IMG/VR virus record: IMGVR_UViG_3300028920_000001
Coordinates: 362,961 to 426,960 of that record
Direction: 5' to 3' (one strand)
DNA: 64,000 nucleotides
Origin: a virus
Each line of letters opens with the position of its first letter. Position 1 is the first letter of the stretch. A program made the translations under genes and the position numbers. The notes beneath the pieces are model-generated. The model saw only the letters and a program-made list of their open reading frames with translations, searched no databases and was not told the origin of the DNA. Below, piece after piece: positions 1-64,000 of the stretch.

Positions 1-55
1 AGGGAAATATATACTGAAGATTAACATCGTCGCTCGAGCACAATAGGGAGCTGAA

Positions 56-3000
56 ATGACAATTGGACCTTTCACGACGTATGCCCCTCCTGGCGTCTAC
101 ACTCAGACTATTGTTGAGCCAGTCGTTATTCAGCTCCTAGGAGGGCTGAGGGTTCCGGTATTGATCGGAACGGCCCAAGAGACACTCACTCAGACCGATT
201 TTGAAATGATTCGTGGGTCCAGCAGCGTGGCTGATACCCCGATCTTCAATGAGGATGTCTCTGGTCGGTGGATTGTTAGTGGGACTAATCAAAATCCTAT
301 TATCGGTAGTCAAGATGGGACCCTTTTTAAATTTAAAGTTCGTAATTATCCGATTGTTGATGGTGATGGTCTTGGTCGTACTACATTTGATGTAACCAAG
401 GTTTCGGTTACTGTTAATGGTGAAGCTACAGTTGTTTCCCAGGTTGATGGCACTAATGGTGTTATTACCTTATTAACTGCTCCTCAGTCTACCGATACTG
501 TTCTAATCAGTTATTTCTTCCATCGGAAAGATACCCGTATCACCGATGACGTTTCTGATCAGGTGACCGAGGACGCAGCGTCCTTGATTGCTCCCAAGGC
601 TGAAACCTACGAGATTACGACTGGTACTAATGATACATTAACTGTGTATATTAATGATGCAATTGCATCAAATTCGGTTACTTTGACCGCTGGAATTCGA
701 AGTGCCACAGACATTGCTAATGATATTAATGGAGCAGGCGTTACTGGGTTGACCGCTACTGTCCATGTTGATAACCAAGGTTTGAATCATCTGCGACTGA
801 ATGCCCAAGGCAACATTTTAATCGGTAGTGGTACTGCCAATGGTATCCTTGGGTTTAATCCCGGAGATTACACTAATCGTACTCGTGTATTCCGTACGTA
901 TCAAGGTCCGATTGTAGATGGTTCTGATGGTGGTATCACTACCACTGAACCTTCCAAGGTGACGGTCTTGGTCAATGGAGTCCAGGTAGTTGCATCCGAG
1001 GTGGATGGTACCAATCGCTTGGTTACTCTGCCAACTGCTCCGGTTCCTGGTGCTATTGTCACAATTGAATATTGGTTCAATACTTGGCAGGATACGTTTG
1101 ATTATCTGCCGAATTCAAATATTGTGACGATGGGCAATGTGGGTATCTCGCCTGGTCGGCGAGATTATCTGAATGGTCCGGACTTTGTAGTCGTTAATGA
1201 AAACGACCAGTCCAAGATTCTGTGGGGCACAGCTTGGCAGGTTGTTTCTGGTGAGGTCACCGGGTCTACGCCGCTTGATTCCACACAGGTTACCGCCATG
1301 TTGGTGGATGACCGAATGTACGCGGTTGAATTAGATCGGTATGTAGATACTACTACTAACACAGTATCTTCTACACAATTTGAGCTTCCACTGATCGCCA
1401 CTACCGGTAATGGACGAGATACGCCGCTTGGTACATCTGTTTACCAGACTGTGACCAATAGCCGGATTGATCTGCCAACAAATCGTCCTGATTTGGTGAT
1501 TGTTCATACTGGCAAGACTCCTAGGGATGCCCTTTCTCGGCCTCCGGTTACGGTTCTCGAGGTTAACATCAGCAATAATACCATAGTTCTTCAGGATACG
1601 GTGCCTGCGGACTATAATGCTTATGCCACTTTCTGGTATAACCGCACAGTTGATGATAATTACACTTTGACTTGTCAAACACCTGGTGCCAGTGGGATTG
1701 GCAAGTTTACGGTTACTTCCGAGCTAAATAACGATGTTAATCTTTACAGTGTCATCTTTGGTACTAAGAATGCATTGCCTCAGACAGTGCAATGGCCAAG
1801 TGGGGTGGAGAAGATAACTGATGCTATCCATTATGGTGGACAGCCTGTGCCCGAGACAGTTACTATCACTTTTGATAGTACGCTGCTTCCAAACACTCAT
1901 GCGTCGTTCTCGAATGCTCTGCCTGAGCCATACGACCTATATACTACTTATAGTGATCAATTTGGTGGGATTCGGATTGATGGAGCTTCTGCATTCTCTG
2001 TTGATTTGAATACGGCGTTCGCTGCTCAGTTGTTAGGTAGTCCGGTTTCCGGTACTCTGCCGGCAGCTATTACGACAACTGATGAGCTCGTGCTTGAGAT
2101 TGATGGAGTTATTCTAAATATCAATGAGACGACTGTTACGGCAGCTGCAGGCACTTGGTCTACCGTTACCACCCTTGCAGGTGTGGTTACTGCCATTAAT
2201 GCTGTAATTGATGCTGACGTTCAAGTTCATCCTGATGGATCTGGCACGTTTGCTTCAACAGCGGCTAATAGTCTGGCTTCCGTAGTTACTTATGGGACTC
2301 AGAGCATTCTGAAGATTGCCGGTAGAAATGTTCAAACTTCTACCAATGGTCTAGAATCTCAGGTTAAGGTTCTGACTCCAACTACTGTTGGTCAGGTTGA
2401 TATTTCGGCCACTCTTGGTTTCACTCCGAATCAAGAATCCCTTGGTAGCTGGGATGGTTTGAATCAGCCAGCAGAGATCATTAGTTCGGTTGATGCTCCG
2501 TACTTGATTACTGCTAGTGTGGATGATTCTTTCCTGTTCAATATTGATGGACAGGATTATCAAGCTACCATTCCGTCTGGTTCGGCGGTGACTCAGGGTC
2601 AGGTGGTTGATGCTATTAATGCTGGGTATCTAGACACTGCTCCTGCTGCTGATCAGGCTACTGCGTTGGCTCAGGCTATTGTAGTGGCGAACTCATTGGC
2701 TACTAATTACGGTGGCCATCAGGCTTTGGCTACTTGGCACGTATTAGCGGATGCTGCTAATAATGTGACAGCGCCTGTGGCCACTGATTTGTCATCATTG
2801 CTTACTTTGTTAGCAGATATTAAGGCCCAGTTCAATGCCCATATCATTAATACTGGTGGTGTTTATCATAATGGCTCGACTGATACCACCAATACGATAT
2901 CAGCAGCTGATCCGACTACTCTGGAAGAAGCTATCAATTTCATCTGGGTTTTGAAGAATAATTTCAATTCGCACTTGGCGACAGCCGGAACCATCCACCT

Positions 3001-4771
3001 TTTGGCTGATGCAACCAACGTTGAGACTAATAGTAACTCTCAGTTGGTAGCAATTGCTGGTGCAGGTTTGTACGCGAATAAGATTATTCTTAGATCGCGT
3101 GTCAATACCATTTCTTCGCGAGTGGCAATTAGTACGTTGGGGACTGCCAATACGAAGCTCGGGTTTACTGCTGGTGATTCGGCCTCTGTTAATCAACCAA
3201 CTGCTTCTCGTTTAGCAGCTGCTTTGAATGCTGATGCTACTTTTGCTGCAGCGGCAGTGGCATGGCCAGTAACGACCCAGGGTCGTGGCACATTCCTCCA
3301 GATTGATTCTCTTTCTGCCGGTATCGGCTCCAGTATCACTTTCACTAGTGTGACTGGCACGGTCTTTACCACAGATACGGGAATCGGTATTACTCCTGGT
3401 GTTAGTGGTGATATCGGTGAGGCAGCCACTGCTGGTTATACAGTTTCCTCTTCGAATCCAAATGGATCAAGCGGAACTGGTGTTCCGGGCCAGACTTATA
3501 CAGATGCTCAGACCGGGCTTCGGTTCACTGTTCTTCCGGCATCTGCTGGTGATTACGCTGATGGTGGTTCGTTCACTTTGATTGTGAATTCCACCTTCAC
3601 TGCTGATGCCTCAATTCCGTCTCGAGCTATTCCGGGCTTGGAATTCTACGTTTTCAACACCCTGAATGTGGGCGTTGATTCGACAGCTATTCTGAGCACA
3701 TTTAATAAGGGTGGTTCGGAACCAGCAGTGGGTGACGTTTACTACGTCAGCTACAACTACGCTAAGTCGGATATTTCCACTGCCCTATTCCGGGATCTGA
3801 AGAAGATTCAGCAGAATTTTGGAGCTCCTACTCCCGAAAATCCGCTCAGTCTTGGAGCTCGGTTGGCTCTGTTAAATGGTTCGGTTCTGCTTGGCCTGCG
3901 TCAGGTGCTTCGAGCCCCGAATTCAGCTCAAGCTTCTCTGCAATCATACGCAGATGCTATCAATGAGCAGAAGAAACCAATTGAGGGCAGCGTGAAGCCG
4001 GATGTATTGGTTGCTCTAGCAACTGATCCAGAAATCTTCAGTTTGCTGAATCAGCATGCTGTGTTCATGTCCGCTCCGCGCCAGGAAGGTGAGCGAATTA
4101 GCATCGGTGGTGTTGCAGCTGGTACCACCCCGTTGGGTGTGCGTGCTATTGCTCAAGGTCTGCAATCTGAGTTGTTCATTCTGACTTATCCTGATACTTT
4201 CGTAATTTCGGTTACGGATCAGCAGGGTAATACGGTTGAACAGCTGATTGATGGCTCGTATGCTGCAGCGGCTTTAGCGGGTAGTGCAACCAATCCGGCT
4301 GTAGATGCCGCTACCCCATGGACTCGTCGTCAAGTTCTCGGGTTCAAGAGGTTGGGCCGCATTCTGGATCCGACTGAAGCTAATCAGGTGGCGGTCAGTG
4401 GTGTCAGCATTATTGAGCGAGTCGACACCGGGATGCGAATTCGCCACGGGTTGACGACTCGAATTGATAACGTCATTACGCGTACACCGAGCGTGACGTT
4501 GACGATTCATTACATCCAGCAGTCTACTCGCCGAACTTTGGATCCATACATTGGGCAGAAGTTCACGAGCACTCTGATTAAGTCGGTTGAGTCCAAACTG
4601 AACGGTATGTTCAGCGGACTTATCGATAAGGAAATTGTAACTGAGGTTGGTGGAATTGCGGTGACGATTGATGAAGATGATCCTACTATCATGAGGACGT
4701 CTGCCATCTACGTCCCAGTGTTCCCGCTTGAGTATATCGTTAGTACCTTCCAGGTACGAATTCGGCTCTAA
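56..4771 (+). CDS. Tail sheath protein, giant form with inserted modules
   Basis: Contractile tail sheath subunit, which polymerises around the tube and contracts at infection. The N-terminus (an APPGVY motif at about residues 10-15) and the last 320 residues or so, including the RIRHGLTTR stretch and the conserved basic C-terminus, look like the core sheath fold. T4 gp18 is about 660 aa, so some 900 residues are insertions. In them I see two beta modules with a VNG...VDGTN signature (about residues 95-155 and 280-336), three flagellin-hook-like modules ending in LGF (about 183-275, 670-800, and 820-1040), and three copies of a His/Asn-Asp helical repeat (about 868-990) lying inside the third hook-like module. 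The ATG at 56 has a good GGGAG ribosome site. The gene stands alone and is followed by a hairpin. The sheath call is firm; the insert roles (surface decoration) are inferred. Confidence 0.9.
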   Translation: MTIGPFTTYAPPGVYTQTIVEPVVIQLLGGLRVPVLIGTAQETLTQTDFEMIRGSSSVADTPIFNEDVSGRWIVSGTNQNPIIGSQDGTLFKFKVRNYPIVDGDGLGRTTFDVTKVSVTVNGEATVVSQVDGTNGVITLLTAPQSTDTVLISYFFHRKDTRITDDVSDQVTEDAASLIAPKAETYEITTGTNDTLTVYINDAIASNSVTLTAGIRSATDIANDINGAGVTGLTATVHVDNQGLNHLRLNAQGNILIGSGTANGILGFNPGDYTNRTRVFRTYQGPIVDGSDGGITTTEPSKVTVLVNGVQVVASEVDGTNRLVTLPTAPVPGAIVTIEYWFNTWQDTFDYLPNSNIVTMGNVGISPGRRDYLNGPDFVVVNENDQSKILWGTAWQVVSGEVTGSTPLDSTQVTAMLVDDRMYAVELDRYVDTTTNTVSSTQFELPLIATTGNGRDTPLGTSVYQTVTNSRIDLPTNRPDLVIVHTGKTPRDALSRPPVTVLEVNISNNTIVLQDTVPADYNAYATFWYNRTVDDNYTLTCQTPGASGIGKFTVTSELNNDVNLYSVIFGTKNALPQTVQWPSGVEKITDAIHYGGQPVPETVTITFDSTLLPNTHASFSNALPEPYDLYTTYSDQFGGIRIDGASAFSVDLNTAFAAQLLGSPVSGTLPAAITTTDELVLEIDGVILNINETTVTAAAGTWSTVTTLAGVVTAINAVIDADVQVHPDGSGTFASTAANSLASVVTYGTQSILKIAGRNVQTSTNGLESQVKVLTPTTVGQVDISATLGFTPNQESLGSWDGLNQPAEIISSVDAPYLITASVDDSFLFNIDGQDYQATIPSGSAVTQGQVVDAINAGYLDTAPAADQATALAQAIVVANSLATNYGGHQALATWHVLADAANNVTAPVATDLSSLLTLLADIKAQFNAHIINTGGVYHNGSTDTTNTISAADPTTLEEAINFIWVLKNNFNSHLATAGTIHLLADATNVETNSNSQLVAIAGAGLYANKIILRSRVNTISSRVAISTLGTANTKLGFTAGDSASVNQPTASRLAAALNADATFAAAAVAWPVTTQGRGTFLQIDSLSAGIGSSITFTSVTGTVFTTDTGIGITPGVSGDIGEAATAGYTVSSSNPNGSSGTGVPGQTYTDAQTGLRFTVLPASAGDYADGGSFTLIVNSTFTADASIPSRAIPGLEFYVFNTLNVGVDSTAILSTFNKGGSEPAVGDVYYVSYNYAKSDISTALFRDLKKIQQNFGAPTPENPLSLGARLALLNGSVLLGLRQVLRAPNSAQASLQSYADAINEQKKPIEGSVKPDVLVALATDPEIFSLLNQHAVFMSAPRQEGERISIGGVAAGTTPLGVRAIAQGLQSELFILTYPDTFVISVTDQQGNTVEQLIDGSYAAAALAGSATNPAVDAATPWTRRQVLGFKRLGRILDPTEANQVAVSGVSIIERVDTGMRIRHGLTTRIDNVITRTPSVTLTIHYIQQSTRRTLDPYIGQKFTSTLIKSVESKLNGMFSGLIDKEIVTEVGGIAVTIDEDDPTIMRTSAIYVPVFPLEYIVSTFQVRIRL
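2659..3030 (+). repeat. His/Asn-Asp helical repeats, 3 units, inside the sheath gene
   Basis: Three diverged units of about 40 codons. Each has a His, then a D-x-x-N turn, an ATDL-like helix start, a helix ending in (D/E)IK-x2-F, and a second His. The same unit recurs in the 810 aa and 1997 aa proteins encoded 48 kb and more downstream. It is a protein-level repeat; the DNA copies are not close to identical. Confidence 0.7.
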
Positions 4772-4799
4772 TCTCCTCTTGCGAGGTATGTTGGCTGTT

Positions 4800-4828
4800 G
4801 CCTGAGGTCGCGGGCAGGGACCTCAGGC
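4800..4828. terminator. Hairpin between convergent genes, probable bidirectional terminator
   Basis: A perfect 10-bp stem (GCCTGAGGTC pairing with GACCTCAGGC) with a 9-base loop lies in the 63-bp gap between the end of the sheath gene and the end of the minus-strand cassette operon. There is no strong T-run on either side, so it may act with a factor, or mainly block read-through in both directions. Confidence 0.6.
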
Positions 4829-4834
4829 GCAGCT

Positions 4835-5362
4835 CTATTTCCCGCTATTATTCTTGGTAGGCGGAAGCAGGGGCATCGAGTCGATAGCGGCAGTCAAAGC
4901 CTTCATTGATTTACGACTCTTGTTGACCTCCCGCTTGACGTCAGCGCTGAGTTTGTTGACATCTACATTCTTATCTGTGGATTCTAAACTCGCGGCACTG
5001 GACTTAACCCGACGACGCTTTCGACGGTGAACAGTACGAGCCAAATCTTCATCATCAACTGTTGCTCGTACTCCCTCAACTTTATCAAACCAGATTTCCC
5101 GGTGATATTTTCGGCTCAGGATTCGGTTGGCACTGGCTAGAACACTGGAGAGGCGATTTTTGACTTGGTCGCTATCTTCCCCAGGAATTCGGCTCAAGCC
5201 GAAGGCGACCTTAGCGATATATCGTTTATCAAAAAAGGCGAGTGGGAGTTCATCGGCTCCGGTGTTTAAGAACTCGGCAGCTCGTTCGCCATAAGTTCCG
5301 GTGTTGTCAGTTTTATAAGATTTTAGAAATTCAGCAGGTGATCTTACAGTGCGTTTTGACAT
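4835..5362 (-). CDS. Small winged-helix-like protein, cassette copy 2, gene C
   Basis: A 175 aa basic protein and paralogue of the protein at 7164-7688. The two share a helix rich in Arg followed by a strand-turn with VEGVRATVDDED here and RGVGYRATVNDED in the partner. An RGVGYR turn after a recognition helix is what the OmpR/PhoB-type winged helix shows, so I infer a DNA-binding domain at about residues 40-115. The C-terminal third is Lys/Ser-rich and probably helical. It is the last gene of a six-gene minus-strand operon and starts directly after the J-domain gene, with a GGAGA ribosome site inside that gene's end. No known family name can be given, and the DNA target is unknown. Confidence 0.7.
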   Translation of the reverse strand: MSKRTVRSPAEFLKSYKTDNTGTYGERAAEFLNTGADELPLAFFDKRYIAKVAFGLSRIPGEDSDQVKNRLSSVLASANRILSRKYHREIWFDKVEGVRATVDDEDLARTVHRRKRRRVKSSAASLESTDKNVDVNKLSADVKREVNKSRKSMKALTAAIDSMPLLPPTKNNSGK

Positions 5363-6286
5363 TTATTTCTCCATCTGTTCGTTCCAGAGTTCTACGACCT
5401 CCCACGCTTCATTTACAGCGTGATATTGTTTAACCAGCTTGTCACTTCCATTGTTCCGATCCGGATGATACCTTGCGGCCAATCTTTTGTAAACCGATCT
5501 GGCTCTTTTAATATCGACTTTATGTCTACCTCTAGGTCTAGAGATACCGAGGGTTTCGCAGGCGTTACGGATGGCAGTAACAGTAATAGTGTCGGTGTCA
5601 GAAGGAGTGAAATCCCGCCTAAGATTTCTAATTTTCTTGAGAAGATCTTCATAGGTGACGCGGACTTCGTACTCGAAATCTTCAACTAGCCCTCTTCTTA
5701 CATCAGGTTCAATACCTTCTAATCTTACATTGACGAATGTATCTGTTAACGCCTTGATACTGGCGTAAAACATTCGGGCGTTGTCGGCTCTAAGATCTTC
5801 AGGATTGATTTCTGGAATTGAAGGTTTTGTTTTTTTAGATTTAGGTTTTTTGGGTGGTCGTCTTCGATGAATATACCCGTCTTTATTAGGATAATCTATG
5901 TATTTATCTGAAAAATATTCCTCAAGGAATTCTTTTAATTTGGTAGGATCTCCTTTGGCTTTTTTTCCAAGAACATAAGCTGTAGCCAGGGGCATTTTTC
6001 TAACCGCGATGGCATCCCATAGTGGTTTGGCTAGATCCCCCATTAATAAAATTCCGGCTCTCTTGGCAGGGCCATATGTATTTTTTGCTCCAATTTCTAC
6101 AAACCATTGACTTCTTCTTAGAGGAGTTTTATCTCCTTTGTCACGTCGGTTAATGCTATAGAAGGACCAAACTTTTCTTTCAAGTTTAGCTATTTTATAT
6201 TGATTGGTTGGGATGTCTTTTTCATACTCTTCAAGTAATTCAAGGATTAGCTCTTCTACATGCTTATCAAGGTTCTGCAGATTCAT
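5363..6286 (-). CDS. J-domain (DnaJ-like) protein, cassette copy 2, gene B
   Basis: A 307 aa protein whose last 75 residues or so form a J-domain: helix II is basic (YKRLAARYHPD), the HPD tripeptide is at residues 274-276, and a third helix follows. J-domains stimulate the ATPase of DnaK/Hsp70. Here the J-domain is C-terminal and there is no Gly/Phe region or zinc finger, so this is a specialised J-protein and not a general DnaJ. The N-terminal 190 residues match the paralogue at 7685-8548 (shared PLW...MP...Y...AK..G.P pattern, and a second shared helical block at about 170-220), separated by a Lys/Pro-rich linker. It overlaps the upstream gene by 20 bases. The client is unknown; the winged-helix neighbours are the obvious candidates (inference). 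Confidence 0.8.
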   Translation of the reverse strand: MNLQNLDKHVEELILELLEEYEKDIPTNQYKIAKLERKVWSFYSINRRDKGDKTPLRRSQWFVEIGAKNTYGPAKRAGILLMGDLAKPLWDAIAVRKMPLATAYVLGKKAKGDPTKLKEFLEEYFSDKYIDYPNKDGYIHRRRPPKKPKSKKTKPSIPEINPEDLRADNARMFYASIKALTDTFVNVRLEGIEPDVRRGLVEDFEYEVRVTYEDLLKKIRNLRRDFTPSDTDTITVTAIRNACETLGISRPRGRHKVDIKRARSVYKRLAARYHPDRNNGSDKLVKQYHAVNEAWEVVELWNEQMEK

Positions 6287-7157
6287 GTTGCTTTAGGTGC
6301 TTCACAACGGTTTCGATCTCTTTGAATAAAGAGTCCTCTTTTTTCATTTGAGAGGACATTTGATTAATAAGATTCTTACCTCGAGAGTTAAATTCCATTA
6401 CTTTTGCTAATAATTCTATAACTTGAAGTTGGGTCTTGTTGTCTACTTTCTTGTTGATTCCGGTGCAGAGTCGCATCAACCCTGCAGTTCGATCTGCACT
6501 TGCAGACGAAAGTTCTTGAATTGCGATCAATTTAGTATCATATTCTCCGAGGAATTCAAGCTCAGTTTCAATCCCTTGGTTAATTTTGGTGGCAGTGCCG
6601 GCAATTTCTTTTAATTGTGATGTTGTGCCGTTTTGAAAGCTTTCTACTTTTTCTTCGAGTTCTTCAACTTTCTTATAAAGGTTGGTGGAGATTTGAATTA
6701 AGGCAGCTACTCCTCTTATTAATTGATCTGCAGTGTTTTCTTCTTGTTCTTGGGTAACATCAGAACCTACGTTATGAGCTATGACTGGTTCTTCTTCAGG
6801 TTTTTCCTTCAGGGGATATTCATTTGGCCAAATTATGTGTTTGATATAAACAGTATCATTTGCTGCTTTAGTAAGCAATCCAATAGCTTTGTCCTTGTTT
6901 CCAATTTCGTAAGTTGTATTTCTAAGTGAACCACTTCTAATTGCCAATTCTTCTTCAATCAGGCGACTCATTAATTTGCGCTGCCAGTCTTTTGACATGG
7001 CCATCTTGCGCATTTGTGGAACTTCTAAATCTCCGTCACCTCTTGGAGAGAATAATTCTTTCATTGAAAGCGGGTCCTTTGAACTAATCAGTCTTTCTAA
7101 GACTACTCCAGCCCAAAGGACCTTCGCTTCATTCTTATTTAAGTTACGTGAAACCAC
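6267..7157 (-). CDS. Winged-helix plus coiled-coil protein, cassette copy 2, gene A
   Basis: A 296 aa protein starting at GTG. Residues about 30-95 form a small helix-turn-helix-like domain with the signature SKDWQ...M..L, shared with the larger paralogue at 8545-9636 (SKDWQKGCMYHL). After an acidic linker (about residues 115-140), the rest is a long coiled-coil-forming region with heptad-like Leu/Ile spacing. It follows gene C of copy 1 by six bases and overlaps gene B of copy 2 by 20 bases, so the six genes are probably one transcript. Relative to its paralogue it lacks the second winged-helix copy and the C-terminal domain. DNA binding is inferred from the fold pattern only. Confidence 0.7.
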   Translation of the reverse strand: MVSRNLNKNEAKVLWAGVVLERLISSKDPLSMKELFSPRGDGDLEVPQMRKMAMSKDWQRKLMSRLIEEELAIRSGSLRNTTYEIGNKDKAIGLLTKAANDTVYIKHIIWPNEYPLKEKPEEEPVIAHNVGSDVTQEQEENTADQLIRGVAALIQISTNLYKKVEELEEKVESFQNGTTSQLKEIAGTATKINQGIETELEFLGEYDTKLIAIQELSSASADRTAGLMRLCTGINKKVDNKTQLQVIELLAKVMEFNSRGKNLINQMSSQMKKEDSLFKEIETVVKHLKQHESAEP

Positions 7158-7163
7158 GTTCTA

Positions 7164-7688
7164 TTATTCTTTTTCTTCCTGGACTGGAGGCAACAGTTTC
7201 TGAATTCGATCATCAGAAATCAGGTTACTGATTTTCTTGACATTACGGACGAAGCTACGAAGTTTACGACCTTCAGGATTTGAGGTTGAAATCTTACGGG
7301 CATCGATCATGCCGAGGCTATTATCAACACTAACCTTGGCTGAGGCTAATCGCTTAGTACGGTCAGCTAAATCAAATCGAGCTTTATCTTCATCATTGAC
7401 AGTGGCACGGTAGCCAACTCCGCGTTGGCAGATATACCCACGTTGATATTCTTTGCGTAGAAGATCACGGGCTCGAGTCATACATGCCCGTACGCTATCT
7501 GCTTCCTTGGAAGTAGCACGTGGTGTATGATTATAACCATTAATGGCTTTTACGATTTCCTGTGCCGGGAAATACTGATACCGCAAATTCTTAGCGGCCC
7601 AGTCGAGGAAATGAGCAACACGTTGAGTTAGGCTCATCCCAGGAAGTGACTGGTAATCCGCTACTGCCGCCTTTCGTTTCTTGGTCAT
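7164..7688 (-). CDS. Small winged-helix protein, cassette copy 1, gene C
   Basis: A 174 aa protein. Residues about 20-110 read as a winged helix: helices, then a basic recognition helix (CMTRARDLLRKEY) and the strand-turn RGVGYRATV, which resembles the end of the OmpR/PhoB effector domain. No receiver domain is present. The C-terminus is basic and helical. It has the best ribosome site of the operon (AAGGAG), placed inside the end of the J-domain gene, which it overlaps by four bases. It is a paralogue of the protein at 4835-5362. A DNA-binding regulator or initiator-like protein is inferred; no family is recognised with certainty. Confidence 0.7.
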   Translation of the reverse strand: MTKKRKAAVADYQSLPGMSLTQRVAHFLDWAAKNLRYQYFPAQEIVKAINGYNHTPRATSKEADSVRACMTRARDLLRKEYQRGYICQRGVGYRATVNDEDKARFDLADRTKRLASAKVSVDNSLGMIDARKISTSNPEGRKLRSFVRNVKKISNLISDDRIQKLLPPVQEEKE

Positions 7689-8548
7689 AGCTTCTCCTTA
7701 TTCAAGGAATCATTGTATTCCTTGAGAATTTCGTGTGCTCCTACTGCTTCTTCAAACAAATCCCTAGTCTCTTCATTGCCACCGTGAGCATCAGGATGAT
7801 ACAACCTGGTGAGTCTTTTCATTTGTTTAGTAGCTTGTTTTAGATCTATTGGTTGATTAATTGGAGGCGAATCAATTTGTAGGATTTTACAAGCGCGAAT
7901 CAATTTTTTTCGATCTATTGTAGTTCCGAATTTAATTTTGCTTTTTGCGGCTCGGGCAGCTCTGGATTGCCAACCCATGATTAATGTTTTCAAATCAATT
8001 TCAAATTCTCTTAGAAGATTATCTTTTTCAATTTCAAGTAAATCTCCGAGTTTTCCTTCAAGATGATCAGTGATCATCATTCTGATTTGTGCCCAGAATG
8101 GTTTATCTCCGTTTTCTCGAACAATTAAACCAATCCCAGTTTCAGTTTTTCTTTTAATGATTGGAAATTTTTTCTTAATTTGTTTTCCACTGGGGAGTCG
8201 TGCTTCATAGGATTTATTTTCATATTTATTGAATTCAATATTTAGTGCTTTTTCAATTGGTTCTCCTCGTCTTTTAGCTGTAGTGATTATTCGATAAATA
8301 GTATGAAAAGGCATTCCATTTTCAAGTCTTTCCCAAAGAGGACTTGATAATCTAGGTGGTAACTTATAAATTGACCGTCGAGTTCGATATTGAATATCAG
8401 TGATTCCGAGAGTATGAACGACAGTTTTGGCTGCTCTTTTACTGTTTTGGATACCTTTATAATGTTTCCAAAGGGTATACTCGAATTCAGCTTTCTCCTC
8501 TTGGGTGGAAAGTTTCTGATATTCTTCCACTAATTGACTCGTGTTCAT
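7685..8548 (-). CDS. J-domain (DnaJ-like) protein, cassette copy 1, gene B
   Basis: A 287 aa protein with a C-terminal J-domain: helix II KRLTRLYHPD, HPD at residues 251-253, then a helix ending in KEYNDSLNKEKL. The N-terminal domain aligns with the paralogue at 5363-6286 (PLWERL...MPFHTIY...AKRRGEP) and is not a known DnaJ substrate-binding region. It overlaps gene A by four bases and gene C by four bases, so the three products are probably made in step. The expected role is to recruit host DnaK to a specific partner; that partner is unknown. The gene is clearly AT-rich compared with the neighbouring sheath gene. Confidence 0.8.
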   Translation of the reverse strand: MNTSQLVEEYQKLSTQEEKAEFEYTLWKHYKGIQNSKRAAKTVVHTLGITDIQYRTRRSIYKLPPRLSSPLWERLENGMPFHTIYRIITTAKRRGEPIEKALNIEFNKYENKSYEARLPSGKQIKKKFPIIKRKTETGIGLIVRENGDKPFWAQIRMMITDHLEGKLGDLLEIEKDNLLREFEIDLKTLIMGWQSRAARAAKSKIKFGTTIDRKKLIRACKILQIDSPPINQPIDLKQATKQMKRLTRLYHPDAHGGNEETRDLFEEAVGAHEILKEYNDSLNKEKL

Positions 8549-9636
8549 TTCTTGAAAATGCGGGTTTGGACTTTACGGTTAAGTTCAGAATCAAAAATAA
8601 CTGCTTTAGTACGTTTAAATCCGAATTCTCTTAAAATATTAGCGATTTCTTTAGCTTCTTGTCCTTTTGGATTTATTTGAAGTTCCAGATAATTGCAAAT
8701 ATCTTTTATACTTACAGCAGATAAATTTTGAACAAAATCAGCAATATTTTTCCTCAATTCAATTTGTTTCAAATTTGGTTGGGGATAAACTGTATGAACA
8801 TGAGTGTCATGTTTTTGACTAATTTTTCTGAGTTCAGTTTCAATTGCTTCTAATCTGGTTGAATGATACTCAAGAATTTGTAAATATTGAACTAGCTTTT
8901 CAAGAATTACTAATCCAACATTAGTTTGATCAGATTCTTTTAATTTTGGTTCTTGCTTTGATTCAAGAGCTACGGAATGTTTAAGTTGCTTGACATTTCT
9001 TTTTAGAAATCCAGGTGCAGTTACTCTTTGTGTGTATCGATACCATTTAGGGAAAAGTAATTCAACAATTTTTTCGTTATCTGGTTGAATGACGGCTTTA
9101 CCAACTCGAGCTTTATACTCAACCCATCTGGTCCAGCCTTTAACTGAACAAAATCCAGTAGCGACAAGCCGTTTCATAAAAGCTGATTGCCAACTTGCTG
9201 TTTCTTGAAATAAATCATCCCTTCTAATTGGTTTTCCTTTAGCAAGTTTTCTTACTACTTTTGTTGCGTCAATAAACTGAGTATGTTGCTCATCAGTTAG
9301 GCGTTGGAAAATACTGAGTGCATAAATATTTTCAAAATTGCTATCTGCAATGGCGGTTCCGCAAATAGCAACCTCTTGTGTAAGAGGATAATGGGATATA
9401 ATTTGACGAATAGCTTGTTTTTCTTTAATTACATATGTATCGGCATTACGTTCAATAAGCCCCTTTCCGGCTAAATGATACATACAGCCCTTTTGCCAAT
9501 CTTTAGAGGCTGTCTTTTTTCTATTACCGATTCCTATAAAGATATCCTCGATGGTAACTGGTGCGTCAGTTTTAAGCATTTCTTTTAAGGCATTACGGAT
9601 AATCTTCTCAAGGGCAGAGAGGGTTTTTTGATCCAT
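8545..9636 (-). CDS. Double winged-helix protein, cassette copy 1, gene A
   Basis: First gene of the six-gene operon. I start it at the ATG at 9636 (363 aa); an in-frame TTG at 9660 would add eight residues. Two diverged copies of the same small helical domain are visible: IEDIFIGIG...SKDWQ...M..L near residues 30-70, and RRDDLF...SWQ...FMKRL near 145-175. A linker and short coiled coil follow, then a C-terminal region (about residues 290-363) with a LREFGFKR motif, typical of winged helices at the end of some phage and plasmid helicases. It is a paralogue of the shorter protein at 6267-7157, and is strongly AT-rich. Function is unknown; DNA binding is inferred. Confidence 0.7.
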   Translation of the reverse strand: MDQKTLSALEKIIRNALKEMLKTDAPVTIEDIFIGIGNRKKTASKDWQKGCMYHLAGKGLIERNADTYVIKEKQAIRQIISHYPLTQEVAICGTAIADSNFENIYALSIFQRLTDEQHTQFIDATKVVRKLAKGKPIRRDDLFQETASWQSAFMKRLVATGFCSVKGWTRWVEYKARVGKAVIQPDNEKIVELLFPKWYRYTQRVTAPGFLKRNVKQLKHSVALESKQEPKLKESDQTNVGLVILEKLVQYLQILEYHSTRLEAIETELRKISQKHDTHVHTVYPQPNLKQIELRKNIADFVQNLSAVSIKDICNYLELQINPKGQEAKEIANILREFGFKRTKAVIFDSELNRKVQTRIFKK

Positions 9637-9651
9637 AACTGAACTTACAAG

Positions 9652-9664
9652 TTGATTCAATCAA
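9652..9664. promoter_or_regulatory. Palindrome in divergent promoter region, candidate operator
   Basis: A perfect inverted repeat, TTGATT-C-AATCAA, sits in the gap of about 35 bp between the divergent operons starting at 9636 (minus) and 9671 (plus). Its position suits an operator read in both directions, possibly bound by the winged-helix proteins made by the minus operon. No convincing -35/-10 pair can be named. Confidence 0.3.
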
Positions 9665-9670
9665 TTTACG

Positions 9671-9910
9671 ATGTACAGTTTGAATATGAATCATCAATTT
9701 GAAGAATATCAAGGTCCGGAGAAGCACAACAATCAATGGGAATTTACTAATGGGGATGATCGAATTCAAATTAATTTAGAAATGAATATTGTTTATGGAG
9801 ATAAAATGAAAAAGTGTAAATACTGCGGACTCATGTATGCCGTGGAATTTGAACAGCCGAAATTTCAGACTTGTGAAGAAGTGTATGTTGATGAGGTAAT
9901 GAAATCATGA
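9671..9910 (+). CDS. Small Cys-containing protein of unknown function
   Basis: A 79 aa acidic protein, first of a three-gene plus-strand operon. Near its end is C-K-Y-C followed 17 residues later by another Cys, suggesting a small, possibly incomplete, zinc site. Other in-frame starts exist: ATG at 9686 (74 aa) and ATG at 9805, which has a GGAGA ribosome site and would give only 34 aa containing the Cys motif. The last four bases overlap the next gene's ATG. I do not recognise a family. Confidence 0.5.
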   Translation: MYSLNMNHQFEEYQGPEKHNNQWEFTNGDDRIQINLEMNIVYGDKMKKCKYCGLMYAVEFEQPKFQTCEEVYVDEVMKS

Positions 9911-10392
9911 GTTCTAGTGTTCAAGCTCAGATTGATGATGATATCCTTAAGCATTTGCTTAAGGGTTTAACTCAAACAGTATCTTCGATACCAATTTCAA
10001 TCCAAACCAGGATTACTGAGTTTGTTGGGTTTGAATCAGATATTTTATTAGCCAAGCGGCTTTACTCCGGTCTTTTAGGAAAGGGGACATTTCAAGGTCA
10101 AACAATCAAATTTGAAGATACGGAATATTCATTAAGCTGGGCTAGTGAATCTCAAATGCGAATTCCTCCCATTCAGATTCAAACTAATCCTAGTTTTAGT
10201 TTGGATCAGGTCAAGATGGTTTATAATAAGCCTCAGTTTATGGTTTATGAAGAACCAGTGAAGATGGGTACCGAAAATCCATTGGTTGAACTTCGTAATG
10301 CACTCATACGTTGTCATCGAGAAGGTATTTCAATCAAACAAGTAGATGAAACTTATGTGTTAGCAGTAGCTCAATGGGTAATGGATCAATGA
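9907..10392 (+). CDS. Hypothetical protein, 161 aa
   Basis: A soluble, mixed alpha/beta protein with no membrane segment and no motif that I recognise. It overlaps the gene before it and the one after it by ATGA junctions, so the three are probably translated as a coupled set. The location in the accessory zone between sheath and tube suggests a non-virion role, but nothing in the sequence shows what it is. Confidence 0.6.
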   Translation: MSSSVQAQIDDDILKHLLKGLTQTVSSIPISIQTRITEFVGFESDILLAKRLYSGLLGKGTFQGQTIKFEDTEYSLSWASESQMRIPPIQIQTNPSFSLDQVKMVYNKPQFMVYEEPVKMGTENPLVELRNALIRCHREGISIKQVDETYVLAVAQWVMDQ

Positions 10393-10799
10393 TTTTAAGG
10401 GTTGTTCTTGACAAAATAAATGCGGGGTCACCGCCGGCCGTCCAATATCAAAAAAATGAAAAGGATAAGTGTCTTATTTCAGTTGATGATAAGACAGCTG
10501 CTACACCTTGGTCTAATGTAAAAGATACTACTTTTTCAGTCCCTTTACATCATTTAGATGCGAATGAAGCTAAACAATTTTTAAAGGATCGATTTGCTTG
10601 CTTGAATGAAGATGGTTGTATTATGGTTCCTTATATGAGTCCTGTAAATGGAGAGGTTGTATTTGGATTAGTATATTATCCTAAAAGAACATTCATGTCA
10701 TTTGATAACAATCATAATATGGCACAACCATTTGAACCGAATGTTTTAGTAGATTATTTAATTAATATTATGCTAGTAGATGAAGTTATGGATAACTAA
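10389..10799 (+). CDS. Hypothetical protein, 136 aa
   Basis: I start this gene at the ATG at 10389, which overlaps the previous stop as ATGA; an ATG at 10374 in the same frame would add five residues and a longer overlap. The product is small and soluble with no recognised motif. Its last four bases overlap the end of the convergent collagen-like gene. Confidence 0.6.
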
Positions 10800-11404
10800 G
10801 GATTAGCTAAATCAGTAGTATTTCCAGTATCAGCTCGAGCCTTCAGTTTTCCATCTCCTGAGTCTGCCCAAACATACCAAGAACCAGTAGGTGGGGTTCC
10901 AGGATCAGAAATTGTTGAAAGTTCCAATAATGGACCCAATACTCCGGTAGCCCCTTGAGGTCCTGTAGCACCTATTGGGCCCGTTGGACCTATCGGTCCA
11001 GTTACAATTGACCCTGTTATTCCTTGTGGACCTACTGGCCCTGCTGGTCCAGGTGATCCCTGAGGACCTGCTGGTCCAGGTGGACCGATCGGTCCTTGTA
11101 TTCCCTGTGGACCTTGGAACTGCTGGATTTGTGGATCTACTGTGTTATTCTGAAGGAATCGAATAGTGAAGCCATATTCAAAAATATTAGATACTTGAGT
11201 ATTTATACTGGTGATGGTGACTTGAGAAATTGACCACTCATCAGGAGATAGGCTCAGGGTATTAAATATTTGTCTGTAGTTTTCCGGTTTATTTAGTTCT
11301 GTAACAGGATTAGGTAAAATCGCATTTGAGGTTAGGGAAACAAAGGCGTTGACTACATTATTATAATTTGAAGTTAGTTTTTCAACGCCTACGTTCGTAG
11401 TCAT
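10796..11404 (-). CDS. Collagen-like fibre protein
   Basis: A 202 aa protein with three parts: an N-terminal domain of about 95 residues of unknown fold, some 60 residues of Gly-X-Y triplets ([10 protein letters not shown] type), and a C-terminal segment with a [13 protein letters not shown] motif like those closing many phage fibre proteins. Gly-X-Y tracts form trimeric collagen helices in phage fibres. It is small for a fibre and lies on the minus strand in the accessory zone, away from the other fibre genes, so it may be a decoration or accessory fibre. The gene at 48911-50461 carries a much longer tract of the same kind. Confidence 0.75.
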
Positions 11405-11445
11405 GCTAAACGATACGAGGCATTAAAGCTGGCTTAAATTATCAA

Positions 11446-11862
11446 TTAGTTTAATTTATCATGGACTAATTGATTTAATTTTTTAACAAATTCACTCCTG
11501 CCAGATTTGGAATCAAATCTGTTTGTTACTTCGATTTTGGCTCTAGGCGCTTTTAAAGCAATTCTCATATCTTCATTTTGGTCTATCCACACTCTTAGTC
11601 GGCACGGATAGGTCTCGCGGCCGATTTTGATGTTTCCGTGGGCATAATAGATATGGTTTCCGGCTTGGGTTTCTTCAAGGTCCAGACTTGGTAATTTTAA
11701 GAGGATACTCTTAAGATGGTCGGTCATCTGGAGCCTATAGAACTTTGAAATCACTTTCTTTTCCATATCCTTATATACCAAAAATTGGAGTCGATTTTCG
11801 GGCACTAATAAACCTTCTTTGATTAGGATACGATATGGGACTATTACGTACAGCCGGTTCAT
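11446..11862 (-). CDS. Hypothetical protein, 138 aa
   Basis: A basic alpha/beta protein with no recognised family. Its 5' end overlaps the 5' end of the divergent AAA+ ATPase gene by 28 bases if the first ATG is used. A GAGG lies immediately before this ATG, too close for an ideal ribosome site, so the true start is uncertain. With the collagen-like gene it forms a two-gene minus-strand unit. Confidence 0.55.
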   Translation of the reverse strand: MNRLYVIVPYRILIKEGLLVPENRLQFLVYKDMEKKVISKFYRLQMTDHLKSILLKLPSLDLEETQAGNHIYYAHGNIKIGRETYPCRLRVWIDQNEDMRIALKAPRAKIEVTNRFDSKSGRSEFVKKLNQLVHDKLN

Positions 11863-13382
11863 ACCTCAGCGCACTTTCCACAGGAGAGTACGAAATCCCT
11901 AATCCTCTGGCAGCTGCGGTCAATTATGCCATTGATTCATATTTTGCTAAGAGAGATGAACGGGCTCGGATAGCTGAAGCTAATCGTAAAGAAATGCCAA
12001 TGGACCTTGATGTATATCTCAAGGAAGTTTGGCTTGGATGTGAAATTCATAAGGCTATCAATCTTTCAGGTAGTTATCCGGCATATGCTAAAGCTGTTAA
12101 TGCTTGGGCATTCACTCGAATGTTTACTGCGTATGCTGGAGCGAATGCTTCGTATGAGATAGTTCCGGTTCTAGATCAATCTGAATATAAAGATTATTTG
12201 AAGAGTAACCGAGAATATAGAACTCAATATGAACCTATAAATATTAGTTTGACCCAAGCTGTCACTCTTCCGGTATACGGGACTTTCTTCGTTAAGAATC
12301 GAAGGACTGGAGCCCATCTAATAATTGCGTTTGACTTCTGTTACTATGGAATGGGATGCAGCGTTAGTGTGATGGCTCATTCTCACGGCCAGCATGAAGC
12401 TGAAGCCTTCCTGGCCGATTTGACTGGTTCAATTCAGGCCAATAACATTTATTTCAAGAGTTGCCTCTCATTCAATAGAGGATACCTTGATTTTCATTAT
12501 GTAATTCCAACTACTTGGCAACAGGTAATTTTAAAGGATAGTCTGAGAACGCAAATTCAGAAGAATTCTGTTGGAGTTCTTGATCATATTTCTGATTTAT
12601 CATCTATTGGAATGAGTGCTAATCAAAGTATGCTTTTGATTTCGCCGCCCGGAATGGCTAAGACTACTATGTTCCGGGCTACTTCCAATGAGATTAATGA
12701 GCAAGCTACCCGAATTTGGTGTACTGGTAAGTCTATTTCATATCCGGAACATGTTACTGCGTTGTTTGAAGCAGCTCGAGATTTAAGTCCGTCAGTTATA
12801 TTTATTGAAGATATGGACCTATTTGGTGGTGATCGTAGCACCTTAGGTCGAGATAGTAGTGTTTTGAATGAATTTTTAGCTCAACTTGATGGGACTCAAT
12901 CTAATGCGGGCGTCGTCATTATGGCATCCACTAATGATCTTGACTCTATGGACGAGGCTTTGATCAATCGTCCCGGTCGATTTGGGGTTAAGATTGAAAT
13001 ACCATATCCGGATGCTGAGGATCGGAAGAAAATGCTGGTTTCCTTCTTTAAGGCGTACCATGCAAGGCCGGCTCCTTCAGTTAGCGATGAAGGCTGGGAT
13101 AATATTGTTAAATTAACTGCTGGTTTTACTGGAGATTATATTAGGGAAGTAGCCAAGACAGCGGTAATTAAGGCTGTGGCTGAGGGCCGATGTTTAAGTG
13201 GTCAAGTTAGTTTTACAATGGACGATTTGACTGCAGCTGGGGAACAAGTTTTACAGAATTACCGGATCGGCAAGAGAGCCAAGAGACATCACACTATCTC
13301 TATTGAAGATGGTGGGGAACCCGTAGAGGCAGTAATAGCTTCAGAAGGTCCGAAGGAACCTTCTATGAAGTTAGTATCATAG
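11835..13382 (+). CDS. AAA+ ATPase (Bcs1/CDC48-type ATPase domain)
   Basis: A 515 aa protein with about 240 N-terminal residues of unknown fold followed by a classic AAA domain. Visible motifs: Walker A SPPGMAKTT (residues 270-278), Walker B VIFIEDMD (321-328, Glu325-Asp326 in the ED order also seen in Bcs1-like proteins), sensor 1 Asn367 in MASTND, and arginine-finger motif NRPGRFG (378-384). The Walker A is unusual, with Ser for the first Gly and Ala275 for the Gly before Lys276. The likely role is ATP-driven remodelling or unfolding of a protein complex; the substrate is unknown. No peptidase domain is fused. A TAGGATA ribosome site precedes the ATG. Confidence 0.85.
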   Translation: MGLLRTAGSYLSALSTGEYEIPNPLAAAVNYAIDSYFAKRDERARIAEANRKEMPMDLDVYLKEVWLGCEIHKAINLSGSYPAYAKAVNAWAFTRMFTAYAGANASYEIVPVLDQSEYKDYLKSNREYRTQYEPINISLTQAVTLPVYGTFFVKNRRTGAHLIIAFDFCYYGMGCSVSVMAHSHGQHEAEAFLADLTGSIQANNIYFKSCLSFNRGYLDFHYVIPTTWQQVILKDSLRTQIQKNSVGVLDHISDLSSIGMSANQSMLLISPPGMAKTTMFRATSNEINEQATRIWCTGKSISYPEHVTALFEAARDLSPSVIFIEDMDLFGGDRSTLGRDSSVLNEFLAQLDGTQSNAGVVIMASTNDLDSMDEALINRPGRFGVKIEIPYPDAEDRKKMLVSFFKAYHARPAPSVSDEGWDNIVKLTAGFTGDYIREVAKTAVIKAVAEGRCLSGQVSFTMDDLTAAGEQVLQNYRIGKRAKRHHTISIEDGGEPVEAVIASEGPKEPSMKLVS

Positions 13383-13404
13383 CTTCTTCATCGAACACAC
13401 AGGT

Positions 13405-13410
13405 TATAAT
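13405..13410 (+). promoter_or_regulatory. Possible -10 element (TATAAT)
   Basis: A perfect TATAAT lies about 55 bases before the start at 13466, in one of the few gaps larger than 60 bp. No convincing -35 box is seen at the right spacing, so the call is weak. Confidence 0.25.
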
Positions 13411-13465
13411 GCCATTCAGACGGCACAAAGATCTGAACATACGGAGCCGCTAGAGAGGATTGAAA

Positions 13466-13966
13466 ATGAGCAACGTTAACGAGATCGTCGAGAACATGGT
13501 TGCGGCTTCCACCCGATTAGCCGCGATGGATCCTAAAGATGCAGCAATCACTAAGGTGATTGATGGTATCCAGGCTCAGGCTCAAATGGTAGCTACTAGC
13601 AAGCCTGAAGTTGAAGAGGAATCCGTTCCTGATGCGGAATTTATCGGGCAGCAGATTAAGAAGCTGTATTCGGCCTGCATGATTCCGGCTAATAACTACC
13701 GTAGACTTGCTAATATCTGTAATGAATTAGACAAGGCTTTCGCGGTGGCTTCTCGGCCTCATAACGCCCATCAGCTTCCGAGGCTGGCTGGAATTATTAA
13801 GCAAGTTGCTGGCGTATTTGCTGAGGTAGATACAGTTCAAGATCTTGATAAGCCGCTAGCTCAAATTGAAAAAGCTGTTCACGGGATTTACGGCGATCAG
13901 TCTCAGAATTCTACTTTCTATTTTGAGCGTCGGGGTAAGGGAAGCCACGCCAATCCCGAGAAGTAA
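13466..13966 (+). CDS. Hypothetical helical protein, 166 aa
   Basis: I start this gene at the ATG at 13466, which has a good AGAGGA ribosome site; an in-frame TTG six bases earlier is unlikely. The protein appears almost all helical, with an Ala-rich N-terminal half and no recognised motif. Its base composition is closer to the sheath and tube genes than to the AT-rich accessory genes around it, which hints at a virion or strongly expressed protein. The next gene begins right at its stop codon. Confidence 0.65.
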   Translation: MSNVNEIVENMVAASTRLAAMDPKDAAITKVIDGIQAQAQMVATSKPEVEEESVPDAEFIGQQIKKLYSACMIPANNYRRLANICNELDKAFAVASRPHNAHQLPRLAGIIKQVAGVFAEVDTVQDLDKPLAQIEKAVHGIYGDQSQNSTFYFERRGKGSHANPEK

Positions 13967-14245
13967 TTGCCTACTGAGCACGAAGAACCTACTCCGCAAT
14001 TAGCCCCTGGAATTGGATTTGTATTGGAAGGGGATGGGCGGTGGGATGTCCAGACAATTCCGTCGAAGGTAGTTGATTCGGCAGAATTTAATGGATATTT
14101 GACTATTCAAGGATATAAATGTGCAGTATTTATCACCCCTGAGGGTGAGCAATGGGCACAGAAGGTATCTGGAACTCCTGCCCCTAAGGGTGATAATGAT
14201 TTGACACAGATGGCTACTAAAATTGCTAATTTAACTTATAACTAA
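13967..14245 (+). CDS. Hypothetical protein, 92 aa
   Basis: A small acidic protein starting at TTG directly after the previous stop, with GAGAAG upstream as a possible ribosome site. It has no recognised motif. Its 3' end overlaps the end of the convergent HNH-Mom gene by 20 bases. Tight coupling to the 166 aa gene suggests that they work together. Confidence 0.5.
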   Translation: MPTEHEEPTPQLAPGIGFVLEGDGRWDVQTIPSKVVDSAEFNGYLTIQGYKCAVFITPEGEQWAQKVSGTPAPKGDNDLTQMATKIANLTYN

Positions 14246-15779
14246 ATTTGTGTTTTTCAGGGATTTTCATTTTAATTAAATTCATTTGATTAGCATATTC
14301 TAATTCGGTTAGTCCGATCTTTTTTCCTTCGTTGTATACCCATTTCTTATTGATTTGATTTCCATTGATATCTAAATATACATGACTAGTAGAAGTTAAT
14401 TTTTCGTATTTCCAATTTGAAGCTTTATATATAGTACCTTCGTGTCCTTGCATTGTGTCAGCAAATGACACTAGTATTTGAATTTCAGGATGACTTGATT
14501 TTATTAATTTAATGACTTGTCCTAAGATTTTGGAAGCTAAATTTTTCTTTTGATATTCCGGATGAATGCAAAATCGATCCAATTCTAATACTTGAGATAC
14601 TGTATAACCCATAGATGTGGCTACTTCTTTCCTGACTACCGGGGAAAATTTACAAATTGCAATTAGTTTATTGTCTAAGTATACTCCATAGTATATTTTA
14701 GCTGTTCTGCCATATTGAGCGTAATGGTATTTTTCGAGGAATATTCGAGTCATTTTAGGATCAGGATTTGATCTTATCAGGATTTGGTCTAAAGAAAAAT
14801 TGATTTGAGTATAATTTATTTTGGTTTTAGTGATTTGTTTATTCAGCCTTTTCCTGATTTCAGTTCGAATTCTATGACAATTGGCACATACTAATTCACA
14901 TTTGGCAATTTCTTGTTTAATAAAATTCAAACTTCGATTTTGGATCTTATTGATTGAAAAAGTTTTATTTTCAAGATGATCAAAATCTAATATCCAGTAT
15001 CGAAAATTCCGTTTGCAATCTGTACATTGTTTATTGTCCTTTTGAGATATTATGTATGCTTTAGAGGTTCTTAATTTTCTATCTAAATTATTATTATATT
15101 GTCTTAAGCAAGTCTTGCAATAAGAATGTCTATATCCAGTTTTAAGAAGAGTAAAATTGTTAACGTGCTTAGATGTTTGACATTTGGCACAAAATTTAAC
15201 TGGATCTGAGGCTAATAAAATCGGAATTTCATTTATTTTGGGTTTGTATATTCTATTTTTATTAGTATCTATTTCGGTTTCTCTTGTAAAAGTTTCATCT
15301 CGATGACAATTGGCACATATTAATTCACATTTAGCAATTTCTGTTTGAATTCTAGAAATTTTCTTTTCATATAACTTAGAAATATTTGCAACTTTAGTAT
15401 TTAGCTGAAGATGATTAAAATCCATTACGCATTGTGGATAAATTTTTCCACATTTGGAACAAGACTTATTAAGTTTTTCTTCTCTAATATACTTGTATGA
15501 TCTTTGTGCAGTCTTTTTGTGCATTCTTTTTTCTCGTTCAGGATTATCCTTTCTCCATCGTTTAATTTTCTTTTTATGACATTCTTTACAAATTTGTCTG
15601 AATTGATAATTTTGAACAAATTCTCGGAGTTGTTTAGGGTCTTTACAATATTTACAAATTTGTATGAGAGATAAATTTTCAGAATAAAATTGCTGATACT
15701 CTTGGTTTTTCTTTTGATCTAATAATTTTCTTTGTTGTTTTTCTTCAGGTGTTCGTTTCATCCCAATACCATTATACAT
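14226..15779 (-). CDS. Double HNH nuclease fused to Mom-like GNAT domain
   Basis: A 517 aa, very AT-rich gene. Order of parts: zinc ribbon (Cys pairs at about 43-70), HNH domain 1 (about 105-160; CSKC, MDFNHL, CANCHR), second zinc ribbon (about 196-222), HNH domain 2 (about 247-305; CTDC, LDFDHL, CANCHRIRT), then a C-terminal GNAT-like domain (about 335-480). That domain carries LELDRFCIHPEYQKKN and SFADTMQGHEGTIYKASNW, the pattern of Mom-type DNA-modifying GNAT proteins, which modify adenine to evade restriction. HNH domain 1 has Asn where domain 2 has Asp in the central motif. I know of no standard Mom protein with such an N-terminus. An alternative start (ATG at 15761) would remove six residues. 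It may be a homing nuclease fused to an anti-restriction enzyme, or a targeted modifier. Confidence 0.75.
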   Translation of the reverse strand: MYNGIGMKRTPEEKQQRKLLDQKKNQEYQQFYSENLSLIQICKYCKDPKQLREFVQNYQFRQICKECHKKKIKRWRKDNPEREKRMHKKTAQRSYKYIREEKLNKSCSKCGKIYPQCVMDFNHLQLNTKVANISKLYEKKISRIQTEIAKCELICANCHRDETFTRETEIDTNKNRIYKPKINEIPILLASDPVKFCAKCQTSKHVNNFTLLKTGYRHSYCKTCLRQYNNNLDRKLRTSKAYIISQKDNKQCTDCKRNFRYWILDFDHLENKTFSINKIQNRSLNFIKQEIAKCELVCANCHRIRTEIRKRLNKQITKTKINYTQINFSLDQILIRSNPDPKMTRIFLEKYHYAQYGRTAKIYYGVYLDNKLIAICKFSPVVRKEVATSMGYTVSQVLELDRFCIHPEYQKKNLASKILGQVIKLIKSSHPEIQILVSFADTMQGHEGTIYKASNWKYEKLTSTSHVYLDINGNQINKKWVYNEGKKIGLTELEYANQMNLIKMKIPEKHKFSYKLN

Positions 15780-15846
15780 TTCTCAAAATAAAATTAATCA
15801 GTTAAGATTCCTATGCTGTTTATTAAAATGAGAAGTAGGAGAAAAT

Positions 15847-16530
15847 ATGGCACGTCAAGCTGAAGAGACTTATATTTATCGTCGTGGCGCTTCTCCAAAT
15901 ACGCGCGTCGCCATTAGTCAGAAGAATCGAGTTTTCTCGATTCCTTACGGCTCAACTACATTTAAACAAGTTGGCGTATTGTCAACATTTGATTATAATG
16001 AATCTCGTGCCGTAGATCCAGTTCGTGGAGTTGGTTTCGGCGATAAGATTCAAGAGCTGGTTCCTGGTGTGACTGAGCCGATGACAGTCACCCTTAATCG
16101 GACTCTTCTTTACACTGCTAGTTTGGCGCAGGAGCTCGGTTATCGAGGAGGAGTGGATGGTTTGGTCCGTTCGCTTCGTCACCATAAATGGCCGTTTGAT
16201 CTCCGATCCGAGTTGGTATTTTCTGAGTTAGTCTCTCATTATGACACGGCCCACTTCCAAGAGGGCTTGGCAACAGGTGGCGTGATCCCGGTACAGGACG
16301 GTAGTACTAATTTTGCTATGGTGACGTACTTCGAGGCGTGTTGGCTAAATTCCATTTCGATCAGTTTCCCATCGGATTCGGCGATCGTAATGGAAGATTG
16401 TTCGGCCACGGCTACGGACGTGACTGATGGAACTGCTCGGTACGAGCTTAGTCCTGATGGTTATGGTGATCTCATGGAATCTGGTAACAACCCGATCCTG
16501 GGTGCTGGTTCCAGGTTGTTCACTTCATAA
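15847..16530 (+). CDS. Tail tube protein (probable)
   Basis: A 227 aa, beta-rich protein with a strong AGGAG ribosome site. Size, beta-strand pattern and position (last gene before the assembly proteins and tape measure) fit the inner tail tube subunit of contractile tails, the partner of the sheath. It is followed by an 11-bp perfect hairpin, which suits a gene needing far more product than those downstream. The call rests mainly on context; I see no short diagnostic motif. Separation from the sheath gene by 11 kb is unusual. Confidence 0.65.
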   Translation: MARQAEETYIYRRGASPNTRVAISQKNRVFSIPYGSTTFKQVGVLSTFDYNESRAVDPVRGVGFGDKIQELVPGVTEPMTVTLNRTLLYTASLAQELGYRGGVDGLVRSLRHHKWPFDLRSELVFSELVSHYDTAHFQEGLATGGVIPVQDGSTNFAMVTYFEACWLNSISISFPSDSAIVMEDCSATATDVTDGTARYELSPDGYGDLMESGNNPILGAGSRLFTS

Positions 16531-16553
16531 TCTTCTATCAACCCGGGTTCTGG

Positions 16554-16579
16554 TTCGGCCAAGGTTTTCCTTGGCCGAA
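16554..16579 (+). terminator. Strong hairpin after the tail tube gene
   Basis: A perfect 11-bp stem (TTCGGCCAAGG with CCTTGGCCGAA) with a TTTT loop, followed by TCTGTATTT. Lying in the 78-bp gap after the tube gene, it probably acts as a partial terminator that lets tube be made in excess over the tape measure operon, or as an mRNA-stabilising end. Confidence 0.7.
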
Positions 16580-16608
16580 TCTGTATTTGGTATCGTTCAT
16601 AGGATAAA

Positions 16609-17610
16609 ATGGAAGATTTTCTTCAAGAACTCGAAAGAGATATTACTAATGTTGGGATTGATAGGGTCTGGAAGAAGAATGTGGGGGGCAAAATTCTCTG
16701 GTTCTCTCCGATCCCATATGATGCTCAAATACAGATGAATGAGACTTTAGCTCGAGAAGATCTTGGCAATCATGCAATCCAAGAGACTAAACGATTAACT
16801 CTAAGTCATTCTATTATTGGGTTTGGAAAACATGACTTGAGGGAATATCGGGATCAATACGTATTTGAAGTTCCAGATAAGAAAAAGAAAGGTCAAAAAG
16901 TCAAGGTAAATCTTCAAAAATATGTATACTATAAGATTGAAAAATGGGATTCAGATTTTACTGATGTGGCATTCAGTATTTTAGCCGATTGTCTTGAATC
17001 TAATAAGCGAGAGACTCTTAAGGATGTGAAATTTGAAAATTTGAAAGAACCTATCGAAGAATTAGCTGAAATTGAAGCCAAGGTACATGAACTTCGTGAT
17101 CAATTGAATATGCCGCCTTTAGTTGAAAAAGGGTCTGAGAACATACCTAAAGAAGAGGCTCCGGAAGCCGAAGAAGAAGCTTCTGAATCCGAAGCTAGTT
17201 CATTACCCTTTGACCCATTCGAGGCTGTGGAAAACCCAGAGGAGGCGGCGAAAAATATATCCGTGAATATGCCGCAACCTGAGCCACAACCTGAGCAACA
17301 ACCTGAGCAACCTGAGCGACCGTCCAATAAGCCAGTACCGACCGAAGAACCGGTTAGATCTGTTCCAATCCCTCAACCTCCTGGTCCTGAGTTAAGCCCG
17401 ATTCAGCGAGAGCTCCAGAAGCGATCCTCTAAGATTGGAAATACTCCTAATACTGCTTATCCCGCTCAACCTTCAGTCAATGCTTTAGTTCAGAAGGATA
17501 AAGATCAGGGAGTAGTTGAAGAGCAGAAATCTAATCAACCACCAGTGAATCCTCCAAGAATCGATCCTCCCCTTGCGAATAAGAATCCAAGATTTTCACC
17601 TAGAAAATGA
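16609..17610 (+). CDS. Probable tail assembly protein/chaperone, 333 aa
   Basis: The N-terminal 160 residues or so form a compact domain of unknown family. From about residue 165 the chain is low-complexity, rich in Glu, Pro, Gln and Ser, with PEPQPEQ-type repeats near residues 223-240, so the second half is probably disordered. Its place between tube and tape measure is where contractile phages encode tail assembly chaperones. The next gene overlaps it by an ATGA junction, so no frameshift is needed to make both proteins, unlike the -1 frameshift pairs of lambda and P2. An AGGA site precedes the ATG. Confidence 0.6.
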   Translation: MEDFLQELERDITNVGIDRVWKKNVGGKILWFSPIPYDAQIQMNETLAREDLGNHAIQETKRLTLSHSIIGFGKHDLREYRDQYVFEVPDKKKKGQKVKVNLQKYVYYKIEKWDSDFTDVAFSILADCLESNKRETLKDVKFENLKEPIEELAEIEAKVHELRDQLNMPPLVEKGSENIPKEEAPEAEEEASESEASSLPFDPFEAVENPEEAAKNISVNMPQPEPQPEQQPEQPERPSNKPVPTEEPVRSVPIPQPPGPELSPIQRELQKRSSKIGNTPNTAYPAQPSVNALVQKDKDQGVVEEQKSNQPPVNPPRIDPPLANKNPRFSPRK

Positions 17611-18794
17611 CCAATGCGTCAAATAAGAAGAAAAAACGATCAATTCAGATTGATATACCTGATTATTTAAAACATATTGATGAAACTATATGGGAAGAGC
17701 TCGAGACTTATTTATTTCAAGGTTTTTTAACTAGTCCATCTTATATATTCGAAAAGACTTTTGTTTTCAAAACTTTAAATCATCGTGAATTAAAATATAT
17801 TGAATTTTTGCGTCCCCTTAAAAGGTCTCCTCCTGAAATACAAGCTTTGTATCGGGCTGCATTTATTGCTCATAGTATTTTTGTTGTCGATGGTAAAAAT
17901 GTGATATATAAACGAGCGGATCATATAGATAAATTAATAGATATAATAAGAAAAATACCTCCAGAACACCAAATTAAAATTGTTGAAAATCTGGGAGCAT
18001 TAAACCAAAAAGCTTCTAGGCTTTATCCATTGGTTGAAGTTTATGTTTATGAAAATCGATCTCGATTTAAATGGTACTATATTAGTCCTAATCCAATTCA
18101 TTCTCCTATCTGTACTGGAATTCCCGGGACTGATGAATTAGGGATGAATTATTGTCAACAATCTTGGGTTACTCTCAATGCTTTGTTAGATAAACGTGAT
18201 AAAATTGAAGCTGAATGGACTAATGCTAAATTTATAGGGTCGTGCTTTGCTGGAAAAGGTATTCGTGCAGTAGATGAAAAAGATAAATCAAGAAGGAATA
18301 AAGAAAGAGTAGATCGAGAAGATCTTAAAATGAAAGTCTTGTATGAATATTTAAATCGGAGAACTAAGAAAGAAAAAGATAAAATTCAGGAAATGGTTGC
18401 TTTACCAGACGGGAGAAGAGCTACAGTCGAGAGGAGACTGAGAGCAGAATCTGTTGAGGAATTAGCAGACCAATTATCGGCTTCTTTGTCGGGTGAGAAA
18501 GATCATCATGATTTAGTGGTGGAAGCTCATCAAAGACAGGTTCAAGAACGTTATCGGGATATTGAAAGATCTAAGATTCAAATGTATTCGGTCCCTGCCG
18601 TATATCATGAAGGATCTACTTCAGAGCCTCTTCATGGGCCTTCTCGAGTGCTAGGAGGGAAGGCCGAGGCAAATGCCTTAGTTAAGAGATTAAGAGAAAT
18701 ACAATATAAAAATACCCAAAATATAGAGAAGAGAGAAAAAATAGAAGAAATTAGACAGAGTTCTGATAAGCCGGATCTTTCAGGACAGGAATAA
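17607..18794 (+). CDS. Probable tail assembly protein, 395 aa
   Basis: Second gene of the pair before the tape measure. Residues about 20-240 form a folded region with a few Cys residues (PICTG, NYCQQSW, GSCFAG) and no known motif. The last 150 residues or so are highly charged and helical, probably coiled coil. By position it is a tape measure chaperone or a tail-tip assembly factor. It could also be a minor virion protein; the sequence does not decide. Confidence 0.55.
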   Translation: MTNASNKKKKRSIQIDIPDYLKHIDETIWEELETYLFQGFLTSPSYIFEKTFVFKTLNHRELKYIEFLRPLKRSPPEIQALYRAAFIAHSIFVVDGKNVIYKRADHIDKLIDIIRKIPPEHQIKIVENLGALNQKASRLYPLVEVYVYENRSRFKWYYISPNPIHSPICTGIPGTDELGMNYCQQSWVTLNALLDKRDKIEAEWTNAKFIGSCFAGKGIRAVDEKDKSRRNKERVDREDLKMKVLYEYLNRRTKKEKDKIQEMVALPDGRRATVERRLRAESVEELADQLSASLSGEKDHHDLVVEAHQRQVQERYRDIERSKIQMYSVPAVYHEGSTSEPLHGPSRVLGGKAEANALVKRLREIQYKNTQNIEKREKIEEIRQSSDKPDLSGQE

Positions 18795-18808
18795 CCTGAG
18801 AAATTAAA

Positions 18809-21800
18809 ATGGCTGTTGACCAAGTAAATCTGGGTGTAGCTCTATCTCCCTATATTGATAAGCAGGCTTCCACCCGGGCGGAAAGAGATCTTACTGCATT
18901 AGTCAGAAAATTATCTGATGTTGAAATTGAATGGGGGAAGATAGCTAAGGCTACTAATATATCTGTTAGGGAAATTAAAGATATATCTACTGCTGCGTCT
19001 GATTTCGGTAAAAAATTATCTGCAGCTACTGTTAGTTCTATTAAAAGAATGCAGGAGCTGGGTAAGAAACTTGAAGATGCTCAAAAGGAAGCTGCGGTAT
19101 TAGAAAAAGTTGCTAAAAAGGCAAAAGGGACACAAGCTGAAAAAGCAGCTGAAGCTTGGGCTGCTGCAATTGGAAAAATATCTCGTACTAGTAAAGAAAT
19201 TGATGATTTTAGAAAAGCTCATCAAAAAGCTCGGAATGAATTTGAAAAAGTTGCTAAAGCTCATGCGGCTTATGCTGATTCACTTCAGAAAATGGCAAAA
19301 TTTGATCGGAAGCAATTTACTTCCGAAATGGGAAAAAGTGGAGGTCGTGCCCTACAATCATTTTTTGCTAAAGATGTGAAAGGAATAATTGGTGGCGTTG
19401 GGGGAATGGGCCGCGCTGTAGCCAAAGCTGGTGAAGCTAGATTAGCAAAAACTGCTTTATCTAGAGGTGCTGGAACAGCAGCTGGTGGAATGGGAGGTAT
19501 CGCTGGTGTTTTAACTAAGATGGGTCCTGTTTTGAGCGGTCTGGCTACTTCATTTGGAATATTTGTTGCTTTGCTCACAGGTGCTAGTGAGCATATGACT
19601 AAATTAAACAAAACTATACTGAAAGGGACAGGAACAATTAATGATTTTTATCTTTCAGGCAGAGATTATGCTAAGACTATAGACGGCCTTCGTCAAGCTG
19701 CCATTAATACGCATGGTGCCATGCTTAAATTAGGTGCTGATTCTGAAAAATCTTTATCAATAATTAATGCTTTTGCTCAGACTTCGACTGGTTCATTAGC
19801 AAAAACCACTGGATTTTTGGAAGATTATGGAGGTGATTTAGAGACAGGAATGCAAAAGTTTGCAACTAGTGCTATTGCTTATGGTAAGGCTCTTGGCGTT
19901 GAAGCTGAAGAAGTTGCCAAGACTATGGGTAATTTTGTAAGTGAAGCTGGTTATGCAGCTACTCAAGCTCAAAGTGTGATGTCTGGGGTTGTTAAATCAG
20001 CTGCTACAGCAAATATGCCAGTTACAAAGTTTATGGACATCTTTAAATCTGTAACTCCTCATGTTGAATTATTCACTAATCGAATTGAGACATTAACCGG
20101 AGCAATTTCTTTGCTTGGTAAAGCAATGAGTCCTGAACAAGTAAAGAAATTCATGCAGGCTTTCGGGAAAGGACTCGATGCTGAAAGTTTCAAAGAACGA
20201 CTTCGTAAAGTGCTGGTTGCAGGTACTGGGAACGTTGGAAAAGTTTTAGAAAAGGACTTTAGATCAAAGGCTGGAGTTATAGCTAAAGGCCTGCCTGTAG
20301 GAATGGCCAAAGAATTTTGGAAGACTTGGAATTATAAAGGTAAAGATTCAAGCAAGAAAATGAATCAATTTATTGCTCGGGCTCAAGCTCGAGGAGGCTT
20401 AACTCCGGCCCAAACCGGTAATTTAACTAGATTATTTGCAGCTGAACAAGAAAGAAGAAAAGGTGGTGCAATTAGTATGGCCTCAGCAGTAAAAGGTGCT
20501 GGGATGTGGGGCCAAGTAAAAATAATGAGTGGTGTAGTTGATAGACTAGTTGGTAGAGGTGCTGGAGGCCGTATTACTGGGTTACAAGAACATGTAGCTG
20601 AAAAATTCTATAGTAGAGACCAGATTGAATCTTTTAATCGAATGATTGAAGCTGTGAATTTAAGTGCTGATCGAATTGAAGCGTATGGAACTACTGGAAG
20701 TAAGGCTATCGACAAAGCATTGGCTGAAGTTGCAGTAGGAGCAGGAGCAATTAAGCCTGGAAAGCAAATAACACGTGAAGATTTAATGAAATTATCATCT
20801 CGGAAAGATTTTCAAGATTTACTTGCTCAGGCCCATGAGGCTGCTGGAGAAGATAAAAAGGTTCAAGTAAAAGCTATTGATTTAGCAGTAGAACAAACCA
20901 CTGCTACACTTAGTATTCTTGATCAATTAAAAAATGTTATAAGTTATTTACTTGAAAAGTTATTTGATATTCTTTCTCCGATTTTGGATGTTTTAAAAGA
21001 TGTTTGGTCATGGATGACTGGTTCTGAAGATGAAAGGGCTAAAGAAAAATCATACAATAAAGCATTATCTGATTTTGAAAAAGAAAAAGGAGCAAGTGCA
21101 GAATCTAAAGCTACGCTTAGAAATATGGTGGAGACTTATACTTCAGAATTAAGAGCTGGCGGGGCTGGCGCTGCATTAACTGCTGCTGGTAAACAAATGG
21201 CTCCGGCTATGGGAACTGGTGAAGCGCAGAAATATATAACTGATTTTCTAAAAGGAGCTGGAGTTACTGCTAAATGGGAGGTAGGTGAAAAAGCGGGACA
21301 AACAATGACCCCTGCTGAGGTTGCTAAAGAATTTCAACGTGTAATGAGCATGGAGGGTGGTGGTAAAGCTATGAAGTGGCTACAAGAAGCTACTTCTAAG
21401 GATATAGCTTTTGGAATGATGGCCTTAAGTTCTCAATTATCTCCTTCTATGGATGCCCTTGAAAAATTTGCTACTAGGAGGGATTGGAAAACTGGTGGAG
21501 CTGCTAATGCGCCTGGGGTTGTTCAGACTAAAGAAGAATTGGAAAAAATTCGAGATGCACAACGGAAAAAGGCCGCTGGAATTGATCCTGGGTTAGTTAA
21601 TGATTTGGAAAATACTACTGCTACAGTTTTGACTGCTGCTGAAGCTGCCACGGCAGCAGCTAAAGGCGGTCTTCCTGGCGAAGCCGGTAAGACTAAGAAA
21701 GGAATGGAGATTACGGTAGGGGAAGCAAAAATAGAAGGAGGTCCGGCAGGAGGGCCATTATCTGAAGCTTCTAAACCACGTACAGAAGAACAGGTGAAAG

Positions 21801-22621
21801 CAATAAATGAAGCTGTTCAAAAGAAATTAGGAACTTGGCAACCGGCGGCTACTCCTGGTATTCAGTGGGGTCCTGCTCCAGGGGCTCCTCCAGGGGCTCC
21901 TCCAGGGGCTCCTCCAGGGGCTCCAGGTAAAGATCCAGGGGCTGTTGCTACAGCTGAGGCTCAACAGCAAACAAGTGAAGATCAGAAGAAAGCTACTAAG
22001 AAGATAGTGGAAACTGAAGAGCAACGTGCTCAAAGATTAGAAAAGGCTACTGACAAAGTATATGAGGGTGTTGACGATGTTGTTTCATTATTGAAGAAAG
22101 GCATTAAACTCGAGAGTAATTTTGTTCAAGGCAGATATAGGAAAGTTTTAAAAGATGCTACTTTAGAAGCATTTCGAATTGCATTAATGGAACACGCTGT
22201 GATTCGGGCTAAAACTGAAGAACAAGAGGGATTCAGAAAATTATTATCTGAACGAGGATGGGAACTTGGAGGCAAACTTAAAGGAACTGAAGGGGAATTT
22301 GCTGAAATGGGAATGCTCCGTCCTGGAGAAGATCCATATAATATTACAGCAGCTGATCAAAAGAAAAGATGGCAGGAATTAACTTCAGGTAAGCAAGCTG
22401 GTGGAGCGATTACTGAAACTGGAATGCATTTATTACATGCTGGTGAATATGTGATGAGTGCAGCTCAAGCTGCTAATATGAGGGCAGCTGGGATGAGTCC
22501 TGGTGGGCGAGGAGGTGGCGATACTTTCAATATTTACGTGAATGCTCAAACTGATGCATCACCGGAGCAAATTGCTTCTGTGGTGCGATATGAAATGATA
22601 CGAACTAAAGAAAAATCATAA
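18809..22621 (+). CDS. Tape measure protein
   Basis: A 1270 aa protein that sets tail length. It has a long helical N-terminal part with coiled coil (about residues 20-170), an Ala/Gly-rich hydrophobic segment (about 229-261), a second hydrophobic helix pair (about 697-736), a Pro-Gly-Ala-Pro repeat tract (about 1024-1039), and a C-terminus with the ETGMHLLHAGEYVMSAAQA pattern usual at the end of tape measures. At about 0.15 nm per residue, a tail of roughly 190 nm is expected. No peptidase or lysozyme domain is evident inside it; the transglycosylase is in a downstream gene. The stop overlaps the next ATG by one base. Confidence 0.9.
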   Translation: MAVDQVNLGVALSPYIDKQASTRAERDLTALVRKLSDVEIEWGKIAKATNISVREIKDISTAASDFGKKLSAATVSSIKRMQELGKKLEDAQKEAAVLEKVAKKAKGTQAEKAAEAWAAAIGKISRTSKEIDDFRKAHQKARNEFEKVAKAHAAYADSLQKMAKFDRKQFTSEMGKSGGRALQSFFAKDVKGIIGGVGGMGRAVAKAGEARLAKTALSRGAGTAAGGMGGIAGVLTKMGPVLSGLATSFGIFVALLTGASEHMTKLNKTILKGTGTINDFYLSGRDYAKTIDGLRQAAINTHGAMLKLGADSEKSLSIINAFAQTSTGSLAKTTGFLEDYGGDLETGMQKFATSAIAYGKALGVEAEEVAKTMGNFVSEAGYAATQAQSVMSGVVKSAATANMPVTKFMDIFKSVTPHVELFTNRIETLTGAISLLGKAMSPEQVKKFMQAFGKGLDAESFKERLRKVLVAGTGNVGKVLEKDFRSKAGVIAKGLPVGMAKEFWKTWNYKGKDSSKKMNQFIARAQARGGLTPAQTGNLTRLFAAEQERRKGGAISMASAVKGAGMWGQVKIMSGVVDRLVGRGAGGRITGLQEHVAEKFYSRDQIESFNRMIEAVNLSADRIEAYGTTGSKAIDKALAEVAVGAGAIKPGKQITREDLMKLSSRKDFQDLLAQAHEAAGEDKKVQVKAIDLAVEQTTATLSILDQLKNVISYLLEKLFDILSPILDVLKDVWSWMTGSEDERAKEKSYNKALSDFEKEKGASAESKATLRNMVETYTSELRAGGAGAALTAAGKQMAPAMGTGEAQKYITDFLKGAGVTAKWEVGEKAGQTMTPAEVAKEFQRVMSMEGGGKAMKWLQEATSKDIAFGMMALSSQLSPSMDALEKFATRRDWKTGGAANAPGVVQTKEELEKIRDAQRKKAAGIDPGLVNDLENTTATVLTAAEAATAAAKGGLPGEAGKTKKGMEITVGEAKIEGGPAGGPLSEASKPRTEEQVKAINEAVQKKLGTWQPAATPGIQWGPAPGAPPGAPPGAPPGAPGKDPGAVATAEAQQQTSEDQKKATKKIVETEEQRAQRLEKATDKVYEGVDDVVSLLKKGIKLESNFVQGRYRKVLKDATLEAFRIALMEHAVIRAKTEEQEGFRKLLSERGWELGGKLKGTEGEFAEMGMLRPGEDPYNITAADQKKRWQELTSGKQAGGAITETGMHLLHAGEYVMSAAQAANMRAAGMSPGGRGGGDTFNIYVNAQTDASPEQIASVVRYEMIRTKEKS
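21878..21925 (+). repeat. 12-bp tandem repeat x4 in the tape measure gene
   Basis: Four consecutive units of CCAGGGGCTCCT (the last ends in A), encoding Pro-Gly-Ala-Pro repeats. They are near-perfect at the DNA level, so slippage could change the tape measure length here. The tract probably forms an extended linker. Confidence 0.85.
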
Positions 22622-24459
22622 TGCCGGTTGAGATTCCCAGCGTTCCTAATCCTCAAAAGGAACAAACTTATCAAGCTCGTGGACGACGTGGTCGTCCAAT
22701 GTTATTTCAAATTACTGATCCTCATAATACTCCTCTTTTTCCTTATTTACTAGCTCTCCATATTAATCCTCAAAATTTTGACGAAAAGATGATGACTAGT
22801 AAAACCACGTCAGCAACTCGTGGTGGATTTGTTGAATGGATTTGGCCTGATGAATTAGATTCTATTTCCGCAAATGCTTCTACTGGCGCTTTTATTGGTC
22901 CTGATACTGGATTAGTTGCTGGTTCTGATGGACGTCGCGCTAGTTCAACTGCAGGTGGTTATGTTTCTACTCCTGGTCGCAAAGAAACAATAGCCTGGGA
23001 GAGACAACAGGATTTACTTGAATTATTTCATTGTAATGGAATGATCTTTGATGGACAAGGACGTCCGGTAATTCGTGGCAAGGTGATGTGTGTTTATGAT
23101 CGAGGAATTTATCTAGGTCATTTTACTACATTTTCAGTTAAAGAAAATGATGAAAAGGCTTTTTCATTTGAATTAGACTGGGAATTTAAAGTAGAAGCTA
23201 CGGTTTATATCTTTCCTGGATCACAAACTAAAATTCAGAATGAAGATAGTCAACTTTCTGGAACAGTTGCACCAATTGCTAATCGTGTTGGTCTGGATAA
23301 AGTTGGAGAAATTGAAAGAGAAGATATTCAACGACGAGAACAGGAAGCGGCCGAACGAGCGGAAGCAGAACGAGTAAGACAACTTCGTGAAGAATATGGG
23401 GAATTACATGAAGGTGAAGCTGAGCCGCTGGCTGCTGATCAATTAACTGACAAAGAAAGAGCTAAACTTCCTGATTTCATCCAGGCTTCATTAGTTCCAA
23501 GTCCTCCAATAGACGAATCAGATGATCAATTTACGACTGATTCAGTTCATTTCTTTGATGGGGAGAGACAAGATGTGTTGGATGGTGCGGCTCAAGATAT
23601 GGGCTATGAGAATTGGACTGAATATGTAGAGACAGTGGGACCTGAGAATGCGGCTGCTGCTGGACTGGAAGCGATGGCAGGATATGAATCTCAGATCGCT
23701 GGAACTGAGATAGAACATGATATATTAGAAAGAGCTGCTAGAGAGCGTGGGTATGAAAATTGGTCTGAATACGAAGCAGCAGTTGGTTCAGGCGCAGCTA
23801 GAACTACTCAATTGTTAGCCACGCAAGACGCCTATGAGCAAGCACAACGCAATCTTGATCCGGTCACATTCACTCCTGATGATATTGCATCTATGCGAGC
23901 TCAAGGATTATCGGAACAAGATATTGCAGCGTTGCAACAAGCTGCTGTAGACGCTAATCAACAAACTGCCGTTTATCGTGTTCCTCAACCAGAAAATGTG
24001 GGAACAACTGAAGATCAATATACCACTAGTTTTATTGAAGATCCAGCTACCGGGCAATTAATAGAAATTTCAGTTCCGGCTAACCAACCTACGTCTCCTG
24101 AAGAGGCTGCTGAGTTCCAGCGTCATCTGGCTCGCAGGAGAGGACAACGTCGTACTACTGAAGGAGAAATTGAAGATTATCCAGTTGGCCCATACACTTC
24201 AGATCAAAGACAATGGTTATTAGATGAGACGGCTCGAGAAGAGGGTTATTCTGATTGGAATGCTTTAGTTCAGGCAGAGGGTTCAGCTCGTGCAGCTTCT
24301 ATTGAGCGGTATACTGTTGGATCTAGTACATCAACTTTCACTATTCCAGGTCCTGGAGATCCTATAGATCAAGAATCGGAGGGATTTGTTACATCTTCTG
24401 ATGAAGAAGTTGCTAAATTCCGAGCTCATTTAGAGAGGAAGAGAAGGAGAGGACAATAA
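22621..24459 (+). CDS. Tail hub adaptor protein (NPxxF type) with GYENW repeats
   Basis: A 612 aa protein. Residues about 40-200 hold a beta domain with LHINPQNF at about 43-53 and RGIYLGHFTTFSV near 160-172. The same domain forms the C-terminus of the next protein, and the pattern resembles adaptor proteins that link tube end to hub (XkdP/gp53-like; inferred). A charged coiled-coil stretch follows (about 235-265). Three copies of a motif of about 20 residues built around AA-x3-GY-(E/S)-(N/D)-W are at about 318-336, 367-385 and 532-550, each followed by an Ala-rich helix. No enzymatic motif is seen. It overlaps its neighbours by one base on each side. Confidence 0.65.
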   Translation: MPVEIPSVPNPQKEQTYQARGRRGRPMLFQITDPHNTPLFPYLLALHINPQNFDEKMMTSKTTSATRGGFVEWIWPDELDSISANASTGAFIGPDTGLVAGSDGRRASSTAGGYVSTPGRKETIAWERQQDLLELFHCNGMIFDGQGRPVIRGKVMCVYDRGIYLGHFTTFSVKENDEKAFSFELDWEFKVEATVYIFPGSQTKIQNEDSQLSGTVAPIANRVGLDKVGEIEREDIQRREQEAAERAEAERVRQLREEYGELHEGEAEPLAADQLTDKERAKLPDFIQASLVPSPPIDESDDQFTTDSVHFFDGERQDVLDGAAQDMGYENWTEYVETVGPENAAAAGLEAMAGYESQIAGTEIEHDILERAARERGYENWSEYEAAVGSGAARTTQLLATQDAYEQAQRNLDPVTFTPDDIASMRAQGLSEQDIAALQQAAVDANQQTAVYRVPQPENVGTTEDQYTTSFIEDPATGQLIEISVPANQPTSPEEAAEFQRHLARRRGQRRTTEGEIEDYPVGPYTSDQRQWLLDETAREEGYSDWNALVQAEGSARAASIERYTVGSSTSTFTIPGPGDPIDQESEGFVTSSDEEVAKFRAHLERKRRRGQ

Positions 24460-26114
24460 TGCCAGCTCAGGATATTCTTACTGGGCTTAATAGTGCCATT
24501 CCCTCTATATTGAGTCAGCTAGAGACTATAAATCGTCAAATCAATTTTGCTACTAAAGCCCCTAATGCTGTTAGCGTAGAATCGGCAAGAAATCAAGATA
24601 ATCGAATAATTAGTGATTCTAGAGGAAATCCTGTATTAGATTTTAAACCAATTGAATCAGAAGCATTTACTGGAATTACAGCTTCTAGAAGAAATGCAAA
24701 GCCATTTATTATCGGTTTTATCCCTCCTGATAATCCGATTAATTTTGTACCAGTTAAAGCGATTAGAAGTGTAGTTTCTGCGATTGAGGCAAATCAAAAT
24801 AGCAATGATCGATATGCACATGTTTCAGGTTCAATAGCAGCTGTCTCCGGTTTGGAAGAAAATACTACACCAGAATTTAGGCGTAAATTAATTGCTATTG
24901 CTGAAGAACTTGGGACTAATCCTGATTATTTAGCGGCTGTGATGTCAGTTGAAAGTGGTCGAACTTTCGACCCTGCTATTCGTAATCCTCAAGGAGGTGC
25001 TACTGGGCTAATTCAATTTATGCCAGCTACAGCACGTAATCATTTAGGCACTACTACAGAAGAATTATCTCAGATGTCAGCTGAAGAGCAGCTGGATTAT
25101 GTTAAGAAATATTATGAACCGTTCAAAGGAAGACTTAAGTCAGTTGATGATGTGTATTTAGCTACTTTTATGCCTTATTATGTTGGTAAACCTCGTAGTG
25201 CAGTGATTGCACAAGAAGGGTCATCAGCGCGTTCTGATAAATCGAGTCATACTCAGGGTAAAGTATATGATCAGAATAAGGGACTTGCTCGAGGGGGAGT
25301 CATTACTGTAGGTAGTGTTACGGCTGTAGCTAGAGGAAGACTTTCAGTTGCTACTAGAAGAGTGGATGTTCCAGCAGCAGCTCCTAAAGTAGATTTAACA
25401 GAGACTCAAAGGAATCCTCGAAATTTAATGACCTATGGTCAGAGATTAGGTCCCGATTCCGTAGATAAATTGAATGGCAGGTGGGGTAGAACAGTAGAAA
25501 TTGATGGTGATAGAAGAAAGTATACTGATAAACAGGTAGATGCGTTAAGAGCTCAAATCGAAAATCTTAAAAAAATCCCTCCTTTGTTATTATTAATTAA
25601 TCCGAGTGAATTTAATCGTTCTTATGAACATACCGTGGATTCTAGTATTAAAACTAGGCATGGTCATATTGTTCATATATGGTTAGAGAAGCCTTTTAAA
25701 ATTTCATCATCAGGTGTTACCGCCGGACAATATATAATCGACGCATCAGGTCGCGGTGGTCTCACAACAGAACATCGTGTTCATAGTTTGAGTTATGCTA
25801 ATTTATCTTCTTTAGTTGGAATGTATAAAAATAATGGTCGTATTTTTATTGGTGATGAGGCTAATCCTGCGAATCGTGGTGTTCAATTATTAGCATTTAC
25901 TGTTTTTATTTATTATGACGAGCACATTTATTTAGGTTCATTTGATGATTTTGGAGTAACGGATGCTGCAGATAAGCCATTTAATATGTCATATGAAATG
26001 AAATTCAATGTTAGGTATGAAATGGCTGTTCCTGCCAAACCGGAATCTCAATATAGAGAAACAGATTATCGTATTTCTAGAGGGGTAGCAACTACTGGGA
26101 CAGCAGAAGAATGA
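24459..26114 (+). CDS. Tail hub adaptor with lytic transglycosylase domain
   Basis: A 551 aa protein. The central region (about residues 140-230) is a soluble lytic transglycosylase (SLT/goose-lysozyme-like) domain: a helix, then SVESG with probable catalytic Glu165, then GATGLIQFMPATA at about 180-192. It would cut peptidoglycan during entry. The C-terminal domain (about 376-535; INPSEF at 380-385, IYLGSFDDFGV near 490-500) is a paralogue of the N-terminal domain of the preceding protein. Domain order is thus reversed between the two adjacent genes. The stop and the next ATG overlap by four bases. Confidence 0.8.
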   Translation: MPAQDILTGLNSAIPSILSQLETINRQINFATKAPNAVSVESARNQDNRIISDSRGNPVLDFKPIESEAFTGITASRRNAKPFIIGFIPPDNPINFVPVKAIRSVVSAIEANQNSNDRYAHVSGSIAAVSGLEENTTPEFRRKLIAIAEELGTNPDYLAAVMSVESGRTFDPAIRNPQGGATGLIQFMPATARNHLGTTTEELSQMSAEEQLDYVKKYYEPFKGRLKSVDDVYLATFMPYYVGKPRSAVIAQEGSSARSDKSSHTQGKVYDQNKGLARGGVITVGSVTAVARGRLSVATRRVDVPAAAPKVDLTETQRNPRNLMTYGQRLGPDSVDKLNGRWGRTVEIDGDRRKYTDKQVDALRAQIENLKKIPPLLLLINPSEFNRSYEHTVDSSIKTRHGHIVHIWLEKPFKISSSGVTAGQYIIDASGRGGLTTEHRVHSLSYANLSSLVGMYKNNGRIFIGDEANPANRGVQLLAFTVFIYYDEHIYLGSFDDFGVTDAADKPFNMSYEMKFNVRYEMAVPAKPESQYRETDYRISRGVATTGTAEE

Positions 26115-29100
26115 GTCGCATTTCTGCATTTCGTGGTACCTGGGAGCCTAATCGACGTCCCTATATTACTCTTACACCTGACGTGTGGGTTGCTATTCAA
26201 GGTGAAACCTCTGTTATTGCATGTGGAGAATGTAAAAAGAGACTTCAGATTAATCGTTATGTCACAGGTATATCAACTGAAGCATCAGTAGATTCTCCTC
26301 CTGGTTCTGCTACCATTAATCTTTCCATTCCTGACACTGACATTACTGAATTTTATACAGAGAATGAGTTTGCCATCATCCCAATGATGGAAGTTGAAAT
26401 TTTTGCTAAGGGTTATTATACTGTTGGAGGTTATCCTCAGTATTATCGAATTTTTTGGGGTTTAGTCCAAACAGTTTCTAAAAGTTGGAGTAATGGTGTT
26501 ACTTCTATCACTCTTAATTGTCAAGATATTTTAAGATGGTGGCAATTAACTAACGTTATTACTAATCCAGCATTCCTTGACATTCCAAAATCACAGGCTG
26601 GACAATATCAATTATTTGGTAATAAGTTTGCCGGTTCTAATCCATATACTGTAATCATCATGTTGGCTAAGGAGGCCATGGGTGATTTTTCTATTACTAC
26701 TAGTTCATTTACTTCATTCCGACCTGAAGATGGTGCTGAACAACCAGTTATCGGTCAATACGCTAAAGATGTTATGGCATATTGGCAATTAAAATTTGGA
26801 AATATGTGGAATAATTTAGTTTTATATGGAACTTCAGGAAGAGCTTATACATTTGAAGGATTACCTGGCAACGTTAATCCAATGAAAATTTCTAAGGCTA
26901 TCTTTGAACAAGAAGCTAAAGAACTAAATTTAAATGAAGCAACAGCTTATTTTAAGATCAAGCCCTATGAAATTGCTGCTTTCAAACGTGAATATTCTAA
27001 AGCCGGGGATGTTGATTTTTTCCAAAATGACACAATGACCAAACTTGAAGTTGCTATGCAAGCTCGAGATCAAGCTGGTCAATATGAATTTTATTGTGAT
27101 ACAACTGGAGATATTATATTTAAACCGCCATTTTATAATTTAAATGTTATTCCGAACAAACCTGTCTCTTGGATTCAAGACTTTGAAATTTTAGATGAAA
27201 GTATTAGTGATACGGAGAGTCAAGTTTATACTCATGTGGTTTCACATGGTAATGCATTTGGTGGTGTAAATGATTATGGAATCAATGATGATATAACTAC
27301 TCCTCGTACTGGTGTTATTGATTGGCATTTGTTAAGGCGATATGGATGGCGTAAATGGGATTTACAAGTAGAATGGGCTGGGAATCCTAAAAAATTATTT
27401 TATCATTGTCTTGACGCGTTAGATAGATCAAATGTAAGAAGAATAAGCGGAAATATTACTATTCCCATGCGACCTGAACTTAGAATGGGATTTCCAGTTT
27501 GGGTGCCATCACATGATTCATTTTATTATGTTTCTGGTATTTCTCATCAATATTCAGTTGGTGGACAGGCTACAACTACTGTTACTTTAATAGCTAAGCG
27601 ATCTAAGTTTATTGCTCCTAAAAATATTGGTAGATTACAAACAATTAGGACTAAAGTAACAACAACTAAGAAGAAAAATGTTGCTACTAAGAAACAACAG
27701 AGTAGGAAACAATCGAAGAAAATCCAAGAAATTGATTACGGGATCAGGGATGCAAATTCAGAAATCTCTTATTCCATTACTTTTCCATCCAACGTTGGGA
27801 AATCTTCAAGTTTGATTGCTGAAGGGGGTCAACAGTCGGAATTTGGCGGGCCAGCCATACTGCGTGATCCTAAAACTGGCAAGCTTTTAGGGTTTCCGAA
27901 TGCAGTCATGGTTTATCGTACTTCTATGGGAGGGAAGGTTTTATCTAGATTATTGGAAGAAAAGGGAGACACGAGAGCTAAACGTCCGAAGAAGCAAGAT
28001 AAAAAGAAAAATGAAGGTACAGATTTTACTGCCGATAAAGTCCAAGGAGAAATTCTTAGACAAATTCATAACGAAGAACGTTCTAAATTAATTGAGCGAG
28101 TTCGAATTCACCGTTACGAGTGGGGATTTTCTAATGCTGGGGCTTATGATTACGCTCATGATGAAGCAGGTGAAGTTCAGGAATTAAATATAGTACCAGC
28201 TTCTACTATTTTGTGGGGAACAGGAACTGATGATCCATCTGAACAAACTGGAGTTTTGAGTCAAAGTGAAGTAGCGAATAGAAGTATTCAATCTAATGCT
28301 GATTTAGTATCTAAACAAGATGAAATTAAAGCTGTTGAAGCTGAAATTAGGGCTGCTCGCGGTGAGCTTGATCTGCTTCGTAGAGAAATTAGAAAATTTG
28401 CTAAAAGTAAATCATATGATGTAGAAGAGGCAGCAGCTCAGTTAACTCGGGAAGAAGAATTAACTGAAAGGCTTGGGTCATTAAATGAAAGACGAACTCA
28501 GTTAAAAGCTGAGGAGGCAACCACTACTGCTAGAGGCTCGATTAAGATATTGCCTGCTCCTAATGTTATGGTTAGACCTGTATCTGATGAGTTTGGATTT
28601 GAGGTGATCGGTCACTATCGATATGGAAGAGGAGCTTTTCTAAGTGGAGGTCAAGTTCAAGTTGAAGATCCTTTAAATTCGAATCAAACTGTTAATCAAC
28701 TTGGCATTCAATTTTCGGCTCATGGAGGACTTTTAACAGATAATCCTAGGCAAAGAAATCTTGGTACTTTATCGTTTAATTTTGCTGAAGCATATGAAAA
28801 AATGGGACCAGATGACTTTACTACCGGTGCTACTTTTACTGGCGGAAACTATGAAAATCCTCAGGAAATTGCGGATATAAATCCAACTAATCAAGCTACT
28901 TATAGTAGTGCAGTCGAAAAAAGTGCTAGGTTGGGTACTACCGTATTTGTGGAAGCGGATGCTTTACGTCGTGCAGTAACTTTAGCTGAATTGAGGCCAT
29001 ACACAAATACTGGATCTGAAGTTGGTGAACCATTCAGTAATTGTGCTTGTCAATTAGGACGGACTAACTGGCTATCAGTATTACCTCAAGAAGCTATTAC

Positions 29101-30346
29101 TAGGATATTAGGACCAAATCAGGCCATTGAAGATGATAATGGTGCTTACACTCATGATATGAATGGTAATTCAGTAATTGCTAGGAATCCTGATCCGTTA
29201 GTTACTCCTAAACGAGATGGTAACACAGCGCGTGCTATTGGCGTAGCTGCTGGTGCGTCCCAATATCAATTATTTGGTACAAATGCTAACCGGCAGCCTG
29301 GTTTTGGAGTATATGAATTTGATGAAAATGATAATTTAATTCAGGTTGGTACACGTGGTGTTCCTAATCGATCTGCATCAACCGGTCTTCCTCCTATTGG
29401 CACAATTGTACCGCCAAATTCAGTGAATCCAAATAGCCCTACTCCAATTAGAGCTGATGGATCTGCTGATTCTAGTTATTCTACCCCTTCAATTACTTCA
29501 GCTGGTCAAGATTATGCATCCAATCCACAAAATCGATCTGGTCAAAACAAATCGATTTTTAAAGGATCTAGTTTTTCAACTGAAAATTTCTTTGATATAT
29601 TAAATCAATATTTAGTTGATAAATTTAGTAAAGAGTATCAGGAAAATGCAGCTAGGGAAGGAATTTATACTGCTCGTTCTTTTAATATCAATCCCCCATC
29701 TCCACACGGGAAAGAACATTTAAATAGCCTGTTGTCCCCGACGGATATTGAGGGTCCTGGCGGATCTTTGTTCGATAGAGCTGCTAGTGGTGACCCGGAT
29801 GCTTTAGCGCGAATTCGAAAACAAGCTAACTTTAATTTTGAACAAACTGAACAGGAGTCAAAAGAATTTACTGCTGCTTTTAGAAGTGGTAGTGAAGCTG
29901 ATTTTCATTTAAGAGAAGCAGGTAGAAAGATTAAAGAAACTGGTCAGGTTTTAAATGATGAGTGGCCTAATTTAGCACTTGGACCTGGAACTACTCAAAC
30001 TGTTGATACTGCGCGAGCTGCGGGTAAAATTATTGTTCCTAAGTATAAGAGTAGACAACCTCAACCTTTGGAAAGACAGCCAAATCCGATAATTAGAGAA
30101 GAATTTTTAGCAAATTTAGAAGATGAGCCGGTAAATATGATTGGATATGGAGAAACAATTCCTGATCCAATTATTGAACCGCCGTCGTCGCAATCGAATG
30201 AAGTTGAGTCTCCACCTCCAGAGCCTGTAATTATAATTACTGATTTAGAAGAATCAATCCCGGCGGATGGAGAATCAGTCCCTGGTGAAGTTGAAGAGAA
30301 TACTGAACAATTTCCGCAGCTTGAACCAGATGAAGAGGATGTCTAA
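26111..30346 (+). CDS. Central baseplate hub protein, extended
   Basis: A 1411 aa protein. The first 510 residues or so resemble the gpD/gp27-type hub, with beta-rich ends around a less conserved centre and an arrangement in which a downstream gene supplies the spike. After a Lys-rich linker (about 515-545) lies a long extension: a beta region, a coiled coil (about 730-802), further beta regions, and an acidic Pro-rich tail. Typical hubs are about 350-400 aa, so roughly 900 residues are extra. The gene ends convergently with a small minus-strand gene (four-base overlap). The hub call rests on the N-terminal pattern and gene order. Confidence 0.7.
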   Translation: MSRISAFRGTWEPNRRPYITLTPDVWVAIQGETSVIACGECKKRLQINRYVTGISTEASVDSPPGSATINLSIPDTDITEFYTENEFAIIPMMEVEIFAKGYYTVGGYPQYYRIFWGLVQTVSKSWSNGVTSITLNCQDILRWWQLTNVITNPAFLDIPKSQAGQYQLFGNKFAGSNPYTVIIMLAKEAMGDFSITTSSFTSFRPEDGAEQPVIGQYAKDVMAYWQLKFGNMWNNLVLYGTSGRAYTFEGLPGNVNPMKISKAIFEQEAKELNLNEATAYFKIKPYEIAAFKREYSKAGDVDFFQNDTMTKLEVAMQARDQAGQYEFYCDTTGDIIFKPPFYNLNVIPNKPVSWIQDFEILDESISDTESQVYTHVVSHGNAFGGVNDYGINDDITTPRTGVIDWHLLRRYGWRKWDLQVEWAGNPKKLFYHCLDALDRSNVRRISGNITIPMRPELRMGFPVWVPSHDSFYYVSGISHQYSVGGQATTTVTLIAKRSKFIAPKNIGRLQTIRTKVTTTKKKNVATKKQQSRKQSKKIQEIDYGIRDANSEISYSITFPSNVGKSSSLIAEGGQQSEFGGPAILRDPKTGKLLGFPNAVMVYRTSMGGKVLSRLLEEKGDTRAKRPKKQDKKKNEGTDFTADKVQGEILRQIHNEERSKLIERVRIHRYEWGFSNAGAYDYAHDEAGEVQELNIVPASTILWGTGTDDPSEQTGVLSQSEVANRSIQSNADLVSKQDEIKAVEAEIRAARGELDLLRREIRKFAKSKSYDVEEAAAQLTREEELTERLGSLNERRTQLKAEEATTTARGSIKILPAPNVMVRPVSDEFGFEVIGHYRYGRGAFLSGGQVQVEDPLNSNQTVNQLGIQFSAHGGLLTDNPRQRNLGTLSFNFAEAYEKMGPDDFTTGATFTGGNYENPQEIADINPTNQATYSSAVEKSARLGTTVFVEADALRRAVTLAELRPYTNTGSEVGEPFSNCACQLGRTNWLSVLPQEAITRILGPNQAIEDDNGAYTHDMNGNSVIARNPDPLVTPKRDGNTARAIGVAAGASQYQLFGTNANRQPGFGVYEFDENDNLIQVGTRGVPNRSASTGLPPIGTIVPPNSVNPNSPTPIRADGSADSSYSTPSITSAGQDYASNPQNRSGQNKSIFKGSSFSTENFFDILNQYLVDKFSKEYQENAAREGIYTARSFNINPPSPHGKEHLNSLLSPTDIEGPGGSLFDRAASGDPDALARIRKQANFNFEQTEQESKEFTAAFRSGSEADFHLREAGRKIKETGQVLNDEWPNLALGPGTTQTVDTARAAGKIIVPKYKSRQPQPLERQPNPIIREEFLANLEDEPVNMIGYGETIPDPIIEPPSSQSNEVESPPPEPVIIITDLEESIPADGESVPGEVEENTEQFPQLEPDEEDV

Positions 30347-30720
30347 TTCCCTATTACATTTCTGATATGTGCTACAAATTTAGGATCTGAATTATTCTTG
30401 TCTAGTAAATGAACTAATACTTGTTCAACAGTTCGGTTAATAGGAACGACTGTGATCATACTTTGAATTTGTTTTTGAGGTGGTTCATATAGATGTCTAA
30501 ATCCTGTAATTGTGACACTTAAATTTACTGAGTATTTTTTGCCATCTTTGTCCAACACAGTATCAGTTGTTTTGCTCAAATATTTTATCATATTAGGTTC
30601 TTTGACCGGTATATTTATCTGAATAATTTGCCCTTCTCTTACGTTTTCAAGGGTATCGATTTCCCATTTGGCTTTCTCAATTAACCTTCCGCTGATAGTT
30701 GTGGCTTGAATAATTGGCAT
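30343..30720 (-). CDS. Hypothetical protein, 125 aa, opposite strand
   Basis: A small beta-rich protein with no recognised family, encoded against the direction of the whole tail module between hub and spike. Its 3' end overlaps the hub gene's end by four bases, and its start lies 34 bases from the divergent spike gene. Good coding character and a clean fit in the gap argue that it is real. It may be a late insertion or a regulator; the sequence gives no clue. Confidence 0.6.
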   Translation of the reverse strand: MPIIQATTISGRLIEKAKWEIDTLENVREGQIIQINIPVKEPNMIKYLSKTTDTVLDKDGKKYSVNLSVTITGFRHLYEPPQKQIQSMITVVPINRTVEQVLVHLLDKNNSDPKFVAHIRNVIGN

Positions 30721-30754
30721 AATAAATTTTACATTTTAAGGTACAGTTAGAGAA

Positions 30755-33022
30755 ATGGGAAAAACAGAAGAAGCTAAAGCTAGATATCGGGCGATGCATA
30801 ATATTGCATCAACACAAGATCCGGTCAGAACTACTAAACAGCAATCCCAAAATGCTGATGATGCTAAGGCTTTCCTATGGATAGGGCGGATTCTCCATGT
30901 AGATGTGGAGACTATGGTTTGTTCTATTCAGATGGAATCAGGGCAGGGAATCTGGCATGATGTTCCTTTACCTGCTCCTGGAGGAGGTGGCCCTAGATCT
31001 TGGTCAGGAGTGATTCCAGAACAAAATTCGCGTGCTTTGATTGGATGGAAAAAATATGGAAATCGAGGCCATAAGCCCTATATCATTACATATTGGACGA
31101 TAGGGACATTTTCAGCTCGAGAATTTGAACCATTTTCAACAGTTGATCCAAATGACGCAAATTCAGTTTTGACAGCAGATGCCGATTTAGCTAATTTTCC
31201 AGAATTAAATTTTAATATTATTAGATTAAAGTCTAGAAAAGCTTATGCTGGAGACTGGATTGCAACTTCTAGTGGAGGAGCTCATGCTCAATTAGATAGA
31301 GACGCATATTTAACCAATCGAGCTAACAATGAATTTAGATTACGAGATTCTGATCAAACTAGTATTCATCAGACAGTAAATGAATTTACTACTAATGCTG
31401 CCGGATATTATCGAAGAGGATTGATTAAGAGGAATGCATACAATTTTCAATTAGATTTAGCTCTTCCTCTTTATGATTATGAAGAACAGGATTTTGATGA
31501 ATTTGTTGATAGTCGAATTATTACTGGTACAGATAATCCTCAGTACACTTATTTAACTAAAGTTGATACTCTTTCTCCTGCTTACAGTAAATTACGAGAA
31601 TTTGAATTAATTAATGAGGATGGAACTCCGGTATTTCCGAATAATCCGGATGATTTGGTTTATCCGTATGTTGTTACTCCTGATGGACAACGGATTAGTT
31701 ATGTGGTTAGAGGAGAGCATGAAACCAATTTTAATCAAACTAACGAATGCTATGTTGAAGATAGAATAGAAATGCGGCATGTTAGTGATGGAATAATGGC
31801 TGTCACTGAGGAGGGCGATGGATTTCAAATTGATAGAATTTCACCAGTTTTCATTGAAGATGTGAAAGGCACAATTGTCGGAAATGATCCATATACGGAG
31901 GCAGGACGTAAAACATATAAACGAGTAGTTAAAATGAGAGTGTTTGAGAAGGAAGAACAAAGTCTTCCTTCCAATACTCCTGTATTTGAACCGATCGATA
32001 CGTTAAAACGGCCTAATGACACTGATACTGTGGCTTTGGCTCGTTTGTTTAAAGTTCAGTGTCCTGCTGAGGGTAGTAGTTCGAATCAATATGCTTTTGG
32101 AATTTCTAAGGAGGGGCAAGTATTTTTACATTTACCCAAAGCAACGGTTGGTGAAACACGGGGTAGATCTCTTGATGCAAATATTATGGGAGCTGTTAAA
32201 GCTATCCTTGGATCAGATGGTAGTCGTAAATCAATTGATTTAACTACAAGTGGTGGGATTAGAGCTAAATTAGGCACGTTAGTAGATGATACTGATCCAA
32301 ATAATCCAGAAAATGTTTCTGCGGATTTTGAATTTGATGGCGTAGTCAGATTAAAATTCAATGGTCCGAAAGCGATAGAAAAGATAGTTGAAGGGAGTGA
32401 AACCACATTTTGTAGTCAAACTTCTGCTAGAGTGGCAGGAGATGTTACTGACATTGCCCAGGGTGGTTCTGTTACTGCTGAAGGAACTAAAGTACGACAT
32501 ATTGCTGGTGATGGAGGATATACTCGTCTAGTTGGTGGCGATTCCGGGATGACTCATCTTGGTAAAACTGATCGACAATTCGCTCAAGATCGAACATCTA
32601 CATTTGCAGTTAATGATACTAAATTAGTACTAGCCGGGGTAGATTCAACTACAGTAGTAGCTGGTAGTATGAGTAGGACAGTCACTACCGGTAGTATTTC
32701 ACATAATGTCGCGACTGGAAATCATAGTATCACGGTTGGAGTTGGTAATGCTTCTTTAACTACAGGTACTGGAAATGTATCGGTAGCAGCTGGATCAGGT
32801 AATGCTTCTTTAGCTGCGGGTGCCGGGGCTGCAAGTATTACTGCAGGTGCTGCCGCTTCTTTAGTTGGTGGCACTGTCGCTAATGTTACAGCACCACTAG
32901 TTAAAATTGGAACGGTGCCTGTTGGTGTGTGCGTGGCTGGAGTTCCCGGTCCTCCCGGTCCAATGTTAGACTATGTAACCGGTTTACCATTGAGGGGTAT
33001 ACCAACTATATTGGTAGGATGA
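30755..33022 (+). CDS. Baseplate spike protein (gpV/gp5-like)
   Basis: A 755 aa protein. Residues about 38-115 look like the OB-fold of spike proteins (FLWIGRILHVDVETMVCSIQ start, then a Gly-rich loop). The middle is a large insertion of unknown fold. From about 600, and most clearly at 638-710, a regular beta repeat rich in Gly, Ala, Ser, Thr and Val (GNASLTTGTGNVSVAAGSGN type) should form the trimeric beta-helix needle. The C-terminus has GVPGPPGP. No lysozyme domain is seen; the transglycosylase is supplied by an earlier gene. It is the membrane-puncturing tip at the centre of the baseplate. The stop overlaps the HNH gene start. Confidence 0.75.
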   Translation: MGKTEEAKARYRAMHNIASTQDPVRTTKQQSQNADDAKAFLWIGRILHVDVETMVCSIQMESGQGIWHDVPLPAPGGGGPRSWSGVIPEQNSRALIGWKKYGNRGHKPYIITYWTIGTFSAREFEPFSTVDPNDANSVLTADADLANFPELNFNIIRLKSRKAYAGDWIATSSGGAHAQLDRDAYLTNRANNEFRLRDSDQTSIHQTVNEFTTNAAGYYRRGLIKRNAYNFQLDLALPLYDYEEQDFDEFVDSRIITGTDNPQYTYLTKVDTLSPAYSKLREFELINEDGTPVFPNNPDDLVYPYVVTPDGQRISYVVRGEHETNFNQTNECYVEDRIEMRHVSDGIMAVTEEGDGFQIDRISPVFIEDVKGTIVGNDPYTEAGRKTYKRVVKMRVFEKEEQSLPSNTPVFEPIDTLKRPNDTDTVALARLFKVQCPAEGSSSNQYAFGISKEGQVFLHLPKATVGETRGRSLDANIMGAVKAILGSDGSRKSIDLTTSGGIRAKLGTLVDDTDPNNPENVSADFEFDGVVRLKFNGPKAIEKIVEGSETTFCSQTSARVAGDVTDIAQGGSVTAEGTKVRHIAGDGGYTRLVGGDSGMTHLGKTDRQFAQDRTSTFAVNDTKLVLAGVDSTTVVAGSMSRTVTTGSISHNVATGNHSITVGVGNASLTTGTGNVSVAAGSGNASLAAGAGAASITAGAAASLVGGTVANVTAPLVKIGTVPVGVCVAGVPGPPGPMLDYVTGLPLRGIPTILVG

Positions 33023-33753
33023 TGAAAAGGAAATGTTCAAAATGTGGAATTTCTAAGGATGAAAATGAATCCAATTTCAATAGAAGAGGTTATCCTAGAG
33101 TTGGATTTAGGTCTGAATGTAAAGAATGCTCTGCTAAATTAAAAAAGATGTATAGAGCTAACCCATTTGTTAAAAAAAGAGAAGCAACATATGAACATCA
33201 ATATAGAAAGACTGTAATGGGTAAGCTTAAAAAATCTAGACTTGAATCACGTCGAAAAAAAAATATGAAAATTAAAAATCGTAGATTAATTCAATCATTA
33301 AAATCAAATTCATGTACTGATTGTCATATTGTATATCCATATTATTGTATGGATTTTGATCATTTAGATCCGAATATTAAAAAATGGAATATTAATTCAA
33401 TCATGAATAAAGGAACTAATACGATTTTATCAGAAATACAAAAGTGTGAATTAGTTTGTGCTAATTGTCATAGATTGAGGGAATTCCACAGTAATATCAA
33501 ATTTTATGAATCATCTAGATATAAATCAGTATGGGATAGGATTCTTAAGATAATTAAAATAAAAAGTAAACCTTGTATGGATTGTGGAGGTCAATTTCAT
33601 TATTCTCAAATGGATTTTGATCATAAAAACGGAAAGATTCTAGAGGTAGCACGAATGAGGTATTCACCAAGTGTGTTTGATGAAATTAAGAAATGTGAAT
33701 TAGTTTGTGCTAATTGTCATAGAATTAGAACATATCAACGTGCAGTGGGATAA
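33019..33753 (+). CDS. HNH endonuclease, double HNH, free-standing
   Basis: A 244 aa protein starting at the ATG at 33019 (an adjacent ATG at 33022 is possible). It has an N-terminal zinc ribbon (CSKCG...CKEC), HNH domain 1 (CTDC, MDFDHL, CANCHRLR) and HNH domain 2 (CMDCGG, MDFDHKNG, CANCHRIRT). It is related to the N-terminal half of the HNH-Mom fusion at 14226-15779, sharing the KCELVCANCHRIRT block. It is very AT-rich and lies in a run of structural genes, overlapping the spike stop by four bases and the next gene's ATG by one. A homing endonuclease that copies itself into phages lacking it is the expected role. Confidence 0.85.
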   Translation: MMKRKCSKCGISKDENESNFNRRGYPRVGFRSECKECSAKLKKMYRANPFVKKREATYEHQYRKTVMGKLKKSRLESRRKKNMKIKNRRLIQSLKSNSCTDCHIVYPYYCMDFDHLDPNIKKWNINSIMNKGTNTILSEIQKCELVCANCHRLREFHSNIKFYESSRYKSVWDRILKIIKIKSKPCMDCGGQFHYSQMDFDHKNGKILEVARMRYSPSVFDEIKKCELVCANCHRIRTYQRAVG

Positions 33754-34334
33754 TGCCACTAACTCCACCAACCGTTATTCCATTAGTTCAAGCTGGACTA
33801 TCAGGAAATGGAATTCTAGGAATAGCTGCTCCATTATTGGCGACTGCTGTTTCTAATGGATTCACACAATATACCACATCTGCTTTGACTGTTACTACCA
33901 AAGATACTGGAACCGCGGGTGGCGGGCCGGGCAATGGACTTGGATTATTTTTAGCTGAACCTATTTTAATTTCAGCTATGCAGGGAACATTTTCTGGCAA
34001 TGGCATTAATGGTGCTATGCGGAATAATGTGATCAATGCAATAGCATTTGGAATTTCTCAATCTTTAAAATCTGCTGTTATAATTACAGCGCATACCGGG
34101 GTAGGTGCTGGAACTGGATTTGTGACGTTGGTTGTAAATACTCCAGCTTCTATAACATTTATGATTACTAATTTTGTGGCTATCGGAATTTCCGGAGTAT
34201 ATAGTACACCATTGGCTACTGCAATTGCCCAAGGAATAGATATTGCTCTTCCATCTGCTACAGGAATTGTAGCCATTACTGGAGCGGGCTCTCCGTATGC
34301 TGCAGTAGGGATTGGTACCGGGAAAGTTTTGTAA
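33753..34334 (+). CDS. Small threefold-repeat protein, probable baseplate component
   Basis: A 193 aa Gly/Ala-rich, hydrophobic protein made of three diverged repeats with a period near 63 residues. Each has an SGNGI or GISG start (about residues 17, 80 and 146), a helix with A-I-A-x-G-I, and a Gly/Thr-rich end. No signal peptide is evident and the hydrophobic stretches are short, so it is probably a virion protein and not a membrane protein. Position after the spike suggests a tip or hub accessory. I do not recognise a family. Confidence 0.6.
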   Translation: MPLTPPTVIPLVQAGLSGNGILGIAAPLLATAVSNGFTQYTTSALTVTTKDTGTAGGGPGNGLGLFLAEPILISAMQGTFSGNGINGAMRNNVINAIAFGISQSLKSAVIITAHTGVGAGTGFVTLVVNTPASITFMITNFVAIGISGVYSTPLATAIAQGIDIALPSATGIVAITGAGSPYAAVGIGTGKVL

Positions 34335-34343
34335 GGTTAAGCA

Positions 34344-37300
34344 ATGTCTACTTTCGATAGGAGCGGAGCCTTACTTGAAGGAATCCGGATTAGTTCCGGG
34401 AATAATGGGTTGACTTTTCCCCCACATAGCGTAATCTCCAATTCTAATATTTTTGATGGGATTGTTGAAAGGACTGAATATGCCATTCTTGCTGACAGTT
34501 TAGATCCTACTAAATTTGATCTTGAAATAGCTGATCCAGATTTAATTTTTAGATGGGTCAAAAATTCAACCGGAATAAATCGATTTGATTATTCTCAATT
34601 TAGTAATCGTTTCTTGCCTTTGCCTGGTGGACCACCTACGGAGCTCGGAGAAATTGGAAACAGTCCTAGACTTTCGGTTACGCCACCGGATACTAATAAA
34701 TTAATTGAATCTCCAATTGATATTTATATATTTAATTCTACTTCTCGCCTGGTTACTTTTAATATTCAATATGTAGGGGCTGATGTAGATTTTTCTGATC
34801 CAATAACTTTAGCGATTGGAATTGTTGAATTATCTTTAGCAACTGGAAATCTTAATTTTAGCAACATTGACATACAGCTTTATGAAGGAAAAATTGTTTC
34901 AAGTCAGAGTCAAAATTTCTTGGATCGCAGGAATGCAACTGGGATTATTGGTCAGCTATCGTCTTCATCTAGTGAAGAATATTATTTATTTTTAAATCCA
35001 AAACCATCTAGTAATAGTTGGCCAAGGGTAAGGATTGATTTTGGTCCTTATTTGACTCCGATATCAGTTCCAAATGAAGGTTCTTTAGGATCACCGGTAA
35101 CAGGAACATTTACCTGGTCATTAGATACCGGAAGAGTTAGATTCTCTGACTTTGATGTTGATAGCAATAGCGGTAAGAATATTTATTATGATGGTTTAAC
35201 TCAAGATTCTATTCAATTTACTCGAGTTTCGATTTCAATTTCAGGATCAGGAGGAAAAAATGATCCAGTTTTTACTATCCCAAATATTGGGACAGATGAT
35301 GGACAAATTCATCTTGACTCTGATGCGAGTGTTGATGCTGAGAGATTTGTTATTTTTGCAGAAGAAATTGATTATGATTCGGTTTCAGATGAAAATCACA
35401 CTTTATCTGGATCTGATAAAGTATCACTTAATTCAAGTGGAGTAGTAATTTCAAGTATTCAGGTACTAAGTCAAGATCATACAACTATATATAAAGGACC
35501 AACAGATCTTAATCCTGATTTCTTAATAGCGGCAGGTCCTACATCAGAACGTCCTAAAATTTATAGAACTTCAACTTCTCAAATTGAAGATTCTGAAACA
35601 GTTGCAGTTTTTTACGACACTGTAGAAACAGATAGATATTACTGGATTGTGGTTTTAACCGAAGGCGAACCGTCTGGTACGACAACTGGTCGAGCTTATC
35701 TTGATATTGAGACCGGTGACGTCTACATGACGTCTAGAGATTTAAGAACTACATCAGGAAAGTCTTATTATTATTTTGATTCTGTTCTCGAGATTGAAAA
35801 TGGTTCTGCAGTTCAATTCTTTCGAAGTGGTGCGAATGGTTCAGGACGTCCAGAGACTTCTGATTTTTGGATAAAGTATAAAGTAGAAGATCAATTAATT
35901 GTAGATAATATCGGTCCATTTCCTTTTGTTACTGTTCCTACTGTTCCGATTGTAGATGCGAGCTTAACTTATACGGTTGATGGGAACAAGGGTTTTACTG
36001 GTGAATTAAACGCTGGAGGAGATCCTAATACAGAAGGATTGTGTTATTTCCTTGATTTAGCGGCAAGACAATTTAGTTTTGCTGAACGACGTCAAACTGA
36101 ATATGAATTACAAAAAGACGCTTCATTTATCAAATTTGATAATGTGATGTTGAGTGAAGATGGGTTATTAATTAAGATTGATGGACAGGATACTACGCCT
36201 GGTACAGATTATTCTTTTGATCCAACTACTGGTGTAATTGAGTTCACGACACCAGTTGGTGAAAATGATCCTGGAAATAGATCTGGCATTCTGGGTCGAG
36301 TGGTAATGCCAAATGCTTTTATTGTTGATAATGACACTTTTAGTATTTCAGATGTTGGAAAATTTTTGTTAATTTCAACTGGAGATAATGAAGGATTATA
36401 TTATATCGCTTCGGCTGGAACTAATAGTGTTGTTGTTACTCCGGATTTTATTTCAGCTGGATCAGTTACCGCAGACATAAAATCCCGTCCTGAAGTTTTA
36501 GTAGATCGAATTTGGGCTGCACTTAATCCTCCATATAAACAATTTTCACTTTCTCGAGCTGATAGTGCAGCTGGCCCTTTTACAGAATTAGAAAAATCAG
36601 AATTCTCCGTACAAGAGAATGTAGCTCAGATTGGTCTTAAAACAGCTGCTAATCCTGGTGAAGTATTTTCAATTACATACGTTGCTTTAATTACAGATGA
36701 TAATGGAGCTACCTATACCGAAGAGAATCGGACTGAACGAGCATTATTTAAAATCAGACAAGAAACAGCTATTAGCACGGTTGGATCAAATAAAGTTGCA
36801 TTTAATCCTAACGGTAAAACAGTTAGCACTGATAGGCAAATAGACTGTTATGTTAATGGAATAGTTTTAGATCCAGATGAAGGTGAATTTAGTTTTACTC
36901 CTCCTGGAACTTTGACTTTAGATAGAAAAATAGAAGATCAAACTGTTATAGTGAATTATTGGGTTGAAGAAGCTAGTGGGGGTGAGACTAGTTTCAATCT
37001 TCAAGCTGATCAAATTAAATTAGACCGTCCTGAAATTAATGAAAGCGAACAAACTGCAACTTTCAATGGTGATCAAACTAATTACATTACAAACGGATCG
37101 GTCTTTTTTATTGAATTAGTTGAAATTTTGGTTGTTAGTTCTGTATCTTATAATTCATTGGATGATGTTACTGTTGTTACCTTTGAAACTAAACCTACTA
37201 TTAGTACGACAGGTTCTGATATTTTAGTATCTCAACCAGTTACTCTTGAAGAGGAAACATATAATGTTGATATTATCCCGGAGGGAACTAATGTTCTATC

Positions 37301-40082
37301 TGTTCAAGGTAACGTAACTGAGAATTATCCTGCTGGCACTGTTATTGAAGTAGATGATGATCCATATTATGTCGTAGGTTCTACTTATGATACAGATTTC
37401 AATAAAACTAGAGTCGTTATTGCTGGTTCATTTAGTCAAAATTATATTATTCCGGTAACTGCAAGATCAACAAGTCCTATTATATTACCAGCTTTAGGTT
37501 TTTCTACATCTAAGTCTGCTCATCTTGATTATCCTGTTACATTAGTAAAGATGGGTATCACCTTAAGAAAAATTTTGATTAGGGATGTTGATTATTCTAT
37601 TTCTGATGGTGGTACTATCCGATTAACAGAAAATCTCGCTTTTGGTGATGTTCTTTATATCATGTATGTCGGACGGGAGGATTTACCCGCAGAGACTGTC
37701 TTAGATTTAAATTATGCTTTCTACATAGCACCTGCTGAATGGAATAGATTACCAGGTCAAAAATTATATTCTACCTATAATTTATATGCTCCTGATACGT
37801 TTTTCTATCGAGTTGAGACTGTCGATTCATTTTTACCTGAAGCTAATGACTATGTACGTTCTTCAGCTTCTACTGGAGCATCCGGGCCTAATATTTCAGA
37901 TGCATTTTCTAGTTCAACTAAAGATGCAGGTACTGGTAGTCCTTGGTATAACGAGCAACATTTAGCTAATTTAGATACCGTAATGATCAGATTGTTGAAA
38001 TACTACAATGACTTAATTAATATTTATGAGGATATTCTTTCTAATCTAGATGGGCGCATTGTGGGTGGAAATAATGGTAGATTCAGATTTGATGGTAATT
38101 CCCATTTCCGCAAAAGTTATGAAGCAATTAGGAATGATATTGATGACAAATATGTATTTCGTAGTAATTATGAATTAATTGATTTTTGGAAATATGAAGA
38201 AATTCCAGAATATTTAATTATGGCAGTACCAAGTTCTATTTCGAGACTATTCTCGACTTTATTTAATGCTGGAGCATATATTATTGGAGACAGGACAGGT
38301 ACTGATTATTACGAAGAAGTTATTGGTTCATATGGAATTGAAAATTTAAGAGCTGTTGGTACTTCACAAAATGCAAAAGCAAATCATTTCTTCACATCAG
38401 GTGCAGCTGGGATTTCTACTAGTATAGAACTCACTCCTCAAAATGGAGATCCGATTAACTTATTACCAGCGTTTTCAAGTAGTGATAATGAAGTAGATAT
38501 TTATACTTATGACGGAGTTTTAGTTGATACATATACCGTTAATTCAGTAAGTGGTACCACTCTTGTTTTAGATGCCGCACCTCCTCTTGATAAAGGAAGT
38601 GTGTTATTGAAGGATCCAATAGGCACATATGAACCTGGTGCTGATTTTGAGGTAAACCTCGAGACAGGTCAAATTATCAATCATAATAGAGATGATGGTG
38701 GAGATACTTCATTATTACTCGGGGATCAGATTATAGTTTCTCCTTTATTAATTAATGACCCTGGTTTGGATCCAAAACGGATTCCTGTGTTGGATGGCTT
38801 AGAGGCTAACGACAGTGGGAGAATTCCGGAACCTAGGCTGAAAAGGAAAGCTGAATTTAATGCAATTAATGATGAATTAACTACTTTTAGTAATTATCTT
38901 TCATTCGGAACAGTAGCTGCAGACAAAATTACTGTTACTGGTTCCAATATTGGTTCGTTATTTAATGTTGGGGATATCATTAGATGGTTGGATGGCCCTA
39001 ATGCTGGATTTCAAAGGAGAATTATAAATACTCCTGTGGCTGACAGCTTTGTGTTAAATGTAGCGCTTCCATTTGTTGATTCAACGGGAAGTACATTTCA
39101 AGTCGGGTCTGCACTAGTTACTGTATTCGGGAATCAGCTTACTGGCAATAATATTGGGAACAATTTTGCAGTTGCTAATAAACTGGAATTCATGAATGGC
39201 CCTAATATTCATCTTGAATTAACAGTATCTACGATTGTCGATTCTGAAAACATAATTGTTACTGCATCAGGAGGATCACTAATTGATGATCCCACAGCCA
39301 GAGAAATAGGATTTCAGATTGAATGGGCCGTTAGTAATGGCCGTACCCCAATAGTAGAAACTACTACTTCTATCGTAGCTAGAGAGATTGGATTATTATC
39401 TGGTAATGCAGATATCTCTCCATCCACATCTTTAGCTCAAATAAGCACAATAAATTCGGAATTAATCAGTGCAGATTTGATAATTACTTCTTATGGGGAA
39501 GTGATTGTTTCAGGTACTGGAACAGTTACATCTACTGTTCTAACTGATGCTACCGCTGATTTTACTTTAGCCGGCGTAAATTCTTCTTCTTTAGTTTACA
39601 TCCCATCTGGGAGCAATCTTGGGTTGTATCGGGTTTATTCGGTTACTGCTACTACTATTACGATTGTGTCCAGTGATCCATGGACAACCTTCCCTGCACC
39701 TGGTACAGTTGACTATCAGATAATTCAACCTGAATCCTTTTTAGATTCAGAGCAATTTGGAGTTGTGTCAGAATTTATGCGTGAAACTTTAGATTTTTAT
39801 CTTAATACTATTTCTTGGTATTCTTCAATTTCAATTAATAATACTCTGGCTAGAACTAATGAAATTGTTGCCAGGCAATCTCAGATAACTGATTTTATTG
39901 GAGAAATTGAAAATATACTCATTAGTGGACTTTATGATGTGAGGTACTTATGGATTCAACAGAGAACAAATCGGAGAATTGGGACACTAGCACAAAAACT
40001 GAGCACGGAGGAACAAACACAAGAGAATCTTCAACAAATCAAGTCAGATCAGAAAAAGTTGGTTCTAATGGATCAACTATGA
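34344..40082 (+). CDS. Giant baseplate/virion structural protein, 1912 aa
   Basis: A beta-rich multidomain protein with a helical region near residues 1190-1290 and a coiled-coil C-terminus (about 1810-1912). A module around YKGPTDLNPDFLIA (about 383-425) recurs in the baseplate-J-like protein (YKGPTDSDPDYLIV). Several short VNG or IDGQ beta modules resemble those in the sheath. No enzyme motif is seen. Its place between spike and wedge genes suggests a large wedge or peripheral baseplate component. The stop overlaps the start of a 51-codon gene by ATGA. Confidence 0.65.
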   Translation: MSTFDRSGALLEGIRISSGNNGLTFPPHSVISNSNIFDGIVERTEYAILADSLDPTKFDLEIADPDLIFRWVKNSTGINRFDYSQFSNRFLPLPGGPPTELGEIGNSPRLSVTPPDTNKLIESPIDIYIFNSTSRLVTFNIQYVGADVDFSDPITLAIGIVELSLATGNLNFSNIDIQLYEGKIVSSQSQNFLDRRNATGIIGQLSSSSSEEYYLFLNPKPSSNSWPRVRIDFGPYLTPISVPNEGSLGSPVTGTFTWSLDTGRVRFSDFDVDSNSGKNIYYDGLTQDSIQFTRVSISISGSGGKNDPVFTIPNIGTDDGQIHLDSDASVDAERFVIFAEEIDYDSVSDENHTLSGSDKVSLNSSGVVISSIQVLSQDHTTIYKGPTDLNPDFLIAAGPTSERPKIYRTSTSQIEDSETVAVFYDTVETDRYYWIVVLTEGEPSGTTTGRAYLDIETGDVYMTSRDLRTTSGKSYYYFDSVLEIENGSAVQFFRSGANGSGRPETSDFWIKYKVEDQLIVDNIGPFPFVTVPTVPIVDASLTYTVDGNKGFTGELNAGGDPNTEGLCYFLDLAARQFSFAERRQTEYELQKDASFIKFDNVMLSEDGLLIKIDGQDTTPGTDYSFDPTTGVIEFTTPVGENDPGNRSGILGRVVMPNAFIVDNDTFSISDVGKFLLISTGDNEGLYYIASAGTNSVVVTPDFISAGSVTADIKSRPEVLVDRIWAALNPPYKQFSLSRADSAAGPFTELEKSEFSVQENVAQIGLKTAANPGEVFSITYVALITDDNGATYTEENRTERALFKIRQETAISTVGSNKVAFNPNGKTVSTDRQIDCYVNGIVLDPDEGEFSFTPPGTLTLDRKIEDQTVIVNYWVEEASGGETSFNLQADQIKLDRPEINESEQTATFNGDQTNYITNGSVFFIELVEILVVSSVSYNSLDDVTVVTFETKPTISTTGSDILVSQPVTLEEETYNVDIIPEGTNVLSVQGNVTENYPAGTVIEVDDDPYYVVGSTYDTDFNKTRVVIAGSFSQNYIIPVTARSTSPIILPALGFSTSKSAHLDYPVTLVKMGITLRKILIRDVDYSISDGGTIRLTENLAFGDVLYIMYVGREDLPAETVLDLNYAFYIAPAEWNRLPGQKLYSTYNLYAPDTFFYRVETVDSFLPEANDYVRSSASTGASGPNISDAFSSSTKDAGTGSPWYNEQHLANLDTVMIRLLKYYNDLINIYEDILSNLDGRIVGGNNGRFRFDGNSHFRKSYEAIRNDIDDKYVFRSNYELIDFWKYEEIPEYLIMAVPSSISRLFSTLFNAGAYIIGDRTGTDYYEEVIGSYGIENLRAVGTSQNAKANHFFTSGAAGISTSIELTPQNGDPINLLPAFSSSDNEVDIYTYDGVLVDTYTVNSVSGTTLVLDAAPPLDKGSVLLKDPIGTYEPGADFEVNLETGQIINHNRDDGGDTSLLLGDQIIVSPLLINDPGLDPKRIPVLDGLEANDSGRIPEPRLKRKAEFNAINDELTTFSNYLSFGTVAADKITVTGSNIGSLFNVGDIIRWLDGPNAGFQRRIINTPVADSFVLNVALPFVDSTGSTFQVGSALVTVFGNQLTGNNIGNNFAVANKLEFMNGPNIHLELTVSTIVDSENIIVTASGGSLIDDPTAREIGFQIEWAVSNGRTPIVETTTSIVAREIGLLSGNADISPSTSLAQISTINSELISADLIITSYGEVIVSGTGTVTSTVLTDATADFTLAGVNSSSLVYIPSGSNLGLYRVYSVTATTITIVSSDPWTTFPAPGTVDYQIIQPESFLDSEQFGVVSEFMRETLDFYLNTISWYSSISINNTLARTNEIVARQSQITDFIGEIENILISGLYDVRYLWIQQRTNRRIGTLAQKLSTEEQTQENLQQIKSDQKKLVLMDQL

Positions 40083-40234
40083 ACAGACCGAAGTGGATTC
40101 ATGATCAGGACATTGGGGTCCAGGGATTAAGAGATTCATTAGAATTGATCCAAGGACAGATAATGGAAGTAGTGAAAGAAGAACAGCAGAAGCTACAGAG
40201 ATATCGGAAAGTATTGAAAAGGTTCAAAAAATAA
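40079..40234 (+). CDS. Small helical protein, 51 aa
   Basis: I start this at the ATG at 40079, which overlaps the previous stop as ATGA. A longer reading from 39950 would overlap the previous gene by 133 bases and is unlikely. The product is charged and helical (KEEQQKLQRYRKVLKRFKK end), probably a coiled coil that could pair with the coiled-coil end of the 1912 aa protein. The next gene's GTG follows its stop directly. Confidence 0.55.
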   Translation: MNRPKWIHDQDIGVQGLRDSLELIQGQIMEVVKEEQQKLQRYRKVLKRFKK

Positions 40235-42700
40235 GTGGCTAGTTGGCGTACCATAGAGTTTGAGTTTGATTTACTCAAGCCTTTACGACCTCCATTAGAG
40301 GCCGTTCTTTCTTTTTTGGAAGCTATTGAAGCCATCCTGGAAGCTTTATTAGATCTAATCAAAGTTTTCCTTGCTGATATTTTGAATCCTATTCGTGCTA
40401 TTGTTGCTGCTTTATTAGCTGCACTTCGGGCAATTATAAATCAAATTGCTAGCACCGGATTTTCCATGTTGCTAGTTTATCCTGATTTTAGTCAACCGGA
40501 TTTTGCAGGTGTGTTAAATTCGGTATCGGGTGCATATCCCGGATTTGAATCTAAAGTAATTAATAAATTTTATGATACAAACGATATTTTTAGACCGCAG
40601 TACGGCCCCGGCATGACTGTGGGGATGATTGTTTTATATCTAGGTGCTGATTCACCTGGAGATATTATTTCTCAAATTTTTGCTTTAATCGCGTTATTTA
40701 AACAGCCAATTAAATTTGGGCTTCCGGCTCCTGTTAATGTCAGGGCAGTTCCTATTACTCAAGGAGGAGATGCAGCTACTCAGTTCCGTGCTTTATTTGA
40801 ACCTGGTTTAGAACAAGCAATTCAATTAGAGTGGGATATGCCTACTGGTCCTTCAGGATCTTCAGCTGGAGGATTTGCTGGGCAACTTACTTCTATGTAT
40901 AATTCTTTTACATTTCCGAATTTTATTATTGAACGCACTGGGCCTTTTCCTCCAGATGGTGACGAGCCTCTTGATCCTCGTGGTGAAGTAGTTAAAAGAA
41001 GGATTCAGACTCAGACTTTAGGAAAAACTGTCGAGCTTTCTATCGAGAAATATAATCTTCCTAAACCAAACAATCTTCTACCAATAAGAGAAGAAGATGG
41101 ATCGGTTTTTCGTTATTTTCCAACCAAGTTTGCAATTAGATTTGGGGCGGATGGTGAATCTACGATTAATGAAGACAAAGGTGATACAACTAGTGCATTT
41201 TCATCTACTATTAATTTAGTTAGAGGTCGTTTATCTGGAACTTATCGATACTTAGATGACGATGAGAATTTAGTTGCAGGTAAGACCTATTATTACAGAA
41301 TTCGAGCATTTTTCGGAGATCCCAAACAATACATAACTTGGACTAAGGATGACTTAGAAAATGAGGACTTGGTTGATTTAGTTCAGGATCTTGGTCAATG
41401 GAAGCTCGCTCCTGCTCCTGAATTAACTTTGAGTAAACCTAGTCCAGTAATAAGTGGATTTGTTCCTAGAAAAGCTGAAGAAAAGACTTTTAAGCCTTAT
41501 CAGGATATTTATAATGCAGTTCGAGCTGGACTGCTTCTGAATTTTGAATTACCACCTGCTTTTCCTCAAAGACCTCCTACGGCATTAATTCCTGAGGAAA
41601 TTCCTGAGGCTGGAACTCGAGCTTATGAATTATATCAGCTCAGTCTTCCACCTGAGCAAACTATTTTTAGATCAGAACAAATGACAGGGTGGGGAACGCT
41701 TGGTGTATTAGCTGGGCCGATTTCAGTTCTTAAATCTTCTTCGGATTCTGCTGAATTAATTAATAGTCTGGTTTTTAATGCTGCTGCTCGGAGATTAGCT
41801 AATCGTTCTCTCGAGATTATAGCTAATCAACCATTTCTCGAGGATATGTTAGCTGATAAATGGGATGGTGTTAGAGAAACAGTTAATAATTTAATTGAAA
41901 CTGCTGAAGCAGTAACTTATGATAACGACGGTAATCTTAAACTTGGGGCGGTTTGGAATTTTCCTACAGTTATAGGTGGTATTACAACTCAATCAGCTTA
42001 CGTAATTGATCAATATTTAAATCAAGAAGAAAATTATGCTGGTCCAATTGATGAATATAATGGACCTTTTCCTGTCGTGCCTCCTGGGAGCGAGATTGAT
42101 CGTGGAACTGGAGCAGAACCCCAACCTTTAGTTCCTTCATATGAACGATTTACATTTGTTGGTACTGAAGAAAGGGCTGATCTCGCTGCTTTTCTAAGAA
42201 CAGCTTTAGCATTTGGTGGGGCGGGTGGTTATCTTTCCTGGTATTCGATTACTATAGGAGATTTTTTCCCTGCCTTGATTCCTATGTTGCGTGATTTTGA
42301 GCAGTGGCTTTTAGCACTTTTGAAGGCCATTGAAAGTGCAGTTAAAGAAATTACTGACATAATCGAGAATATTATTAAGAAAATACGAGTATTGATGAGA
42401 TTTGTTGAAATGTTGATTGAGCTTACTAAAATTCTCAACATTCGTTTGGTTGCTAGTTTGCTTACAGTTGGTCCAATCCAAGGCAGTGTTGATACTTTAG
42501 TTCAACAGTTGCAAACATCTGAAGATAAGCCAGGTGATTCTCCTTATGGACTTCATTCTGGGTTGGTTATGACATTTGGTGTTCCAGGGCAAGGTCTGAT
42601 AGCAGCTTTTGATACTTTGATTTATTTGTTGACGTTTGGATCTCAGAAAAATGTTGCCAGTGACGCTGCAGGTTTTGATGTATCAATTACGGCAGGATAA
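40235..42700 (+). CDS. Baseplate/virion structural protein, 821 aa
   Basis: Starts at GTG immediately after the previous stop. Both ends are rich in amphipathic helices (about residues 14-75 and 677-742). The centre has at least one fibronectin-III-like domain, with a PAPVNVRAV start and a closing NLVAGKTYYYRIRAFFGDP pattern near 350. The helices are too charged on one face for certain membrane insertion. No enzyme motif is seen. It is in the wedge gene run, so a baseplate role is inferred. The stop overlaps the next ATG by one base. Confidence 0.6.
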   Translation: MASWRTIEFEFDLLKPLRPPLEAVLSFLEAIEAILEALLDLIKVFLADILNPIRAIVAALLAALRAIINQIASTGFSMLLVYPDFSQPDFAGVLNSVSGAYPGFESKVINKFYDTNDIFRPQYGPGMTVGMIVLYLGADSPGDIISQIFALIALFKQPIKFGLPAPVNVRAVPITQGGDAATQFRALFEPGLEQAIQLEWDMPTGPSGSSAGGFAGQLTSMYNSFTFPNFIIERTGPFPPDGDEPLDPRGEVVKRRIQTQTLGKTVELSIEKYNLPKPNNLLPIREEDGSVFRYFPTKFAIRFGADGESTINEDKGDTTSAFSSTINLVRGRLSGTYRYLDDDENLVAGKTYYYRIRAFFGDPKQYITWTKDDLENEDLVDLVQDLGQWKLAPAPELTLSKPSPVISGFVPRKAEEKTFKPYQDIYNAVRAGLLLNFELPPAFPQRPPTALIPEEIPEAGTRAYELYQLSLPPEQTIFRSEQMTGWGTLGVLAGPISVLKSSSDSAELINSLVFNAAARRLANRSLEIIANQPFLEDMLADKWDGVRETVNNLIETAEAVTYDNDGNLKLGAVWNFPTVIGGITTQSAYVIDQYLNQEENYAGPIDEYNGPFPVVPPGSEIDRGTGAEPQPLVPSYERFTFVGTEERADLAAFLRTALAFGGAGGYLSWYSITIGDFFPALIPMLRDFEQWLLALLKAIESAVKEITDIIENIIKKIRVLMRFVEMLIELTKILNIRLVASLLTVGPIQGSVDTLVQQLQTSEDKPGDSPYGLHSGLVMTFGVPGQGLIAAFDTLIYLLTFGSQKNVASDAAGFDVSITAG

Positions 42701-43407
42701 TGGCGTTTAATTTTTTTGGTACTTTTACTATAGCTCAGTGGGAAGCTTTTAAAGCTTTCACAGCTATACAAGAATATGATTTAATTGCTCGAAAAGACTG
42801 GCTCGAAAAGCAATTAAATAATAACGGAAAGTTTACCACTATCTATGATGGCAATAATCTTCCAGTAAAATTTACGGCTACAGGCTATGCTGGTAAATTG
42901 CTAGAGGCATATCGCATTCTTGGAGGATATCCCGAACGCGAAATGTTATTGAGAACTAGGGATAAACCCGTATTTTTGGTTCGGGATGAAGTCGAAAGAA
43001 GAGATTCAAATGGCACTGTAACTGGAGGATATGGAGAGACTTATTCTAATGGCCGACGTTGGCGCGGTAACATGAGATTTGATAGGGATTTAGGACTATT
43101 CGTTGAAAAGATTAAGGATTGGCAACTCGAATCTATTAAGTTAAAGCGTGAAAAACTGGAATTTAAAATCAAAGCAGCTTTAGATTATTCAGATCAATTA
43201 GAACAAGAAATTGTTAAAATCAATACGGTTATTACTGAACTCGAATTTTGGATTGATTTTGTTGAAGTAAATATGGAATCTAGTGCAACTGATGGGGATG
43301 AATTTGGTCTAAGCATTGGAGAGGTGGCCGAACTGACGAGTGAAAATGCTGGTGATGATATAGCTTCTAAGAATCAGAGGACATTTACCAGAAGTGGGTC
43401 TGTATGA
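42700..43407 (+). CDS. Hypothetical baseplate-region protein, 235 aa
   Basis: A mixed protein with a folded N-terminal half and a coiled coil at about residues 145-185. No family is recognised. It overlaps the previous gene by one base and the next by four, inside the wedge operon, so a minor baseplate or assembly protein is likely. Confidence 0.6.
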   Translation: MAFNFFGTFTIAQWEAFKAFTAIQEYDLIARKDWLEKQLNNNGKFTTIYDGNNLPVKFTATGYAGKLLEAYRILGGYPEREMLLRTRDKPVFLVRDEVERRDSNGTVTGGYGETYSNGRRWRGNMRFDRDLGLFVEKIKDWQLESIKLKREKLEFKIKAALDYSDQLEQEIVKINTVITELEFWIDFVEVNMESSATDGDEFGLSIGEVAELTSENAGDDIASKNQRTFTRSGSV

Positions 43408-44579
43408 GTTACGATTTTGCCACTAATCAGGTTTGTACTCATCAGGTTTTCTTTGAGAAGGTTAATTTAAATAATGTTTCTCATCAGACTGTACAGTTTC
43501 CTTTTACTCCATCTAATTTAAATGATATTGCTGTTTATATAGATAGAGTTAAAGTCCCTAAAACAGGTTTGTATTCTTATGCAGAGCTTCCTCTTTTAAG
43601 TCCAGAACCGTATCGAATTAAGGTTAATCAAAACGATTTGATTTATTTAAGTATTGGTAGTGGTTCCCCTCAATTTTATCAATTAATTCCCGGTTCTAAT
43701 GTTTCTGCCAAAGACTTGGCTCGGCATTTGCAGAAACTTTTCCCAAATTTATATATTTATGTACAAAATAAGCGTGTAATATTTAGATCTAGAGAAAGAG
43801 TAAACAGTAAAGCTTTTCAGTTTCATAATCCTCAATGGACTGATACCACCAGTTCTCTTCCGACTACAGTTAGAACCTTAGCAGCTTATACTACCCTAGG
43901 AATCAATCCAGGTAGAATAGCGGCAGGAAGAAGATTGTTTCCCGGTTGGTCGATTGAAAGAGTTCCTACTTCACCAATTGATACTGATCGGCGTATCAAA
44001 TTCAATGATCCCTTGCCTAATAGTATTCCATTAATTGAAATTAACTATACGACTGACGCAAGAAATTGCAGGCGATGTCATGGATCAAAGATGGAATTCG
44101 ATTATGCAATTTTAAATAATACGTATGAAGAGGTTAGGGATGTTAACTTATTGGCTCAGGAATTTGACAAATTCTTAATTACTAAGATTGGATCTCATTG
44201 GAAATGGCCTTGGCTCGGTTCTGGTTTGGTGGACAGAATTGGAGGTAAAGGCTCAACTGGAGGGATATCTGCTACATCCTTAATTACAGTAGATGTCAAT
44301 CAGGCTTTTAAGACTTATCAGAATATAAAACAACAACAAGAACAGGGATTTCCGCAGGCTCAGGTATCTGATGGCGAATTCCCACTCAAATTGGCTAACC
44401 TGGATGTTCAATCTCTGCCGAATGATCCAACCGTGGCTATTGTTTCCGGCACCATTGTTAGTAGGAGTCGAGTCCCGGTTGAGAATATTAGGGTGGTTGG
44501 AGATCCGAGTCCTTTCATTCTTCAAAATGATCCGGTCTCTCGACTCGCAATTACTACCGGTCTCAGGTTTAGGGGCTAG
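43404..44579 (+). CDS. Baseplate wedge protein, gp25-like C-terminal domain (tentative)
   Basis: A 391 aa protein. The N-terminal 215 residues are beta-rich and of unknown family. From about 221 (NCRRC, a possible metal site) a second domain runs to about residue 375; its GSHWKWPWLGSGL motif (about 262) and following helix-strand pattern resemble the gp25/gpW wedge fold, where a GSR...FG motif is followed by a helix with regularly spaced polar residues. Neighbouring genes (J-like and I-like) support a wedge role, since W-J-I is the usual order. Confidence 0.6.
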   Translation: MSYDFATNQVCTHQVFFEKVNLNNVSHQTVQFPFTPSNLNDIAVYIDRVKVPKTGLYSYAELPLLSPEPYRIKVNQNDLIYLSIGSGSPQFYQLIPGSNVSAKDLARHLQKLFPNLYIYVQNKRVIFRSRERVNSKAFQFHNPQWTDTTSSLPTTVRTLAAYTTLGINPGRIAAGRRLFPGWSIERVPTSPIDTDRRIKFNDPLPNSIPLIEINYTTDARNCRRCHGSKMEFDYAILNNTYEEVRDVNLLAQEFDKFLITKIGSHWKWPWLGSGLVDRIGGKGSTGGISATSLITVDVNQAFKTYQNIKQQQEQGFPQAQVSDGEFPLKLANLDVQSLPNDPTVAIVSGTIVSRSRVPVENIRVVGDPSPFILQNDPVSRLAITTGLRFRG

Positions 44580-44613
44580 TTTTAAGGTTTCAGTTGTCGT
44601 ATAGTGGTATAAT

Positions 44614-47600
44614 ATGGCGACCGCACCTCAAATTAGTCTTCCGGATGGATCTGGTACTACAACCAATCTAAATCTTACTAGTAATTCTTTTGATTTCATT
44701 TTTACAGGAGAAGTTGATTCTAATGTCATTGATATCCAGATCAATATTAATGGAGCAGGGTTTGTTTCTAATCCTAGTTTAATTGAGTTATCTCTTCCTA
44801 ATTTTACTATTCCAAATTTATCCGCTTCCCCAAGCGGTCTGATGCTCGAGAAGGGATTGAATACCATCCAACTTCGGGCTATAGACATAGCTGGCAATGT
44901 AAGCCCAGTTTCTACTATCATTGTTAGAATAATTCCAATTAATCAATTTGAACAAATTTTTCCTGCACCTACAGCTATTCGAATGGAAAGATACGCAGAG
45001 CATATTATTTTAAGTTGGAATTCACTTCAAAATCCAGAAGAGGACTTCGTATTTTCAGGGATTAATTTTAATCCCACTCTAATAGGTTATAATATTTATG
45101 CTTCAACTGAATCTGGAGGTTCGGGATCTGGTTATTTAAGAGTCAATCGAGAAACTATTTCAACTGATTCACCTACTAAGACTACTGAAGAAGAACTTCC
45201 TGCTGATATTGTTAGTATTGAATTCGAAGATCCTACTTCAGAAGCTAACAATCTTCATGATTTGGTTATTGATACTAATATTGTTGATAATATAACTAAT
45301 GAATTAGTTGAGCCTACTTCTTCTAATCAAATTCAGCTCGGGATAGCCCCGAAATATCGAATGAATATCAATATCATTCCTATTCGAGAGATAAAATTAT
45401 ATGAATTCAGGCACAATCGAGATGATGGAGTTGGGAACGGAATCTTAAATTCGGATACATTTTCAATTATTTCTTCCGAAGATCCTCTCTATTATGTAGT
45501 TACTGCTTTATATTATGATAAAGCAAATGGTCAAATTCAAGAAAGTCGTTTCTCGGCAGAAATGTCTGGAGCTCCGTTGCCTCTAGATACCACCATTCGT
45601 GGAATTAGAATTAGAGAGCAAGATATTGTAGCACGAGATTATATTAGAGAAGTTAATGAAGCTCAGCCTACATTATCTTTAATTCCAGGGTCTACAGTTC
45701 GCGAAGTGCATATTGAGCCATTTTCGAATGAAGCTCAAAAAGCGTACTTTTTAATGGATTGGATTCATCGATCCAAGTCATTTGCAGCAATGTTAGCAAT
45801 TGATGATCCTAATCTAACAGGAACTAGTATTGCAGTTTCAAGTTCTAACTACAAACAAAATTTACGAGCGGCTTTGAATTTAAGTAGTGATGCTGCAGTG
45901 CAAGCGTTGATTGATAATTCATTTGATTCATTGGCTCAGAATTTTGGAGAAGAAAGACAAAATCGACGTCCTGCTAAAGTAACTCAAACTTTCTATACTA
46001 CGAGTCCTCCCTCCAAGGACCTAATTATTTCGCAGAACGCTATTGTTGCATCGTCTATCAATAATATAGCTCCTAGGTTTAGAGCCCGAGCTTCATCTGT
46101 ATTCGATTCAGATAACCCGCAGGCTTATTACAATCCAATTAGTCGGCGGTATGAGATTAAAGTACAGATGGTTGCCGAAGACCCGGGAGCCTTTGGTAAT
46201 ATTCCTGCTAATACATTAGATACGATTGTATCAGGTGCTACTGGATTTCAAACTGTAAATGAAGAAGCTGCGCGATTCGGTCGAGATAAACAGAGCAATC
46301 TAGGTTTAGCTGAGGCGGCATCTCGGGTACTTTCTGGACTCGATACAGGAACTGAAGGAGGTTATCTTAGAACAGCTTTAGGGACCCCTGAAGTTTTGGA
46401 AGCTCGAGTTGTTAAATCCGGTGATCCGGATATGATGCGTGACTATGATGATATTAGAGGAAAACATATTGGTGGAAAGGTTGATGTTTGGGTTAAAGGT
46501 ATAACTGAGAGAACTGTATCCGAAACTTTTGCATTCCAATTTGAAGTTGCTAGAAATGTTAGATTTGATGTTATTGATGCAATAAATCTGATTTTCCGGG
46601 CTCGGGATTCTAGATTGAGTGAAAATAATCCGATTGCGGAAATGCTCTACAATCCTTCACAAGGGTTTGGTCTTCGTAATCAGTCTATTAGTCCTACTGA
46701 AGAATACGACCTTACTGGTGTATCCATTATTGATTATCAAACCATTGCTTTAAGTACGTCTATTCCTCAGCCTACTACTTTAGTAGATGATTTTGTGGAA
46801 GGTGACTATCGGTTCCGCAGTAACAATAAATTTATTTCTACTTATCAACCTATTCGACGAATTACTTCAGTTATAGGCGAAACTTCCGGAGCTTTAGATA
46901 CGACAGACGGATTCACTCTTTTTAAGACTGAAGACCCATTATTATATGGGGAAAGTACCCAGGCTAGTGATTATGTAGAAATTAATCAGATTGATGATAT
47001 TCCATCCGGGGATACTGTTGCAGTGAGTAATGAACAGCATGTAATGGTTGGCCAATTTGAGGAGCCATTAAATTCAGTCGGGATCAACATTTTTACAATT
47101 GCGGTTTATAATCAGGATAGAACAATTCAATACAAGGGACCAACTGATTCTGATCCAGATTATTTGATTGTTGGAGGGTCTCAGACTGAGCCAGTTCGTT
47201 TACTTAGATCTACAGATACTAATATTGAAAATGGTGATACTATTTCAGTTGATTACGAGAAAGATGAAAATTTTGTAATTACTTATGTTATTAATGATGT
47301 TCTTCAGCACGTGCAAGATTTATACAGTCAGATGCGACATACAACTGCTGATGTGATTGTTAAGCAAGCAATTGAGAATCCATTATTGACTGAGGCAACA
47401 GTTCAATTATTGGCTAATGCTGAACAAAGCACAACTGATTCCGATATCCGAACAAATGTTACAGTTTTGACTACCAATAAAGGTGTTGGTAATTCTGTTC
47501 GTCAGTCTGATATGGTAGCTGTCATTGATGATTCCAAAGGTGTGGATTTTGTAGTTCAACCGTTCTCGGTTTTTACTTTAAATGATAATGCTCTTAGAAT

Positions 47601-48093
47601 CAGAGATCAACTTCCATCTGATTATGTAGCACTTCCCACATTAAGTCAGTTCTCAAATGCAGTTTTTATTTTAACCCAATCATTTCCATTTGATACTACT
47701 GATGGTGGTGGTCCTGATACACTTCATCACGGCGTGTTCATGGATGAGCTCATCATGGATATGGCTGATTCTTTAGGTAATGTGGGATTTGGTCTTCATA
47801 AGGCATGGATTATTGGTAAAGATGGTGCTGTAATTGAAGGATACTCTGATGATGCTACTTTAGAACCTGAATTTATTACTAAATCAGCTATTGAAGCTGA
47901 AAGATTGGAAAGAACAGCAAACAAAGTAGTCATTTCTTTGGATGCTGGTGTAGTTCCTGCAGACATTCCTACTAATCATTCTTTTGCTGTTTCTTATGTA
48001 GTGAATGGAGATAGAGGAGTTAAGGATATTGAAACGTCCCAGACTGAATATATCACTCCTGGTTCTCTTACCATCACATATCGACAAGCGTAA
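44614..48093 (+). CDS. Baseplate J-like wedge protein
   Basis: A 1159 aa protein. The N-terminus has Ig-like and fibronectin-III-like domains (about 10-110 and 120-180). The core at about 500-720 has the baseplate-J pattern: AEDPGAFGNIPANTL at about 521-535, then FGRDKQSN and a following helical region. A module around YKGPTDSDPDYLIV (about 840-882) is shared with the 1912 aa protein. In P2 and Mu, J joins W and I to make the wedge that rings the hub. The ribosome site is weak. The stop overlaps the next ATG by one base. Confidence 0.8.
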   Translation: MATAPQISLPDGSGTTTNLNLTSNSFDFIFTGEVDSNVIDIQININGAGFVSNPSLIELSLPNFTIPNLSASPSGLMLEKGLNTIQLRAIDIAGNVSPVSTIIVRIIPINQFEQIFPAPTAIRMERYAEHIILSWNSLQNPEEDFVFSGINFNPTLIGYNIYASTESGGSGSGYLRVNRETISTDSPTKTTEEELPADIVSIEFEDPTSEANNLHDLVIDTNIVDNITNELVEPTSSNQIQLGIAPKYRMNINIIPIREIKLYEFRHNRDDGVGNGILNSDTFSIISSEDPLYYVVTALYYDKANGQIQESRFSAEMSGAPLPLDTTIRGIRIREQDIVARDYIREVNEAQPTLSLIPGSTVREVHIEPFSNEAQKAYFLMDWIHRSKSFAAMLAIDDPNLTGTSIAVSSSNYKQNLRAALNLSSDAAVQALIDNSFDSLAQNFGEERQNRRPAKVTQTFYTTSPPSKDLIISQNAIVASSINNIAPRFRARASSVFDSDNPQAYYNPISRRYEIKVQMVAEDPGAFGNIPANTLDTIVSGATGFQTVNEEAARFGRDKQSNLGLAEAASRVLSGLDTGTEGGYLRTALGTPEVLEARVVKSGDPDMMRDYDDIRGKHIGGKVDVWVKGITERTVSETFAFQFEVARNVRFDVIDAINLIFRARDSRLSENNPIAEMLYNPSQGFGLRNQSISPTEEYDLTGVSIIDYQTIALSTSIPQPTTLVDDFVEGDYRFRSNNKFISTYQPIRRITSVIGETSGALDTTDGFTLFKTEDPLLYGESTQASDYVEINQIDDIPSGDTVAVSNEQHVMVGQFEEPLNSVGINIFTIAVYNQDRTIQYKGPTDSDPDYLIVGGSQTEPVRLLRSTDTNIENGDTISVDYEKDENFVITYVINDVLQHVQDLYSQMRHTTADVIVKQAIENPLLTEATVQLLANAEQSTTDSDIRTNVTVLTTNKGVGNSVRQSDMVAVIDDSKGVDFVVQPFSVFTLNDNALRIRDQLPSDYVALPTLSQFSNAVFILTQSFPFDTTDGGGPDTLHHGVFMDELIMDMADSLGNVGFGLHKAWIIGKDGAVIEGYSDDATLEPEFITKSAIEAERLERTANKVVISLDAGVVPADIPTNHSFAVSYVVNGDRGVKDIETSQTEYITPGSLTITYRQA

Positions 48094-48908
48094 TGGCTAT
48101 TATCCGAGTTAATTATAATACCTATGAAGATGGTGAAGAATATCGAAATAGACTAATTGATGAAGCTAATTTTCAATTTCAGGTCTTTTTAAGATTGCTA
48201 TCATCCTATTGGCAATCTACTATAGACGGGCCTAATTATACTCGTGAAATTAAAACTATGTGTATTGAGTTGGCTCGAATTAGATTAGCTCTTGAAGATA
48301 TCCAAACTGATACTTATTATAATCAGACTCGAGGCGAATTTATCTATCAAGTTTTAACTACTATTTTATTTCCAAAGAAAAATGCTCCTCGTCCTGGATT
48401 AAGTGATATTGGATTCAGAGCCTTTTTGAATGAAGTAGTGAGAATTTATTTTCAGGGGAGCATACCTGCATCAATTAAGGAGGCTGTTGAGCTCATCACA
48501 AATGGTCAGGTTATAGTAACTGAAAATTTTATAGAGACTAGAAAGCCTGGTTCTAAATTCGATATTTCGGATCAGTTTGGATTTAAGGTTGATGTGTTGA
48601 TGGAGAGTCCGAGTGATTTTGACATATTTTTAGCAGATAAGAATATAAGAGTTCTCCTTAATATCATTCGGCCAGCACATACTCTTTACAGGATTTCTTA
48701 TATTCTAGAAGATGAGTACACAGGTCAACAAGATTCTGATCCAACTGTTAATAAACCATATAAGGTTGTGGATACTTTTAGTTGGATTTTAGAAAATTAT
48801 GGCTATGAAGATTTTCGACGGTTTTTTGGCGGGATAAAAGGAATAGACTTACTTGGAATGAAGCAATCTGTGGCTGTTGTGGGCGAGGATCATAGTGGTG
48901 ACTTTTAG
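48093..48908 (+). CDS. Tail protein I-like wedge protein
   Basis: A 271 aa protein directly after the J-like gene, with an N-terminal helical region and an [16 protein letters not shown] motif near residues 190-205, similar to the PAHT motif of P2-gpI/XkdT-neighbour proteins. These link the wedge to the tail fibres. Size and order (W, J, I, fibre) fit well. Confidence 0.7.
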
Positions 48909-48910
48909 CC

Positions 48911-50461
48911 ATGACTGAGCAATTTATAAATGCAGCGCAGACTACTATTGATCAAGCAAGTGGGATCACTGCATTTGATTCTTCTGTTACTGTCAAAGAT
49001 GCTAGTTTATTTCCGACTGTTGCTCAATTTCGTATTCTGATTGATGATGAGTTAATGCTGGTCACTGGGGTGGCCGGTAATATCTTTAATATTACTCGTG
49101 GTATTGAGGGTACCACTCCTGCTGAACATGCCCACGGGACGCCGGTTACTCATGTTTTAACTGCCGGTGGCCTCAGTCAATGGGCGATTGACATTATTGG
49201 TCTTACCGGGCCTCAGGGGGCTACTGGAGCACCTGGTGCACCCGGTCCTCAAGGGGCAACTGGTGTTCAGGGCCCTACAGGTCCCACAGGCCCACAGGGT
49301 CTTCAGGGATATCAGGGTACTACTGGACCCCAGGGTCCACAGGGCGCTACTGGTATTCAGGGAATTCAAGGATCGCCTGGAGTCACGGGTGTTACTGGTC
49401 CTACTGGTCCTTTGGGACCAACGGGGCCCTCAGGAGGCCCGGTAGGCCCCCAAGGTAGTCCAGGTGTTACAGGTGCGACGGGACCTCAAGGAAGCCCGGG
49501 AGCTACCGGTCCTACGGGTTCACAAGGAATTCAGGGATCACCTGGCGTCCAGGGACTCATAGGTCCTCCAGGTCCTCCAGGTCCAGCTGGTTCCCAAGGT
49601 GCTACTGGTGTTCAGGGTCCTACTGGGCCTACCGGACCTGAAGGGCCTACCGGACCACAGGGTATTCAAGGTATTCAGGGTACTCCAGGTGTAACAGGAA
49701 TTCAAGGTGCAATTGGTCCAACTGGGTATACCGGTCCACAGGGAGCTACTGGCCCGACTGGTCCAGAGGGCCCTACTGGTCCTTCTGGTGGTCCTATAGG
49801 TCCAACTGGACCACAGGGAGCTACCGGTCCTACTGGTCCAGAAGGCTCGACTGGTCCTACTGGTCCTGCCGGTCCACAAGGGACAGCTGGCCTTCAAGGA
49901 CCGACTGGTGCTATTGGACCCACGGGTGGATTAGGCACTGGAGCTACGGGTCCACAAGGTTCGCCTGGAGTAACTGGAGCTACTGGTCCTACAGGACCAC
50001 AAGGATCGCCTGGAGTAACTGGACCACAAGGTGTGCAGGGAAGTCCAGGAGTAACTGGAGCTACTGGACCTACTGGACCTGCCGGAGCTCCACAGGGCAG
50101 TCCAGGTGTAACCGGTGCTATCGGTCCGCAGGGTGTAACAGGAGCTACTGGACCTGCCGGTCCGCAAGGGCAACCTTACTTACAAATTAACCAAGATATA
50201 AAGACAGCTAGCTATGTTGCGACATATGGTGAGATGATTCTTTATAATCCTGTAGCAAGCTTTTCAATCATTCTTCCTACTCCTCTTGGATATCTGGGTC
50301 AAGAAATCGGAATGAAGAATGTTACTGATTCAGTGAATAAACTTAGAGTTGCTGCTACGGGGGGAGCTCAAATTGATGGAAGTGCATACGAAGAATTAGC
50401 TTCTGCCCGGACTTCCAGAATCTATAAGAGTATTGGTACTGGTTATATAGTTATTTTGTGA
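48911..50461 (+). CDS. Collagen-like tail fibre protein
   Basis: A 516 aa protein. Residues 1-98 form a small beta domain with [19 protein letters not shown], a common phage fibre attachment motif. Residues about 99-420 are almost continuous Gly-X-Y triplets ([10 protein letters not shown] type), expected to form a collagen-like trimer. The last 95 residues or so are a globular head ending in [12 protein letters not shown], common in trimeric fibres. Position right after the I-like gene fits a fibre attached to the wedge. Confidence 0.85.
49205..50170 (+). repeat. Gly-X-Y (collagen-like) coding repeat
   Basis: About 320 codons of Gly-X-Y with many GPTGP, GATGP and GSPGV blocks. The DNA is repetitive (ggtcctactggt-like units) and prone to length change. 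Reverse-strand open frames here are artefacts of the repeat. Confidence 0.85.
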
Positions 50462-50491
50462 TCATTTGCTTTTATTTACCCGTAACGATCG

Positions 50492-52924
50492 ATGGCATTT
50501 ACAGGCCGACTCGGAACTCCAAGTAGTAAACTTGGAAATATTGTACTTGGTATCTCCGATGAACTCGGAGCTTCGATTTTTAACTGTCAAGTGCATGTTT
50601 TAACTTCTAGTCAGATTCGTGTTAGTTATACTTTTGAAGTTACCAATACTGGTCTTGATCCTGATAACTATGTACTTACAGCACTAGCTGATCCTCCTAC
50701 TGAAGCGGTTCTTCCCATAATTGAATCTATTCATTGGTATGATTCAACTCATCGGTCGGTTATTCTACAATTATCCCAGCCTTTAACTTATAACTATGGT
50801 TATTCTCTTGAATCTAATGGGGTTTATGCTAAGATTGATCATGAAGTTATTTCTGGATTCGTACGCAATTTTATAGCTAATGTTCAGGATCCTCCTCGAG
50901 CCATCGGAGCCTGGTTATCTAAACGAGGTAGAATAGATGTTAAATTTGATCGATCAGTAGGACCCACTTCTGGCTCAGCGCAATTTGAAATTGATGGAGT
51001 ACCTTTAGTTCAGGATACGTGGGCGACTGAGAATCTGCCTGAGGACACGCTGAGGCTTGACTATACAGGTACGCTTCCCGTTTCATTTACAGAATTGACT
51101 CTTGATTATATTGATGTAAGGGATGAGTCTCTTAATTATGGAACTGGCTCAATTCCGATTACATTAGCTCTTCGATCTGTATCTCCTTATGCTGAAGCTG
51201 ATGCATTACAATTGCAGTTTATTGATGCCTTTGTTATTGATATCAATTCTGATTTAATCGACACAACTACAGTTCGAGTTTTCTTTAATGGTCCTGTTTT
51301 GGATGCTGATGATACATCGAAGTGGACTATTACTCAAGATGGAGCTCATATTTGGCCAGATAGTGTTAATGATATTACAACAGCCGATGCAACAAATTTA
51401 GGTACTTTAACCGGACTTTGTGACGCCATAAGAGTCAGATTCAATGGTCATCTGACTGAATCACAAGTTCATGTTGAAAATGATGTAGAAAATAGTCTTT
51501 CTGGGTCACCTATTAGCTTAGGCCAGTGTATTGCTTTTTTGCTTATTGCTCAAACTAATTATTTAGCGCATGTAACTACTGATAGTTATCATAAATATCG
51601 TGATTCTGTTAATGTGTTTGATGCTTTGCCTATCTATGATTTACCTACTGCAATCACTGCGGCTAATACGATCAAGGCATATTATAATAGTCACATTTCA
51701 GCTACTTATCCAGTTAATTTTTCTACTTCTTACCCGACTCCAATTGATGCAATAACTGCATATGCTAGATATGGTATATCTGATCGAGTGTTTGATGTTT
51801 TAGATGCGTATACTTATTTTGCAGATTTACATCTAAATACTAAGTCATTTGATGCTCCACTTAATATTGAAGCTACGCTTACTAGTGAAGATAGTGCTAG
51901 TACTACTAATCCAGTTAATTATACTGGCAGTATTCAGGCTAGACCTTTATCTACTACAGCTCAACTAATTACTGATAGAGTTTTTCCTGATTCTCAGATC
52001 AGTCTAAGATTCGATAAAGGAATCGTAATTCAGCCTTTAGATATGGTTAAAGTATCTGGACCTGATGGGTCAGAAATTCCAAACAATTATGAAGTTTTTG
52101 CTACTTGGCCAACTGCATTATGGGCTTTGAATAATTTGATTTTCGCTTATAGTATTCATATTGATCCTTCAAATGGAGCAGGTCACTTGTCTCAAGATAC
52201 GATAAATACTATTTCATCTTTAGATTATGCTGAATTACCTATATCAAATATTATTGACTTAGCCAATTCATTTCGAGTAAAAATGACTAATCATATTACT
52301 AGTATTGTTTTTCATTATCAACTGGATGAAGACATTGTAATTACATCTCCTGCTTCTGATCTTAAATCCTTGATCAAATTGATTGGTGATCTTCAGCGTG
52401 TTTTAATTATTCACAATTCTAAACTTGGTGTCCATTCTTTTGCAGGTCGTAGAGCAATTTCTGCTCCTTTGTACGATTTTTTGGAATGCAATCTAGATTA
52501 CATGGTTGATGGAGAAACTCATCAAATTGAAGGAACTATTCAACACTATTATACAGATAATGATACTTTGATAGATCCAAATAAAATCACTTCATATTTA
52601 AATCCTATAATATTAGCACATGAATTTGATGGATTAGCTATTTTACCCTCGTTATCTTCTGCGATACCTAAAAATGGATTAGTTATTGATGAAGGAGGGG
52701 TTCAGTTTGAATCTGATGAAGTTGAAATTTATTTTTCTAAGCCTATGCGACAAATACCGTTGGATATTTCTAATTTGACTATTAGTGGAGGAAGCATACT
52801 GCAAAAGGAAGCTAGTTGGACTAATGATAGCGTGGTTTCGATACGGGTATCTAATATGGAATCTGTATCTTATACAGTTACGGCCACCGGTTTGACCGAT
52901 ATGGCTGGGAATCCGGTATACTGA
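50492..52924 (+). CDS. Fibre/adhesion-associated virion protein, 810 aa, with His/Asn-Asp repeats
   Basis: Beta-rich N-terminal and C-terminal parts flank two blocks of the helical repeat seen in the sheath and the 1997 aa protein: about residues 290-456 and 533-653. Short beta segments (FDRSVGPTSG, FDKGIVIQP, FSKPMRQIP) resemble Ig-like adhesion modules with a bulge motif F-(D/S)-K/R-x-(V/M). No enzyme motif is seen. It lies between the collagen fibre and the 1997 aa protein, so a fibre or fibre-support role is inferred. Confidence 0.65.
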   Translation: MAFTGRLGTPSSKLGNIVLGISDELGASIFNCQVHVLTSSQIRVSYTFEVTNTGLDPDNYVLTALADPPTEAVLPIIESIHWYDSTHRSVILQLSQPLTYNYGYSLESNGVYAKIDHEVISGFVRNFIANVQDPPRAIGAWLSKRGRIDVKFDRSVGPTSGSAQFEIDGVPLVQDTWATENLPEDTLRLDYTGTLPVSFTELTLDYIDVRDESLNYGTGSIPITLALRSVSPYAEADALQLQFIDAFVIDINSDLIDTTTVRVFFNGPVLDADDTSKWTITQDGAHIWPDSVNDITTADATNLGTLTGLCDAIRVRFNGHLTESQVHVENDVENSLSGSPISLGQCIAFLLIAQTNYLAHVTTDSYHKYRDSVNVFDALPIYDLPTAITAANTIKAYYNSHISATYPVNFSTSYPTPIDAITAYARYGISDRVFDVLDAYTYFADLHLNTKSFDAPLNIEATLTSEDSASTTNPVNYTGSIQARPLSTTAQLITDRVFPDSQISLRFDKGIVIQPLDMVKVSGPDGSEIPNNYEVFATWPTALWALNNLIFAYSIHIDPSNGAGHLSQDTINTISSLDYAELPISNIIDLANSFRVKMTNHITSIVFHYQLDEDIVITSPASDLKSLIKLIGDLQRVLIIHNSKLGVHSFAGRRAISAPLYDFLECNLDYMVDGETHQIEGTIQHYYTDNDTLIDPNKITSYLNPIILAHEFDGLAILPSLSSAIPKNGLVIDEGGVQFESDEVEIYFSKPMRQIPLDISNLTISGGSILQKEASWTNDSVVSIRVSNMESVSYTVTATGLTDMAGNPVY
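51361..51860 (+). repeat. His/Asn-Asp helical repeats, first block in the 810 aa protein
   Basis: About four diverged units of about 40 codons, for example D-I-T-T-A-D-A-T-N-L followed by a helix ending in F-N-G-H, then V-H-V-E-N-D. They are more degenerate than those in the 1997 aa protein. A second block lies at about 52090-52450. Confidence 0.6.
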
Positions 52925-52933
52925 GGAGGTCTC

Positions 52934-55900
52934 ATGGTTACTTTCATGGGCCTGAATTCAGTTATTGATCGGACATTATTTACCAAGCACGGTCCGATTG
53001 TTAAGAAACCTTTGAGTTTGTTAATGGGTACGGATCTCCAGATTTTATCTAGAAATGAAGTTCGGATTCCCACCGGTAATTTTAATTCTTCTGCTGTCAA
53101 TAAATTAATTGAAATTACTGGTAGTGCTGGTTTAAGAAACGATGGTGCATTTTATATTGCAGAAGTAATAAGTTCTACTCGTTTAAGACTGAGAGATACT
53201 GATTTTGATACAGTAGATACTATTGCGACTGAAGCAGATATAGTTGCTTTAGTAAATGATATTAGAATTAATTATGAAAATCACCGAACTCAAGTAACCG
53301 TAGTAAATAGTGTAATAGAAGGAATTCATGGTACTAATGATACTACTAACATAATTACTGCTCCTGTTGCAACAGATTTAACTTCTGCTATTACACTCAT
53401 TAACGATATTAAAGTGCAATTTTCTGCCCATATCATTATGATTAGTGGTACTCCACCAGTTCATAATGATGTAGATACTGAAAATGAAATCTTCTCAACT
53501 GATGCGGTTGATTTAGGTAGTGCAATTCGACTAGCTAATGAAATTCGTAGAAAGTACGAAGATCATCGACAAAATAAATTTATTCATCAGAATTCTGATT
53601 TGATTAATACTATTTCTCAATCTAATATTATTCCAACTATTGGAACCTATCCTAGTCCTTTAACCGGTCCCTTTACTTGGTTATATAAAGATCCTTTACT
53701 CGGAAAAGTAGCAAATACTCCTTATGATGTGGACGTGCTTGTTAATGGTTCACCAGCCATTGTAGATGCAGTATTTGGTTCACTTGGAGCAATAGTTTTA
53801 CAAAATAAGCCAGCTGGATCTGATACTGTTAATGTTGATTACAACTATCTTTGTAATCCTCCTTCTAGGTATTTAAGAACTAATTATCCAGGTTATGTTA
53901 CTAATCAAGCTCAAAATCGAGGGTTTTCAGGCTTACCGGAACATCGGTATCGTGCTCGTTCTCATCTAATTGATCCGCGAATTGTGGATTTAGATAGAGA
54001 TCCAGAGTTTATTGCAGATATCCAGCCATTTCGAATTGGGTGGAAGTATAAAGGGTATGAAAGACGATATTCTGCGGTTACAAACGATCCTACTACATTA
54101 CTAACTAACGTTCCTACTAATCGAACTGCATTTCCTGTTCTATTTAAACAGGTATCAGAAGTTACAATTTCTTATGATCCAGTTACTTTGCCTCAAAATG
54201 CAGTTGATCCATGGACTTTACACGGAGAGGGAGTTTTTTCATTAGCTCCTGGTGGGAATATACTAACCATTGCAGATGAAAATGAACAAGCTGGTACTGA
54301 TAGTAAGCCTCCATTCTTTTCTCATGAAGTTGATATAAAATCAGATAGTATTATAAATGCTGCTTTTAGGGCTAGGGTAATTGATGATGATAGCCTAGTT
54401 CTAGACAGGGTTTTTTCTGGTGTTGCTTTCGGTGTTTCTGATGGCCTTAAAACCATTTTAGTAGGATTCTTAATTACTGACGCTAGTAATTTATCCTCTT
54501 CAATTGCATTAGCTAATGACATTAAAGCTAAATATGAAAATCATAGGATAGATGCTCGAGCCCATAATCCAATTGACGAAATAAATGCAATCGGGGTGGT
54601 AGATGCTACCGATTTAACTTCATTGATTATTTTAATTAATGAGATTAAGAGTGAATTCAATAGTCATATTGCATTAGGAAGTGGGGTTGGCAGTGTTCAT
54701 CAGTTGTTAGATTCTGTTAATGTTGTTACTTCTTCTAATGCAGTTGATTTAAATACCGCTATTACTTTAGTTAATGAACTTCGTGATAAGTTCAATTCTC
54801 ATAGAGAAGAAATTAATGTTCATTTTGAAAATGACATACTAAATGAAGTAAAACAAGTTAAACAAGTAGGCATACTAACTAACGATGGTTTCCCTGAGAA
54901 TATAAATTCTTGGGTTTCATATGCAGTTGATTGGACTGAATTTGTTTCTTATAGAATTTTTCGAGATGTCGACGGGAATGTAGAACTCTACTTAAGTGGA
55001 TCAATTGATCCAATCATATCTGTAGATGCAGTTGATTTACAGTCACTGTCTAATATTGATGCTAGTTTTGCTAAAATTCAACAAACATTTTTTGGTTCTA
55101 TCGGGCGAGAATCTACTAGCGTCAGTCAATGGCAATTTATTCGTGTAAATATTGTTCCCACGTTGGCTGTTTTAAGTGAAGATAACAAATCAGTAAATTA
55201 CGACGCGACAGTATTACCTGAATTAGATACTACGGCTCCTTGGATTACGGTTGGGCAAGGAGGTAGTGATCGAATTATATCAGGGCCACAATTAAATGTA
55301 GACTCAGTTGCTTCAGCTTCAGATGGAGATGTCCAAGAATTGGGCCAAGCTTCCGGGGCTTATATTGGATATATCAGGCTTGAACCTATTCTATCTAGGG
55401 ACACTACAGTTAGTATCGAATTTCAAACTGAGATAGATTATTATACATTCGGGATAAATAATAAGGCTTGTGGTGTATATCTGGAAGATGGCAATCTTTC
55501 AGTTCAATTGGCTTTTTTACAATTTGATCCTATTCCTGCTACAATAACAGGTGTTATTTCTGAACCGTTTTCAATTATAGCTGGTGATAATATCGTTCTT
55601 CAACTTGGTGATACAGCACGACAAGAAATCATTTTCACATCATTTTTGAATACTGCAGCTGGAATTGCTTCATTTATTAATACCGTTCTTGGTTTTACCT
55701 TTGCTTCTGTAGTAGGAGGAAAAATACAATTTACTTCTGCAGAGGTAGGCTCGGATTCAAGTATTAACTTAATCAGTGGTAATGCTTTACTCAAATTAGG
55801 ATTTAGTGCTGGCTTGTATTCTGGTGCTGATTCTAATCCTGAACCTCGAGTATCTTGGTTTGGTGCTGATTTTCCAAACCAAGATAATCCAGTTTGGCAA

Positions 55901-58900
55901 GCTAGTGGATATCAGAGTGCTTCCATGTTTGGAAGGACTATGAGGATTACTGATACGTCAATCACTGATTATCTAGCTTATATTCAAAGTAACGATTTGA
56001 TTACTGGTGATGTTTTAGATCCTAATTCTGATTGGAAATTAGATTTTCGTCTTAATGTTTTGTCATTTTCAGCAGGAAATGTAGTTCCGGCTTCAGGTCC
56101 ATATCTTAATTTATATCCAGCCGGTGCTTTAGTCTCTATTGACGAGGGTTTGTCTGGAAAGAATATTGAAATCCATTTAGCTGTTGATGTTTCTGGTAAT
56201 TCATTCCTAAATTTGTTATCTTATGATATTTCAACTACTAGTCTTGATGTTATTTCTCAATATGCATTTAATTGGAATGATGGAAATCCACATTCATTCA
56301 ATGTTTATACTTCGAAGAATGCTGATCAGATATTAGTTTACGCTGATAGTGTAGCTCTATCTCCTTATGTTGGACCATCTCCTACTTATTCTAGTTTGAA
56401 TCCTGGATTTGCAGGTCCTTCAATCTCATTCGGTTCTGGAAGTGAACCTGTCACTGGAGTAGACTTAAAGACTTCCCGATCAGTGGTCGATTGGGAATCT
56501 GTTGCAATTTTTAGAGATAGTAAGATTAACAATCCTGATGCTCCAAATAATAGATATGTCGGAATTTATAGGGGTGGGGATGCTAGTCTGCTGAGTTCAT
56601 ATTATCTATATCAGATAGATTGGTCAGTTCCACATATTTATCGATTAGTCCGAGATCCAATTACATCTGTCGATTTATTTATTGATGGAAGTTCCATTCC
56701 ATCCATTTCTACTCCATATGATATTTTATCCCTACCGCCATTTGATTCTACATTTTTTAGACAAATTTCAAGTAACAATTCTATTGTTGGATTTGGTGCA
56801 TTTAATCCTCAAGAAATTTCTAGGTCAAGATGGTCTTTTGTCAGATATTCGATTGGAAAATTGACTTTAACTGATAGATTAATTCCACCACATCATCTTA
56901 CTAATCAAGCTAATGTAATTGCTTCTCCTGATCATGTTTATACTCAAAAATATCATAGTCATTACGGATTCAAAGTATACTCTGGTGGGACTCCTCTTGA
57001 TGATTTTATGGCAGATGAGGAAGTCGCATCTTTTACTGAATTAGGTGAGAATACTCCTCCAGTTCCGATGACTCAGGATTTGGAGTCTCGAGGAGGATTA
57101 GTTAAAACAGCAACTTCAGTCGGAAGTATTCCATCGGTAGATTTTGTTAATACTGACGGTTTTATTTCTCATCTTGAAAATGATACTTACAATACTGTTA
57201 CATCATTATCTTCGTTAGAAATTCTGGTAAACTTGGTAAATGATATTAAAATTCAATATGAAGCTCATCGAGCTACAGAATCTCCTTTTCATTTCGTTGC
57301 AGATGCAGTTAACATTGTCACTGCTGCTGATGCTACTGATCTAGCTACGGCTATTACACTGCTTGTTGATTTAAGAGCTGTAGTTAATGCTCATCGAATT
57401 GAAGGTGGAGTTCATATTGCAAATGACTTAGTAAATGTAATTACAGCTTCAACTCCTATTGATCTTGAAAGTGCTGTAATTTTAGCTAATGACATTAAAA
57501 CTCAATATGAGGCTCATCGTGATCTCGCAACTTCCCACTATCCTAGTGTAGATGAAATTAATATTGTTACAGCTCCTTCATGTGATGCATTGACTGATGC
57601 TTTAACCTTAGCTAATGAATTGAGAGAAAAATATTTACTACATGTTGTACATAGAAGCGTTCATTTAGCCAATGACACTGTAAATGTGGTATTGCCTGCA
57701 GCTGCTACCGATCAAATCACAGCTGAGGAATTGGCTAATGCATTCAAGGGAGAATTTAATGATCATCGAATTGAGGTTATAGATACTCAAAAAGTTCATA
57801 CTATGGATGATACGGTTAATATCATAACTGCCACAGATGCTGGTGATTGTAGTACACTAGCATTATTACTACATGATGCAAAATTAAACTATAATGCTCA
57901 TTTAATTGAGCCTGGTGTACACGGAGCTACTGTTTTTATCAGGATTGATCCGCCTTCTCGAGTTTTGTATGAAGGGATGAAATTCTGGGAATTTTCGAAT
58001 GAAGGGGAAGAAGCCATAGTTTCATCATTTACTGATGATAGTTGTCTCCTACCGGAAGGGATTGAACAATTTTATACTGAGTATCATAGTTTATTTTATG
58101 ATGGAGAAGTTCTTCCCGAAGATGCGGATGAGCAAGCTGTTTGGTTGTTAGCTAATGATTTAAAGGCTCAGATTAATGCTCACTATTCACAAATTGGAGT
58201 TCATCCTATTGATGATATTTGGAATCCTATTACTTCTCCTGATGCTACTGATTTAGCATCAGCCATAATTTTGCTTAATGAAATGCAAGGGGATTACAAT
58301 GCTCATTTAATTCAGATCGGGGTTCATGTAGTAAATGATACTGAAAATACCTCAATCAGTCCACCTGCTGCTGATATTGGAACAGCTTTAGCTTTAGTCA
58401 ATGAGCTTAAATATAGATACGAGTTGCATCGAATTAGTACTGTCTATCATTTAATTTCAGATATTATCAATATTGTAACTGTAGAAAATGCTCCTCCAGT
58501 GGCAGATTTGGGATGGCAATTACTGGCCGATAATCCAAGTTTTGTCAGCACTAATATTGCATCTGGAGCATTAAGATATGGAACTACCGGACTAACTAAA
58601 ACAGCTTATATTAAGGAAACCGGTCTTCCAAGTCATCCATCTTTGGATTTTGAAATTACAGTTCGAATGAGATTAAATTTATTTGCTTGTGGGTCGAATA
58701 TTGATACTGGGATTTATTTTGGATTTGTGAGTCCAATTGGTCCTGGAATAGCAGCCGGTCTCGGGTTCGATAGTGTGAGCAGTATTCCGTACGTCAAAAT
58801 TCAAGATGTTAATTCCAATACCCCGCTTTATCGAGTGCCATTTGAATGGCATGATGGTCAATTCCATACTTACAAACTAATTAAGAATACTCTGACCGAT

Positions 58901-58927
58901 AGTTTGGAACTGATTATTTTAAATTAA
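52934..58927 (+). CDS. Giant adhesion protein: LamG-like domains and 15 helical repeats
   Basis: A 1997 aa protein with a very strong GAGGAGGT ribosome site. It carries four blocks of the His/Asn-Asp helical repeat: three units at about 95-222, three at 513-639, six at 1406-1665 and three at 1729-1852. Between them are a VNG-type beta module like those in the sheath (about 235-315), a flagellin-hook-like module ending in KLGFSAG (about 865-960), and several LamG/concanavalin-like beta domains with the pattern H-x-Y-x-L-V-R-D...DLFIDG (about 690-760, 1040-1160, 1190-1310 and 1855-1997). LamG folds often bind glycans, so receptor contact is plausible. The final LamG-like domain ends abruptly at LELIILN. 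Confidence 0.75.
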   Translation: MVTFMGLNSVIDRTLFTKHGPIVKKPLSLLMGTDLQILSRNEVRIPTGNFNSSAVNKLIEITGSAGLRNDGAFYIAEVISSTRLRLRDTDFDTVDTIATEADIVALVNDIRINYENHRTQVTVVNSVIEGIHGTNDTTNIITAPVATDLTSAITLINDIKVQFSAHIIMISGTPPVHNDVDTENEIFSTDAVDLGSAIRLANEIRRKYEDHRQNKFIHQNSDLINTISQSNIIPTIGTYPSPLTGPFTWLYKDPLLGKVANTPYDVDVLVNGSPAIVDAVFGSLGAIVLQNKPAGSDTVNVDYNYLCNPPSRYLRTNYPGYVTNQAQNRGFSGLPEHRYRARSHLIDPRIVDLDRDPEFIADIQPFRIGWKYKGYERRYSAVTNDPTTLLTNVPTNRTAFPVLFKQVSEVTISYDPVTLPQNAVDPWTLHGEGVFSLAPGGNILTIADENEQAGTDSKPPFFSHEVDIKSDSIINAAFRARVIDDDSLVLDRVFSGVAFGVSDGLKTILVGFLITDASNLSSSIALANDIKAKYENHRIDARAHNPIDEINAIGVVDATDLTSLIILINEIKSEFNSHIALGSGVGSVHQLLDSVNVVTSSNAVDLNTAITLVNELRDKFNSHREEINVHFENDILNEVKQVKQVGILTNDGFPENINSWVSYAVDWTEFVSYRIFRDVDGNVELYLSGSIDPIISVDAVDLQSLSNIDASFAKIQQTFFGSIGRESTSVSQWQFIRVNIVPTLAVLSEDNKSVNYDATVLPELDTTAPWITVGQGGSDRIISGPQLNVDSVASASDGDVQELGQASGAYIGYIRLEPILSRDTTVSIEFQTEIDYYTFGINNKACGVYLEDGNLSVQLAFLQFDPIPATITGVISEPFSIIAGDNIVLQLGDTARQEIIFTSFLNTAAGIASFINTVLGFTFASVVGGKIQFTSAEVGSDSSINLISGNALLKLGFSAGLYSGADSNPEPRVSWFGADFPNQDNPVWQASGYQSASMFGRTMRITDTSITDYLAYIQSNDLITGDVLDPNSDWKLDFRLNVLSFSAGNVVPASGPYLNLYPAGALVSIDEGLSGKNIEIHLAVDVSGNSFLNLLSYDISTTSLDVISQYAFNWNDGNPHSFNVYTSKNADQILVYADSVALSPYVGPSPTYSSLNPGFAGPSISFGSGSEPVTGVDLKTSRSVVDWESVAIFRDSKINNPDAPNNRYVGIYRGGDASLLSSYYLYQIDWSVPHIYRLVRDPITSVDLFIDGSSIPSISTPYDILSLPPFDSTFFRQISSNNSIVGFGAFNPQEISRSRWSFVRYSIGKLTLTDRLIPPHHLTNQANVIASPDHVYTQKYHSHYGFKVYSGGTPLDDFMADEEVASFTELGENTPPVPMTQDLESRGGLVKTATSVGSIPSVDFVNTDGFISHLENDTYNTVTSLSSLEILVNLVNDIKIQYEAHRATESPFHFVADAVNIVTAADATDLATAITLLVDLRAVVNAHRIEGGVHIANDLVNVITASTPIDLESAVILANDIKTQYEAHRDLATSHYPSVDEINIVTAPSCDALTDALTLANELREKYLLHVVHRSVHLANDTVNVVLPAAATDQITAEELANAFKGEFNDHRIEVIDTQKVHTMDDTVNIITATDAGDCSTLALLLHDAKLNYNAHLIEPGVHGATVFIRIDPPSRVLYEGMKFWEFSNEGEEAIVSSFTDDSCLLPEGIEQFYTEYHSLFYDGEVLPEDADEQAVWLLANDLKAQINAHYSQIGVHPIDDIWNPITSPDATDLASAIILLNEMQGDYNAHLIQIGVHVVNDTENTSISPPAADIGTALALVNELKYRYELHRISTVYHLISDIINIVTVENAPPVADLGWQLLADNPSFVSTNIASGALRYGTTGLTKTAYIKETGLPSHPSLDFEITVRMRLNLFACGSNIDTGIYFGFVSPIGPGIAAGLGFDSVSSIPYVKIQDVNSNTPLYRVPFEWHDGQFHTYKLIKNTLTDSLELIILN
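53218..53610 (+). repeat. His/Asn-Asp helical repeats, block 1 of the 1997 aa protein
   Basis: Three units. The clearest reads NDTTNIITAPVATDL followed by a helix with LINDIKVQF and a closing His. The next His-x2-D starts the following unit. Confidence 0.7.
54472..54850 (+). repeat. His/Asn-Asp helical repeats, block 2 of the 1997 aa protein
   Basis: Three units with helices LANDIKAKYENH, LINEIKSEFNSH and LVNELRDKFNSH, showing the conserved L-x-N-(D/E)-(I/L)-(K/R) core and closing His. Confidence 0.7.
57152..57935 (+). repeat. His/Asn-Asp helical repeats, block 3 of the 1997 aa protein
   Basis: Six consecutive units, the longest run in the window. Each starts near H-x3-D and ends with a helix closing in x-A-H or x-D-H. 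The spacing between equivalent His residues is about 40-44. Confidence 0.75.
58111..58495 (+). repeat. His/Asn-Asp helical repeats, block 4 of the 1997 aa protein
   Basis: Three units (LANDLKAQINAH, LLNEMQGDYNAH, LVNELKYRYELH) just before the last, truncated-looking LamG-like domain. Confidence 0.7.
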
Positions 58928-58964
58928 TATCTTTGTGGCCTCCTTATTGCTAATTTGATTTAGC

Positions 58965-61900
58965 ATGGCTGCCACAGCTCTAATTAGATTTGTTCAAGGT
59001 GCTCCGGGTCCGAACGGTGAAGCTCTCATCGGTTCAACAGGCACTACGGTCACCGTAGAAAATTCGGATAACACCGACGTTGCTGAATGGCTGATCGAAC
59101 TTCTTTATGTTGAGCCTAATAGTACTCTAGGTCCTATTGTTCCTGGTACTCCTGTTATTTTAGGACAGGCAATTAATGATACTCCATCTGCGAATTTCGA
59201 TCCGGATGTTTCTGGATCTTATCGAGTCCGATTAACAGTATGGGATTCTGTAGGCACACCTGACGTAGATATTAGAGTATTTGCAGTTCCCCTTCCAAAT
59301 AGGGGAATTATACTTCCTCCATACCAGAAACTTCCTGATCCATTACCACTCCCGGGAAGTGGGGGATCGGGAGAGAAACCGGAGGAAATGAATTTTGATG
59401 GCCAGCCATATGGTTGGTGCGGCGATAATCTTCATCAATTGATGAATCAGACACTCATCAGTGTTGATGGGTTAGTAACATTCACTGCTCCTACTAGTGG
59501 AGCCCCACCAGGTGGGGATGATAATAAAATTGCCTATGCTTCCAGCGGTGATCTTGCTTACAGCAGTTTTTCCACCAATGGATCTAATGAAGCATACTGG
59601 CTAAATAGTGTTTCTGCACCTACGTTATATCAAAAAGATGACACTACTACAACTGGAACTCAGGTAGACTCTCTTACCATCCATGCACAAAATGCTACTG
59701 GATCTGGAACCACTGGTGGAGATTTAATACTTCAATCTGGATCTGGCACAACAAATGATGGTGCTGTCATCATTAATGTAGGAGCTACACAAGTATTTAA
59801 AGTTAATAATTCAACAGGATCTCCTTCTGCTGGATATATATTAATTTGGAATGTTGGTGGTTATGTGCAGTGGGTAGCTGCATCCGGCATTTCACTTACT
59901 CCACCTACTAGTGGAGCCCCACCAGGTGGGGATGACAATAAAATTGCCTATGCTTCCAGTGGTGATCTTGCTTACAGTGAATTTTCAACGAATGGAACGA
60001 ATGAAGCGTACTGGTTAAGTACTACTACTTCACCTACCATTTATCAAAAAGATGATGTTACCGCTAGTATTACCGGTGATTCTCTTACCATCCATGCACA
60101 GAATGCTACCGGTTCTACTACAATTGGTGGTGACTTAATTCTTCGATCCGGATCTGGTACTAGCGATGATGGTGCTGTCATTTTTCAAAGCGGAACTGGT
60201 CCGCAGGAAATAGCACGATTTGATGATAATGGGAGTCAGCGTTTATATTTCCCATGGACATATGGGGAAAGTCCTAAAATCGTAGCTGGGGATGCTGGTT
60301 CTGGTAATGCTGCGGCTCAATTCTATATTCAGTCCGGTGATGGTAGTAGTGGTACTATAGGGTATAGTGGTGGACAATTAAATATTTGGTCCGGCGCTGG
60401 TGGTGATGGTAGCTCAGGATCTGGTGGTTCTGGTGGAAATATTATCTTACGTGGTGGATCAGCTGGAACGGGTACACCTGCAGGAATTGATGGTACTGTT
60501 CAATTCAGAAGTGCTTCTATTAAGATTGCTGAATTTGATGCTCTTAATACTAAGGTTAGATTAGTATTTGACTCAGCTACTAATCGTCCAGCTGTTATTA
60601 CTGTTGAAGATAGAACTACAGCTCCTTCATTAACTCTTCAGGGAGGGACTTCAACTACTTCTGCTGCCATAGGTGGCGATGTATATGTTATCGGGGGACA
60701 AGGCGGAGCTACCGCTGCATCTGGTGGTGATGTTTATCTTAAAGGTGGTTCAGCTGGATCTAGTCCGCCTAGATATGGTGATGTTGTTGTTCAATTTGAC
60801 TATAATGCTATAACTTTTACTAGAGTATCTAATAGTGAAACGGGCGTTGAGTTTAATGCTCTTAAAGATGCAACTATAAAGATTATTGATGGTGCTTCTC
60901 CTCATGATTTAGTCATTCAAGGCCAGGACACTATTGCTACTGGTGGTGACTTAATACTTCGCTCTGGTTCAGGTACGACGGATGACGGTGCTGTCATTAT
61001 TCAAAGTGGAACTGGATCTACTGAGATTGCTCGATTTGATGATAATGGAAGTCACAGATTACTCTTCCCCTGGAAGTACGCTGAGTCGGCTATACTAAAA
61101 ATAGGAGATGCAGATCCTGGTGAGCCCTCCATGGTGTTTGCTATTGAGGGCTCAACACCTGGAACTGTTACATCGACTGGCAGACCTGGTGGTCAAATCA
61201 TCATTAGATCCGGTGATGGCGGTGATAGTAGTGGAGGAAATTCTGGTGGTGCCGGTGGGCTTTTGCGTTTATTGGCAGGCGGTGGTGGGAGTGGTACTCC
61301 AGCTGGTGCTAATGGATCTATAGAATTTGGTGCTGGCGATTCAACATTTGTATATCTGAATGACGTTGGCCCGAATGGCAGCCGTCAGATGCTTTTTAAA
61401 TCAGATGCTCCAGGCGCCATTGTTATGCAACAGGGTACTGGCGCTGTTGATGGCTATCCAATTTATGTTATTGCAGGGTCCGCTGCTGCTGGGACCAGTA
61501 ATGCTGGTGGTGCTTTATACTTACAAAGTGGCAATAGTGGTAGCAGTGGTGGTGCTGGTGGTAATCTTAATTTAATTAGTGGAACTGGTGTAGCTAGCGA
61601 TGGATTTGTTGATATATTTATTGGTGGTACTGCAGCTACTGATAAAGCAGCACGTTTCGGGAGTGCTACTGCATCTACATGGGATGGTGCTTCTGATGGT
61701 TGGTATTTAGCCTACGATTCATCTGAATATGCAGAATGGAGAACACTACCTGCTGGTGCGAGTTTAACTCCACCTACTAGTGGAGCCCCACCAGGTGGGG
61801 ATGACAATAAAATCGTTTATGCCTCGAGTGGCAATTTAGCCTATGGTGAATTTTCAACTAACGGCACGAATGAAGCATACTGGCTAAATACTACTACTTC

Positions 61901-64000
61901 ACCTACGTTATATCAAAAAGATGACACTACTACAACTGGAACTCAGGTAGACTCTCTTACCATCCATGCACAAAATGCCACGGGGTCGACCACAACTGGC
62001 GGTGACTTAATACTTCGCTCTGGCTCTGGCACTAGTGATGATGGTGCTGTCGTTATTCAAACTGGAACGGGCTCAGCTGAGCTCGTTCGATTTGATGATA
62101 ATGGTAGCAAACAAATGATATTCCCCGATGGGGGTGCTGAATCTCGCATCACAGTTGAGAGTGCTGCGGGTGCTTCCATTCCTTTCTATATTTCTGGTCA
62201 ACCCGGTAACACTGTCGGTGGTCTTCTTTCTCTTTATGGTGGTTCAGGTACAACTGGTGGATCGCTATCTTTGTCAGGCGGTTCAGGTACTTCTGGTAGT
62301 GGTGGTTCTGTTCTGCTAGCTGCAGGGACTAGTGCTTCAGGGACCGCTGGTGCTGATGTTACTATTAGATCCGGGAATGGCTCTGTTAGTGATGGTGCTA
62401 TTATTCTTCAAACTGGCACTGGTTCAGCTGAGATTGCGCGATTTGACGACAGTGGAACTAGTCCACGTTTAGTATTCGATAATACTGCTTCTGTTGTTCA
62501 GTTCGGCCCTGATGCAAACGTGGCGACAGAAGGTCATGTGCGTTTTGGATCAGATGGTGCGTTGCTTTCCAGAGACGGCTCTACCGACTACGCAATGTTA
62601 GACGCCAGTGGCGATTTGCTCGTAGTTGGAACAGGCAACAGCTCTGGTGGTAGCACGTTTGCAACTACACAGCTTGCCGCAGACGATGAAATTACGCTTT
62701 ACACAAATAATTCTGAGAGTAGTATCAACTTATACGGTGTGGCTGATGGGCTGATTTACTTGGGCATTCAAAGTGGCTCACTAATGGTGTTTAAGTCCAC
62801 TGGTATCGAGCTTGGAGGCTCAGGCAATGTTACTCCATTACAGTGGGTATATAATCATGGCGATGTTACTATTGAACAATTAACATATGATACCGGATCT
62901 GGTACTCAGAATGCTTATGATTTTTATGTTAAAGCTCAAAATCTTGGTGGCAGTATAAATGGTACAGGTGGCACACTTTTCCTTTATGCTGGTGACTCTA
63001 ATGATAGTGGTGCGGTTGCCAGAAATGGTGGTGATGTTGTCTTACGTGGTGGAGCTAAATCCAATGCCGGTAATGACGGTGCTATCATATTCCAAACTGA
63101 GGGAGTGTCAGCAACTGAATTAGCTCGATTTGATAATTTAGGTAGTCCACGCTTGTTGTGGAATGGTGATGCATGTTATCAAGTTCCAAGTAATGATGCT
63201 CATATTTTTGAAGATGATAGTGAAATTCTTAGAATTGATGCACAGGGTGGTAGTGGATCTGTTTTATATAATCGTATTCTATTTTCTAATGTTACAAATG
63301 AATCATGGATTGAAGTTGCAGCAGCATCGAGTGGAGTTGGAAAAGACTTTCGTATAATTGGTAGTGATGCTGGTGGTACAGGAGCTTATGCTGGTGGTCA
63401 CTTTAGATTTTTAGCGGGTGATGGTGCTGACGGAACTACACAAGGAGGTGATGGAGGTAATATTTATTATTCTACTGGAGCTGGTGGAAGTGGGACTACT
63501 CCTGGCGATTATGGAGAACATATATTTCAAACTAATGGTCAAAGTTTCCTTAAAATTTTATGGGATTCAACATTAAGTTCTTCAGTTATTGAATTTTATA
63601 GCCATGCTGAAAATGCCATTAGAGTTGAAGATACTAGTACTGCTGGTACTGCATATTCTCTTGACATATATGCAGCCAATAATTCAAGTACTGGTACTGG
63701 TGGCACCCTCAAGCTCCATGGCGGCGTCGGTGGTACTCCGGGCACAAATGATGGTGTTGTTGAAATTTATAATGGATCCACCTTAATTACTACATTTGAT
63801 AATGGTGGTAGTCCACGTATGCTTTTCCCATCGGGTCAAGATGGAGAAATTGCATCCAACCAAGACATAATTCTACAAGTTGGTGATGATGAAGCTGTAC
63901 TAATTAAAGATCAGAATGGTACAAATGTATCCATTGATGGGATTGGTGGCACTGGATCATCAGGAAATCCAAGAATCACTATTGGTGATGGGGGTCAAAC
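58965..64000 (+). CDS. Giant repetitive tail fibre, 3' end beyond the window
   Basis: An open frame of at least 1678 codons from the ATG at 58965 with no stop to the window edge, read codon by codon. An in-frame TGA at 58956 shows the start cannot be further upstream. Residues about 1-120 form an Ig-like beta domain, then a Pro/Gly linker (PLPLPGSGGSG) and a GWCGDNLHQL motif. The rest is Gly/Ser/Thr-rich beta repeat: a long module beginning PPTSGAPPGGDD occurs three times, and a shorter unit (GGDLILRSGSG...DDGAVIIQ...GTG...EIARFDDNG) many times. This pattern is usual for trimeric beta-helical phage fibres. A C-terminal chaperone or receptor-binding head may follow outside the window. No clear ribosome site is seen before the ATG. 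Confidence 0.85.
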   Translation, partial: MAATALIRFVQGAPGPNGEALIGSTGTTVTVENSDNTDVAEWLIELLYVEPNSTLGPIVPGTPVILGQAINDTPSANFDPDVSGSYRVRLTVWDSVGTPDVDIRVFAVPLPNRGIILPPYQKLPDPLPLPGSGGSGEKPEEMNFDGQPYGWCGDNLHQLMNQTLISVDGLVTFTAPTSGAPPGGDDNKIAYASSGDLAYSSFSTNGSNEAYWLNSVSAPTLYQKDDTTTTGTQVDSLTIHAQNATGSGTTGGDLILQSGSGTTNDGAVIINVGATQVFKVNNSTGSPSAGYILIWNVGGYVQWVAASGISLTPPTSGAPPGGDDNKIAYASSGDLAYSEFSTNGTNEAYWLSTTTSPTIYQKDDVTASITGDSLTIHAQNATGSTTIGGDLILRSGSGTSDDGAVIFQSGTGPQEIARFDDNGSQRLYFPWTYGESPKIVAGDAGSGNAAAQFYIQSGDGSSGTIGYSGGQLNIWSGAGGDGSSGSGGSGGNIILRGGSAGTGTPAGIDGTVQFRSASIKIAEFDALNTKVRLVFDSATNRPAVITVEDRTTAPSLTLQGGTSTTSAAIGGDVYVIGGQGGATAASGGDVYLKGGSAGSSPPRYGDVVVQFDYNAITFTRVSNSETGVEFNALKDATIKIIDGASPHDLVIQGQDTIATGGDLILRSGSGTTDDGAVIIQSGTGSTEIARFDDNGSHRLLFPWKYAESAILKIGDADPGEPSMVFAIEGSTPGTVTSTGRPGGQIIIRSGDGGDSSGGNSGGAGGLLRLLAGGGGSGTPAGANGSIEFGAGDSTFVYLNDVGPNGSRQMLFKSDAPGAIVMQQGTGAVDGYPIYVIAGSAAAGTSNAGGALYLQSGNSGSSGGAGGNLNLISGTGVASDGFVDIFIGGTAATDKAARFGSATASTWDGASDGWYLAYDSSEYAEWRTLPAGASLTPPTSGAPPGGDDNKIVYASSGNLAYGEFSTNGTNEAYWLNTTTSPTLYQKDDTTTTGTQVDSLTIHAQNATGSTTTGGDLILRSGSGTSDDGAVVIQTGTGSAELVRFDDNGSKQMIFPDGGAESRITVESAAGASIPFYISGQPGNTVGGLLSLYGGSGTTGGSLSLSGGSGTSGSGGSVLLAAGTSASGTAGADVTIRSGNGSVSDGAIILQTGTGSAEIARFDDSGTSPRLVFDNTASVVQFGPDANVATEGHVRFGSDGALLSRDGSTDYAMLDASGDLLVVGTGNSSGGSTFATTQLAADDEITLYTNNSESSINLYGVADGLIYLGIQSGSLMVFKSTGIELGGSGNVTPLQWVYNHGDVTIEQLTYDTGSGTQNAYDFYVKAQNLGGSINGTGGTLFLYAGDSNDSGAVARNGGDVVLRGGAKSNAGNDGAIIFQTEGVSATELARFDNLGSPRLLWNGDACYQVPSNDAHIFEDDSEILRIDAQGGSGSVLYNRILFSNVTNESWIEVAAASSGVGKDFRIIGSDAGGTGAYAGGHFRFLAGDGADGTTQGGDGGNIYYSTGAGGSGTTPGDYGEHIFQTNGQSFLKILWDSTLSSSVIEFYSHAENAIRVEDTSTAGTAYSLDIYAANNSSTGTGGTLKLHGGVGGTPGTNDGVVEIYNGSTLITTFDNGGSPRMLFPSGQDGEIASNQDIILQVGDDEAVLIKDQNGTNVSIDGIGGTGSSGNPRITIGDGGQ
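59490..59696 (+). repeat. Fibre long direct repeat, copy 1
   Basis: A 207-bp module in frame with the fibre gene. A 79-bp stretch (59617-59695) is identical to copy 3 at 61900-61978, nearly 2.3 kb away. Confidence 0.8.
59904..60107 (+). repeat. Fibre long direct repeat, copy 2
   Basis: A 204-bp copy, in the same frame, 414 bp after copy 1. The first 80 bases or so are almost identical to copy 1; the second half has diverged and is one codon shorter. Confidence 0.8.
61773..61979 (+). repeat. Fibre long direct repeat, copy 3
   Basis: A 207-bp copy, 1869 bp (623 codons) after copy 2, in frame. The second half matches copy 1 exactly for 79 bp, while the middle part resembles copy 2, as expected if copies exchange sequence. 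Confidence 0.8.

Follow-up and report, generated by a model that had tools for sequence, protein, structure and literature searches.

A J-domain protein encoded beside two proteins of DNA-binding type is the center of a three-gene cassette (A-B-C) that occurs as two divergent, adjoining copies in a 427 kb virus record (G000) and as single sets in four other uncultured phages (G004, G007, G008 and G009). We interpret this cassette, with a confidence slightly short of even, as a mobile accessory system of jumbo phages that may assemble on DNA and recruit the host DnaK to remodel nucleoprotein complexes. The window analyzed here, by which we mean the whole 64,000-nucleotide stretch of DNA, is the end of the G000 record (362961–426960). 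On its minus strand, positions 4835–9636 hold six genes that form two A-B-C cassettes, copy 1 (A, B and C) and copy 2 (A', B' and C'). This arrangement had been proposed in an earlier note on the same DNA, and both the genes and their coordinates were confirmed by open reading frames and BLASTP. The six genes are as follows.

8545–9636, minus strand: gene A of copy 1, which carries LF-W twice, along with a coiled-coil segment and a C-terminal domain
7685–8548, minus strand: gene B of copy 1, with an N-terminal helical domain (ParB/KorB-like in its predicted fold), a linker, a helical hairpin and a C-terminal J-domain
7164–7688, minus strand: gene C of copy 1, with a predicted winged helix and basic helical tail
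6267–7157, minus strand: gene A' of copy 2, with a GTG start, one LF-W domain and a long C-terminal region that appears coiled-coil-like by eye
5363–6286, minus strand: gene B' of copy 2, a J-domain protein homologous to B
4835–5362, minus strand: gene C' of copy 2, homologous to C, with a dN/dS of about 0.04 against the near relative L005

In copy 1, A overlaps B and B overlaps C by 4 nt each; a gap of 6 nt separates C from A'; and in copy 2, A' overlaps B' by 20 nt and B' abuts C'. Two starts are available to gene A, a TTG at 9660 and an ATG at 9636, of which the earlier note took the ATG. A promoter scan returned no more sites than expected by chance. By BLASTP, B and B' are 22% identical over nearly their full length (E 4e-10), C and C' are 26% identical over 150 residues (E 2e-10), and the similarity of A to A' is confined to about 70 residues of the N-terminal region (E 6e-4). 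The motifs by which the latter two pairs had been matched previously, RATV(N/D)DED in C and C' and SKDWQ in A and A', were located as described, and the homology of both pairs is upheld by these scores and, for the A domain, by leave-one-out HMMs. Elsewhere, outside the cassettes, G000 encodes a full DnaJ and a small J-protein. A further J-like match (L009, at 61.9 kb of G000) lies, by eye, inside a VanW-like reading frame and lacks an HPD, and was dismissed as chance.

The J-domains with which B and B' had been said to end are located as follows.

7691–7912, minus strand: J-domain of B, residues 213–286, HPD codons at 7790–7798, Pfam DnaJ E 5e-5
5381–5593, minus strand: J-domain of B', HPD codons at 5459–5467, Pfam DnaJ E 6e-8

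The J-domain at the C-terminus of B is securely identified, with Pfam, a profile against solved structures, and fold all in agreement. The J-domain of B' scores above the Pfam DnaJ gathering cut-off; that of B, taken alone, scores 23.7 bits, under the cut-off of 27.8. Pfam DnaJ was found in each of the six B members scanned, and the B family profile matched the J-domain structures of E. coli DnaJ at E 1.8e-9. The AF2 model of B (mean pLDDT 76, with the N-terminal bundle and J-domain at about 90) consists in order of an N-terminal helical bundle, a disordered linker, a helical hairpin, and the J-domain, and it matched J-domains with a Foldseek probability of 1.0, including that of the DnaJ-DnaK complex 5nro. 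The HPD motif is invariant in all seven B sequences. Only the J-domain rose above noise in Pfam scans of the B proteins; neither the zinc finger nor the C-terminal DnaJ domain of classes A and B was seen, and B fits the class C J-domain proteins (Hsp40) in domain content. Five of the six B proteins are basic. No DnaK was found in a search of the bearer records G000, G004, G007 and G009, so the J-domain most likely uses the DnaK of the host.

The other structured part of interest in B is its N-terminal domain.

8219–8542, minus strand: N-terminal helical domain of B, residues 3–110, AF2 pLDDT about 90 over most of its length

Foldseek matched this domain to the operator-binding domain of KorB (1r71; probability 0.84, TM 0.56 by target), with Spo0J and Noc also among the matches and a viral model named as Spo0J at a probability of 0.38. 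The E values for the ParB/KorB matches were at or above 1. Sequence-level tests for kinship to ParB/KorB by hhalign, Pfam, and PDB sequences all came back empty; the hhalign scores against PifC and SopB of the F plasmid were no better than those of reversed controls, and kinship to ParB is thus neither supported nor excluded. In its modeled fold alone, the N-terminal half of B bears a weak resemblance to the DNA-binding domains of ParB and KorB, and we treat this likeness as a lead because of the high E values and the empty sequence tests. The matches to KorB, Spo0J, and Noc would suit a DNA partition or centromere-like system built around a ParB-like B. We consider such a system very improbable, given that the AAA_31 model found no ParA-type ATPase in the G000 record, that no CTPase domain was seen in B, and that there were neither repeats of at least 16 nt in the cassettes of the window nor site-like arrays in the other cassettes.

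For the C proteins, the features of note are a predicted domain and a conserved turn.

7404–7631, minus strand: predicted winged helix of C, three helices and a beta hairpin, AF2 pLDDT mostly 87–95
7386–7409, minus strand: RATVNDED turn, in gene C of copy 1
5045–5068, minus strand: RATVDDED turn, in gene C' of copy 2

The AF2 model of C (mean pLDDT 81) has helices at residues 20–34, 42–50 and 61–81 and strands at 85–88 and 92–95, followed by long helices. In Foldseek it came closest to effector domains of the OmpR type, such as YycF (6cqg; probability 0.98, E 0.07) and SaeR (0.82), which supports the winged helix claimed for C by the earlier note. The prediction from this model is that C consists of an OmpR-type winged helix with basic helices after it, and the pI is about 10 in all six C proteins. 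A role as a response regulator was ruled out, because neither the Pfam scan nor the model of the 174-residue protein contains a receiver domain. Winged helices can also serve as protein-protein modules.

The A proteins share a repeated domain that we term LF-W, with three occurrences in the window.

9400–9603, minus strand: first LF-W domain of A, with SKDWQ; 25.8 bits by leave-one-out HMM, shuffled sequence 9.1
9106–9264, minus strand: second LF-W domain of A, with ASWQ; 17.9 bits by leave-one-out HMM, shuffled sequence 9.1
6894–7115, minus strand: single LF-W domain of A', with SKDWQ; 28.6 bits by leave-one-out HMM, shuffled sequence 7.8

In each test, every A protein except the one held out contributed its domains to the HMM, and the baseline was the best of 500 shuffles. 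Every held-out A protein was recovered in this manner; the weakest single repeat, domain 1 of the G007 protein, scored no better than shuffles. Each A protein contains one to three copies of the domain, and several contain a coiled coil in addition. The coiled-coil tail is present in A of copy 1, G004, and G009, is missing in A' and in A of G008, and does not rise above shuffles in A of G007, and was therefore rejected as an element common to all A proteins. Comparison of the LF-W profile with known structures gave weak matches, among them the C-terminal region of Mcm4 (E 0.028). LF-W is an undescribed domain, probably of the winged-helix type, judging from the helix-helix-hairpin pattern of its sequence and the weak match to Mcm4. 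Profile comparisons showed no relation of LF-W to C or B. Four of the five A proteins scored are acidic, an observation that, like the separation of A from B in G008, runs against our preferred reading.

The treatment of A-B-C as a unit was substantiated by a synteny search of other phages, which found the sets in G004, G007, G008, and G009 in the same gene order in every case. A full-length B in G004 came to light when phages with the tail sheath gene in common were searched by profile, and A and C adjoin it; G007 and G008 were found with a wider C profile and G009 with a further one. (Over the stretch read, L036 matches L035.) Identities between cassettes of different phages are 20–32% for B and 25–40% for C. 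Successive junctions are a 17 nt overlap and a 6 nt gap in G004, overlaps of 8 and 4 nt in G007, and overlaps of 4 and 44 nt in G009, where the three genes form a compact cassette of about 2 kb; in G008, B overlaps C by 35 nt and A lies 2.3 kb upstream of B. Within the records examined, A, B and C are either all present or all missing. The large related phages LR745208 (485 kb) and Tunturi_5 (308 kb) contain no C, LF-W domain or full-length B; absences in several further records count for less because these are fragments. Significant matches of the LF-W profile were restricted to cassette A genes, and A of G009, which is outside the profile, was matched at E 4e-5. Searches by tblastn of 50,697 annotated phages with A, B, B', C', and the B and C of G007 returned J-domain matches only, and C profiles run twice against GTDB genomes found no relatives; both negatives hold within the sensitivity of the searches.

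The genomic location of the cassette argues for an accessory status. In G000, G007, and G008 the cassette is in or next to an interval containing the sheath gene, an AAA+ ATPase gene, and the 13460 gene, in three different places and two orientations; its start is no more than about 5 kb from the sheath gene, close to the conserved AAA+ ATPase. This proximity is what would be expected of a co-chaperone for virion assembly, in which the very large tail sheath and neighboring structural proteins would be folded or assembled by host DnaK that B brings in, with A and C acting as client adaptors or late-region regulators. Recruitment of host Hsp70 in folding and assembly has been proposed for the J-domain proteins of jumbo phages (PMC7824862). 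We nevertheless think a role in virion assembly unlikely: the G000 cassette runs opposite to the sheath gene, the G004 cassette is about 130 kb away from it, the G009 cassette adjoins terminase and RNase HII, same-sheath relatives have other cargo, including HNH genes, in place of the cassette at this site, and the DNA-binding-like domains would be left unexplained. The varied positions and the different cargo in sheath-bearing relatives indicate that the cassette is accessory cargo at a favored site, not part of the core genome.

Accessory status also bears upon the suggestion of the earlier note that the cassette encodes an initiator. A replication initiator, or a system for remodeling one in the manner of P1 RepA-DnaJ-DnaK or lambda O-P-DnaB, would account for the pairing of a winged helix with a J-domain, and polyomavirus T antigens place J-domains beside DNA-binding domains. 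The cassette is, however, missing from the two large related phages and present as two divergent copies in G000, and a search of four cassette regions and their flanks found no iterons. The accessory distribution and the negative iteron search disfavor such a role, which we regard as improbable.

The two copies in G000 had been described as duplicated and then diverged. Their divergence stands; duplication within this phage is not supported, as a tree based on B and C places copy 2 with the cassette of G008 (UFBoot 97), apart from copy 1. Placing copies 1 and 2 as sisters was rejected marginally for concatenated B and C (AU p = 0.039) and was not rejected by the single genes (AU 0.23 for B and 0.12 for C). 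The grouping and the AU test suggest that the split between the copies probably predates this phage, and they weaken the case for a recent tandem duplication. The pair could stem from an ancient duplication or from the arrival of a second cassette.

Selection on copy 2 was assessed through L005, a near relative with this copy at the same sheath-adjacent place. The L005 stretch stops short of A', so that the comparison consists of C' and the C-terminal parts of B'. C' is 94% identical between the two (dN/dS 0.04) and the C-terminal 143 residues of B' are 88% identical (dN/dS 0.08), demonstrating purifying selection on C' and on the C-terminal part of B'. The 63 residues that precede this part are 43% identical, with a dN/dS of 0.52 at a similar dS. 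The fast-changing stretch includes the linker and thus may reflect relaxed constraint or altered specificity. Rapid change ahead of a conserved J-domain among near relatives, together with the accessory distribution at a cargo site, would also be consistent with a J-domain that hijacks or poisons host DnaK, diverting it for instance to alter heat-shock regulation or disarm a chaperone-dependent defense, with A and C regulating the operon. The Rki protein of phage RB43 provides a precedent (PMC3486835). We judge a hijack of this kind unlikely, because the constant linkage of three DNA-binding-like proteins and the status of C as the best conserved of them would be unexplained.

Our preferred reading remains a DNA-assembled system that recruits host DnaK. 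According to this model, A, B, and C would most likely assemble together on DNA, with B contributing a putative DNA-binding domain, ParB/KorB-like, that a flexible linker connects to its C-terminal J-domain. The J-domain would recruit host DnaK and trigger its ATPase beside the bound proteins, and a nucleoprotein complex, made up of the cassette's own proteins or of a recognized host or phage protein, would be remodeled or dismantled. The two divergent versions that lie side by side would presumably have different targets. The constant linkage of a J-domain to proteins of DNA-binding type, the basic character of B and C, and the accessory status are consistent with a complex that sits on DNA and recruits DnaK; a search of the cassettes for operators and repeat arrays came up empty, which counts against it. 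We infer DNA binding, complex formation, recruitment of DnaK, the target, and the purpose; the phrase "chaperone-coupled DNA-binding system" used in the earlier note may be retained for the combination of DNA-binding-like character with J-domains. It is possible, and we hold this more tentatively, that the cassette represents an undescribed system in which a ParB/KorB-like and J-domain protein and two winged-helix partners deliver host DnaK to specific DNA sites, with stacked subtypes having different targets. If this is correct, bacterial viruses would own a dedicated means to aim the host chaperone at nucleoprotein complexes. The J-domain is linked to proteins of DNA-binding type through the operon, and perhaps to a domain of that type in its own polypeptide, and the set is carried as mobile cargo. 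The compact G009 set makes the system directly testable.

To our knowledge, described phage J-proteins act on host Hsp70 and no DNA-directed partner is known for them; plasmid P1, phage lambda, and polyomaviruses provide known cases of chaperone action on nucleoprotein complexes, and we know of no self-contained cassette for it. The literature searched did not describe any linkage between a J-domain gene and winged-helix genes; the earlier note likewise knew of no described phage system with such a layout. Rki of RB43 is, like B, a phage-encoded J-domain protein that acts on host DnaK, to which it binds; the available part of the source (PMC3486835) characterizes it as not a general cochaperone and, unlike the situation for B, describes no operon with DNA-binding-like proteins. 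RB43 was not among the tblastn matches for B, and the annotated-phage collection may not include it. Moraphages carry both DnaJ and DnaK (PMC12619734), and these and other DnaJ-domain proteins of jumbo phages (PMC7824862) resemble B in placing a J-domain in a large phage; the available parts of these two sources describe no link to DNA-binding-like partners, unlike that of B. The DNA-binding domains of KorB, ParB, and Noc resemble the N-terminal domain of B in predicted fold (Foldseek probability up to 0.84), but B differs from these proteins in having no detectable sequence similarity to them, no detectable CTPase domain, and no ParA partner according to the model applied. Another J-protein that binds DNA is CbpA (curved DNA-binding protein A), with an N-terminal J-domain and DnaJ-type C-terminal domains; the N-terminal domain of B is unrelated, and B comes with constant partners. 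In the P1 RepA and lambda O-P-DnaB systems, DnaJ and DnaK remodel a DNA-bound complex; these replicons borrow the DnaJ of the host, whereas the cassette, in which no iterons were found, encodes its own J-domain. The large T antigen of polyomaviruses has a J-domain joined to DNA-binding modules and uses Hsp70 on nucleoprotein complexes; it combines these with a helicase in one polypeptide, whereas the cassette has no helicase, distributes its parts over three genes, and places the J-domain at the C-terminus.

The genes flanking the A-B-C cassette, which is itself on the minus strand, were assigned as follows.

56-4771, plus strand: tail sheath-like protein, very large (1571 aa)
10796-11404, minus strand: protein with collagen-like repeats, with matches to tail-fibre families of phages
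11835-13379, plus strand: AAA+ ATPase of the VCP/Cdc48 type, with VCP-like ATPases as its best solved relatives (E 3e-38)
14226-15779, minus strand: 517-aa polypeptide that unites HNH endonuclease regions and a Mom-like domain (DNA modification, acetyltransferase; Pfam Mom at E 3e-28)

The base composition of the cassette genes (4835-9636) differed according to gene type, with a GC content of 0.34-0.40 in A and B versus 0.46-0.48 in C, and the same pattern was found in both copies. The value for C is near that of the sheath gene (0.47). This contrast between A/B and C may reflect a difference in expression or in history.

The J-domain proteins of the cassette are not the only ones in the 427 kb virus record, which also encodes, at loci L008 (~38.6 kb) and L010 (~47.2 kb), a full DnaJ of 361 aa and a small J-protein of 106 aa. 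Despite the presence of these two proteins, no DnaK match was found when this record was searched. Matches resembling the small J-protein were also present in two other virus records, G001 and G002. In G009, an uncultured phage with a compact A-B-C set, an RNA polymerase beta-prime-like protein appears to be encoded at L055:13897-16464, judging by eye from the translation; this putative gene lies close to the terminase and the cassette.

The collagen-like repeat gene is flanked by the cassette and the AAA+ gene. Five related phage loci have this AAA+ ATPase close to the sheath, with 46-52% conservation, and relatives of the sheath-like protein include those of the large phages LR745208 and Tunturi_5 (host Tunturiibacter) and of Bacillus phage G.

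Follow-up and report, generated by a model that had tools for sequence, protein, structure and literature searches.

What does a giant phage gain from a gene that joins nuclease units to a DNA-modifying domain in a single polypeptide? The question is raised by a gene in the window, by which we mean the whole 64,000-nucleotide stretch analyzed here (bases 362961-426960 of a 427-kb virus record). The gene lies at positions 14226..15779 on the minus strand and encodes 517 aa in one uninterrupted open frame (M7 is an alternative start). With a GC content of 28 % compared to 42-44 % in its flanks, it is oriented antisense to its neighbors in a region of conserved structural-type genes of a giant phage. 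On one side, the insertion site is flanked by a 92-aa gene (13967..14245, plus strand), which is conserved in relatives and overlaps the 3' end of the fusion gene by 20 bp. On the opposite side, there is a conserved 227-aa gene (15847..16530, plus strand; "tube gene" is a working name only) with 67-73 % identity in 11 contigs. Rfam and tRNA scans of the window returned no matches, so neither an intron nor insertion at a tRNA site is indicated, and PADLOC found no defense-system match for the protein.

The N-terminal part (residues 1-316) consists of two zinc-ribbon/HNH units, matched in two stretches by phrog_2255 (E=5.9e-47) and phrog_3106 (E=5e-37), which identifies a nuclease domain of the homing type. 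Zinc ribbon 1 (15579..15656, minus strand) contains C42, C45, C64 and C67, all invariant among homologues, and is followed by HNH unit 1 (15291..15470, minus strand; C107, C110, H123, C155, C158, H159), delimited by the same two families and the alignment. Zinc ribbon 2 (15111..15191, minus strand; limits approximate) was placed by sequence and alignment, and HNH unit 2 (14862..15035, minus strand; C252, C255, H268, C298, C301, H302) by the alignment and a phrog_2255 match to residues 192-322. The alignment with homologues shows that neither unit has lost a zinc cysteine or one of its two HNH histidines. The preliminary description had noticed that one HNH reads MDFNHL, and indeed the first unit has Asn at the position where the second has Asp. 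It had further suspected that this copy is impaired, but two homologues carry His at the same position (LDFHHL, LDFHHI), while the following His123, a histidine of the catalytic type, the last His159 and the zinc cysteines are retained. Impairment of the first HNH is thus not indicated, and the position appears variable rather than clearly broken. The Pfam and PHROG profiles gave HNH matches and no REase match for the window protein, which sets it apart from the jumbo-phage REase-Mom fusions, and its PHROG matches do not include phrog_559 or phrog_3339, the models that cover Hef-like proteins over their full length.

The C-terminal part (residues 317-517; 14229..14831, minus strand) had been described as Mom-type, and this assignment was borne out against ordinary N-acetyltransferases at the level of both sequence and fold. 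Residues 342-514 match Pfam Mom (PF25680) with 99.2 bits (cut-off 27.1; E=3.1e-28) and the C-terminus also matches the Mom-like phrog_1384 (E=2.3e-29), whereas the best generic acetyltransferase model, Acetyltransf_1, scores 26.2 bits. Mu Mom (8bv8) is the sole solved structure related by sequence (E=2.9e-9; none other at E<1). It also ranks first against an AlphaFold2 model of the whole protein (E=1e-11; ordinary GNATs follow at 1.5e-5), in which the Mom part mostly exceeds a confidence of 90 and the HNH half, of lower confidence, was left out of the analysis. Across the 47 related Mom domains, H352, Y353 and R402 are invariant and D441 is conserved in all but one; the 46 domains that extend to Y451 all retain it. 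In the alignment with 8bv8, H352/Y353, R402, D441 and Y451 fall on the HY, ELNR, SFAD and VVYQ residues of Mu Mom, and we take these counterparts to be the catalytic ones. The title of 8bv8 identifies the solved protein as the inactive mutant S124A, the alanine of which would correspond to the conserved S416 of the window protein. Based on these similarities, the Mom domain is probably active as an adenine modifier. From the families and the retained residues we infer that the HNH half cuts and the Mom half modifies.

The window gene is not the only one of its kind in this phage. Five Mom domains are encoded in the 427-kb genome, all of them fused to a nuclease, and three kinds of nuclease half occur. 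Two fusions are of the HNH type, namely the window gene (A) and a 484-aa paralogue at 352.3-353.8 kb of the record (B), the HNH pair of which is unlike that of the window gene. The remaining three (C, D and E; 627, 548 and 495 aa) combine a zinc ribbon and repeated helices with a Vsr/REase-like nuclease bearing an IECQGEYWHS motif, assigned by weak REase/Vsr matches in D and E and by motif and homology in C. The homing endonuclease models phrog_559 and phrog_3339 match C, D and E over their full length, Mom part included. HNH genes without Mom are present in the same genome as well. One of them, a 274-aa HNH-HNH paralogue (32929..33753, plus strand; phrog_2255 E=4.6e-38), is related to the nuclease half of the fusion and overlaps the end of a 755-aa structural-type gene. 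Such Mom-less paralogues indicate that Mom is not required for the spread of these genes.

Searching IMG/VR with the Mom alignment yielded 50 loci that encode related Mom domains, while viral contigs searched with a single protein and genome contigs scanned with the same Mom alignment gave no relatives. Once duplicates had been discarded and the five proteins of this phage included, the set comprised 47 proteins (L032 and L050 are apparently copies of paralogues C and D). Every one of the 47 is joined to a nuclease half (approximately 39 REase-like, six B-type HNH and two A-type HNH), and a solo Mom of this clade was not found among them. A neighbor search added two B-type proteins, resulting in a total of ten HNH-Mom proteins, eight of them B-type. 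The same fusion in another genome, which the preliminary description had proposed to look for, was found in L087 (6310-7932; = L029) as an HNH-HNH-Mom orthologue with 45-50 % identity at the same site. A tree of 45 Mom domains places this orthologue and the window protein as sisters (support 98/92), so the two A-type fusions group together; the B-type rows are not resolved. The best tree contains 4 changes of nuclease label, with 2 being the least possible, and the number of swaps is accordingly uncertain. For close pairs of REase-Mom proteins, to which this measure is confined, dN/dS values of 0.05-0.16 show both halves under purifying selection. At the sequence level, comparison with the relatives shows an old and conserved fusion with both halves intact. 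Two further arrangements were observed among the relatives: in L067:5689-6531, a Mom fusion that may be decaying, the REase half counted from the first start codon is only 75 residues long, and in Geobacillus phage PK3.6 (L026:2176-3358) the HNH gene gp43 overlaps a solo Mom, gp44 (Pfam Mom E=4e-36), as a split pair.

Comparison of related phages at fixed sites revealed how variable these genes are. The site of the window gene is always occupied in antisense orientation: by the orthologue in L087, by an HNH-HNH part (49 % identical to the window protein) joined to an REase and a Mom-like GNAT in L082, by zinc-array REase-GNAT proteins in L085, L086 and L088, and by only a short HNH of 98-125 aa in L079, L081, L084 and L089. 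Of these relatives, four thus have another protein in place of the large gene and four lack it, the short HNH remaining in all of the latter; no relative is fully empty at this site, as at least the short HNH is present (L083, which starts inside the site, displays the short HNH alone). Site E provides the clean case of presence and absence in related phages: the two neighboring genes, p124 and p424, nearly abut in L091, with a few bases from stop to start, and L092 carries an orthologous REase-Mom between them. At site B, what follows the neighboring gene is HNH-Mom in three phages (the present one, L094 and L111) and REase-Mom in L095, while L093 has neither fusion and a neighboring gene of 68 % identity. 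The search for site D returned near-identical contigs only. Presence, absence and replacement at three sites, with the nuclease swapped while Mom stays, is, as far as contig comparison can tell, the pattern of free-standing homing genes, for which such behavior at fixed sites is typical (review PMC2988022; phage survey PMC10448857).

Several details of the window-gene site are worth recording on their own. In L089 (3918-4944), the flanking 92-aa gene occurs twice, the first copy continuing in frame as an HNH-HNH nuclease. This looks like the insertion of a nuclease gene into the 92-aa gene with retention of a second copy. The three-part HNH-HNH, REase and Mom-like GNAT protein (L082:6037-7800) is a possible intermediate between the classes. 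Furthermore, a short antisense single-HNH gene (98-173 aa) adjoins the 227-aa gene in L079, L081, L084, L085, L086, L087, L088 and L089. Nearly all relatives keep it at this site but the window phage lacks it, and it may serve a separate function.

The fusion of a nuclease to Mom and its multiplicity per genome are already known. Iyer et al. (2021; PMC7824862) described REase-Mom fusions in jumbo phages, several per genome, noted five momylating enzymes in PA5oct and read these proteins as restriction-modification-like. The present phage likewise combines Mom and endonuclease in one chain several times over and has three proteins of the REase kind. In contrast to these, the window protein carries two HNH units instead of an REase half, and our site comparisons point to mobile homing-type genes instead of restriction-modification. 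HNH versions, the interchange of nucleases at fixed sites, an empty site and a link to Hef-like proteins are absent from that paper, and our literature search brought up neither a description of HNH-Mom fusions nor the evidence for mobility.

A second named group, the Hef-like homing endonucleases (phrog_559, phrog_3339; Campylobacter Fletchervirus, AR9, phiR1-37, PTm1), shares the N-terminal zinc/DNA-binding part, the nuclease, a C-terminal Mom-like GNAT and many copies per genome. It differs in its REase-type nuclease and more divergent GNAT, and none of the named members examined has an HNH. A C-terminal profile was built from named proteins of phiR1-37, CP81, AR9 and PTm1 and homologues from phiLo, a Lak phage, L082, L085, L086 and L088. 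It matched the Mom profile of this study with a probability of 99.6 (E=8.7e-24); in the PDB it found 8bv8 at E=2.4e-4, behind glyphosate N-acetyltransferase at 6.8e-5. Two of the proteins, phiR1-37 g171 and PTm1 ORF303, pass the Pfam Mom cut-off directly, and, besides paralogues C, D and E, the proteins of L082 and L085 are matched at full length by phrog_559 or phrog_3339. Relatives of one Hef-like protein occur in 764 phage records, with 10-12 per Fletchervirus genome, and are mostly annotated as homing endonucleases. For the Hef-like proteins of known phages in our collection (L021, L022, L023, L024, L025 and L027), the annotations do not mention the Mom-like GNAT C-terminus, and a limited literature search found no naming of it either. 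The structural matches to the window protein also include one from PA5oct that bears the annotation putative homing endonuclease; this supports the idea that momylating enzyme and homing endonuclease are two labels for one class. Compared with free-standing HNH homing nucleases (phrog_2255, phrog_3106; by analogy the T4 mob genes), the window gene has the same zinc ribbon and HNH repeats and is likewise an AT-rich lone gene between conserved phage genes, but those lack a modifying domain. Phage Mu Mom (PF25680, PDB 8bv8) shares fold and active-site residues with the C-terminal half, but is a solo protein without nuclease.

Taken together, we favor, with about even confidence, the reading that the window gene is a mobile nuclease gene of the free-standing, site-specific kind and that its protein additionally bears a Mom-type domain, probably active in adenine modification. 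The homing-type HNH, the identity of Mom and the idea of a mobile element with a DNA-modifying domain, all put forward in the preliminary description, are retained here; its impaired HNH copy is not. The comparison of relatives suggests an element that may both cut rival DNA and mark its own. In such a scheme, the HNH half would recognize and cut or nick a sequence in the neighboring conserved gene of an element-free phage, and repair of the cut phage would copy the element in. The least certain steps concern Mom, which, tethered to the same DNA via the nuclease half, might modify adenines of the carrier DNA, so that the carrier would be spared by its own nuclease and perhaps also by host restriction enzymes. 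A single chain would then cut the rival and mark its own DNA. A free-standing homing gene, unlike an intron, leaves its own target uninterrupted, and such protection would therefore be useful. According to the literature (PMC13096335), nucleases of this free-standing kind can act at a distance from the locus that encodes them, and donor alleles are usually poor substrates, so some protection already exists and Mom need not be the sole protector; the HNH paralogues without Mom lead to the same conclusion.

Other readings of the fusion have to be weighed against this mobile, self-marking element. The proteins might be a restriction-modification-like weapon, with Mom marking the whole phage genome, the nuclease destroying unmarked DNA of the host or of superinfecting phages, and mobility being incidental. 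A nuclease and a modifier in a single chain fit this proposal, which Iyer et al. (2021) made for the jumbo-phage REase-Mom proteins. We nevertheless consider it unlikely: five paralogues with different DNA-binding/nuclease halves, site-wise presence and absence, and nuclease swaps resemble homing genes, the HNH half belongs to a homing-type family, and the PA5oct protein is itself annotated as a putative homing endonuclease. There is similarly little probability in our eyes that Mom is an anti-restriction cargo of a homing gene, modifying adenines broadly and thereby paying for carriage of a nuclease with an independent activity. Mu Mom does shield DNA from host restriction (PMC6483171), and the existence of HNH-HNH genes without Mom makes it look like an addition; yet five copies of a cargo would be redundant, and a cargo would not be expected to be fused in every one of the 47 proteins examined, with no fewer than three kinds of nuclease half.

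That the Mom-like domain does not modify DNA at all, but helps in DNA binding or folding, or acetylates a protein, seems improbable. The Hef-like GNAT domains, divergent and also matching glyphosate N-acetyltransferase, lend this some weight, but both sequence and fold place the window protein much closer to Mom than to other GNATs, and the related domains show little or no variation at the catalytic positions. The concern that sequencing or assembly error had joined two genes, understandable for a single metagenome-derived genome and named in the preliminary description as something that would refute its observation, is practically void: the independent orthologue in L087, in which the two halves are joined in the same way and at the same place, excludes it, and eight further HNH-Mom fusions of type B exist.

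If the proposed mobile element is extended to all HNH-Mom, REase-Mom and Hef-like proteins, the attached Mom-type domain would modify adenines at the nuclease's own target. The result would be epigenetic self-immunity in single-chain homing restriction-modification elements with exchangeable nuclease halves, a generalization that we offer only tentatively. It would unite two labels, the momylating restriction enzymes of one author group and the homing endonucleases of the annotators. If true, it would explain, in a way open to testing, why free-standing homing nucleases do not destroy the genome that carries them, and these phages would supply adenine modifiers directed to particular sequences by natural targeting halves that can be exchanged.
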